NCBI RefSeq assembly: GCF_000739635.1
Contig: NZ_BATQ01000097.1
Coordinates: forward strand, 1 to 38,767
From: Verrucomicrobium sp. BvORR034
GTDB taxonomy: Bacteria; Verrucomicrobiota; Verrucomicrobiia; Verrucomicrobiales; Verrucomicrobiaceae
Direction of reading: 5' to 3'
Length of the DNA: 38,767 nt
Under the pieces are notes generated by a model. The model was given only the letters and a program-made list of their open reading frames with translations. It searched no databases and had not been told where the DNA came from. Both the position numbers and the translations under genes were made by a program. Positions 1 to 38,767 of the stretch are shown here, piece by piece. Every line of letters starts with the position of its first letter. Position 1 is the first letter of the stretch.

Positions 1-1443
1 TGGCGCCGCCAGGAACTGCTTCAGGGCATCCACAGCACCCTGGCTCTCAGGCGTGGCGTTCTCGAAGATCCGGGGAGGAGCGGCGTTGGGGCTCAAGGAC
101 ACCGGTTGCTCGGACTTCCGGATGGAGGCAGGCGGCCCGTCCATGGACTTGCGATCTTCGGCGGTGACTGGAAGCGGAGGGAGCACGGTCACCGGCGGGG
201 CCGTGGGCGGCATCGCTTGCGGTGGGGCGAGCCTTGCCGGATCGGACGTGGGGGGCGGTGCTTTCGCAACGCTGGAGGCAGCCGCCGGTGGCGCGGCCTG
301 CGGTGCGACAGGAGTCGGTGCGGGCGGTGTGTCTCCAGATCTCTGCGGGGGCGAAGCCGGGGCTGGGCTGGGTGAAAAGGCGGGGACAGGTTCCGCTGGG
401 GACGCGTTCACCGTGGGGGCGCTGGATTCTTCTTCTGGTGCGTGCTGCAACGTATAGGTGATATAGGCCACGCGAATCTGGTCGCGGAAGAACCAGCCAA
501 TGCCCAGCAGCACCAGCAGAGCCATCACCAGGGTGGCGACCATGGCACCGCGACGCCCGGCTGGAGCGGAGCGTATCTGCCGCCGGCTGTTGGAAGGCAT
601 CGCTGGAAGGCGAGTCTTAGGGACCGAAGGGGCCGAGGGATCTGGATTGCCAGGGCGGCTGTAAGCGGGACTTGGTAGGCCGCCCAGCCCGACACCTGCG
701 CCCGTGGCGGGTCCAGCCTGGGTGCCAGCACCCTGAATAGGTAACAAGCTGCCACCGCTCAGGCCGGGATGAGATCCGATGCCAGTGGCCGCGCCGGTTC
801 CCTGACCCGCTCCTTGATGCAATGGCGAAGGAAGTCCCTGAACGTGAGGCGGAGCGCCGTGAGTGGGAAGCACGGAAGGCGCTTGGAGCACGTGGCTCAG
901 CACAGGGTGCGCACTATCGGGAACGGCGGGAGCAGCTCCCGGAGGTCTCGTTGGCGGGGCGGTAGGGAGGAGTGAACCCTGGGGCGACAGGGCATTTGGC
1001 CACGGGGGCAGCGGTGAGGCGACTGGCGAGGGGCCACTCGATGGAGGGAGACTGGCGGGCGGGTTGGGCCAGGCAGGAGCGTCCTTGGTGACGATCGTGG
1101 GGTGCGGGTCCAACGCCTTCGGTACTGGTACTGGAGCGGGAGGCAGGGCCGGAAGTCCAGCCACGCCTGCCCCAAGGGGTGAGGCAGCCTGCTGCCCCAA
1201 GGGAAGCACCGAAGGACCGGTTCCAGGCAAGGTCGCAGGAGGAGGGCTCGTAGGTGCCCCGTGAGGAAGATTCGGCCCCGACCCCAGGCCAGGAGCCGGT
1301 GCAGCGGGCTCCGGCTTCGGTGAGGTAATCATTGACCCACAGCCAGGACAGGGCCCAGAGGCGCCTGCCAGCTCCATTGGCACAGTCAGGGGCATCCCGC
1401 AGGCATGGCAGGTGAAATGAATCACGGTGGGCGTTGGGGTCAT
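1..1443 (-). CDS. Zinc-ribbon, proline-rich single-pass membrane protein (C-terminus cut by window edge)
   Basis: The minus strand stays open from an ATG at 1443 to base 1, giving 481 codons with no stop, so the gene continues outside the window. Residues 12-36 form a CxxC...CxxCG zinc ribbon (C12, C15, C32, C35). About 250 residues very rich in Pro, Ala and Gly follow, then a basic stretch and one membrane segment near residues 301-321 (AMVATLVMALLVLLGIGWFF), then a second Pro/Ala-rich region. The expected topology is a cytoplasmic zinc ribbon, one membrane pass and an outer proline-rich arm, with any folded domain lying beyond the window. The ribbon resembles those at the N-terminus of many planctomycete and verrucomicrobial membrane proteins. 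Function is unknown. High Pro/Ala codon use makes several overlapping frames look open, but only this one shows an ordered domain layout. Confidence 0.8.
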   Translation of the reverse strand, partial: MTPTPTVIHFTCHACGMPLTVPMELAGASGPCPGCGSMITSPKPEPAAPAPGLGSGPNLPHGAPTSPPPATLPGTGPSVLPLGQQAASPLGAGVAGLPALPPAPVPVPKALDPHPTIVTKDAPAWPNPPASLPPSSGPSPVASPLPPWPNALSPQGSLLPTAPPTRPPGAAPAVPDSAHPVLSHVLQAPSVLPTHGAPPHVQGLPSPLHQGAGQGTGAATGIGSHPGLSGGSLLPIQGAGTQAGPATGAGVGLGGLPSPAYSRPGNPDPSAPSVPKTRLPAMPSNSRRQIRSAPAGRRGAMVATLVMALLVLLGIGWFFRDQIRVAYITYTLQHAPEEESSAPTVNASPAEPVPAFSPSPAPASPPQRSGDTPPAPTPVAPQAAPPAAASSVAKAPPPTSDPARLAPPQAMPPTAPPVTVLPPLPVTAEDRKSMDGPPASIRKSEQPVSLSPNAAPPRIFENATPESQGAVDALKQFLAAP

Positions 1444-1680
1444 GTCTGCAGCTGGGCAAGGAGATGATTGAAACCTGCTATCCCCTCAGGGGCTCAGACA
1501 TGAAAGGCTTGCTTTCAAGGTTTGTCTCATCAGCTGGCAAAATATCAATCAATCCCAATCAAGGCAAGGGGAACCGGATGTGGCTGAGGGCAGGTAACCC
1601 AGATCCTGATCGTTACAATCGTATCAATAAGAGATTCGTGAGTACGCTGATCGCCGGTTGGGACGGCGTATTGGTCTTGC
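1444..1680. promoter_or_regulatory. Divergent intergenic region
   Basis: This 237-bp gap separates the divergent zinc-ribbon and LamG genes and is less GC-rich than its flanks. It must hold both promoters, but no convincing -35/-10 pair stands out. A short direct repetition (atcaatcaatcccaatcaa) lies near 1547-1565. Confidence 0.35.
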
Positions 1681-2610
1681 ATGAAAAGCCCGACTCACTT
1701 GCTGCTCCCACTCGTCCACTCAATCACCCTGCTGGTCGGCGCCTCACAAGGAGTGCGTGCGCAGACTCCAGAAGCGGCATCTGGAGCCCCACCGCTGGCT
1801 GCCGCGCCCAGCGTTGCCGCGTTGAGCCCGCACGTCGTGCTGGCTGCCTCTTTCAACAACGGCGTGGATGCGGAGCATGCGGCGGGTGATGGCAGGCTCT
1901 ACCATGCCAGTACGGCAGCCCGGCTCGACAAACAGCCAGGACTGCCTGCGACCGGATTGGTCCAGCGTCTGCCGGATGGTGGTCGCACTGGTGGGATGCT
2001 GGCCTTTACCAAGAAGATGAAACCTGTCGTCTTCTTCGAGGGCGGCCCCAACATGGCACACCGCCCCAGCGACTGGCAGGGCACGATCTCTTTCTGGCTG
2101 AAGCTCGATCCGGACAAGGATCTGGAGCCAGGTTACTGTGACCCTCTGCAGTTGGTGGGGCAGGCCTGGGACTCGGGCCACATGTTTGCAGAGTTCAGCA
2201 AGGATCACACTCCGCGGCGGTTTCGGTTTGCCATTCGGCCGGTGAAGCAGCTCTGGAATCCCGACAACGTGAAATGGGAGGACTCGCCAGAGAAGCCCCG
2301 CCTGATGTCTGAAAGTGTGACGCCTCCTTTCCGCAGTGATCGCTGGACCCATGTGGTGATGACCTTCACGGGCGTAAACGTGAAAGGCAAGGAAGCGGAA
2401 GGAGCGCTCTATCTGGATGGGAAGGAAGTCGGTCGCTTCCGTCGTGAACAGATCCTCGACTGGGATGCCGCCCGCAGCGCCCTTACGATCGGGGTCAGCT
2501 ACGTGGGAGGATTCGATGAATTGCTCGTGCTCAATCGAGCCCTCACTCCAGGTGAGGTGGCCGCGTTGCATCAGTCACCGGATTCTGTCGCGGAGCTCGC
2601 TGGGAAGTAG
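1681..2610 (+). CDS. Secreted LamG/concanavalin A-like domain protein
   Basis: This 309-residue protein starts with a signal peptide (basic MKS, a hydrophobic run to about residue 24, predicted cleavage after VRAQ). After a short Ala/Pro linker, residues about 50-300 match the LamG/ConA-like jelly roll seen in many secreted verrucomicrobial proteins: 'GTISFWLKLDPD', 'RWTHVVMTFTG', 'GALYLDGKEVGRF' and 'GFDELLVLNRALTPGEVAAL' are the usual strand motifs. Such domains bind carbohydrate or serve as adhesive modules; no catalytic domain is present. The ATG lacks a Shine-Dalgarno sequence, as is usual in this window. The specific ligand cannot be inferred. Confidence 0.85.
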   Translation: MKSPTHLLLPLVHSITLLVGASQGVRAQTPEAASGAPPLAAAPSVAALSPHVVLAASFNNGVDAEHAAGDGRLYHASTAARLDKQPGLPATGLVQRLPDGGRTGGMLAFTKKMKPVVFFEGGPNMAHRPSDWQGTISFWLKLDPDKDLEPGYCDPLQLVGQAWDSGHMFAEFSKDHTPRRFRFAIRPVKQLWNPDNVKWEDSPEKPRLMSESVTPPFRSDRWTHVVMTFTGVNVKGKEAEGALYLDGKEVGRFRREQILDWDAARSALTIGVSYVGGFDELLVLNRALTPGEVAALHQSPDSVAELAGK

Positions 2611-2616
2611 CTATTC

Positions 2617-2659
2617 GGGCCTGATGGACGGGCTTGGACTCTGTGGGTCTTTCAGGCCC
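2617..2659 (+). terminator. Possible hairpin after LamG gene
   Basis: Arms GGGCCTGA (2617-2624) and TCAGGCCC (2652-2659) can pair just after the LamG stop codon. The loop is long and there is no T tract, so this is a weak terminator candidate. Confidence 0.3.
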
Positions 2660-2753
2660 TCTGCTGGCCATGGCGTGCAATTCAAACATTACCTCTCGCG
2701 GCGCATCCTTGGGCAAGCAGCAACCCCCAACGGTGAGCCTCCTGCCAAGCAAC

Positions 2754-2782
2754 AAAAAAGCACCGGATAGACCGGTGCTTTT
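2754..2782 (-). terminator. Rho-independent terminator of rplM-rpsI operon
   Basis: An 11-bp perfect stem (arms 2756-2766 and 2772-2782; GCACCGG/CCGGTGC core) closes a 5-base loop. Read on the minus strand it is followed by a run of T residues, 31 bases after the rpsI stop. The symmetric A/T tails may let it also stop transcription from the LamG side. Confidence 0.85.
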
Positions 2783-2809
2783 CTGAAAACACAAAGAATG
2801 AAACCAGCA

Positions 2810-3206
<397 letters not shown>

Positions 3207-3239
3207 GAGCTAACTGCTGAGAGTAAGAATGGAGTGGAA

Positions 3240-3671
3240 TTAGGCCAGTTGAAGTGCTTCCGGGCGCTGGGCTTCGTGGGGGTGTTTGTCACCCTTGTAA
3301 ACCTTGAGCTTCGTGTAAACAGCGCGGCCAAGGCGGTTGTGGGGAATCATGCCTTTGATGGCCTTCTCAAGCATCAGTTCGGGATGCTTCTGGCGCAGAC
3401 GCTCAGGATTGGTGCTGTGATGACCGCCGACATAACCGGAGAAGGAGGTGTAGACCTTGTCGGTTTCTTTCTTGCCGGTAAGGCGCACGTGCTCCGCATT
3501 GATGATCACCACGTGGTCGCCGGTGTCCACATGGGAGGTGAAAATGGGCTTGTTCTTGCCACGCAGGATGTTTGCTGCGGTCACCGCCACTCGTCCGAGC
3601 ACTTGGTCTTTGGCGTCAATGACCCACCACTTGCGCTCGACTTCTTCGGCTTTGGCGGAAAACGTTTTCAT
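3240..3671 (-). CDS. rplM: 50S ribosomal protein L13
   Basis: This 143-residue protein matches L13 throughout: '[30 protein letters not shown]', '[18 protein letters not shown]', '[10 protein letters not shown]' and '[13 protein letters not shown]'. L13 is an early 23S rRNA-binding assembly protein. It is the first gene of the conserved rplM-rpsI operon, transcribed from a promoter in the 150-bp gap upstream. The leader has no Shine-Dalgarno sequence, notable for such a highly expressed gene. Confidence 0.97.
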
Positions 3672-3716
3672 GTCTTGTGTTGGTTGCTAAACAGGGTTCT
3701 AGAATTTGGGAGGGCA

Positions 3717-3744
3717 AAAGTAGGAGAATCTTTCGGACAGTCAA
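3717..3744 (-). promoter_or_regulatory. Candidate sigma-70 promoter of rplM-rpsI
   Basis: On the minus strand, TTGACT (3744-3739) is followed after 16 bases by TACTTT (3722-3717), about 45 bases upstream of the rplM ATG. The -35 box is strong and the -10 box is moderate. Confidence 0.4.
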
Positions 3745-3823
3745 ATGAATTGTGAAAAAGTGAAGAACCTTCCGGAGCAAATTGGTGGTGGTAGGTGAGG
3801 GGTTGTACTCTATATAGAGAGCC

Positions 3824-3931
3824 ATGGCGACCAATCAACCTCGCGGCACCCCCGGCCTGATCCTACTGGCTTTCGCCGTGATCGTGCTGGGAATCGCCCT
3901 CGTGGGCTGGATCCAGCACTGGCAGCGGTAA
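3824..3931 (+). CDS. Putative 35-residue single-pass membrane peptide
   Basis: A short ATG-to-TAA frame lies between the divergent rplM promoter region and the end of the BNR-repeat gene. Its product starts with a polar, basic stretch (MATNQPRGTPG), continues with about 20 hydrophobic residues (LILLAFAVIVLGIALVGWI) and ends in QHWQR. This is the layout of a small inner-membrane protein. No Shine-Dalgarno sequence is seen, but that is normal here. A TATA-rich 12-base palindrome (CTCTATATAGAG, 3808-3819) lies immediately upstream. Family unknown; chance occurrence cannot be excluded. Confidence 0.5.
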   Translation: MATNQPRGTPGLILLAFAVIVLGIALVGWIQHWQR

Positions 3932-3976
3932 GTGGGTGCGTGACAGGCCCTGGTCGTGGGGTGCCTGCACTCGGAG

Positions 3977-5224
3977 CTAGCGCTTGCTCAAGGTTGGCGC
4001 GGTCAGCGTTTTGGAGGTCCAGGCGGCAGGGTGATCGCCGTGACTTTGTGTCCAGAAGACGCGAAAACCGGCCTCGGTGCCAACGACCCGCCCGTGCGTA
4101 GCGCTGAAAACCGGGTCTGAGAGGACGATGGGTTCCCCCCAGGTGCTGCCTCCGTCGGTGGAGACGGCCCCTTTGATCACCGCGGCATCGCCCTGCTTGG
4201 CATTCCAGACGGCGGCCACCTGGCTGCCAGCGACGGCGACATCCGGATGAGATGCGGAGCTGTCCCCCAGTCGCACCGGCTCTTTCCACTTGGTTCCGCT
4301 CGCCAGTCCTTGATTGAGATAATAAACGCCGACGCGGTCGGGCTGGCCAGTCCACACCGCAGCATGCAATGCTGCTCCTGCAGACGGTCCGCCCATGGCC
4401 AAGCCGCCACCCACATGGGGGCACCCTTCGAACTGCCAGTCGAAATTTCCGACGGTCGCGGGTTTGGTCCAAGTTTTGGCACCTTCAGCACCTGGCAGCT
4501 CAACCAAGCTCATATCACGGGGCGACTTGTCCCGGTAAAGGATGGCGACCTTGCCGTCTGGACCGGCAGCGATGGCATTCCAGCAGCATTCGCACGTATC
4601 GGCATCCGGAGTCTCATTGGCAGACCAGGTCTTCCCAGCATCGGTGGAACGGGAGTAGCGCAGACCTCTTTGCTCACCTCGGGTGTCAAACCAGGTGAGA
4701 TGGAAGGTGCCGGCGGGACCGCTGGCCATGTCGATGAAGCCGTGCCCGGTGGTCGAGCCATCGTCCGCAGGGTTGGGGCCTGCGGTCCAGGTTTTGCCAC
4801 CATCTGCCGAGAGGGCGGTGGCCATCGGTCCGCCGCCAAAGCGATCCGTTCCTGGGGTCATCCAGGCCGCGACCAGCTTCTCGCCCGATGCGGCGATCTG
4901 GGCGTCCATCCCACGGTGGGGCATGTGCGCCTGGGTCAGGCCTGCATCGACTTGGGTGGGCTTGCTCCAGGTGCCGCCGCCATCCAGGGAGCGGAGATGC
5001 TCCAGTCGGGCGCGTGGTTCGCCCGATGCATAGGTGCCGATAAAGAGGTCCAGCGTATTGCCCTGGGCTGCGATATCCAGAGATTGTGTGCCAGCCAAGC
5101 CCTCGTTGCCGTGGTGTCCGGCGGCATGTTTCTCAGAGGCAATGAGCGCGGAAGGCAGGGCGGCAGTGGCGACAAGCCATGTGCCGAGCAGCAGGCGGGA
5201 GGGGAGGGTGGCGAAAGGTGACAT
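3977..5224 (-). CDS. Secreted sialidase-like (BNR/Asp-box) protein with Cys cluster
   Basis: This 415-residue protein has an N-terminal signal peptide (about residues 1-29) and a beta-propeller with four clear Asp boxes (SxDxGxTW) at residues 79-86, 139-146, 193-200 and 355-362. It resembles exo-alpha-sialidase family proteins, but no sialidase catalytic Arg triad can be assigned with confidence. Two features suggest metal handling instead: a His-rich mature N-terminus (EKHAAGHHG) and a CECCW motif at residues 211-215, with another Cys at 268. It lies directly downstream of a TonB receptor and an HPCRLC protein on the same strand, though a terminator separates it from the receptor. Likely periplasmic or surface-located; the exact role is inferred. 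Confidence 0.8.
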   Translation of the reverse strand: MSPFATLPSRLLLGTWLVATAALPSALIASEKHAAGHHGNEGLAGTQSLDIAAQGNTLDLFIGTYASGEPRARLEHLRSLDGGGTWSKPTQVDAGLTQAHMPHRGMDAQIAASGEKLVAAWMTPGTDRFGGGPMATALSADGGKTWTAGPNPADDGSTTGHGFIDMASGPAGTFHLTWFDTRGEQRGLRYSRSTDAGKTWSANETPDADTCECCWNAIAAGPDGKVAILYRDKSPRDMSLVELPGAEGAKTWTKPATVGNFDWQFEGCPHVGGGLAMGGPSAGAALHAAVWTGQPDRVGVYYLNQGLASGTKWKEPVRLGDSSASHPDVAVAGSQVAAVWNAKQGDAAVIKGAVSTDGGSTWGEPIVLSDPVFSATHGRVVGTEAGFRVFWTQSHGDHPAAWTSKTLTAPTLSKR

Positions 5225-5310
5225 GGGGGAGGAGGCGGAAAGCTAACCACAAATACGCCGATGCAAAGAGCTTGGCGTCACTGTGGTTAATCTTCGGTTG
5301 CCCCTGACTT

Positions 5311-5349
5311 GAAAAAGGGTGCCTCTCGCACGGAGGTGGAGAGGCACCC
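5311..5349 (-). terminator. Rho-independent terminator of the TonB receptor gene
   Basis: An 11-bp perfect stem (arms 5317-5327 and 5339-5349, GGGTGCCTCTC/GAGAGGCACCC) with an 11-base loop lies 17 bases past the receptor stop. On the minus strand it is followed by five T residues. It should limit read-through into the BNR-repeat gene, which therefore probably has its own promoter between 5225 and 5310. Confidence 0.8.
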
Positions 5350-5366
5350 TGGCATTGGAACGAAGG

Positions 5367-7559
5367 CTAGAACTTGTATTCTACGCCGAAGAAGAACGAG
5401 CGTCCGTCCCCGGGCAGGAACTGGGCCTGGTTAAAGGCTCCCGCACGGTTGATGACGCCGGTGGTGGCGGCATAGTGCTCATCCGTCAGGTTGCGGGCAT
5501 CCACATAGAAGGACAGCCCCTTGGCGGTGCGGTAGCCAACTTTGAAGCCGAGAATGGCATAGGAGTCGGCTGAGAGGGTGCCAGCGAAATCCACCGAGTA
5601 GTCACTGAAGACCCACTCAAGATTTGGCCCTAGGTAGAAACCGGAGGGGTGCTCATAGACGAGCTCCGCGCGGTAGTAGTGCTCGGGCATCCCTGCGAGC
5701 TGGTTGTCACCAAACTCCTTGTCGTTGTCGAACCGGAACCCGTTGTAGAGGTAGTTCTGGCGGAACACGAGGCGGTCCTGCGGGGCGGGGGCGGCCACGG
5801 GTTGCACGGCCTTGGCTCCCTTCGCACTCGCAAGGGCCGACGCAGGAGCGACAGTGCCACGGGCAAAGATGCCTTCTAGCAGGGTCACATCGAGACCGAG
5901 TTCCACCCCTTGGTGGATCGTGCGTCCGGCGTTGACCGTCTGAGTCAGTCCAGGGGCCACGGAGAGCTCCAGCATTTCGTTATCGATCCAGGAGAAGTAG
6001 TAGGCGATGTCCCACTTCACGCGGTTGTTGGCGCTCTTGCCACGGGTGCCAATCTCCACCGTGGTAGCGGTTTGTGCCTCCAGATCCACGAGGCCCGCGC
6101 CGCCGAGGGCGGAGTTGCTCAACTCACCGAACGACGGCGGCTCGAAGCTGCGGCTAGCGTTGAAGAACAACTGGGCGCTCTCCGTCAGTTCATACAGCAA
6201 GCCCACTTTCGGGCTGTAACCCCACCAGTCCTGCACATCGCTGTTGTCAGGGTTCGTGGCGCTAACAGGGAAGCGGTCCTCATTGTCCCGGCGTGCATAG
6301 CTGATCTGGCCACCGACGGAGACTGCGAAGCGGTCGGTGAGGTAATACAGATCTTCAATGTAGAAGTCCACGTTGGTGGACTGCTGGTAGTTCTGCGCGA
6401 ACTTCGCGCCCCGCTCGCCCAGCACGTTGGCAAAGCGCACATCATCGAGCAGGCCGAAGGTGGGGCTGATGCCGGCGATGAACTGGTTCTTGTGACCACC
6501 AAGGTCTGCCTTGTTCAGGTAGTTGAGGTCGAACCCGAAGTCATGGCTGACCTGATCGATCACAAAAAGGATTGGGTGGTCCAGATCCTTGTAGGCATAG
6601 AAGCTGGAAAGCGAGAGCTGCTGATCTTCACCGAGATTCCACGTCGTGCGGTTGGCGATGCGGAAGAGTTCGAAGTTGCGCTGCCAGTCGCTGTCGATGT
6701 AGTCGAACTGTTTGGAGAAGGCGTTGCGCTGGGCCCGGTCCGGATGGTTGCGGAGTTCTTCCTTGGTCAGGTTGCCCGGGAGCTCCGAGTCAGTGTGCAC
6801 ATAGGTGAGGAGGAAGCGGGTCTCCACGTCTTCGGAGAACTTGTAGCCCACGTTGCTGAAGAAGCGCTGCGTGCTCTGGTCGCTGTGGTCACGGAAGCCC
6901 TCGGTGCTGTAGTGGGTGACCGTGGCATAGTAGTCCAGATTGCCCAGCACATCCGCTGCGCTCAACTGTCCGCGGAAGGTGTTGAAGCTGCCGTACTCAA
7001 ATCGACCCTGGAAGGCGGGAGCCGTGTAGCCTGTGGGAGAGACGAAGTTGATGGCACCGCCCAGCGTCGTGGAGCCATAGCGCAAGGCATTGGCGCCGCG
7101 GTACACTTCGATGTAGTCAGCAGCCAGCGGCTCGATGGATTGCATGTCGAATCCGCCGTCCGCCAGATTGATGGGCACGCCGTCCTGCAACACCTTGAGC
7201 CCGCGACCGTGGAAGGTGCGCTGGATGCCGGAGCCGCGCACAGAGATGCGCGCTTCTTCCGCACCGAAGCGCGGCTGGGTGAAGACGCCAGTGGCGAAAT
7301 CAAGCGCGTCCTTGAGTGTGACCGCCCGTCCTTTCTTGTAGTCCTCCGCATTGACCACGCTGGCACCCCCGGTGACCCGCGCGAGCTCTTGCTCCGCCTG
7401 GGCGATGGTGGGCACCGTGAGGGACTCTTGAGTGGCCGTCACCGTGACGGTCGGGAGTTCCGTCGCAGTTGTGGCGCTCGCCCCGGGCGCTTGCCCGTGA
7501 CTGAGCTGGGAGGGGAGCACGCCTGCCAGTAGGAGCAGCAGGGATTGAGTGTGTTTCAT
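5367..7559 (-). CDS. TonB-dependent outer-membrane receptor
   Basis: This 730-residue protein begins with a signal peptide (MKHTQSLLLLLAGVLPSQLSHG). A TonB-box-like stretch (ELPTVTVTA) follows, then a plug domain (about residues 60-180, with 'VTLKDALDFATGVFTQPRFGAEEARISVRG' and 'IEVYRGANALRYGSTTLGGAINFVSP'). The rest is a 22-strand-type barrel ending in the typical aromatic C-terminus (FFFGVEYKF). It imports a scarce ligand using TonB energy. The ATG at 7559 is chosen because it sits directly at the signal peptide; an upstream extension would add 24 non-signal residues. A neighbouring HPCRLC (DUF2946-like) gene suggests copper, but the plug resembles siderophore receptors, so iron remains possible. 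Confidence 0.92.
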   Translation of the reverse strand: MKHTQSLLLLLAGVLPSQLSHGQAPGASATTATELPTVTVTATQESLTVPTIAQAEQELARVTGGASVVNAEDYKKGRAVTLKDALDFATGVFTQPRFGAEEARISVRGSGIQRTFHGRGLKVLQDGVPINLADGGFDMQSIEPLAADYIEVYRGANALRYGSTTLGGAINFVSPTGYTAPAFQGRFEYGSFNTFRGQLSAADVLGNLDYYATVTHYSTEGFRDHSDQSTQRFFSNVGYKFSEDVETRFLLTYVHTDSELPGNLTKEELRNHPDRAQRNAFSKQFDYIDSDWQRNFELFRIANRTTWNLGEDQQLSLSSFYAYKDLDHPILFVIDQVSHDFGFDLNYLNKADLGGHKNQFIAGISPTFGLLDDVRFANVLGERGAKFAQNYQQSTNVDFYIEDLYYLTDRFAVSVGGQISYARRDNEDRFPVSATNPDNSDVQDWWGYSPKVGLLYELTESAQLFFNASRSFEPPSFGELSNSALGGAGLVDLEAQTATTVEIGTRGKSANNRVKWDIAYYFSWIDNEMLELSVAPGLTQTVNAGRTIHQGVELGLDVTLLEGIFARGTVAPASALASAKGAKAVQPVAAPAPQDRLVFRQNYLYNGFRFDNDKEFGDNQLAGMPEHYYRAELVYEHPSGFYLGPNLEWVFSDYSVDFAGTLSADSYAILGFKVGYRTAKGLSFYVDARNLTDEHYAATTGVINRAGAFNQAQFLPGDGRSFFFGVEYKF

Positions 7560-8032
7560 GTGTTGTGGGTTGTGATTTGACGATGAATGGCGAAAATAGA
7601 AGCGGCGAACCGGCTCGCATGTCGGAAGCAATTCTGGACATGCGCAGTCCGCTGACGGCCCGCCCCCTCTGCCAATACCGGTGGCAGAGGGGGACGTGCC
7701 GCGATGTTCCAGGTACTCTGCTCAGGACCTGAAAGGGGAGGAAAGAGGGAGAAGGGAAGAGGGCCAAGGGATAAGGCGAACTCCTCGGAGCTCGGAAGAC
7801 GGCACGGGAATGGCTATCCTCGATTTGGTGCACTCATGACGTCCAGCCATGAGGGTCCCTGTAGCGACTCTGCTTAAGATGTGGCACTAGCTGTGCGCTG
7901 ATCCGCTTGCTCTATCTCTCAGCGAGGTTCCGAAGATTCGGATGCCCTTGAAAGAGAAGTCAGGCTGTCATGACGACAGAGCAGACATAAGCTGGCGCAA
8001 TCCCGCGCGAAGAGGCCAACATCACCTCTCTC
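7560..8032. promoter_or_regulatory. 473-bp leader region rich in inverted repeats
   Basis: No gene is credible here. The region lies upstream of the TonB receptor and holds several inverted repeats: a 12-bp perfect stem (arms 7663-7674 and 7682-7693), CTCATG/CATGAG (7833-7853), TCCGAA-GA-TTCGGA (7929-7942) and CTGTC/GACAG near 7965-7979. The long stem lacks a T tract, so it is not an obvious terminator. A cobalamin-riboswitch B12 box was looked for and not found. Some of these are probably operators or leader structure for the receptor. Confidence 0.4.
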
Positions 8033-8446
8033 TTAGGCGGGAATCCGGGGAGGCGGAAGCTGGGGCGCATCATGACGCCCAGCTGTGAAGTTATTGAACC
8101 ATTCTGCCTGGGGCAGGCTGGCGACCTCATGAGCTTGCGGCAGGGCCAGCGGGCTCATGGGGACAAATTCTTTGAGCTTCGCGAGTTCACCTTTGGCCGG
8201 AGCCTTGGAGCTGGACGAGGTGGCGGGAGATTTTTCCTCCGTCACCGCGGCTTCCTTGACCATCGAGCAGAGGCGGCACGGATGGTCGCCATCAAACGTC
8301 GTTTTGACCGCTTCCGTCAGGCCCTGTTCTGCCGTGCGCGTCGCGATCATGCCGCTCCATGCGGCCACCTGCAGCACCAAAAGATCGCCACCCGCGAGAC
8401 GCAGGGAGGCGATGGCAATCAGTATCCAGGCAAGAGCGCGAGGCAT
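8033..8446 (-). CDS. Small HPCRLC protein, DUF2946-like
   Basis: This 137-residue protein has an N-terminal hydrophobic segment (ALAWILIAIASLRLAGGDLLVLQVAAW), then an HPCRLC motif (C57, C60) and a low-complexity Ser/Lys/Ala tail. The placement of the membrane segment and the PCxLC motif match DUF2946-type proteins, which from memory are often encoded beside copper-linked TonB receptors of the OprC type. An ATG at 8446 is preferred; a TTG 11 codons upstream (8479) would add only polar residues. It heads the minus-strand set HPCRLC protein - TonB receptor - BNR protein. The two cysteines may bind metal; the function is otherwise inferred. Confidence 0.7.
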   Translation of the reverse strand: MPRALAWILIAIASLRLAGGDLLVLQVAAWSGMIATRTAEQGLTEAVKTTFDGDHPCRLCSMVKEAAVTEEKSPATSSSSKAPAKGELAKLKEFVPMSPLALPQAHEVASLPQAEWFNNFTAGRHDAPQLPPPRIPA

Positions 8447-8620
8447 GTGGAGGGGTGAGGTCTGCTGTTTAGACCGCAAAGAGAACGTTGTGGCAAGCCG
8501 AATCCTTCACCTGCGACGTTTTTTCCTGTGCGACTGCAATTTGAGACAAGGTGCGGACGTTTCGGGACCACACAGATCGAGAGGGCGACGACGGTAGGTA
8601 TTTGGTGATCGACAGCCACT

Positions 8621-9025
8621 ATGGAAACCCTATTCACAGGCAATATGGTTGGAAGCTGGCGTTTCGTCCGATCTACCCAGCCGCGCTACAATGGGAGGAC
8701 CCTCTATCACTTCACCGGGGCAGGCCTGTGCTACTGGGAGTTCGATGACTGTGGACGACGAGCAATGGAAACCGTTCCATACAAGTTCGAGAACGGTGAG
8801 CTCGCTTTCGGTCATGAGAATGGCTTCTATCCGGCCAGGGAAGCCGTGCAGGAGGACGATGGCTCCGTGCGTCTGACCAATGCCAAGGGCGATGTTCAGT
8901 GGTGGATGGTGAGGCTTTTAGCGCCAGAGCCTTACTCCACGGCATTCGTCAACGCCGAAGGGCAGATGGAGACCCTCAAGACGGACGAGTTGCCGCATGA
9001 TGGAGGTGCCATCGACGTCCGGTGA
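8621..9025 (+). CDS. Small hypothetical protein
   Basis: This 134-residue soluble protein has no signal peptide. The pattern 'MVGSWRFVRST...YHFTGAGLCYWEFDD...PYKFENGELAF...GDVQWWMVRLL' alternates polar and aromatic residues, as in a small antiparallel beta-barrel of the lipocalin-like type, but no specific family is recognised. It stands alone on the plus strand, divergent from the HPCRLC gene and convergent with the M50-like gene. Codon use agrees with its neighbours. Confidence 0.65.
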   Translation: METLFTGNMVGSWRFVRSTQPRYNGRTLYHFTGAGLCYWEFDDCGRRAMETVPYKFENGELAFGHENGFYPAREAVQEDDGSVRLTNAKGDVQWWMVRLLAPEPYSTAFVNAEGQMETLKTDELPHDGGAIDVR

Positions 9026-9027
9026 CG

Positions 9028-9057
9028 ATGAAAGGGGCATCGGACAACCCTTTTCAT
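9028..9057. terminator. Convergent hairpin terminator
   Basis: ATGAAAGGG (9028-9036) pairs with CCCTTTTCAT (9048-9057, one bulged base) between two convergent genes. The A and T tracts on the two sides could serve both strands. Confidence 0.5.
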
Positions 9058-9071
9058 GAATGCAGTGGTCG

Positions 9072-10196
9072 TCAGCCTTGGGCCACGAAAGGGCGTACTC
9101 TGACGCAGAGGCGGTCCACTGCGGCCTTGGTCGTCAGATTCGAAGCCTTCTCGTCAGCGCTTGTGAGCCAGTACCTCGTTTCCAGCAGATCTCCCAGATG
9201 GTGATGCGCGATCGCCAGGTGACTCGCGCAAATGGACTGCTCCGCCTTGGTCAGGCGCTCCAATTCCGCCACAGGTTCCAGGAGCGCGAGGCCTTCGGGA
9301 ATGCGGCCGTCCTGAATCAGCAGGCATCCCAGGGTCATCTGGAGCTTGGCGGATTCAGGAAATAGAGAGTGGGCCTGTCTCGCGAGTCGCAGCGCGCGAT
9401 GACGGAGATCTGGGGCATCGTGAAAAACCGGGATGGAGGCGATGGTGTCGAGCAACCGGGCGCGTTCCCCAGGGGCAAACTCCACGGTGTGAAGCAGCCG
9501 TTTGCAATGCCAGACCACGGAATCATAGTCGCCACTGGCTGAGTCCAGATGGACCTCCAGGAAACGCCTCCAGATGGTGGGAGGCATGTGGGACAGGATG
9601 GGGGAGTCTTGCTTCTGGAAGCCCGGGTCATATGCCTGGACCGACTTCACATAGTGGTCCACCATCTTTCCAGGTACCTCAGCGAATCTCCCCCAGAGAA
9701 GTGCGAGCAGCAGGTTCCCATCCGAGTAAAACACGGGTTCGTGTTTGGACTCGCCGTGAATCTCCACAGGCATGAGGTTTAGCACGGTCACCAACAGTTG
9801 TGAATATGGGAGGCAAAGGATGGGCACCGTCCACAGGGGAAGCACGGGGTACGCGGTGTGCAGGGCATCGCGCCCGGTCATCATGGCGGCCAGCAGCGCC
9901 AGATCCATCGCCACCGCTGCAAGGATGCAGGTGGACCATCGCCAGGTCAGCCCCAACTGGGAGGGCATGTGCAGGGTGGCCTGACTGAAGAGAGGGGCGG
10001 GGGTCCACTCAACCCACGTGCGGCCGATGCGACGGCTCCACCACACATCACCGATACCAATGGTGACGGTGCGAGGCGCATAGCCCACCAGCCTGGCTGT
10101 GATACCTCGCACCACCTCATGAAACACTCGCGAAATGATGAGCCACACATAGAAGGTGACCAGCAGCGCGAGCAGGTACAGAGGCAGGTAGGTCAC
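9072..10196 (-). CDS. Degenerate site-2-protease (M50)-like membrane protein with helical-repeat C-terminus
   Basis: This 374-residue protein starts at a GTG. The N-terminal half is membrane-embedded (segments near residues 5-23, 86-105 and 118-140). It carries the M50 layout: 'FHEVVRGITARLVGYAPRTVTIGIGD' corresponds to the usual HExxHxxxAxxxG, but the second metal His is Arg (H26-E27-V-V-R30). 'NLMPVEIHG' (140-148) corresponds to the NxxPxxxLDG motif but lacks its Asp. Two zinc ligands therefore seem lost, which predicts a pseudoprotease. The C-terminal half (about 190-374) is helical with TPR-like character ('SAKLQMTLGCLLIQDGRIPEGLALLEPVAELERL'). It may be a membrane-bound binding partner. 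Assignment rests on motif layout only. Confidence 0.7.
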   Translation of the reverse strand: MTYLPLYLLALLVTFYVWLIISRVFHEVVRGITARLVGYAPRTVTIGIGDVWWSRRIGRTWVEWTPAPLFSQATLHMPSQLGLTWRWSTCILAAVAMDLALLAAMMTGRDALHTAYPVLPLWTVPILCLPYSQLLVTVLNLMPVEIHGESKHEPVFYSDGNLLLALLWGRFAEVPGKMVDHYVKSVQAYDPGFQKQDSPILSHMPPTIWRRFLEVHLDSASGDYDSVVWHCKRLLHTVEFAPGERARLLDTIASIPVFHDAPDLRHRALRLARQAHSLFPESAKLQMTLGCLLIQDGRIPEGLALLEPVAELERLTKAEQSICASHLAIAHHHLGDLLETRYWLTSADEKASNLTTKAAVDRLCVRVRPFVAQG

Positions 10197-10299
10197 GCGG
10201 GAGAGGGAGGGAAGGGAAGAGGGAAGAGGGGGTAGGGAAAAGGGTTTCTTGCGCCTGCGGCGACATTTGATTTTGATTCTTCTCGAAAGGCGCGGCGAC

Positions 10300-11970
10300 C
10301 TACCTGCTCAAGTACGCCCGCCATCCACCGTATGAGGTAATGTCCGTGGCATCTGCCAGCACATAGGGTTCACACATGAAGCCTTTCACCCAGGTGCCAT
10401 CTGCTAGTTCCAGATTGCCTATGGTCATGGGGGCGGGAACTCCGGCGGTGAAACGGCCAAAAGCCTCGGCCGACAGCGTGTACACTTCGATCTCGATGGC
10501 GGAGCCGTCCGCCTTGACGCGCTCCAGGCCGGGCTTGGCGGGCTGAGTGTTGGCGAGTGCATAGAGCTTGTAGGCGGCAGCGGTGGTGGTGCGTTGCTGC
10601 AGGGTGGCACCCAGTTGGACGAGTTGCCCATGCAGTGGCTGGCCGTGCAGATGAGCTCCGACCACAGCGAGCGAGACGGGGCCTTCAGGTGACGCCATGC
10701 GCTTGGGCAAGGGCTCCCCCAGGAAACGAGCGGCGAGATCCAAGAGGCTGTCATCGGCAAAGGCCGGAGCCACCAGATTCAAACCGAAACCTACTCCGTG
10801 GCTCCAGTGGCCAGCGGGAACAGCGACTGCGGCCAAATCGAGCAGATTCACGAAGTTGTTATAGGTGCCCAGCCGGCTGTTGAGTTCCACAGGGTTCGCC
10901 TCCACCTCGGCGATGGTGTAAACACTGGGGACGGTGGGAACAACCAGGAAGTCCACCTTTTCGAAAACTTCATCGCTGATCCGCCTCAGTTCAGCCAGCC
11001 TGATCGCAGCCCGGTAGACCGCACTCGCTTTGAGGTCGCGACCTCCAAGGATGATTTTGGCCACGGTGGGATCCGCCTCCGCAGCGTGCTCTTCAAGCCA
11101 CTCTCCGACCGCCGCATAGCGCTCTGCCACCCAAGGGCCTTGGTAGAGCAGCGCGGCTGCCTCAGCGAAGGGGGCATAGTCGATCTCGATCTTGGTGCCA
11201 CCCAGGCTGGCCAGCTTGTCGCAAGCCGCTGCATAGAGTTCCGCGGCTTCACTGTCGCCGAAGAACTGCAACTGCTCCGGGAGGGGCACGGCAAAGGTGA
11301 AGGTGCCTTGACCCCGGCCATCGCGAACGGAGTGCCAGGGGCGGGACATGGGGTCCTGGGGATCGTAGCGACGCGCATGAGGCGCGAGCTCCCGCAGCTC
11401 GGCCACGGTCCTGGCCATGAGGGTGATGCAGTCCAGCGAACGACAGGCAGGAACGGCATTGCGGGTGCTGAGCACACCCTTGGTCGGCTTGTAACCCACG
11501 ATCCCATTGAGAATGCAGGGCACGCGACCCGAGCCTGCGGTGTCGGTACCGAGGGCAAAATCAACTTGCCCACTGGCCACTGCCACGGCCGAGCCGGAAC
11601 TGGAGCCTCCAGAGATGTAGGCAGGGTTCAGGACATTACGGCAGGGTCCCCACGGAGAGCGCACGCCTACCAGACCGGTGGCGAACTGGTCCAGCGTGGT
11701 CTTGCCCGCCACGACTGCTCCGGCTGCACGCAGAGAGGCGACCACGGGGTTGTCCTCTGGGGGTTGGTATCGGTAGGCTGGGCATCCTGCGGTGGTGGGC
11801 AGGGGTAGGGCATCGATGTTGTCCTTTACGGCAAAGACCTTGCCCGCGAGTGGGCCCGTGGCAGCCGCCAGTTCCGTCGCGAAGGCTTCAGGAGACACCA
11901 CGTCGATCCAGACGGGGCCGTTGCGTTCTGCGTAGAGGGCGGCATGGCGTTCAGCGGGGGAAGCGGGCAC
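10300..11970 (-). CDS. atzF: Allophanate hydrolase
   Basis: This 556-residue enzyme hydrolyses allophanate to two ammonia and two CO2. Residues 1-430 form an amidase-signature domain with the Ser-cisSer-Lys triad visible as K49 (VKDN), S123 (SGGSSSGS) and S147 (DTAGS). Residues about 440-556 match the AtzF/DUR1 C-terminal domain ('LAVVGAHLHGQPLHGQL', 'TAAAYKLYAL', 'MTIGNLELADGTWVKGFMCEP'), which decarboxylates the intermediate. It is the last gene of the minus-strand carboxylase operon, 118 bases after the carboxylase. The start is a GTG at 11970, chosen because the usual N-terminal helix begins soon after; the true start could differ by a few codons. Confidence 0.92.
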   Translation of the reverse strand: MPASPAERHAALYAERNGPVWIDVVSPEAFATELAAATGPLAGKVFAVKDNIDALPLPTTAGCPAYRYQPPEDNPVVASLRAAGAVVAGKTTLDQFATGLVGVRSPWGPCRNVLNPAYISGGSSSGSAVAVASGQVDFALGTDTAGSGRVPCILNGIVGYKPTKGVLSTRNAVPACRSLDCITLMARTVAELRELAPHARRYDPQDPMSRPWHSVRDGRGQGTFTFAVPLPEQLQFFGDSEAAELYAAACDKLASLGGTKIEIDYAPFAEAAALLYQGPWVAERYAAVGEWLEEHAAEADPTVAKIILGGRDLKASAVYRAAIRLAELRRISDEVFEKVDFLVVPTVPSVYTIAEVEANPVELNSRLGTYNNFVNLLDLAAVAVPAGHWSHGVGFGLNLVAPAFADDSLLDLAARFLGEPLPKRMASPEGPVSLAVVGAHLHGQPLHGQLVQLGATLQQRTTTAAAYKLYALANTQPAKPGLERVKADGSAIEIEVYTLSAEAFGRFTAGVPAPMTIGNLELADGTWVKGFMCEPYVLADATDITSYGGWRAYLSR

Positions 11971-12088
11971 GGGGAGGTAAAGGGTGAGAGGTAGAGGTCA
12001 GCGGTGGTCAAGATGATCAATCCAGCTATTCAAGCATGTCGCGTGCCTGTTTGGCCGGTGGATGCAGTAATTTTGGAAGGCTCCTGGA

Positions 12089-15000
12089 TCAGGCGGCGGT
12101 GTCCACCACGATCAGGGCCTGGCCGGACTGGACCTGCTTGCCCGCAGCCACCCGGATCTCCCGGACCCTGCCTGAAGCGGGGCTGACGATCTCGGCTTCC
12201 ATCTTCATGGCCTCCACAATGACGACAGCCTGGCCTTCTTTGACCTCTTGTCCGGGCTCCACGAGCACCTTCCAGAGGTTGCCAGTGAGCGGGGTGCGCA
12301 CCAGTTCGCACCCTTCCGGGGCCAGTTCATCCTCCACAGGTGGTGGCTCAGCCTCAGGTTCGGAGGCGACCACATTTTGCCCCGCTGCGGCCCAGCGTTC
12401 GCGCTCCTCCTGAAAGGCCTGGCGCTGAGTACTGCGGAAATCGGCGATGGACTCTGCGTTCTGTTCAAGGAAGTCCAGGTAGTCACCCAGTTTGAAAGTG
12501 GTTTCCTCAATCTTGAGCTGGAAGCGACCGAGGGGAAATTCCTCACGAAGCTTCAAGAGCTCCTCGGCACTCACCGGGTAGAAGCGAATCTGGTCGAAGA
12601 AGCGCAGCAGCCACGGTTTCCCTCCGGTGAAATCCTGGGTCTGACGCCAGGCGTTCCACATCTGGATGGTGCGGCCCACGAACTGGTAGCCGCCCGGCCC
12701 CTCCATGCCATAGACGCACATGTAAGCGCCCCCGATGCCCACAGCGTTCTCCGGTGTCCAGGTGCGGGCGGGATTGTACTTGGTCGTCACGAGCCGGTGC
12801 CTGGGGTCCAGCGGGGTGGCGACTGGGGCGCCCAGGTACACGTCACCCAGCCCCATGACCATGTAGCTGGCATCGAAGACGATGCGCTGCACCTCCTCAA
12901 TGCTCTCCAGGCCATTGATGCGGCGGATGAACTCGATGTTGCTCGGGCACCAGGGCGCATCGGGACGCACGGACTGCATGTACTTCTCAATGGCGAGCCG
13001 GGTGGCCGGATCATCCCAGGAAAGGGGAAGGTACACAATACGGGAGGGAACCTCGAAGTTCTGGAGGTCGCCCAATTCATCTTCCGCCCGGGCCAGCAGA
13101 GCGAGGAGTTCGGTCCGGGGCATGACCCGGTTGTCATAGTGGAACTGGAGGGAGCGGATGCCGGGGGTGAGGTCAATCAGGCCCGGCAGGTGTTGTTTCC
13201 TGACCCATTCCATGAGGGCGTGAACCCGGGCGCGCAGGGTGATGTCCAGCACGAGGGGGCCGTATTCCACGAGCAGGTACTTGTCTCCTGCGGCGCGGTA
13301 GCGTACCTCCACCTGGGTGTCGGTGGCGGGGCGCAGGGCCGCGACGGGGCTTTCAAGAGCCGCTGCGACGACAGGGCCGGGGATCTCGGCAGCCGTGGCA
13401 TAGTTCAGTGCGTCCAGTCCGGCGTCTGTGGTGCGTTCCGCGGCCTCGGCTTCCGTGAGGGTGACAGGAAGGAAGCGCAGGGTGTCGCCTGGCCGGAGTT
13501 GCCCCATCATCCAGCGGTCCGCCCGAATGATCACTGCGGGGCAGACGAATCCTCCGCAACTGGGGCCGTCCGGACCAAGGATGATCGGCATGTCGCCCGT
13601 GTAGTCGATCGCGCCAATCGCGTAGGCGTTGTCGTGGATGTTGGATGGGTGCAGACCGGCCTCTCCGCCATCCGTGCGGGCCCAGCGGGGCTTGGGGCCA
13701 ATGAGGCGGATGCCGGTGGGGTTGGAGTTGTAGTGCACTTTCCACGCCGTGGCGAAGAAGGTCTCAATGTCCTCGTTCGTGAAGAAGTCGGGCGCGCCAT
13801 GCGGGCCGTAGGTGACGCGGATGATCCACTCGTTTTTCCAGCTCGGAGCGGCAACTTCCGCGGCCGGGGCGATGCCCGTCTCCACGGCTGCCCCCAGGTG
13901 AATGATGTCGCCCGCGCGCAGAGCGCGACCTGCGTGTCCGCCAAAGCCACCCAAGGTGAAGGTGGAGCGACTGCCGAGATACACCGGGACATCCAGGCCG
14001 CCGCTCACGGCCAGATAGGCGCGCACGCCCGTGTCGCCCAGACGGCCTGTTTTCAAGATGCCACCGGCGGGGATGGCGATGGCCGTGTCCATCGGCACCG
14101 CTTCGCCGTTCAGGGTCGGTTTCATGCGGGCCCCAGTGAGCGCCACGGTGCTGGCCTGCTGGAACTTCAACGTAGGGCCAGCCATGGTTATTTCCAAACC
14201 CGCGGCATGATCGTCGTTGCCCACGAGGCGGTTTGCCAGACGGAAGGAGACATCGTCCATGGGCCCGGACGGCGGCACGCCGATGTCCCAATAGCCGAGA
14301 CGGCCGGGGAAGTCCTGAACGGTGGTCACTGCGCCCGGTTCCAGCACCTCCATGGTGTGGGGCTGCCAGGCAAATTCCGAGAGCATGCGGGTGGTCGCGT
14401 GGCCCGCTAGGAAGGGGGCGTGCTGCAGGACGGACTGCAGGTAGCTGCGGTTGGTCTCAATGCCTGCCAGAGTCGTGCCCTCCAAGGCGCTGCTCAGGGC
14501 TGCCACGGCCTGCTCGCGATCCGCGGCATGCACAATGACCTTGGCCACGAGCGGGTCATAGAAGGGCGAGACGGTCACCCCCTGGGTCACCCAGGTCTCC
14601 ACCCGGGCCTCCGGCGGCCAGGCGGCGGCGGTGAGCAGGCCGCTGCTGGGCTGGAAGTTCCGGGCAGGATCTTCTGCATAGACACGTGCCTGAATGCTGT
14701 GTCCTCGAGAAACGGGCAGTGTTTCTGGCCAGAATCCGAGATCCCCCGCGGCCAGACGCACCATCCACTCCACCAGATCGATGCCCAGCACCTCCTCGGT
14801 GACCCCATGCTCCACCTGGAGACGTGTGTTCACCTCGAGGAAATAAAACTTCCTGCTGTCAGCATCGTACACGAACTCGACAGTGCCCGCGGAGCGGTAG
14901 TTCACCGCCTTGCCCAGCCGCTCCGCGCAGGAGAGCAGTTCGGCCCGTCCCTCTGTGGACAGATGCGGGGCAGGGGTCTCTTCGATGACCTTTTGATTGC

Positions 15001-15703
15001 GGCGCTGCACCGAGCAGTCGCGTTCACCCAGAGCAAGCACACGTCCTGCACCATCGCCGAAGATCTGCACCTCGATATGCCGGGCGTGGCGGACGAACTT
15101 CTCCAGGAACAGACCGCTGTCCTTGAAGTTGGCCATGCTGAGTCGTTGCACGGATTCGAACTGCGCCCGCAGATCCGAATCGTTCTCACAGACCCGCATG
15201 CCGATTCCACCGCCACCAGCCGTGCTCTTGAGCATGACGGGATAGCCGATGCCTTGCGCTCTTTCCACCGCCTCATCCACGTTAGCAAGCAGTCCGGTTC
15301 CCGGAAGCAACGGCACTCCTGATTCCATGGCGATCTCCCTGGCCGTGTGCTTGAGGCCAAACTTGACCATCTGATCGGGCGTGGGGCCGACGAAGGCAAT
15401 GCCCGCGGCTTCACAGGCACGAGCAAACTCAGGATTTTCACTGAGGAATCCGTAGCCCGGATGAATGGCCGTGGCTCCGGTGGCCTTGGCGGCTGCCAAG
15501 ACTTTTTCGGTATCCAGGTAGCTTTCCTTGGGGGCTGGCGGACCAATCAGGACAGCTTCGTCTGCCGCATCGACATGCAAAGATGCCTTGTCTGCTTCAG
15601 AATACACAGCAACGGACCCGTATCCGAGCCGCTTGAGAGTGCGGGAGACTCGGCAGGAGATGGCGCCGCGATTGGCAATGAGGACCTTTGGCGTGGAAGA
15701 CAT
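12089..15703 (-). CDS. Biotin-dependent urea carboxylase family protein (possibly guanidine carboxylase)
   Basis: This 1204-residue protein has the full single-chain order. A biotin carboxylase/ATP-grasp domain comes first (about 1-450; 'VLIANRGAISCRVSRTLKRLG', 'GGGGIGMRV', 'FLEVNTRLQVEHGVTEEV'), then a carboxyltransferase made of KipA-like and KipI-like halves (about 460-1080), and a biotinyl domain with EAMKM, biotin on K1167. It carboxylates urea to allophanate or guanidine to carboxyguanidine, using ATP and bicarbonate. The two DUF1989 genes immediately upstream are the partners of guanidine carboxylases (carboxyguanidine deiminase CgdAB), so guanidine is the favoured substrate. Sequence inspection alone cannot settle this. 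Allophanate hydrolase follows downstream. Confidence 0.93.
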   Translation of the reverse strand: MSSTPKVLIANRGAISCRVSRTLKRLGYGSVAVYSEADKASLHVDAADEAVLIGPPAPKESYLDTEKVLAAAKATGATAIHPGYGFLSENPEFARACEAAGIAFVGPTPDQMVKFGLKHTAREIAMESGVPLLPGTGLLANVDEAVERAQGIGYPVMLKSTAGGGGIGMRVCENDSDLRAQFESVQRLSMANFKDSGLFLEKFVRHARHIEVQIFGDGAGRVLALGERDCSVQRRNQKVIEETPAPHLSTEGRAELLSCAERLGKAVNYRSAGTVEFVYDADSRKFYFLEVNTRLQVEHGVTEEVLGIDLVEWMVRLAAGDLGFWPETLPVSRGHSIQARVYAEDPARNFQPSSGLLTAAAWPPEARVETWVTQGVTVSPFYDPLVAKVIVHAADREQAVAALSSALEGTTLAGIETNRSYLQSVLQHAPFLAGHATTRMLSEFAWQPHTMEVLEPGAVTTVQDFPGRLGYWDIGVPPSGPMDDVSFRLANRLVGNDDHAAGLEITMAGPTLKFQQASTVALTGARMKPTLNGEAVPMDTAIAIPAGGILKTGRLGDTGVRAYLAVSGGLDVPVYLGSRSTFTLGGFGGHAGRALRAGDIIHLGAAVETGIAPAAEVAAPSWKNEWIIRVTYGPHGAPDFFTNEDIETFFATAWKVHYNSNPTGIRLIGPKPRWARTDGGEAGLHPSNIHDNAYAIGAIDYTGDMPIILGPDGPSCGGFVCPAVIIRADRWMMGQLRPGDTLRFLPVTLTEAEAAERTTDAGLDALNYATAAEIPGPVVAAALESPVAALRPATDTQVEVRYRAAGDKYLLVEYGPLVLDITLRARVHALMEWVRKQHLPGLIDLTPGIRSLQFHYDNRVMPRTELLALLARAEDELGDLQNFEVPSRIVYLPLSWDDPATRLAIEKYMQSVRPDAPWCPSNIEFIRRINGLESIEEVQRIVFDASYMVMGLGDVYLGAPVATPLDPRHRLVTTKYNPARTWTPENAVGIGGAYMCVYGMEGPGGYQFVGRTIQMWNAWRQTQDFTGGKPWLLRFFDQIRFYPVSAEELLKLREEFPLGRFQLKIEETTFKLGDYLDFLEQNAESIADFRSTQRQAFQEERERWAAAGQNVVASEPEAEPPPVEDELAPEGCELVRTPLTGNLWKVLVEPGQEVKEGQAVVIVEAMKMEAEIVSPASGRVREIRVAAGKQVQSGQALIVVDTAA

Positions 15704-15737
15704 GGGAGAGATGAGAGTGAGTGCTGGGAGAAGCTTC

Positions 15738-15869
15738 AGCCGCCTAAAGGCGGTACTCCAACCGGCTTCGATGGGGGGCTGAGGGTGGAGTGGAGGGGAT
15801 GCCGTTCTGGATCGCGCTTCCTGCCACTTGAGTTTCGCAGCAGGGTTGGAGTACCGCCTTTAGGCGGCT
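15738..15869. repeat. 132-bp inverted-repeat element (REP/MITE-like)
   Basis: Two perfectly complementary 26-base arms (15738-15763 and 15844-15869) enclose 80 bases. Each arm contains its own small palindrome, CCGCCTAAAGGCGG. The element fills most of the 173-bp gap between the second DUF1989 gene and the carboxylase gene. It looks like a dispersed REP-type element rather than a terminator, because no T tract follows and it sits inside an operon. In the transcript it would fold into a very stable hairpin. Confidence 0.8.
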
Positions 15870-15876
15870 CAGGAGA

Positions 15877-16515
15877 TCAGTTCCAAATCAACAATCTGAT
15901 GGGTGTCGGATTGTAAGCATTGCAGGGGTTGTTGAGCTGCGGGCAGTTGGAGATCAATGCGACCACATCCATCTCGGCCTTCATCTCCACGTACTTGCCC
16001 GCATCGGAAATGCCGTCTTCAAAGGTGAGCTTGCCATCGGGAGTGACAGGCACATTCATGAAGAAGTTCACGTTGCTGGTGAGGTCGCGCTTGGAGTAGT
16101 CATGGCCGTACTCCGCCATCTGGAGGAGGAAGGTGTCGCGGCAGTTGTGCATGTAGCGCTTTTCGAGGGCATAGCGCACCATGTTGCTCTCGGCAGCGCA
16201 GGCGCCGCCCAGGGTGTCGTGACGGCCGCAGGTGTCTGCGGTGATGGTGAGCATGGGGTTCAGCTCGGTGGAGAGCAGGGTGGATCCGGTGGTGAGGTAG
16301 ATGGCTCTCTGCTCGCGGATGGTGTCCACGGCACTGTAGCGCTCGTCCGCATTGGCGGCGCTGTAGAAGAGAATGTCCACGGCCTGGTTGCCCTCCAGGT
16401 CCACGATGCGGAAGGTTTGCCCCTTCTTGATCTCGTACATCCAGCCGTCACCGGCTTCGATGACTTCGTCGTAGGTTGCTTGCTCGGGATTGAGTGGGCT
16501 CAAGGTCAGGCTCAT
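15877..16515 (-). CDS. DUF1989 urea-carboxylase-associated protein (UAAP2 type; carboxyguanidine deiminase subunit)
   Basis: This 212-residue cytosolic protein has the DUF1989 core: '[31 protein letters not shown]', '[37 protein letters not shown]' and '[28 protein letters not shown]'. It ends with '[25 protein letters not shown]'. Such pairs were long annotated as urea amidolyase-associated proteins; published work on this family showed the pair acts as carboxyguanidine deiminase, turning carboxyguanidine into allophanate. The Cys/His residues of the CGRHDT...C and NPCN motifs are all present. It is 53 bases downstream of its paralogue, consistent with a heteromeric enzyme. Confidence 0.9.
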
Positions 16516-16568
16516 GGCGGGGACAGTGAAAAGTGGGAGTGAAAGTGATTGGTGGAGGGTGCTCCGCG

Positions 16569-17306
16569 TTACATGAAATAACGATCGGTAAGGATCAGGC
16601 CGCGATCGTTCTCGGGGCGGAACTTGCGCACCACGTCGTCAGGCCCAGCGGGCTCGGAGGAGTACACCACCAGATGCACAGGCTTGGGATCATAGGTGCC
16701 GCAGGGGGCGAGTGGGTGAGGGCAGGTGTTCAGCACCACGAGCGTGTTCAGTCCGGCGCGCAGATCCACGTGAGCACCGGCCTTGGCGTGACTTTCGTCA
16801 AAGTGCAGACCGCCAGTGTCATCCACGGTCACTTTGCTGAAGAAGTTCGCATTCGGTACTAGGTCCTTGGTACCCAGTCCATATTTGCCCAACTCCACCA
16901 GGAAGCTGTCGCGCCCGTTCCGATGGTACTTGTTGCGGTGCTCCTGAAAGGTCGCCTTGCCATACTTCCGCTCAACCAGGGAGGCCGTGCTGTGACCGCA
17001 GATTGTATCATGCCAGCCGCTGGTGTCGTCTGTGACGGAAACAAGAATGCGGCCCATGTCCGAGTACAACGCGCGACCGGTCGTGAGAAAGGCCACGTGC
17101 TGGGCCTTGAGCGTGTCAGACATGTTGTAGCGCTCCACCATCAACTCAAAGTTGAAAAACAGGGCCGACACGTTGGCACCGCCTTGGGGGTCGATGATGC
17201 GCAATGTGCTGCCGCGCTTTAGCACATGCGACCAACTGGCACCGCCGAGCACGACCTCGCGGAAACGGACTTTGTCTTCAGGGATGTCAGGGGTGGGGGA
17301 GAACAT
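16569..17306 (-). CDS. DUF1989 urea-carboxylase-associated protein (UAAP1 type; carboxyguanidine deiminase subunit)
   Basis: This 245-residue paralogue of the next gene has the same core with different details: '[34 protein letters not shown]', '[24 protein letters not shown]', '[33 protein letters not shown]' and '[27 protein letters not shown]'. The His, Cys and Asn positions expected in the family are retained. It should pair with the downstream subunit to deiminate carboxyguanidine. Order on the strand is regulator, this gene, second subunit, carboxylase, allophanate hydrolase, which is a complete guanidine-to-ammonia path. The gap of 66 bases to the regulator shows no promoter that I could recognise. 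Confidence 0.9.
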
Positions 17307-17372
17307 ATGGGAATGTGGAAGGTGGAGTTTTTGGATTCGGAATGGAGGGGGGACTCGTGGAGAGAGCTCGGC

Positions 17373-17876
17373 TTACTCAGCGGGAGAAGCAGCACGGCGG
17401 ATCTTTTTGTGGGGGGCAGGGGTGGGGGATTCCCCGGCTTCGTGAAGGGGAGGCAGCAGGGTGGTGCTGAGCTGGAGCTGACCGTGACGCACGCCTTTGA
17501 GGGCGCTCATTTCTTCCTTGATCTCCCGCAGGATGCGGGCCGGGCCCTGTACGAGCATGATCTGCAGGCTCTGGTTGTCCTCCAGATGCACGAGCTGGAT
17601 CGTCACGATCTCCCGCAGGTATTTGTGCTGGATGTCGGTCAGCGTGTTCTGCAGGTTCCGCTTCTGGTGATCATAGATCAGGCTGATCACGCCCATCATC
17701 ACGGTGTCTCCCAGCTCACTGGCATAGGCTACGAGGTGATCTCGCACCAGAGCGGTCAGGCATTGGGACCGGTTCGCGAAACCGCGGCCCGTCGCCATGC
17801 GGTCCAAGCCTTCGACGGCGCTGGCGGGCATGGAGACACTGAACCGGATGAGATTGGAGCCTTGGCGCTTGGGCAT
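17373..17876 (-). CDS. NikR-like ribbon-helix-helix regulator lacking nickel ligands
   Basis: This 167-residue protein has a CopG/RHH DNA-binding domain (about 8-50; 'IRFSVSMPASAVEGLDRMATGRGFANRSQCLTALVRDHL'). An ACT-like C-terminal domain follows that aligns without gaps to E. coli NikR through 'YDHQKRNLQ', 'IQHKY' and 'KGVRHGQLQ'. At the four NikR nickel positions (H76, H87, H89, C95) it has H84, L95, H97 and S103, so two ligands are gone. A 20-residue Pro/Lys/Arg-rich tail follows. ATG 17876 is chosen since the RHH strand starts soon after; an upstream frame extends 35 codons but reads as leader sequence. As first gene of the guanidine operon it is probably its local repressor, sensing something other than nickel. 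Confidence 0.88.
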   Translation of the reverse strand: MPKRQGSNLIRFSVSMPASAVEGLDRMATGRGFANRSQCLTALVRDHLVAYASELGDTVMMGVISLIYDHQKRNLQNTLTDIQHKYLREIVTIQLVHLEDNQSLQIMLVQGPARILREIKEEMSALKGVRHGQLQLSTTLLPPLHEAGESPTPAPHKKIRRAASPAE

Positions 17877-18031
17877 GGGGTGCTGGGTGTGAGGAATGTG
17901 CGGATTCGTAACACGAAACATGCCAAGAGACATCGGTGAGTGACCTGGGGACGAGATTTTTTCGAGCAAAGTTCGGGCCAAGAGCCAGGTGGCTCCCAGA
18001 CATTTCCTTTGCGCCCCTCCCCCTTTTCTTT
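17877..18031. promoter_or_regulatory. Divergent promoter region with two palindromes
   Basis: This region lies between the NikR-like gene and the GreA-like gene. It holds TTCGT-AAC-ACGAA (17905-17917), about 30 bases upstream of the regulator start, and GAGCCA-GG-TGGCTC (17982-17995). The first is a good candidate operator for the regulator on its own promoter. No guanidine riboswitch consensus was recognised on either strand. Confidence 0.4.
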
Positions 18032-19915
18032 ATGTTCACGGTTCCCATGATGTCCCCTGAAGTCGAGAAACTGGTCAATGCCGGCAAGCTGTCGCGCGCC
18101 GATGGTGAAAAGCTTTCCAACCTCCCTGTGGGAGCGTTCTGCCAGCACAAGAGCTGGGGTGCAGGTTGCATCGCGGAATGGGACTTGCTGGGAGACCGGG
18201 TGGTGATCGACTTCGAAGGCAAGCCAGGGCACTCCATGAAAATTGGGTTTGCCGTGGGCTCGTTAGCGCCGCTGGATTCGGAGCACATCCTGGCCCGCCG
18301 GGTGGGTGATCTGCCCGCTCTGCAGGCCATGGCCAAGGAGCGTCCTGCGGAACTCGTGACGCTGGCCCTGAAGAGCAGCGGCAAGACGATGTCTCTGGAC
18401 GCGCTGGAAAGTCTCCTCATTCCCCGCGTCATCAAGGAGGCCGACTACAAAGCCTGGTGGAGTGCCGCCAAAAAGGCCTTGAAGGACAAACGCCACATCG
18501 TGGTGCCCGCCAAGCGCACGGAGTTGCTGGTGCTGCGTGACGAGGACGTGAGACATGGCAATGCCATGCTGGATGACCTGAGGAATGCCCGCGACCTCAG
18601 GGCAAAGCTGAATGCCCTGGCCCGCATCCAGAAGGATCTCGACCTCTTTGAGAACCACGCTTCAGATCTCATTCCCGTTTTCCAGGAACTGGATGTTACA
18701 GTTCGCAAGTCCTGGAAGCTGCAGTTGAAGGAAGCTCTGAACCTTCTGCTCTCCCGCGATGAGCTGCTGGATTCCGCGAAGGGCGCCAAGCTTCCCGAAG
18801 GCTCTCTGACGGTGGAACAACTCCTGCGTGACGCCAAGCCGCAGCTGGCAGATGCCGTGAATGGCCTGCCAGTCGCGCTGCTCAGCCGCGTGTACAAGGC
18901 CTTCCCGGCTGCGTTCCCGGATCGCGCCTGGGTTCAGGAATCGCTGAATCATCTCACCAAAACGGGCGGCCGCGCTGTGGCCGAGATCGCGGCGGTGCTG
19001 GATGCCAACGATGAGATTGACCTGCTCGCCGACTTCTTGAAGAAGGCCGTGCGCAACCGTCAGCTCAGCACGGACCTCCTCATCTGGATGTGCAAGGAGC
19101 GCAAAGGCAAGGCAGAGGGTGTGTTCGACATGGACCTCGGCAACGCCATCATCAGCGCCCTCGAGGACGACCACATCGCTGGCGGACCGAAGCGCACCGG
19201 CCGTCTGCATGACGCTTTCGCCGAAGACATCGGCCTGGTGGGTGAGATGGTGGGCGATGCCGATGCCGATGAATTGCGCCTGTTTGCCAAGCGCATCCTT
19301 TCCAGCCCGGTGTTTGACGAGTTGACCCGCCGTTCCCTCATGGGCCGCCTCATCAAAGCCCGGCCGGAGACGCAGGAACTGATGGACGACACTGGCAACA
19401 ACCAGGCTGCGTCCCTCGTCGTCTCCTGGGACAGCATGGAGAAGCGCAAGATCGAGCTTGAAGAGCTTGTGCGCGTCAAAATCCCGCAGAACAAGAAGGA
19501 CATCCAGATTGCCCGTGAATACGGCGATCTTCGGGAGAACTTCGAGTACAAATCCGCCCGTCAGCACCAGGCGGTGTTGCTGCGCATGCAGTCCACCTAT
19601 GAGCGCGAATTGCGCCGCGCCCGCGGCACGGACTTCGTCGGTGTCAGCACAGAGACCGTCGGGATTGGCATCATCGTGGACATTCAGGACGTCGCGACCG
19701 GAAAGACTGAGACCCAGACGATCCTCGGTGCTTGGGATGGCGATCCGGACCAGAGCATTCTCTCCTACCTGTCCGAAATGGCCAAAGCCCTCATCGGCAA
19801 GAAAGTCGGCGACGAGGCCGAACTGCCCACGGATACCCACGGCACTCGCAAGGTGAAGGTGGTCAGCATTCGCCCCTACCGGACGCATGCTGAGGCCGCA
19901 CCTGTTGCCGGTTGA
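18032..19915 (+). CDS. Long GreA/GreB-domain transcription elongation factor
   Basis: This protein has about 627 residues, against about 158 for ordinary GreA. The first 450 or so residues are largely helical and of unknown fold. The C-terminal part, from about residue 470, contains the GreA coiled coil with its acidic tip ('AREYGDLRENFEYKSARQHQAVLLRMQSTYERELRRARGTDF', with the D and E that act in the RNA polymerase channel). The FKBP-like Gre C-terminal domain follows ('ALIGKKVGDEAELPTD...RKVKVVSIRPY'). It should rescue backtracked RNA polymerase. A similarly extended GreA is known in Chlamydiae, fitting a PVC origin. Starts at 18032, 18047 and 18050 are all possible; none has a Shine-Dalgarno sequence. 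Confidence 0.85.
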   Translation: MFTVPMMSPEVEKLVNAGKLSRADGEKLSNLPVGAFCQHKSWGAGCIAEWDLLGDRVVIDFEGKPGHSMKIGFAVGSLAPLDSEHILARRVGDLPALQAMAKERPAELVTLALKSSGKTMSLDALESLLIPRVIKEADYKAWWSAAKKALKDKRHIVVPAKRTELLVLRDEDVRHGNAMLDDLRNARDLRAKLNALARIQKDLDLFENHASDLIPVFQELDVTVRKSWKLQLKEALNLLLSRDELLDSAKGAKLPEGSLTVEQLLRDAKPQLADAVNGLPVALLSRVYKAFPAAFPDRAWVQESLNHLTKTGGRAVAEIAAVLDANDEIDLLADFLKKAVRNRQLSTDLLIWMCKERKGKAEGVFDMDLGNAIISALEDDHIAGGPKRTGRLHDAFAEDIGLVGEMVGDADADELRLFAKRILSSPVFDELTRRSLMGRLIKARPETQELMDDTGNNQAASLVVSWDSMEKRKIELEELVRVKIPQNKKDIQIAREYGDLRENFEYKSARQHQAVLLRMQSTYERELRRARGTDFVGVSTETVGIGIIVDIQDVATGKTETQTILGAWDGDPDQSILSYLSEMAKALIGKKVGDEAELPTDTHGTRKVKVVSIRPYRTHAEAAPVAG

Positions 19916-19934
19916 TCCATCTGAAAGCAATTGC

Positions 19935-19970
19935 AGCCCCCGTCCGGCATGTGCTGGGCGGGGGCTTTTT
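19935..19970 (+). terminator. Rho-independent terminator of the GreA-like gene
   Basis: The stem AGCCCCCG (19935-19942) pairs with CGGGGGCT (19959-19966), has a 16-base loop and is followed by five T residues. It lies 20 bases after the stop codon. Confidence 0.88.
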
Positions 19971-20109
19971 GTTGAGCAGGGGATTGGTGTCCGGACCAGC
20001 AGGAGCGAATTCACCCTTCCTCTTGCCGTCCTGCTTTGGCTTGGCTTCTGCTTCCTGAGAGCTTCCTCGGTGCGCCCTCCGCAAACTCGCAGTTCATCCC
20101 TGGCCTATC

Positions 20110-21105
20110 ATGCAAGGTTCCCCCTCCAACGTCATCAGCACGGCCCAGGCCCTTGCCCTGACCTTCAGCGGCATGAGAGAACTGGGGATCCTGGACCGGG
20201 CGCTCTATGGCAACATTCTGCAGCGCATTCTGGTGCAGCATCCGGAGTACCTTGGTGTCTGGACGGTTTGGGAGCCCAATGCGCTGGATGGTCGTGATCG
20301 CGAGTTTGCCCATGCTCCGGGTCACGATGGGACGGGGCGTTTCGTGCCTCTGTGGAACAGGGCGGGTGGCGTGGTTCATCTGGAGCCCAACGTGAACTAC
20401 GATGTGCCGGGGCAGGGGGACTGGTATCTGGTGCCCACCCGGTGTGGCAGGGAGACGGTGATGGATCCCTATCAGTTCCCGGTGGCGGGACGCAAGGAGT
20501 TCATCATCAGTCAGGTGGCACCGATCTTTCACCAGGGCCGCTGTGTCGGAGCGGCGGGAGTCGACATCGAGATGGACCGACTGTTGCAGCCAGAAGCAGA
20601 GGAGTTGGAGGAAAGTCTGCATCGCGGATTTGTGCGTCTGGATGCGAGAGGCAGGATCGACCACTTGAGTGCGCGTACCCGGCAGCTGTTAAGTTCCTTT
20701 GTGGGCCGTCGGTTGGTTCAGGAAATACCGCCCGGCATCCTCCGGCAGATCGCCAGGGTGCGCGGGCTGCCGGGCACGGCGGAGCTGGCCCCACTGCGCC
20801 GGGGCAGTGACTCGCTGCGACTGAAGCATGCGCCGCATCCAGAGTCCGGGATGTCCCTGCTGATCGTGGAGGAGGATCATCGTGCCAGAAGTGGGATCGA
20901 GGAGCCCACTGATGCCCTCACTGCCCGGGAACGTGAGGTGTTGCAGTGGCTTCAAGAGGGGAAGAGCAATCCTGAGATTGGGGTCATTTTGGGGATCAGC
21001 ACGCACACCGTGAAGCGGCATGTGGAGCGGGTGCTGGCAAAGCTGGGAGTCGAGAGCCGCCTTGCCGCCGCCCTGCAGTCGCAGCCCAAAAAGCACGTGG
21101 CATAG
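20110..21105 (+). CDS. Soluble Cache-domain LuxR-family transcriptional regulator
   Basis: This 331-residue protein has no signal peptide or membrane segment. Residues about 10-160 match a Cache sensor: '[18 protein letters not shown]', '[20 protein letters not shown]', '[29 protein letters not shown]'. The C-terminal segment (about 270-325) is a LuxR/GerE helix-turn-helix ('[44 protein letters not shown]'). Cache domains are normally extracytoplasmic, so here the ligand is probably sensed in the cytosol. The Arg that contacts the carboxylate in amino-acid-binding Cache domains appears missing, while W, Y and the late Asp are kept, which suggests an amine-like ligand. It is first in the plus-strand set and likely controls the ligase, amidohydrolase and binding-protein genes. 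Confidence 0.85.
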
Positions 21106-21152
21106 GTCCGCCGACCTATATCGAGACCGGGACGATTGCCGCACTGTCCGGC

Positions 21153-22520
21153 ATGACTTCAACGACTCCCGCCGAACTCACGGCCATCAAGGAAGACCTC
21201 ATTGCCAAAGGGGTGAAATATTGCATCGGCGCGTATGTGGACATCCACGGCGTGCCCAAGGGCAAAGTGGTGCCGGTAAACCACTTCGAGAACTTTGCTC
21301 AAGGTTCAGAGCTGTACACGGGCTACGCACTGGATGGCCTGGGGCAGAGACCGAATGATGATGAACTCTCCAGCGTGCCGGATCTCAGCCGAGGCGTTCA
21401 GTTGCCCTGGCAGCCGGAGGTCATGTGGTACCCTGCGGATCTCGCCTTCCACGGGCAGCCCTACGAAGTCAGCACGCGGGTGGCCTTTGGTCGCGTGCTG
21501 GAGCAGGCCCGCTCCATGGGCTTCGGGTTCAACCTCGGGATCGAGTGCGAAGTTTACTTTGTGAAGCAGGAAGAGGGGCGGTTGGTGGTGCCCAACCCGG
21601 ATGACAACCTCATGAAGAGTTGTTATGACGTGAAGCGCTTCATGGATGTGTATGGCCTGGTGGATCGCATCGCGACCACCATCAACGGTCTGGGATGGGA
21701 TCTGTACTCACTGGATCACGAGGACGGGAACTCACAGTTCGAGTTCGACTTCAAGTTCTCCGACGGCCTGACCATGGCAGACCGCTATGTGTTCTTCCGC
21801 TTCCTGGCCAAGAAGCTGGCAGCAGATGCCGGGTTGCTTGCCACCTTCATGCCGAAGCCTTTCGCAGACAAGACGGGGAATGGGGCGCACTTCAACATGT
21901 CGCTGAGCGATCTGGAGACCGGGCGCAACCTCTTCAAGGCGGCAACTGGGGAACCTGATGCCTATGGCTTGGGGCTCACGAGCTTGGGATACTCCTTCAT
22001 CGCGGGAATTCTGCGGCACGGTCGAGCATTGTGCGCTGCGTTTGCTCCCACGGTGAACTCCTACAAGCGGCTCATCCGTCGTGGGGCCATGGGGTACTAT
22101 TCCTGGGCTCCGGTGTTCAATTCGTTCGGCACCAACAACCGCACCAATTCCGTGCGGGTGCCGATGGCTGGCGGTCGTTGCGAGTCGCGGAATGCGGATT
22201 CCTCCTGCAACCCGTACCTCGCCGGGGCGCTGGTGCTGGCAGCGGGATTGGAAGGGGTGCGGGAGGGACTCATGCCCGGTCAACCCCAGACGGAGAATCT
22301 CTACGAACTGACGGATGAGCAACTGGCCGAGCGCGGGGTGCAAGCTCTGCCGCGCACGCTGGCAGAGGCGGTGCAGGCCTTTGAGGATGACCCCTTCACT
22401 GAGCAGGTACTGGGCTCTGCGCTGAAGAAGGAGTTCATCGAGTGCAAACGCGCCGAGTGGGAGGAGTACCACCTGACCATCAGCCCGTGGGAAGTGCAGA
22501 AGTACGCGAGTCTCTTTTGA
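21153..22520 (+). CDS. glnT: GlnT-type glutamine synthetase-like ligase
   Basis: This 455-residue protein belongs to the glutamine synthetase superfamily, GlnT branch: '[16 protein letters not shown]' near the N-terminus, the catalytic-domain 'GIECEVYFV', '[30 protein letters not shown]', '[21 protein letters not shown]', 'NSYKRL' and '[10 protein letters not shown]'. It is shorter than GlnA and has no adenylylation-loop Tyr that I can place. Enzymes of this branch make glutamine from ammonia or gamma-glutamylmethylamide from methylamine. Here it would trap the nitrogen released by the neighbouring degradative genes. The 28-base gap to the creatininase-family gene suggests one operon. Ammonia or alkylamine specificity cannot be read from the sequence. 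Confidence 0.88.
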
Positions 22521-22548
22521 TGAACTCCCAACCCCACTTCCTCGCGTC

Positions 22549-23340
22549 ATGATGCCGTCTTGGTTTGCCCAACTGCCAGCGCCTCTCAATCAGAGCCCCG
22601 TTCTGCTGGAGCGCCTGGCCTGGCCTGATGCTGAGTCCACCCTGCAGGAGGTGCTCCTGCTCCCGGTGGGGGCCATGGAGCAGCACGGTCCCCATCTGCC
22701 ATTGAATACAGACACGGTCATTGCCGAGTCCACCTGTCAGCTTGCTTCAGCCCTCACTGGGGCACCGGTCCTGCCCGCCCTGGGGTACTCCGTCTCGCTC
22801 GGTCACACCGTGAAGTGGCCGGGGACCTTCTCCTTGTTTCATGAAACCCTCATGCTCACCGTGCGGGAGATCGCCCGGTGGGCGGCCGACTCCGGCTGGA
22901 AGCGGCTCCTCATCGTGAACTCCCACTACGGAAACGATGCCGCCCTCCGCTGCGCGGTGGACCGCCTCCGCCATGACCTAGGCGGAAGCCTTCTCACGGC
23001 CACCCGGAACACCTGGGACCTCACTCCGGAAATTGCCGGGCGTTTCACGCACGATGCGGCCGACTGGCATGCCAATGAGGCGGAGACATCGCTGATGTTG
23101 TTCCTAGATCCCTCTTCCGTGGTGCGCGAACGCATGGCCATCGCAGATGATCCGGATCGCACGGCGGGGTGTGTCTTTCCCCACCGGGTGGCCCACACGA
23201 GTCTCAATGGCGTCACAGGGCAGCCCAGCCTGGGCACTGCGGAGCAGGGAGCTCTGCTGATCTCCCGCATGGGGGAGGCGCTGGCGGATCTCATTCAGAG
23301 GGCCCGTGCGGAGGCTCCACCCTTGAGCTGGTCACCCTGA
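22549..23340 (+). CDS. Creatininase-family amidohydrolase
   Basis: This 263-residue cytosolic protein is of the creatininase/MftE family. Metal-site motifs are all visible: 'PVGAMEQHGPHLPLNTDT' (E44, H46, D55), 'NSHYGN' (H126) and 'DWHANEAETS' (H174, E177/E179). Family members hydrolyse cyclic or linear amides (creatinine to creatine, formamide intermediates, the mycofactocin precursor). Its neighbours, a GlnT-type ligase and a nitrogen-compound binding protein, and the guanidine operon 5 kb away, make a guanidino amide such as creatinine a reasonable but unproven substrate. The first ATG of an ATGATG pair is used. Confidence 0.9.
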   Translation: MMPSWFAQLPAPLNQSPVLLERLAWPDAESTLQEVLLLPVGAMEQHGPHLPLNTDTVIAESTCQLASALTGAPVLPALGYSVSLGHTVKWPGTFSLFHETLMLTVREIARWAADSGWKRLLIVNSHYGNDAALRCAVDRLRHDLGGSLLTATRNTWDLTPEIAGRFTHDAADWHANEAETSLMLFLDPSSVVRERMAIADDPDRTAGCVFPHRVAHTSLNGVTGQPSLGTAEQGALLISRMGEALADLIQRARAEAPPLSWSP

Positions 23341-23424
23341 CAGCGTCACCCCTCCGGGTCCCCCGGACTCCATCCACTCATCTCCATCAGACAACCCATC
23401 CAACCCACATCCATCCAGAAAGCC

Positions 23425-24399
23425 ATGAAAACACTCGCCAAACGCCTGTTGTCCATCGCCGCCGTTGCGTTGTCCTCCGCCTGTCTCCATGCGGAACCGC
23501 TGAAGATCGCCTATTCCGACTGGCCGGGATTCACCCTCATCGAGGTGGCCAAGCAGAAGGGGTGGTTCAAAGAAGCCGGGGTCGATGTCGAACTCGTCTG
23601 GTTTGACTATCTCCCGTCCCTGGATGCCTTTGCCTCGGGCAAGGTGGACGCGGTGACCTGCGTCACGACGGATGCCATGGTGACGGGAGCCAACGGTGCC
23701 AAGAGCAAGATCATCTGCCTGCTGGACTACAGTGATGGCGGCGACATGATCATTGGCAAAGCAGGGATCAACTCCATCAAGGATCTCAAGGGCAAAAAAG
23801 TGGCGCTGGAGCTCACGCTCGTGGAGCATCTGCTGCTGCTCAAGGCGCTGGAGGCAAACGGCATGGCCCCATCCGATGTGGAACTGGTGAACACGGCGAC
23901 CAATGAGACCCCGCAGACCCTGGTATCCGGAAATGTGGCCGCCATCGGGGCGTGGTACCCTGTTTCCAACCAGGCGCTCAAGGCGGTGGCGGGGTCCAAG
24001 CCCCTCTTTACCAGCGGCGACGCTAAAGGGCTCATCTATGACGGGCTCTGCGTGAACCCGGTGAGCTACAGCCAGCGCAAGGCTGACTGGGAAAAGGTGG
24101 TGAAAGTGTACTACAAGTGTGTGGACTACATCCTGGACGAGAAAACCAAGGAGGATGCGGCCTCGATCCTCGCCGCCAAGGTGGGAGCCGATGTGAAGGA
24201 TTATCTGGCCGCGATGAAAGGGACCCACTTTCTGACCCTCGCGGAAGCCAAAACCGCCTACAAGAAGGGCACGGGACTGGACTCCGTCTATGGCTCCATG
24301 GCGCTGGGCAACAGGTTCAACCTGGACAACAAGGTGTACACGGAGTCGCAGAAACCGGAGAGCTACTTGGTTCCCGGCATCGTCAACAGTCTCAAGTGA
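23425..24399 (+). CDS. ABC transporter substrate-binding protein (NMT1/SsuA-like; urea-carboxylase-associated type)
   Basis: This 324-residue protein carries a signal peptide (MKTLAKRLLSIAAVALSSACLHA, predicted cut before EPLK). Its periplasmic-binding fold begins 'LKIAYSDWPGFTLIEVAKQKGWFKEAGVDVELVWFDYLPSLDAFASGKVDAV'. This is the NMT1/SsuA/ThiY type, and it resembles the binding proteins found with urea carboxylase clusters. The permease and ATPase are not in this window, so the protein either works with distant subunits or is an orphan. It is last in the plus-strand set and is preceded by an 84-base C/A-rich leader that looks unstructured. It would capture guanidine or a related compound. 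Confidence 0.9.
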   Translation: MKTLAKRLLSIAAVALSSACLHAEPLKIAYSDWPGFTLIEVAKQKGWFKEAGVDVELVWFDYLPSLDAFASGKVDAVTCVTTDAMVTGANGAKSKIICLLDYSDGGDMIIGKAGINSIKDLKGKKVALELTLVEHLLLLKALEANGMAPSDVELVNTATNETPQTLVSGNVAAIGAWYPVSNQALKAVAGSKPLFTSGDAKGLIYDGLCVNPVSYSQRKADWEKVVKVYYKCVDYILDEKTKEDAASILAAKVGADVKDYLAAMKGTHFLTLAEAKTAYKKGTGLDSVYGSMALGNRFNLDNKVYTESQKPESYLVPGIVNSLK

Positions 24400-24532
24400 G
24401 GGAGGCAGGAGTGGACTCAAGCAGGGGAAACCTGGTCAAACTTTTCCTTGGGGAAGGGGTTTGGCCGGGCTAAAATGCATTCCCGCCCCCATCCCTGCTT
24501 GAAACCCAGCCCTCTATGAGGTTAAGAAACCA

Positions 24533-25015
24533 ATGGTAAAATTTGAAAGCATTCTTGCCGGGGGACAAACCGGGGCGCAGCGGGCCGCGCTGGATTGGGC
24601 GATCGCCCACAATGTGCCGCATGGTGGGTGGTGTCCCAAGGGCAGAAAGGCCCTGGACGGCGTGTTGGATGCCAAGTACCAGCTCAAGGAAACGGAAAAA
24701 GATGTGACCCTGGAGCGCACGGAGTGGAACGTGCGGGATGCCGACGCCACGGTGGTTTTCACCTTTGCAGAGAAAGCCACCGGCGGAGCTCTGAAGTCGG
24801 TTACTTTCGCCCGCAAACTGAAAAAGCCCTGTCTGCACCTGCATCGGGGCATCCTGGCCGGCTCTGAAAAGCTGGTCGCCTTCATGGACAAGCACCGGGT
24901 TCGTCGTCTGAACATTGCGGGTTCTCAGGAGGAAAAAGAACCTGGTATCTACGTTTGGGTGACCTCCACCCTCGACAAAGCCGAAGGGATCATGATGCGC
25001 ATGGGCGAGCTTTAA
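24533..25015 (+). CDS. YpsA/SLOG-superfamily protein (putative molybdenum-cofactor carrier family)
   Basis: This 160-residue cytosolic protein begins with the nucleotide-binding signature 'ILAGGQTGAQRAALDWAIAHNVPHGGWCPKG', continues with 'RDADATVVFT' and 'FARKLKKPCLHLHRG', and ends with 'LNIAGSQEEKEPGIYVWV'. This is the circularly permuted YpsA/SLOG family annotated as putative MoCo carrier. The family probably binds a nucleotide or nucleotide-derived ligand; molybdenum-cofactor binding is a weak annotation. It lies 133 bases after the binding-protein gene and may be its own transcription unit. The start codon has a weak GAGG 11 bases upstream. Confidence 0.85.
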   Translation: MVKFESILAGGQTGAQRAALDWAIAHNVPHGGWCPKGRKALDGVLDAKYQLKETEKDVTLERTEWNVRDADATVVFTFAEKATGGALKSVTFARKLKKPCLHLHRGILAGSEKLVAFMDKHRVRRLNIAGSQEEKEPGIYVWVTSTLDKAEGIMMRMGEL

Positions 25016-25052
25016 GCTTGGCTGCCCTCCCGGACACCGAATCCCACCATGG

Positions 25053-25077
25053 AGGCTTCAGAGAATCTCTGAAGCCT
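25053..25077. terminator. Convergent hairpin terminator
   Basis: AGGCTTCAGAGA (25053-25064) and its perfect complement (25066-25077) flank one base, giving a very stable hairpin between the convergent YpsA-like and DUF3817 genes. T tracts are weak on both sides, but position and symmetry support a bidirectional terminator. Confidence 0.65.
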
Positions 25078-25092
25078 TGAAATGAGTCACCT

Positions 25093-25410
25093 TCAGTTCG
25101 CAGCTTTCTGGCGGGCATAGGCAAGTTCCTGCCCACCCATCCAGCGGTCCAGGAAGAAAGGTACCAGAGGCAGAAGGGAGGCGATGAAGACCAGCGCCGC
25201 CCTGAAGATGGGCCATTTGGCAGTCAGCCAAACCTGCAACAGGGAAAGGCAGAACACCACAAAAAGGGCTCCGTGCACCCAGCCCACATACTTCACCGCG
25301 AGCGGCATGTGCCACACGTACTTCAGCGGCATGGCGATCCCCAGCAGGATGAGGTAGGAAACCGCTTCGGCCAGGGCCACTTTGCGCAGAAGGGTGACAG
25401 GGTTCTTCAT
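25093..25410 (-). CDS. DUF3817 integral membrane protein
   Basis: This 105-residue protein has three hydrophobic segments. Family-typical features are the opening 'LLRKVALAEAVSYLILLGIAMPLKY', then 'VKYVGWVHGALFVVFCLSLLQVW' and 'ALVFIASLLPLVPFFLDRWM', which match DUF3817, a small bacterial inner-membrane family of unknown function. Length agrees with the family. It stands alone on the minus strand between a convergent terminator and the MITE. Confidence 0.88.
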   Translation of the reverse strand: MKNPVTLLRKVALAEAVSYLILLGIAMPLKYVWHMPLAVKYVGWVHGALFVVFCLSLLQVWLTAKWPIFRAALVFIASLLPLVPFFLDRWMGGQELAYARQKAAN

Positions 25411-25519
25411 CCCGGTGACTTACTGCATGGGAGGGCCGGGTTCAAGCGCTGCGCTCTTTTGCCGCACCGGGCGCGCCCCAGCAAAGGATGGCCCAAAGAT
25501 CATCTTACCAATTGCCCCC

Positions 25520-25729
25520 TTAGAACCTGTTTGGATAAAAACATCCGGGTGTGGCAGGTTCAAAGCGGCTTCGCCGAGCCTGAGAACTGCCCCCTCCGGG
25601 TTGCGGTCCTTTTGAGCCTGGACTGCGTTGCTCATCGGTTGTGAATCTCGATTCACGCCCTCTTCGCGCCTTGTCCAGACTCAAAATGCCTCGCAACACA
25701 CCCAGCGTTTTTATCCAAACAGGTTCTTA
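25520..25729. mobile_element. MITE-like element, complete copy
   Basis: The element body, 25523-25726 (204 bases), has 20-base perfect inverted ends starting GAACCTGTTTGGATAAAAAC. TTA is duplicated on both sides (25520-25522 and 25727-25729), as expected for a 3-bp target duplication. There is no transposase gene. A second copy in the opposite direction starts at 38708: its first 60 bases are the exact complement of this copy's right end. The interior contains further small inverted repeats (TGAATC-TC-GATTCA; GAGCCTGGAC with GTCCAGACTC). Likely mobilised in trans by an IS5-like transposase (inference). The right TTA supplies the TAA stop of the PAP2-ArnT gene. Confidence 0.8.
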
Positions 25730-27895
25730 CGGTTGACCGGTGAGCTGGGGAAAGGAAGGCTTCTTGCTGTAGCAGGCAAAAAGCTGCACCTCGCTGCATA
25801 GCTCCCCCCTGTGGCGAATTTTGAAGAGACCGAGGCTCTGCACGGATCTGAATTGCTGGGTCAGCAGCAGGGGTGGATTGTGATGACGGGACGACTTCAC
25901 CACATAGATGGCATTTTCACCCGCGCGTGAGTCGTAGGAGGGCCAGAACCAGAACTGGTTCTGAGGTTTTTCTGTGGCCAGCACATAAACCAGCTGGTCC
26001 TCAGGCAGGAGTTGCCGTGCCTCGGGCAGGTAGAAGTTCAAGAGGCTGGCCCGGCCATAGTGGTCGGCAATCACAAAGACGGGCTGTCCTTCGACGGCAA
26101 GGTGTTGGCGGTGTTCTTCGACCAAGCTCGCCAGTTCAGAGGCTCCTCGAACCCGTGTGAGGGGATCATTTTTTTCCGTCAGCGTCACGCCCAGTCCTTT
26201 GTGCAACCATTGGGTCTCATGCAGCACAGTGACCACGGGCAGGCCCACCACGAGGCCTGCGGTCAGCCACCTTGCACCCCATTTTTTTCCAGCAGTATGG
26301 CGTTCATGCCAATAGAGGATGGCGAATAGAAACAACGCGGGAGCGGCGGGAGCAATCCAGTTGGGCTGGGCTTTCGCGTGGCAGGCCAGCGCGAGATAGA
26401 AGACGATTACTGGTAGCGCACTGCACAGCAGGAAGCGCTGAAGCAATGGCAGGCTGCGGGCGCGGAAAAATCCCACGACGGCACCGATGACAGCGACGAA
26501 GAAGACCGGATTCAGAAGCGCCGCGACTGAGCCCAGAAAGGTGCCTACGTATTGGAAGCGGAATCCTCCGGGTTCCTGCAGCCCACCACGTTCACCCAGA
26601 TGGACCAGGGTCACCCAGTCATGCTGCTGATTCCACCACAAGACGGGTGCCAGCGCGAGGAGGTTCATGGCCAGGGCTAGCCAGACGCCCGGACGTCTGA
26701 ACTGTTTTCGCGCACTGGGAGTGAAGGCGGCATAGAGGAAAAAACCGGCCCAGAGGAAAGGGGAGAAGAACTTGCTCAAGAATCCCATAGCCATTGCCAT
26801 GCCAGCGAGCAGCCACCACAGGGTGCGATCCGTCTCCAGTGCCTGCCACATGGCCAGGACGGAAAGCGTATAGAAGAGAACAGTGGGTGAATCCACTGTG
26901 AGCAGGGTGGAACCCACGGCAAAGAAAGGCGTGGCGGCGAAGACCAGAGTGGCCCAGAAAGCCGTTCTCTCGTTGGTGTGTCGGCGAAGAAAGTTCCAAA
27001 GCACGAGCCCCATCACGAGTGCAAAGACGGGAGAGAAAAAGCGGACACCAAAGGCTGTATGTCCCCACAGGTGGGTGCCCAGCCACTGGATCCAGGCGAT
27101 GAGCGGTGGTTTGCTGTAGTAGGCCCAATCCAATCGACGGCTCCACATCCACTGGTAGGCCTCGTCTTCGCTCAGCTCGATCGTGTCTCCGGCGATGTAG
27201 AAGAGTCGCGCCACGAACAGCAGGCCCAGCACCAGCCAGGTGGCGTGGCGCCAGGTTAGTTCTTGGTCCCGCTCAGACAGGGAGACATAGGAAGTTCCGG
27301 TTGCGCGCAACAAGTTGGGTGTACTATGCCACCAGACGGGGAAGGCGCGACGGCCCGCGGTGGTCCACAGCCAGGCCGACAGCCCCGCGACGACAAGGCC
27401 GGTCAGTGCGCCTAAAATCCAACCCGCCACCACATCAGAGGGGTGGTGCACGCCGAGGTAGATGCGGGAGTAACCCACGAGAAAGGCCAGTGGAAAACCG
27501 AGCCAGCCGGCGCGGCGGTAGAAGAGGCACACCACGATGGCGAGAGCTCCCCATGTGGTCGCGTGGCCGGACGGCATGGCCGTATGTCCATATCCGTTGC
27601 CCCCGACCACTCGCACATCAGGCAGGACCATTGCCGGGCGCGGGCGTTGCCAGAACTCCTTCAATGGAGCGGCGACCCAATCGCCCGCCACAAGCGCTGC
27701 CAACACTGCCACCATCACAAATGCCGCCCCCCGGCTGCCGCCTTTCTTAATGATGACGAAAGCCAGGACGAGGAGCAGAGGGAAGAAGGCTGCATTCCCA
27801 CTCAACCAGATCATGACGGGATCCCACGCGGGACCGGCAAGGTCATAATTGATTAGATGAAACAACCAAAGGTCCAGGTGTTGGAGAAAAGACAT
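25727..27895 (-). CDS. PAP2 phosphatase - ArnT-like glycosyltransferase fusion
   Basis: This 722-residue inner-membrane protein has two parts. Residues 1-190 are a PAP2 lipid phosphatase with all three motifs: K79...RPRP (84-87), PSGH (108-111) and SRIYLGVHHPSD (143-154). Residues about 215-560 are a GT39/ArnT-like polytopic transferase with the acidic first-loop motif 'ELSEDEAYQWMW' (E243, D244, E245), followed by a soluble C-terminal domain. ArnT-type enzymes move a sugar from undecaprenyl phosphate to lipid A; PAP2 enzymes remove phosphate from lipid A or undecaprenyl pyrophosphate. It follows a two-component system on the same strand (94-base gap), suggesting regulated envelope modification. 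The stop codon lies in the edge of a MITE, so the native C-terminus may have been altered. Confidence 0.9.
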   Translation of the reverse strand: MSFLQHLDLWLFHLINYDLAGPAWDPVMIWLSGNAAFFPLLLVLAFVIIKKGGSRGAAFVMVAVLAALVAGDWVAAPLKEFWQRPRPAMVLPDVRVVGGNGYGHTAMPSGHATTWGALAIVVCLFYRRAGWLGFPLAFLVGYSRIYLGVHHPSDVVAGWILGALTGLVVAGLSAWLWTTAGRRAFPVWWHSTPNLLRATGTSYVSLSERDQELTWRHATWLVLGLLFVARLFYIAGDTIELSEDEAYQWMWSRRLDWAYYSKPPLIAWIQWLGTHLWGHTAFGVRFFSPVFALVMGLVLWNFLRRHTNERTAFWATLVFAATPFFAVGSTLLTVDSPTVLFYTLSVLAMWQALETDRTLWWLLAGMAMAMGFLSKFFSPFLWAGFFLYAAFTPSARKQFRRPGVWLALAMNLLALAPVLWWNQQHDWVTLVHLGERGGLQEPGGFRFQYVGTFLGSVAALLNPVFFVAVIGAVVGFFRARSLPLLQRFLLCSALPVIVFYLALACHAKAQPNWIAPAAPALFLFAILYWHERHTAGKKWGARWLTAGLVVGLPVVTVLHETQWLHKGLGVTLTEKNDPLTRVRGASELASLVEEHRQHLAVEGQPVFVIADHYGRASLLNFYLPEARQLLPEDQLVYVLATEKPQNQFWFWPSYDSRAGENAIYVVKSSRHHNPPLLLTQQFRSVQSLGLFKIRHRGELCSEVQLFACYSKKPSFPQLTGQP

Positions 27896-27989
27896 GCGAT
27901 CGCGAGTCCCGGACGGGGGCTGATTGTCCGGTTAAAGCGAAGCATGCTAAGTCACAGGCATGACCAGAGAATGACATGGGGGTAACTTT

Positions 27990-29453
27990 TCAGTTAGTCA
28001 CCTTCTTCATGTTGCTATTGAATCGCATCTCCACGGTTGTGCCTGAGCCGGGTGTGCTGCTCACGGTGACGGTGCCGCCATGCAGTTGCACCACGGTCTT
28101 CACGAGAGCCAGCCCCAGTCCTGCGCCTGCATCGCTGCCCTGGCTGCTTCGTGCGGAATCAACACGATAGAAGCGGTCAAACAGCCGGGGCAGATGCTCA
28201 GCGGCAATGCCGGTGCCGGTGTCTGCCACCGAGACCAGGCATCTGTTAGCTTCCTGGGCGATCATCACGGAGACTTTCCCACCTGCCGGGGTGTGCCGGA
28301 TGGCATTGGAGATCAGGTTGCCCAGCGCCATGCGCATGAGAGAGGCATCTGCCATCACGCATCCTTCCCCGGATGAGGTGAGCATCACGCTCTTGTCTTC
28401 CGCGAGGGCAGAGTAGAAGTCGGCGACTTCCTCCGCCAGTGCGGCGGTATCCACCTCCACCTTGGTGAGAGAGGCTTCTGCATTGTCCGCCCGGGCGATA
28501 AAGAGGAGGCTTTCCACCATGTGCTTGAGACGGTCGTACTCCTCCAGATGCGTGGCCAGCGTCTGGCGGTAGTCTTCCTGGGCCTGGTCGCGCGAGAGGG
28601 TCAGGCTGGTGGAGAGCACGAGGTTGTTCAAAGGCGTGCGGAACTCGTGCGCGACATCGGCGGTGAACTGGGACTGGCGCGCGAAAGCGTCGCGCAGGCG
28701 TTGCAGCATGAGGTCAAATTCACCCGCCATGGCCGCCAGCTCCCTGGGCCAGGGTTTGCCTCCCAGCCTCTCATCCAGTCCCTCCGCTCCCACACGCTTC
28801 ATGGTGGAGGTGATTTCGCGAACGGGTTCTAGACCGCGATGGGTGAGGATCCAGGCCAGCAGGCCAGAGAGAGCGGTGCCCGTCGCCACCACCAGGATCA
28901 GTTGCAGGCGCAGCTCCCCCAGCCACTCCTCCAGATGACTTACGTCCAGCGCCACATGGTAAACCAACGGCGGCTTGCCTGGCTCATGGGCAACCAAAGC
29001 TGCCGCAAGAAAGGACGGGATGCCCCTGCTGGAGACGTGGCGGGCGACGGCAGAGATGTTGCCATCTTTGGGAGCTGCCACAGGGAAGGCCGCGTTCTTC
29101 TCCACCAGCTCGCTGAAGCCCGGCGTTTCCAGCAGCACCTTGCCCGTGTGGTCGATCAACTGGCCATAGTAGCGCTCCAGGGTGCGATGGGTGGCAGTGG
29201 AGAGGATGATTTCCTCCGCCTCATGGAGGCTCTGTGGAGTGCGCTCCAGCTCGTGGCGGAGCGTATTCACGTGGTCAGTCAGCAGCTCCGCGTCCTCGAT
29301 CTCGAAGCTGGTATAGAGAGTGTGATAGAGGAAGACAGCCGCCGCGGACAAGGTAAAGAGGGCCGCGAGCACATACCCCAGCACCAGGCGCTCAGTGAGA
29401 CCTAGCGCAGGGCGACGGATGGGAGCGGCATCAGGACTGGGCACGGTCTTCAA
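27990..29453 (-). CDS. CopS/CusS-like sensor histidine kinase
   Basis: This 487-residue kinase has two membrane segments (about 24-46 and 182-204) around a periplasmic sensor domain of about 135 residues. A HAMP region follows, then the HisKA box '[16 protein letters not shown]' (phosphoacceptor H269) and an HATPase_c domain with N, G1 and G2 boxes ('[10 protein letters not shown]', '[20 protein letters not shown]', '[10 protein letters not shown]'). Overall organisation is that of the heavy-metal CusS/CopS/CzcS group. No ATG is available near the start; translation probably begins at TTG 29453 or GTG 29444, overlapping the regulator gene and so translationally coupled. Confidence 0.92.
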
Positions 29454-30111
29454 GAATGTAGCCCAGGCCCCTCTGGGTGTGGATCAGCTTGTTCTCAAAT
29501 GGCTCATCCACCTTGCGGCGTAAGCGGCCCATGGCCACATCGACGGCATTGGAGTCCGTGGAGAAATTCATGTCCCAGACCTGCTCACAGATGGTCGTGC
29601 GGGAGAGGACCTCTCCGCGTCTTCTGGCCAGCAGGCTGAGGAGCTGGAATTCCTTGGCCGTGAGGTCGATGGGTTGCCGGCCCCGCCGTGCCTTCATGCG
29701 AGGCAGATCCAGCTCCAGATCGCCGATTTTGATGATCTCCGCCGTGCGCACCGGACTGCGACGCAGGAGGGTGCGGACCCGGGCGAGAAACTCCGTCCAG
29801 GCAAAGGGTTTGACCAGATAGTCGTCGGCGCCCAGCTCCAAGCCCCGCACCCGGTCTGGCACCGAGTCGCGCGCTGTGAGGAAGAGCACAGGTGTTTCGC
29901 AACCCCTGGTGCGGAGCTGCTCCAGCACATGCCAGCCGTCCCGCACAGGGAGCATCACGTCCAGCACGATGAGGTCGAAGTCGTTCTCCCGGGTCGCCTG
30001 CAGCCCCTCCTCGCCATCGTCGGCCACATCCACCACATAACCTGCCTCCTGGAGTCCCTTGGCGAGGAACTCCCGGCTCCTTCGTTCATCTTCCACAATG
30101 AGGATGCGCAT
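29431..30111 (-). CDS. CopR/CusR-like OmpR-family response regulator
   Basis: This 226-residue regulator has a receiver domain (acidic pocket with E7 and D8, phosphoacceptor D51 in '[10 protein letters not shown]', switch T in 'LFLTARD', conserved K in 'YLVKPF'). The winged-helix DNA-binding domain carries '[26 protein letters not shown]', which is close to the signature of CusR/CopR/PcoR regulators. It overlaps the kinase gene by 23 bases and heads the operon regulator - kinase - PAP2/ArnT fusion. Metal or envelope stress is the likely signal; from motif resemblance, copper or silver is the first candidate. Confidence 0.93.
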
Positions 30112-30314
30112 GTTGTCAGTCAGAAATAAGGGGCTGGGGGCATTTCGTCAACGGCCTTCAAGACGTGAGGCGGCCACTGAGCTGATGAGTGAAGACGCAT
30201 GCATCTGTCAAGGTGTTCACAATCGATGCTTCCATGAACAAGATTTTTGATGAGCAGATCCCCCAATGTCCTGTCCCAACGTACTGACGGTTAACCTTTC
30301 AACACCACACCAAC
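30112..30314. promoter_or_regulatory. Divergent intergenic region
   Basis: Divergent promoters for the two-component operon and the phasin-like gene must lie here. A 17-base word starting ATGAACAAGATTTTTGA occurs at 30234-30250 and again, identical, at 32463-32479, so the phasin-kinase gene pair is flanked by the same sequence. Confidence 0.4.
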
Positions 30315-30752
30315 ATGTTTGAGATCGTAAAAAAAGGCGTTTACATGGGACTCGGGCTGGCCAGCCTGACCAAGGACAAAGTCCAGCAGTTCGCGGCGGA
30401 TGTGTCCCGTGAGGCCAAGCTGACGGAGGAGCAGGGCCGCAAGTTCGAAGAGGAACTGCAACAGCAGGTGGATGCGTCCAAGGGCGATCTGGAGACGGAG
30501 ATCGACAAGCGCATCGATCAGTCGCTGGTGCAATTGGGCATTGTGAAGGCTGGCATCAAACGTACTGCAGGCCAGGCGGCGGACGGTATTCAAGGCCTGG
30601 TGGACAAACGCATCGACGACGTGCTCAGCAGGCTGAAGGTGGCGCGGCAGGAGGACATCGACTCCCTCAAGCAACGGATCGAACTCCTGGAGTCCAAGCT
30701 CCATGCCGCTCCTGGAGAAACTCCCATTGTGCAACCAGGGTTCGAGAGCTAA
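30315..30752 (+). CDS. Phasin-family-like coiled-coil protein
   Basis: This 145-residue helical protein begins 'MFEIVKKGVYMGLGLASLTKDKVQQFAADVSREAKLTEEQGRKFEEEL', an amphipathic start followed by long coiled coil. This is the layout of PhaF/PhaI-like phasins that coat polyhydroxyalkanoate granules. The second half ('KRIDDVLSRLKVARQEDIDSLKQRIELLESKL') repeats the pattern seen in such proteins. It is followed 10 bases later by an ABC1-family kinase gene, so both are probably co-transcribed. No PHA synthase is in the window; a membrane- or quinone-linked role with the kinase is also possible. Confidence 0.85.
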   Translation: MFEIVKKGVYMGLGLASLTKDKVQQFAADVSREAKLTEEQGRKFEEELQQQVDASKGDLETEIDKRIDQSLVQLGIVKAGIKRTAGQAADGIQGLVDKRIDDVLSRLKVARQEDIDSLKQRIELLESKLHAAPGETPIVQPGFES

Positions 30753-30762
30753 TACCAGCCCC

Positions 30763-32430
30763 ATGGAATTGAATCCGCTTGCGAAGCATCAGCGGGATTT
30801 CGGGCGCGTGGCCGAGATCATGAAGGCCCTTGTGCGCTACGGACTGGCCGACTGGATGCGCCCGCTGCCGTTCGCAAGCCTGCAGCAGTTTTTTACCAGC
30901 CGGGAAGGGGATGTCATCGCCGAGGCCCCCATGTCGGTACGAGTGCGGTTGGTGCTCACCGAGCTTGGTCCCACCTTCATCAAACTGGGACAAGTGCTCA
31001 GCACCCGGCCAGATCTGATCGGTGTAGAGCTGGCGGAGGAGCTTTCCAAGCTCCAGTCCAGCACACCGCCCGATCCCCCGGAGGCCATCCGCGAAGTGAT
31101 CATTGAGGACATGGGCCGACCTCCAGAGGAGATCTTTGCGACCTATGACGCCCATGCCTTTGCCTCGGCATCGATCGCCCAGGTGCATCATGCCACCTTG
31201 AAAACAGGCGAGGCTGTGGTCTTGAAGGTGCGCAAGCCCGGCATCCAGCGCAAGGTGGAGGCTGATCTCTCCATTCTGGCGTGGTTGGCGGAGATGTCAG
31301 AGGTGCATGCCCCGCAATCCAAGCAGTATGAACCCGTGGCGCTGGTGCGGCAGTTTGAGCGCACCCTCATGCACGAGCTGGATTTCAACCATGAGCGTCG
31401 CAACATCGAGGAATTTACCCGCCGGTTTGCGGGGGATGCCACGGTCCGCTTCCCCAGAGCCTACGCAGAGTACTCCAGCAAGCGAGTGCTGACTATGGAG
31501 CGCCTGGACGGCATTCCTGGCAATGACCGCGAAAGCCTCCAGGCCTCTGGGGCAGATCTCAACGCCTTTGCCCTCCGCGGGGCAAACATGTACATGGCGA
31601 TGATTTTCCGTGATTCCTTTTACCATGCAGATCCGCACCCAGGGAACCTGATGCTGATGCCGGGTGGCGTGGTGGGGGTGCTGGACTGCGGCATGGCGGG
31701 GCGGCTGGATGAGCGGCTGAGGGATGAAGTGGAGAATCTCGTGCTCGCCGTAGGGCAGGCGGACGTGCTGGCGCTGGCTGATGCGGTGTGCCGCCTGGGC
31801 TCGGTTTCGGCCGGAGCAGACCATGATCAGTTGATTGCGGAGTTGTCCGACTTTGTGGCCGACTATGCTTCTCAGTCCATCAGCGAGCTGGACGTGAGCG
31901 AGGCCCTCTCGGCTTTAACGAGCATCATCCGGCATCACCATGTAGTCCTGCCGCCCGGGGTTTCCCTGCTTTTGCGCACCCTGGTGCTGCTGGAAGGCAC
32001 GTCTCAATTGCTCAGTCCCAAGTTCAGCCTGGGTGAGGTGATCCAGCCCTTCTATCGTCGGGCGATCAAGCGGCGGTTCGCGCCCAAACGCATGCTGCTA
32101 CGGCTCCAGCGCACCTTCCGTGATTGGGACTTGCTGTTCCAAGCCCTCCCAAGGGACCTGGGCGATGCCCTTCAGCGCATTCGCACTGGCAACTTCCAGG
32201 TGCACCTGGACCACCGTCACCTAGACCACGTCATCAATCGTCTGGTCATGGGCATCATCATGGCTTCGATGTTCCTGGGCTCATCTCTGCTCTGGAGCAT
32301 GAAAGCGCCGCCGGTGGTGTGGGACATCTCCATCTTCGGAGCTGCCGGGTATATGATCTCCCTTTATCTAGGCTGGAGGCTGTACCGGGCCATCCGGAAG
32401 TCGGGCAGTATTGACTCGAAGGATCCTTAG
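30763..32430 (+). CDS. ABC1/UbiB-family atypical kinase (AarF)
   Basis: This 555-residue protein shows the family's own motifs: 'TFIKLGQVLSTRPDLI' (KxGQ), 'ASASIAQVHHATLKTGEAVVLKVRKPGI' with the Ala-rich loop replacing the P-loop, 'LDFNHERRNIEEF' and 'DSFYHADPHPGNLMLMPGGVVGVLDCGMAGRL' as the catalytic and metal-binding region. Two C-terminal membrane segments follow ('LVMGIIMASMFLGSSLLW', 'ISIFGAAGYMISLYLGWRLY'). UbiB proteins support ubiquinone or other prenyl-lipid biosynthesis through ATPase activity at the membrane. The ATG at 30763 is preferred to an upstream in-frame start that would overlap the phasin-like gene by 50 bases. Confidence 0.93.
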   Translation: MELNPLAKHQRDFGRVAEIMKALVRYGLADWMRPLPFASLQQFFTSREGDVIAEAPMSVRVRLVLTELGPTFIKLGQVLSTRPDLIGVELAEELSKLQSSTPPDPPEAIREVIIEDMGRPPEEIFATYDAHAFASASIAQVHHATLKTGEAVVLKVRKPGIQRKVEADLSILAWLAEMSEVHAPQSKQYEPVALVRQFERTLMHELDFNHERRNIEEFTRRFAGDATVRFPRAYAEYSSKRVLTMERLDGIPGNDRESLQASGADLNAFALRGANMYMAMIFRDSFYHADPHPGNLMLMPGGVVGVLDCGMAGRLDERLRDEVENLVLAVGQADVLALADAVCRLGSVSAGADHDQLIAELSDFVADYASQSISELDVSEALSALTSIIRHHHVVLPPGVSLLLRTLVLLEGTSQLLSPKFSLGEVIQPFYRRAIKRRFAPKRMLLRLQRTFRDWDLLFQALPRDLGDALQRIRTGNFQVHLDHRHLDHVINRLVMGIIMASMFLGSSLLWSMKAPPVVWDISIFGAAGYMISLYLGWRLYRAIRKSGSIDSKDP

Positions 32431-32454
32431 CGGGATGAGGTGAGACGCTTTTTT
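32429..32454 (+). terminator. Weak terminator after the UbiB-like gene
   Basis: AGCG (32429-32432) and CGCT (32446-32449) can pair and are followed by six T residues. The stem is only four base pairs, so this is tentative. Confidence 0.35.
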
Positions 32455-32456
32455 GG

Positions 32457-32545
32457 GACAGGATGAACAAGATTTTTGAGAGATTAACAGGATGGAATGC
32501 AGGGGTTTTAGACAGAATTGACGGAATTTACGGAATTGGGATGAG
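32457..32545. repeat. AT-rich degenerate repeat tract with 9-base period
   Basis: This tract is unlike the GC-rich surroundings. It contains ACAGGATGAACAAGATTTTTGA, TTAACAGGAT and three abutting 9-mers GACAGAATT, GACGGAATT, TACGGAATT (32511-32537). Such ACAGGAT/ACGGAATT tracts recur between genes in some bacterial genomes (recollection, not checked). There is no gene in 32431-32616. Confidence 0.6.
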
Positions 32546-32616
32546 GTGTTGCATCGAACCCTGCGACTCTGCTTTAAATTGCTCGTGTTCTCTGTGAGTA
32601 ACTCGAAGCTGATTGG

Positions 32617-33081
32617 CTAATCCTGCGAGTTTCTGTTCTGGTAAACCATGCGCGTCTTGCTGTAGAAGGGGAGGCAGCGTGGCTCTTCTACCTGATCAAT
32701 CTGAATGGAGAGCCAATGGCCGTTTTGATCGGTGCGAAAAGTGCCGCGACCTTTGTTGGAAAAGCTGTCTTCGAATTGGAAGTCAAGCACGCCGTGAGCG
32801 TCCAGTGAGCCGGTGCCGGAGGCATCTGGAGCGGCTCCGTGACCATCAAGGTAACCAAAGCCAAAGTCGAGAGAGTATTGGGTGCCCGCTTGGGTGATGC
32901 TGACCTCAGTGAACCTGCCGTCTGCATGGCCTGAGTTTGCAGAAGTGTAGCGACCTGCCGACGGCTGAACGGCTGGAGCGGGCAAGTCGGGTTTATTCGC
33001 CCCGGATGACGGTGCCTGGCACGCAGTGAATAGCGTCAACAGGGTGTCAATCAGGATTAGCCGTAAGAGGTGCTTCCCCAT
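32617..33081 (-). CDS. Predicted lipoprotein
   Basis: This 154-residue protein has an N-terminal signal ending in 'TLLTLFTAC', a lipobox-like site that would lipidate C21, then a Pro/Ala/Ser-rich linker and a small beta-rich domain ('RFTEVSITQAGTQYSLDFGFGYLDGHG', 'GTGSLDAHGVLDFQFEDSFSNKGRGTFR'). No known family is recognised. The ATG at 33081 is chosen because GAGG stands six bases upstream, the clearest Shine-Dalgarno in the window; ATGs 15 and 18 bases further out are also in frame. Probably periplasmic and membrane-anchored. Confidence 0.72.
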   Translation of the reverse strand: MGKHLLRLILIDTLLTLFTACQAPSSGANKPDLPAPAVQPSAGRYTSANSGHADGRFTEVSITQAGTQYSLDFGFGYLDGHGAAPDASGTGSLDAHGVLDFQFEDSFSNKGRGTFRTDQNGHWLSIQIDQVEEPRCLPFYSKTRMVYQNRNSQD

Positions 33082-33122
33082 GAGAGACCTCAACATCATC
33101 AGTGACAAATTTCAAAAGGAGC

Positions 33123-33152
33123 CCAAACAGCAAAGCTTTCCTTGCTGTTTGG
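33123..33152 (-). terminator. Terminator of the cysS-hemB pair
   Basis: Perfect 11-bp arms CCAAACAGCAA (33123-33133) and TTGCTGTTTGG (33142-33152) lie downstream of hemB. On the minus strand a TTTT run follows after a few bases. Confidence 0.6.
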
Positions 33153-33217
33153 CTCAATCCTCTGTGTTCTCTGTGCCTCTGTGGTTATTTTAGAAGCCTC
33201 TTCTCTCCCACTATTTC

Positions 33218-34201
33218 CTATCTCCCCTCACTCTGCCAGGTCGCCACATCTTTGGCGAAGTAGGTCAGAATCATGTCTGCGCCCGCGCGGCGGATGCTCG
33301 TGAGGGTTTCCAGGACGATCTTTTTCTCATCCAGCCAGCCGCTGGCGGCGGCGGCTTTGATCATGAGGTATTCGCCACTCACGTGATAGGCAGCTACGGG
33401 GAGGGGGCTGTGCTGACGGAGGCGATAGATCACGTCCAGGTACGGCACGGCGGGTTTCACCATCATGATGTCAGCGCCTTCGGCTTCATCCAAGGAGGCT
33501 TCGCGCAGAGCCTCGCGGGCATTGGCGTAGTCCATCTGATAGGTCTTCTTGTCACCAAACTTGGGAGCGGAGTCCAGAGCGCCGCGGAAGGGGCCATAGT
33601 AGGCGGAGGCGTATTTGGCGGTGTAGGACATGATGGCGACGTCCTGGAAGCCGGCTTTGTCCAGCGCGGAACGCAGGGCAGCCACGCGACCGTCCATCAT
33701 GTCACTGGGGGCGACGATATCGGCACCGGCGGTGGCATGGCAGAGAGCCTGCTTCACCAAGGCGGCGACGGTTTCGTCGTTGAGGATGCGTCCGTCGTCG
33801 GCGACCAGTCCGTCGTGGCCATCCGTGTTGTACGGGTCCAGTGCCACATCCGTGATGACGGTGAGCGTGGGGTGGGCCTTCTTGAGGGCTGCGATGGCCT
33901 TGGGGACCAAGCCCTTGGCATTCCAGGCTTCACGGGCGTCCTTCGTCTTGAGCTTGTCGGAGATCGCAGGAAACAACACGATCGCCGGGATCCCGAGCGC
34001 GTGGGCTTCACCAGCTTCTTTCACAAGACCGGCGAGGCTCCAGCGGGTACAGCCCGGCATGGAATCGATGGGCTGGTCTGCGGTGCCAGCATGGAGGAAG
34101 AGGGGGTAGATGAGATGCGCTGCCGTGAGTTCCGTTTCCCGCACCAGACCGCGGATGGCTTCGGTGCGACGATTGCGGCGGGGACGGATGGGGAGGTCCA
34201 T
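33218..34201 (-). CDS. hemB: Delta-aminolevulinic acid dehydratase (porphobilinogen synthase)
   Basis: This 327-residue enzyme condenses two 5-aminolevulinate molecules to porphobilinogen in haem biosynthesis. Schiff-base lysines are K196 ('MSYTAKYAS') and K249 ('MMVKPAVPYLD'). The metal-site segment reads 'DVALDPYNTDGHDGLV', with Asp/Ala instead of the three Cys of zinc enzymes, so this is the magnesium-type, non-zinc form. ATG 34201 is used because 'MDLPIRPRRNRRTEAIRGLVRET' matches the usual N-terminus; longer frames only add unrelated residues. It lies 82 bases downstream of cysS. Confidence 0.96.
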   Translation of the reverse strand: MDLPIRPRRNRRTEAIRGLVRETELTAAHLIYPLFLHAGTADQPIDSMPGCTRWSLAGLVKEAGEAHALGIPAIVLFPAISDKLKTKDAREAWNAKGLVPKAIAALKKAHPTLTVITDVALDPYNTDGHDGLVADDGRILNDETVAALVKQALCHATAGADIVAPSDMMDGRVAALRSALDKAGFQDVAIMSYTAKYASAYYGPFRGALDSAPKFGDKKTYQMDYANAREALREASLDEAEGADIMMVKPAVPYLDVIYRLRQHSPLPVAAYHVSGEYLMIKAAAASGWLDEKKIVLETLTSIRRAGADMILTYFAKDVATWQSEGR

Positions 34202-34283
34202 GACGGGTGAGGACGAGGAAAACGGGCGCACTGAGGGGATAGACTCTGAGGGGTGTACGAAGAAAAGAGGTGCCAAAGACTGC

Positions 34284-35723
34284 TTACGCCTGGGGCGTGA
34301 GGGTGTAGCCCTCTTTCGAGTCCTTCACGATCCAACCGAGCAGCTCGATCTGCTTGCGCAGGTCGTCGGCGCTGGTCCAGTCTCGGGCCTGCTTGGCGTT
34401 CCAGCGCTGGTCTGCCAGGGCCTTCACTTCTTCAGGGGCTTCGACTTCACCTTCGTCTTTGATGACGGGTAGTTCCAGCCCCAGTGCTGCCAGCACAAAG
34501 TGCAGGCCCACCCAGGCGGATTTGGCTGCCTCTACGGACAGGGTGGCAGGCTTGGTCTTGTTGATCGTGGCGAAGACGGCTCCGATGGCACCGGGAACGT
34601 TCAGATCATTGAGCAGATCCGCCCAGGCTTCGGCAAAGATGTCCGCCTTGCCGGCGGCCCTGAGCTCATCGAGCGAAGGCGCGGCAGTGGCTCCCGTGAG
34701 AGCGCGCAGTTGCTTCTCAAACTTGGCCAGCTTCAGCAGCGCCTGATGCGAGGCATCCAGTGAGTGGAGCGTGAAGTTGAGCGGCTGGCGGTAGTGCCCA
34801 CTGAGCAGGGTGTAGCGCACCACGGCGGGTGAATAGCCCCGATGGCCCAGATCCGCGAGGGTGTAGAGGTTGCCCAGGCTCTTGCTCATCTTTCCGCTGT
34901 CCACCATGAGGTGGGCGATGTGCATCCAGTGCCGGGCGAACCGGCCCCCGGTGGCGCAGCAGCTCTGGGCGATCTCGTTTTCATGGTGGGGGAAGACAAG
35001 GTCAATCCCACCGCTGTGCAGATCAAACTCGACCCCGAGGTACTCCAGGGCCATGGCGCTGCACTCGAGGTGCCAGCCGGGGCGGCCCTTGCCCCAAGGG
35101 CTTTCCCAGAAGTTCTCACCGTCATCTGGCTTGTGGGCCTTCCATAGGGCGAAGTCCGCCAGCGAGTCTTTGGTGTACTCGTCGCTGTCGTTCGCGGTCT
35201 GGGCGGCCCCGACCTTCAGTTCCCGATCTTCCAAATGAGAAAGCTTGCCGTAGTCGGCATAGGAAGACACCCGGAAGTACACCGATCCATCCGGCGCGGC
35301 ATAGGCGTTGCCGTGCGCGATCAGGTCCTCGATCATCTTGATCTGGTGCGCAATGTGATCAGTCGCCTTGGGCTCTACGTGGGGAGGCAGCAGGTTCAAC
35401 GCGGCGCAATCCGCGTGAAAGCGCTCCGTCCAGTACTGGGTGAATTCGATGAGCGTCTGTCCCGCTTTCTGGGAATCGCGAATGGTCTTGTCATCAACAT
35501 CTGTGATGTTCCGCACATGCAACGTGGGCGTGCCGCTCAGCTCCACTACGCGACGGAAGACGTCCTGGGCGATGAAGGTGCGGAAATTGCCGATGTGCGC
35601 CGGGCCGTAAACCGTGGGTCCACAACCGTAAAAGCGCAGGGTGCCGGCCTCAGAGGGCCAGACCTCACGCGCAGTGCGGGTCAGCGTGTCGTGGAGTTGC
35701 AGACGGTTGGCGGATTCAGACAT
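34284..35723 (-). CDS. cysS: Cysteinyl-tRNA synthetase
   Basis: This 479-residue class I synthetase has the ATP-site 'HIGN' variant of HIGH ('GPTVYGPAHIGNFRTF'), the zinc ligands in 'FYGCGPT', 'LECSAMAL' and 'FPHHENEIAQS', and the KMSKS loop 'GKMSKSLGN'. The C-terminal helical anticodon domain ends 'KDSKEGYTLTPQA'. Length is normal. ATG 35723 gives the expected N-terminus (a short lead, then 'LQLHDTLTRTAREVWP'); the upstream 47 in-frame codons do not fit. It is probably co-transcribed with hemB and is divergent from the TrhO-RluA fusion. Confidence 0.96.
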   Translation of the reverse strand: MSESANRLQLHDTLTRTAREVWPSEAGTLRFYGCGPTVYGPAHIGNFRTFIAQDVFRRVVELSGTPTLHVRNITDVDDKTIRDSQKAGQTLIEFTQYWTERFHADCAALNLLPPHVEPKATDHIAHQIKMIEDLIAHGNAYAAPDGSVYFRVSSYADYGKLSHLEDRELKVGAAQTANDSDEYTKDSLADFALWKAHKPDDGENFWESPWGKGRPGWHLECSAMALEYLGVEFDLHSGGIDLVFPHHENEIAQSCCATGGRFARHWMHIAHLMVDSGKMSKSLGNLYTLADLGHRGYSPAVVRYTLLSGHYRQPLNFTLHSLDASHQALLKLAKFEKQLRALTGATAAPSLDELRAAGKADIFAEAWADLLNDLNVPGAIGAVFATINKTKPATLSVEAAKSAWVGLHFVLAALGLELPVIKDEGEVEAPEEVKALADQRWNAKQARDWTSADDLRKQIELLGWIVKDSKEGYTLTPQA

Positions 35724-35844
35724 GGGTTGAGTAGTATGCGCAGAGTGGTGCAGTTTGCAAAACAGTTGCGTGGTGGAGGGGCGTGTGGGGAAGCAGAAGG
35801 AGCTTGGCAGCGCCCCGGGGTGCTCCATATTGTCCGTCCGCCCC

Positions 35845-37632
35845 ATGCCAGCCTTCACGAACATCGCCGCCTACAAGTTTGCCACGCTTGCCGATCTCAA
35901 GCCGTTGCGGGAGCGCCTCATTGCCCAGTGCAAGGCTTGGAATCTGAAGGGGACGATTTTGCTGAGCCCAGAGGGCATCAACCTGTTTGTCGCGGGAGGT
36001 ACCGCAGAAATTGAGTCCCTCCTGAACCTGCTGCGGGCGATTCCCGGGCTGAAGGCCCTCACCCCCAAGTACAGCGACAGTGACCACCAGCCCTTCCGCA
36101 GGATGCTCGTGCGTCTGAAGAAGGAGATCATCGCCTTTGGCGTGGAAGGGATTTCCCCTGGCGTACACACCTCCCCCAAGCTGGCCCCCGCCACCTTGAA
36201 GCAGTGGCTGGACGAAGGTCGGCCGGTGACGCTGCTGGACACGCGGAATGACTACGAGGTGAAGCTGGGCACCTTCAAAGGGGCACTGATTCCTGGGATT
36301 GATCACTTTCGGGACTTCCCTGAAGCCGTGCGGAGGCTCCCTGACTCCCTGAAAAAAGAGCCCATCGTCATGTTCTGCACGGGCGGCATCCGCTGTGAAA
36401 AGGCGGGCCCCTTCATGGAGCGGGAAGGGTTCGAGCAAATCTATCAGCTCGATGGTGGCATCTTGAAGTACTTCGAAGACTGCGGTGCCGACCACTATGA
36501 GGGCGAATGCTTTGTTTTTGACCAGCGGGTGGGTGTGGACCCCAGCCTGCAGGAATCGAACTCTGCCCTGTGCTTTGCCTGCCAGACCCCGCTCGATCTG
36601 GAGGACCAGAAGGACCCCCGCTTTGTGCCCAGCACGTCCTGCCCCTATTGCTACAAGACCACGGATCAACAGCGCGACGACGCCGTGCTGGCCAGGAATG
36701 AGGCCATTCAGAAACTGGTGCATCCGCTCCCAGGCAGCGTTCCCTACGAGAACGAGCGGCCGCTTAATGTGCCTTCCGAGCACGATGGCAGGCCGTTGCT
36801 GGAGACGGTGATCGCCCTCTTTCCCCAGATCGATGCGGCGGAGTGGCAGCGCCGCTGTGAGGAAGGGCGCTTCACGCGGGAGTCGGGAGAGCCCCTCACG
36901 GCCTCGACCGTGCTGGCGGCAGGGGATCGTTGTGTCCAACATTTCCCGGCCGCGGTCGAACCTACGGTGAATGCCGATTTGAAGGTGCTGCATGAAGACG
37001 AAGCCATTGTCGTGCTCGACAAGCCGGCCCCGCTGCCAATGCACCCGGCAGGCCGATTCAACCGCAATACCGCTCAGTACATCCTGAGTCAGGTGTATGC
37101 CCCGCAGCGTCCCCGGCTGGTGCATCGCTTGGACGCCAATACCACGGGCCTGGTGATCTGTGCCCGGACCCGGCATTTTGCCAATCTGCTGCAAAAGCAG
37201 TTCAAGGACTTCAGCATCGAGAAAGTGTATGTGGTGCGGGTGCAGGGGCATCCGGTGCAGGACCAGTTTACGGTCGATGCACCCATCAGCGCTGAGCCCG
37301 GTCACTTGGGCTCCTACGCTGTGGATGAAGAGGCGGGACAGTCTGCGCGCACCGACTTCATCGTGCTGAGTCGCGATGCAGATGGTACCAGCCTGCTGGA
37401 AGCCCGCCCGGTGACAGGCAGGACGAATCAAATTCGGCTGCATCTGTCGCACCTCGGCCACAGCATCGTAGGGGATCCGACCTACTTGCAGGGCGGGAGC
37501 CTGGGGGATACCCAGACGCTTGAACTGGGCAGTCCGCCGATGTGCCTGCATGCCTGGAAGCTGGGCTTCAAACACCCGCTGACGGGGAAACGGATGGTGT
37601 TTGAAACGGCTCGCCCAGAGTGGGCGGAATGA
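35845..37632 (+). CDS. Fusion of TrhO (tRNA U34 hydroxylation, rhodanese domain) with RluA-family pseudouridine synthase
   Basis: This 595-residue protein joins two RNA-modifying enzymes. Residues 1-275 match TrhO/YceA: an acylphosphatase-like N-terminal part ('KGTILLSPEGINLFVAG'), the rhodanese domain with C178 in 'CTGGIRCEKAG' and a C-terminal CFAC...CPYC cluster (C243, C246, C266, C269). Residues about 310-370 look like an S4 RNA-binding domain. Residues about 375-595 are an RluA-type synthase with 'RLVHRLDANTTGLVICART' (catalytic D430) and 'RPVTGRTNQIRLHLSHLGHSIVGDPTY'. TrhO makes 5-hydroxyuridine at tRNA position 34. The pseudouridine target cannot be read from the sequence. Both active sites look intact, and the frame is continuous. 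ATG 35845 matches the TrhO N-terminus. Confidence 0.93.
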   Translation: MPAFTNIAAYKFATLADLKPLRERLIAQCKAWNLKGTILLSPEGINLFVAGGTAEIESLLNLLRAIPGLKALTPKYSDSDHQPFRRMLVRLKKEIIAFGVEGISPGVHTSPKLAPATLKQWLDEGRPVTLLDTRNDYEVKLGTFKGALIPGIDHFRDFPEAVRRLPDSLKKEPIVMFCTGGIRCEKAGPFMEREGFEQIYQLDGGILKYFEDCGADHYEGECFVFDQRVGVDPSLQESNSALCFACQTPLDLEDQKDPRFVPSTSCPYCYKTTDQQRDDAVLARNEAIQKLVHPLPGSVPYENERPLNVPSEHDGRPLLETVIALFPQIDAAEWQRRCEEGRFTRESGEPLTASTVLAAGDRCVQHFPAAVEPTVNADLKVLHEDEAIVVLDKPAPLPMHPAGRFNRNTAQYILSQVYAPQRPRLVHRLDANTTGLVICARTRHFANLLQKQFKDFSIEKVYVVRVQGHPVQDQFTVDAPISAEPGHLGSYAVDEEAGQSARTDFIVLSRDADGTSLLEARPVTGRTNQIRLHLSHLGHSIVGDPTYLQGGSLGDTQTLELGSPPMCLHAWKLGFKHPLTGKRMVFETARPEWAE

Positions 37633-37687
37633 GGTAGAGAGCAGGGTCGCTCATCGGGACAGTTGATCCACAGGCGGGTGATCGTTT

Positions 37688-37735
37688 TTGTAAAGTCAGA
37701 TTGACTGTCTAATATTGTCAGATAATCTGACGATA
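37688..37735 (+). promoter_or_regulatory. MarR promoter with palindromic operator
   Basis: A near-perfect palindrome, arms TATTGTCAGAT (37713-37723) and ATCTGACGATA (37725-37735), lies 11 bases before the marR start. It has one mismatch in 11 bp. TTGTAA (37688-37693) and TAATAT (37710-37715), spaced by 16 bases, are a plausible -35/-10 pair, so the operator overlaps the -10 box. An autorepression site for the MarR protein is the natural reading. Confidence 0.7.
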
Positions 37736-37746
37736 TTGCCTGTTTC

Positions 37747-38250
37747 ATGCACTCGCTGCATCCAACTGAACAAGAAAGCCTCGGGGCCATGCTCCGCCGT
37801 CCTTGCCGGCTGCTGGAAGAGCGGGTTTTTGGCGAGCTGGCGGCATCAGGTTTCCCTGAGATCCGGCCAGCGCACAGCGTGGTCTTTCAGCACGTCCTGC
37901 CGGAGGGTTCTCGGATCACGGTCCTGGCGAAGGAGGTCGGCATGACCAAGCAGAGCATGGCCTACCTCGTGGACCATCTCGTGGAGCACGGGCATTTGAC
38001 CGTGAGCCCCGACCCTGATGACGGCCGGGCCAAGCGGGTGCACCTGACGACCAAAGCGAAGCAATTCATTCAGACCGCCTTGTCGGCTAGCCGCGCGGTC
38101 GAAGAGGAGCTTGCGAGGGAACTCGGTGCCAAGTCGATACGTGAGCTGCAGCGGATACTCGCGGATGTTGAAACCGTCTTGAGATCTCCCGCAGGTGGAA
38201 AGCCACCCTCTGCCAGCGCCCAATCAATCTATCCCAACCATCGACCATGA
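37747..38250 (+). CDS. MarR-family transcriptional regulator
   Basis: This 167-residue protein has the winged-helix core of the MarR family: 'SVVFQHVLPEGSRITVLAKEVGMTKQSMAYLVDHLVEHGHLTVSPDPDDGRAKRVHLTTKAKQFI'. The wing motif DPDDGRAKRVHLT is nearly the family consensus. It is preceded by a palindromic operator and overlaps the cupin gene by 4 bases (ATGA), so the two are translationally coupled. It probably represses its own operon and is released by a small phenolic or oxidant; the ligand is not known. Confidence 0.92.
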   Translation: MHSLHPTEQESLGAMLRRPCRLLEERVFGELAASGFPEIRPAHSVVFQHVLPEGSRITVLAKEVGMTKQSMAYLVDHLVEHGHLTVSPDPDDGRAKRVHLTTKAKQFIQTALSASRAVEEELARELGAKSIRELQRILADVETVLRSPAGGKPPSASAQSIYPNHRP

Positions 38251-38711
38251 GCACTATCGACACCGCCAAGCCCTGGATCACTCTCGCTGGTCACAGCCGG
38301 GTTATCCACGCCTTCGGAGAGCAGATGTACATCCACCTTGGGGCTGAAGAAACCGGGGGACGCTACTGCATGTTCACCGAGGTCACCTCACCAGGCGGGG
38401 GGCCACCGCCCCACCACCATACCGGCGAGGATGAATGGTTTCACGTCCTGGAAGGCCGTGCGGCATTTCTCAAAGATGGTGAGTGGGTGGAAGTGCCGCC
38501 TGGGAGCACCGTATTCATCCCCAGAGGCACTGTCCACAGCTTCAAGAACGTGGGTGACACCCCTTTGAAACAACTCATCACGGTGGCTCCGGCGGGGATA
38601 GAAACCTTCTTTGCCCGGTGTGCCGAGGAGTTTAAAAAGCCTGGAGGCCCTGACATGGAGCGCATCCTGGCCATCAGTGCCGAGCACGGCATCGTCTTTA
38701 GCAGGCCTTAG
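38247..38711 (+). CDS. Cupin-domain protein
   Basis: This 154-residue protein has both cupin motifs: 'GGGPPPHHHTGEDEWFHVLEG' (metal-binding His, His and Glu) and 'PPGSTVFIPRGTVHSFKNVG' (second His). This predicts a small metal-dependent barrel such as a quercetinase-like dioxygenase or isomerase. It is the second gene of the MarR operon and likely acts on the compound that the regulator senses. The TAG stop at 38709-38711 is formed at the edge of a MITE, so the C-terminus may have been changed by that insertion. Confidence 0.9.
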   Translation: MSTIDTAKPWITLAGHSRVIHAFGEQMYIHLGAEETGGRYCMFTEVTSPGGGPPPHHHTGEDEWFHVLEGRAAFLKDGEWVEVPPGSTVFIPRGTVHSFKNVGDTPLKQLITVAPAGIETFFARCAEEFKKPGGPDMERILAISAEHGIVFSRP

Positions 38712-38767
38712 AACCTGTTTGGATAAAAACGCTGGGTGTGTTGCGAGGCATTTTGAGTCTGGACAAG
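38708..38767. mobile_element. MITE-like element, second copy, cut by window edge
   Basis: After TTA, the sequence GAACCTGTTTGG and the following bases are the exact complement of the right end of the copy at 25520-25729. The element is therefore inserted in the opposite direction here. Only 60 bases are visible; they match over the whole visible length. Confidence 0.8.

Follow-up and report, generated by a model that had tools for sequence, protein, structure and literature searches.

A NikR-family regulator lacking the nickel site is a candidate guanidine sensor at a guanidine-to-ammonia locus of Verrucomicrobium sp. BvORR034

In this study, we analyzed a 38,767-base stretch of DNA (the window, by which we mean the whole stretch) and found a locus that probably serves to take up guanidine and convert it to ammonia under a repurposed NikR-family regulator responding to guanidine or one of its metabolites. 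The parts of this explanation differ in strength: the guanidine-to-ammonia enzymology appears nearly certain and control of the operon by the NikR-family regulator very likely, and that guanidine itself is the ligand is a tentative proposal, somewhat short of an even chance. A NikR relative that has no nickel site and stands before a guanidine operon is a candidate protein sensor for guanidine. The family of this regulator and its missing nickel site, passed over in the initial annotation, are the most unusual part of the locus.

The minus-strand genes are transcribed in the order NikR-family regulator, UAAP1, UAAP2, carboxylase and allophanate hydrolase. UAAP1 (16569..17306, minus strand; TIGR03425, 325.5 bits against a cut-off of 205.95) and UAAP2 (15877..16515, minus strand; TIGR03424, 338.3 against 284.7) are DUF1989 proteins that both exceed their model cut-offs and form the carboxyguanidine deiminase subunit pair of the window. 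They are followed by a carboxylase of 1204 residues (12089..15703, minus strand; TIGR02712, 1884.9 against 1303.85), which consists of biotin carboxylase, carboxyltransferase and biotin carrier domains, and by an allophanate hydrolase (10300..11970, minus strand; TIGR02713, 700 against 511.05). All enzymes from guanidine to ammonia are present on this strand above the NCBIfam cut-offs, as the initial annotation had claimed. Guanidine would be carboxylated at the expense of ATP with biotin as cofactor, the product deiminated by the DUF1989 pair and the resulting allophanate hydrolyzed. It should be noted that TIGR02712 is named 'urea carboxylase' and that, together with the UAAP names, the NCBIfam nomenclature would make the operon a urea amidolyase. 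In a full-length alignment with the K. lactis urea amidolyase (5i8i), however, Asp700 of the window carboxylase (codon 13604-13606, minus strand) lies opposite Asn1330, which we take to be the discriminating Asp/Asn position of the carboxyltransferase pocket. The available text of PMC12186494 describes Asp as typical of guanidine carboxylases and Asn of urea carboxylases, and Asp was found in all 41 carboxylase relatives covering this position. The presence of the DUF1989 pair and the guanidine-II riboswitches that precede homologous carboxylases (see below) also speak against a urea amidolyase, which we regard as very improbable. Thus, the pocket comparison proposed earlier places the enzyme, on sequence grounds, among guanidine carboxylases and not urea carboxylases.

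The regulator (17373..17876, minus strand) is a protein of 167 residues with RHH and ACT-like domains, identified by Pfam NikR_C (4.7e-24), by PRK04460 over its cut-off and by alignment to PDB chains. The longer frame 17373-17981, starting with TTG, is probably too long, and the conserved start is the ATG at 17876. The RHH plus NikR_C fold by which NikR is recognized was found in the window protein, and the best Foldseek matches of its AlphaFold model (mean pLDDT 82.4, pTM 0.64) were NikR chains. According to the available text of PMC7055735, the nickel ligands of E. coli NikR are His76, His87, His89 and Cys95, and the NikR response requires square-planar ligation by three nitrogens and one sulfur. 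At these positions, the window regulator has His-Leu-His-Ser in place of the His-His-His-Cys of NikR. We found the full tetrad in none of 39 cluster-linked relatives (28 of the phylum sample described below and 11 from further family genomes), among which 14 different patterns occur. None of the 38 linked sequences long enough to include position 95 has Cys there, and the remaining one (G313) is truncated before it. Unlinked NikR_C genes of the phylum sample, in contrast, kept the tetrad in 64 of 73 cases (34 of 35 plus 30 of 38). Of the nine exceptions, G151 has HHHY, another has HHYC, and the other seven belong to a distinct tetrad-less lineage from genomes without DUF1989; this lineage indicates that loss of the nickel site is not unique to a role in guanidine clusters. 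The G151 protein lacks its N-terminal part, and its genome has no DUF1989.

We then compared the occurrence of these genes across genomes. In the window's family, DUF1989 was present in 17 of 68 genomes and NikR_C in 15, and all 15 NikR_C genes adjoined DUF1989; the window genome itself has a single copy of NikR_C. The two DUF1989-containing family genomes without NikR_C were G011, which has the full cluster, and G035, which has one diverged DUF1989. GlnT with at least 65% identity was detected in 10 of the 68 genomes, each time on the cluster-bearing contig. Such close GlnT genes beside DUF1989 in 10 of 10 genomes indicate that the plus-strand GlnT, hydrolase and binding protein belong with the cluster, and the co-occurrence of both gene groups that had been proposed as a check is thereby observed. 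The association of genes in the window's family is not due to chance. The cluster is split between contigs in G008 and G007, and an eleventh family genome (G012) has a GlnT match of 41% only, located away from the cluster.

At the phylum level, we used an automatically drawn sample of 288 genomes, whose related members are not independent of one another; NikR_C was found in 98 and DUF1989 in 36 of them. The NikR gene lies within the cluster in 28 of these 36 genomes; the other 8 have unusual clusters with DUF1989 and no NikR. Several clusters form single runs, for example in G238 (L101), where genes for substrate-binding protein, permease, ATPase, hydrolase, GlnT, UAAP1, UAAP2, carboxylase and allophanate hydrolase follow one another and the regulator is divergent. 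Furthermore, when one genome per species was scanned with a query built on cluster-linked proteins, 326 relatives were obtained, the best 80 of which were kept. About ten of these 80 loci lie on the same contigs as loci of the family or phylum sets, and their counts were therefore not added to those above. Most belong to Verrucomicrobiota, and others to Gammaproteobacteria, Alphaproteobacteria, Zoogloeaceae, Burkholderiales and Desulfobulbus. Among these best 80 of 326, 72 lack the nickel tetrad, and DUF1989 is in the locus for 64 of the 72; the other eight members retain HHHC, together with Asp91 and Arg102, and none is near DUF1989. For the eight tetrad-less members outside DUF1989 loci, DUF1989 lies elsewhere in the genome in five, and no DUF1989 was found in the genomes of three (L176, L187 and L181). 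The 64 DUF1989 loci with a tetrad-less NikR, many of which end at contig ends, contain a binding protein in 42, permease in 44, ATPase in 44, GlnT in 31, hydrolase in 26, GlnT and hydrolase together in 25, and a CntA/GbcA-like Rieske oxygenase in 24.

Phylogenetic analysis of 177 distinct sequences (FastTree) placed all 95 sequences that were linked or, in the best-80 set, tetrad-less in one clade with a local support of 0.996, which reaches into Proteobacteria. G151 was its only other member, and the seven-member tetrad-less lineage formed a different clade. The linked clade is marked by Arg23 (39 of 39 linked proteins), by Gln102 (38 of 38 linked proteins and all 72 tetrad-less members among the best 80 of 326) and by a C-terminal LPP tail. 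We also considered Glu91, which is present in 38 of 39 linked Verrucomicrobiota proteins, as a guanidinium-binding residue and rejected it, because Proteobacteria do not share it; the clade thus shows no single obvious guanidine-binding residue. HHHY, that is, three His with Tyr for Cys, occurs in five linked loci, and HHHT in six of the best 80 of 326 relatives, so some clade members could still bind a metal.

A putative NikR-type operator, GTGTTA-N16-TCACAC, is located at 17887..17914 (minus-strand reading), 10 bp upstream of the regulator ATG. The E. coli NikR operator is GTATGA-N16-TCATAC in the available text of PMC7055735. The window site has variant half-sites and, judged by its letters, the two half-sites and N16 spacer of the NikR type. 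This pattern has a single match in the 38,767-base window (0.11 expected), a half-site pair at 20-23 bp likewise occurs once in the window, at 17887-17914, and the operator is kept in G065 and G067 despite a changed spacer. For tetrad-less regulators in general, upstream regions were partly de-duplicated from 112 to 93. The pattern GTATGA-N16-TCATAC, fixed beforehand, was found at 10 or more of 12 positions in 26 of the 93 (0.45 in shuffles), compared with 16 for N17 and 1-9 for the remaining spacers; upstream of ordinary NikRs it was found in 2 of 39. Exact pairs of the degenerate half-site GTRTKA, which was widened after inspection of the upstream sequences, occurred at 20, 21, 22 and 23 bp in 8, 12, 21 and 8 of the 93 regions, respectively, and no inverted, direct or everted pair was found at 10-19 or 24-28 bp in these regions. 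The corresponding numbers for the 39 ordinary NikR genes were 2, 3, 4 and 0, with single pairs also at 18 and 19 bp. A NikR-type half-site pair was present in 21 of 40 Verrucomicrobiota loci. Directly upstream of proteobacterial regulators, only 7-8 of 12 positions matched and no site was found. The regulator is often inside the operon in Proteobacteria. In the window genome, no exact degenerate operator match was detected before the plus-strand genes or the distant ABC operon.

Control of the window operon by a riboswitch was rejected, since no match to the guanidine-I to -IV aptamers was found in the window at the Rfam gathering score, although a diverged aptamer scoring lower might have escaped this threshold. 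Guanidine-I was not found in the window genome, nor any guanidine riboswitch in ten other Verrucomicrobiota loci (L043, L113, L114, L115, L116, L058, L054, L052, L101 and L094). Five of these loci (L043 and L113-L116) have DUF1989 and neither NikR nor a detected riboswitch, and 'NikR or riboswitch' is therefore not a complete rule. Of nine clusters tested outside Verrucomicrobiota, seven have a guanidine-II riboswitch in front of the carboxylase (L147, L157, L154, L163, L164, L189 and L166; not L156 and L190), and guanidine-I was not found in these seven. In six of the seven (L147, L154, L157, L163, L164 and L166), the NikR relative has importer genes on one side and deiminase genes on the other (in L157 the hydrolase/GlnT genes are also located there), and in L189 it stands ahead of the importer. 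In enterobacterial operons, as described in the available text of PMC12186494, guanidine-I precedes importer and deiminase genes and guanidine-II precedes carboxylase and hydrolase genes. On the basis of guanidine-II without guanidine-I and of the position of the NikR relative, we propose that the NikR clade senses guanidine or its direct product and replaces guanidine-I.

According to this proposal, the NikR-family repressor would bind the NikR-type operator before its own operon, would no longer read nickel and would do the job of the riboswitches of other bacteria, its ligand being either guanidine or one of the pathway intermediates, for instance carboxyguanidine or allophanate. A catabolic operon is expected to be switched on by its substrate, and the control logic is therefore likely the reverse of that of NikR, with the ligand-free protein on the operator and the ligand releasing it. 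In its most specific form, the clade would be a protein guanidine receptor whose nickel site was rebuilt as a guanidinium pocket, with DNA-binding half and operator retained, and which replaced guanidine-I in Verrucomicrobiota and several lineages of Proteobacteria; we put this forward as a possibility rated a little under one half.

Two other readings of the regulator should be considered. It might still be a nickel-status switch, such that scarce nickel leaves urease idle and turns on the nickel-free carboxylase route. The NikR family, the NikR-type operator and the automatic NikR annotation would agree with this, as would the two tetrad His that remain in the window protein and a urease alpha gene beside the cluster in G014. 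However, the free variation of the tetrad within the clade, set against its retention in unlinked NikRs, and the complete loss of Cys95 are difficult to reconcile with the ligation required for a NikR response, and with the nickel ligands lost we set this reading aside as quite unlikely. A somewhat better candidate, although still improbable, is another signal, which could be ammonium/glutamine status, a metal other than nickel or the compound handled by GlnT and the hydrolase. The NikR relative is the last gene of an operon for substrate-binding protein, permease, ATPase, hydrolase and GlnT in Parvibaculum, in a Rhodobiaceae MAG and in a proteobacterial MAG, with DUF1989 elsewhere in the genome; in Parvibaculum and the proteobacterial MAG (L219 and L220) the DUF1989 operon is near a guanidine-I riboswitch, and no guanidine riboswitch was reported in L221. 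The L219/L220 arrangement can be reconciled both with one signal common to the two operons and with separate signals. On the other hand, DUF1989 accompanies 64 of the 72 tetrad-less regulators among the best 80 of 326, and GlnT only 31 of those 64 loci, which favors guanidine or a metabolite over a signal tied to the GlnT genes.

On the plus strand, we identified a cytoplasmic PDC-domain LuxR-type regulator (20110..21105), whose orthologues adjoin the module in G065, G067 and G011, a GlnT-type (type III) glutamate-amine ligase (21153..22520; TIGR03105, 578.5 bits against a cut-off of 469.6), a creatininase-family metal-dependent amidohydrolase (22549..23340; PF02633) and an NMT1/SsuA-type substrate-binding protein of an ABC importer (23425..24399). 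These are the sensor-regulator, ligase, hydrolase and binding protein named in the initial annotation. The two-operon layout described there holds for gene content, but the two groups are not adjacent operons, because a gene with a GreA/GreB domain (17936-19915, plus strand) lies between them. The latter gene is common to G065 and G067, the other cluster-bearing genomes of the genus, and has no tie to guanidine. No permease or ATPase gene adjoins the window binding protein, as they do in relatives; a complete importer set is present on another contig of the window genome, and its binding protein is 69% identical to that of the window. The Rieske gene was found in 8 of 68 family genomes and not in the window's genus. 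The suggestion that the gene set is broader than a standard guanidine cluster stands in spirit, inasmuch as the clusters of relatives also include an ABC importer and, in many cases, a Rieske oxygenase.

With regard to the hydrolase, the metal-ligand motifs EQHG, D55, H126 and E179 are invariant in 45 relatives. It scores 112.5 bits against the true-creatininase cut-off of 235 (TIGR04448) and is also below that of MftE, and true creatinine degradation has no support from these cut-offs. By what we presume to be the creatininase numbering, the metal-site Glu122 is replaced by Gly, Thr or Ser, with Gly in the window protein, and Trp154 and Trp174 are both Trp in the window hydrolase and variable among the 45 relatives. 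The earlier idea that this enzyme feeds in larger guanidino amides is not borne out by the sub-cut-off scores and the Glu-to-Gly change, and the trapping of methylamine by GlnT, raised there as well, stays a conjecture. By the name of TIGR03105, type III glutamate-ammonia ligase, GlnT might simply be a glutamine synthetase that assimilates pathway ammonia, with hydrolase and binding protein as unrelated passengers. We consider this unlikely though not negligible, because the closest solved chain in the PDB comparison is a glutamate-methylamine ligase (9qur), GlnT and hydrolase tend to occur in the same loci (25 contain both, 6 contain GlnT only and 1 contains hydrolase only, a tally including some loci cut by contig ends) and the Rieske oxygenase accompanies them in relatives. 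We regard GlnT and the hydrolase instead as a recurrent accessory pair, most likely for gamma-glutamylation and deglutamylation of an N-substituted guanidine or of an amine freed from one. The gamma-glutamylation step has analogues in the aniline and isopropylamine pathways; by this analogy, oxidation might follow in relatives.

In the literature searched, outside which subscription papers mostly lay, we found no report of a guanidine-linked NikR relative. Our results provide a concrete candidate guanidine sensor with a defined putative operator, and cultivable carriers occur among the best 80 of 326 loci (Haloferula, Luteolibacter, Parvibaculum and Desulfobulbus strains). If the proposal is true, the ligand domain of a metal sensor would be reusable for an organic cation. 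Caution is advised with automatic labels, as proteins of this clade carry a nickel-regulator annotation. In addition, the use of further guanidino compounds is suggested by the linked importer, GlnT and hydrolase, and by the Rieske oxygenase of relatives.

Compared with known systems, the locus shares with the guanidine carboxylase pathway all enzymes, the discriminating Asp and, in relatives, the ABC importer genes. Known examples in the available text of PMC12186494 are under guanidine-I/-II riboswitches, whereas the window, in which none was detected, has a NikR-family regulator and putative operator in front. GlnT resembles gamma-glutamylmethylamide synthetase (9qur, 7cql) in TIGR03105 and best PDB matches, but occurs together with a guanidine cluster and a hydrolase of the creatininase family; the hydrolase shares PF02633 and the metal-ligand motifs with creatininase and MftE and differs in falling below both NCBIfam cut-offs and at Glu122. 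Finally, the regulator has the RHH and ACT fold, NikR_C and N16-spaced operator type of NikR (E. coli, P. horikoshii and H. pylori), but its clade has lost the nickel tetrad, carries its own Arg23, Gln102 and LPP tail, and is linked to the breakdown of guanidine and not to the uptake of nickel.

In the window, the minus-strand guanidine operon and the plus-strand gene group are separated by a plus-strand gene (17936-19915; 659 aa in the listed frame) encoding a long protein whose C-terminal half is of the GreA/GreB type; the gene is kept across the genus. Immediately 3' of the binding-protein gene lies a plus-strand gene for a cpYpsA (SLOG-type) protein (24533-25015), and the same arrangement was observed in the two congeners that have the cluster (G065 and G067).

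Relatives of NikR lacking the nickel tetrad were also identified away from DUF1989. At loci L165, L167 and L175, such a gene was the last of an operon encoding a substrate-binding protein, permease, ATPase, hydrolase and GlnT; DUF1989 was present in these genomes, but at another place. Two further tetrad-less relatives (L176, 702-1193; L187, 2244-2738) belonged to Methylomonas and Methylococcus MAGs and adjoined a MOSC/ferredoxin-reductase gene; no DUF1989 was found in either genome. A linked-clade regulator in genome G151 (L117, 4495-4830) was missing its N-terminal part, and no DUF1989 was detected in that genome, which looks like decay following operon loss. In addition, a second NikR-family lineage without the tetrad (L259-L265; genomes G125, G139, G158, G160, G210, G219 and G320) had DRAS, NRTS or DRLS at the tetrad positions; it was observed in one genus, in which DUF1989 was absent.

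In four genomes (L052, L053, L055 and L056) the guanidine operon was flanked by genes of one cluster family. At L052 these encode, among others, urease alpha, a protein resembling UreG and an ABC transporter of the branched-chain type, and Rfam gave a match to the 5' ureB sRNA at that locus. A CntA/GbcA-like Rieske oxygenase gene adjoined those for GlnT and the hydrolase at six loci (L043, L044, L045, L047, L048 and L050), and was also present in 24 of the 64 named DUF1989 loci; genes for TIM-barrel and FGE-sulfatase-like proteins, an SDR and a PuuE-like deacetylase frequently accompanied it. Together, these genes make up a previously undescribed, putative catabolic set next to guanidine degradation.
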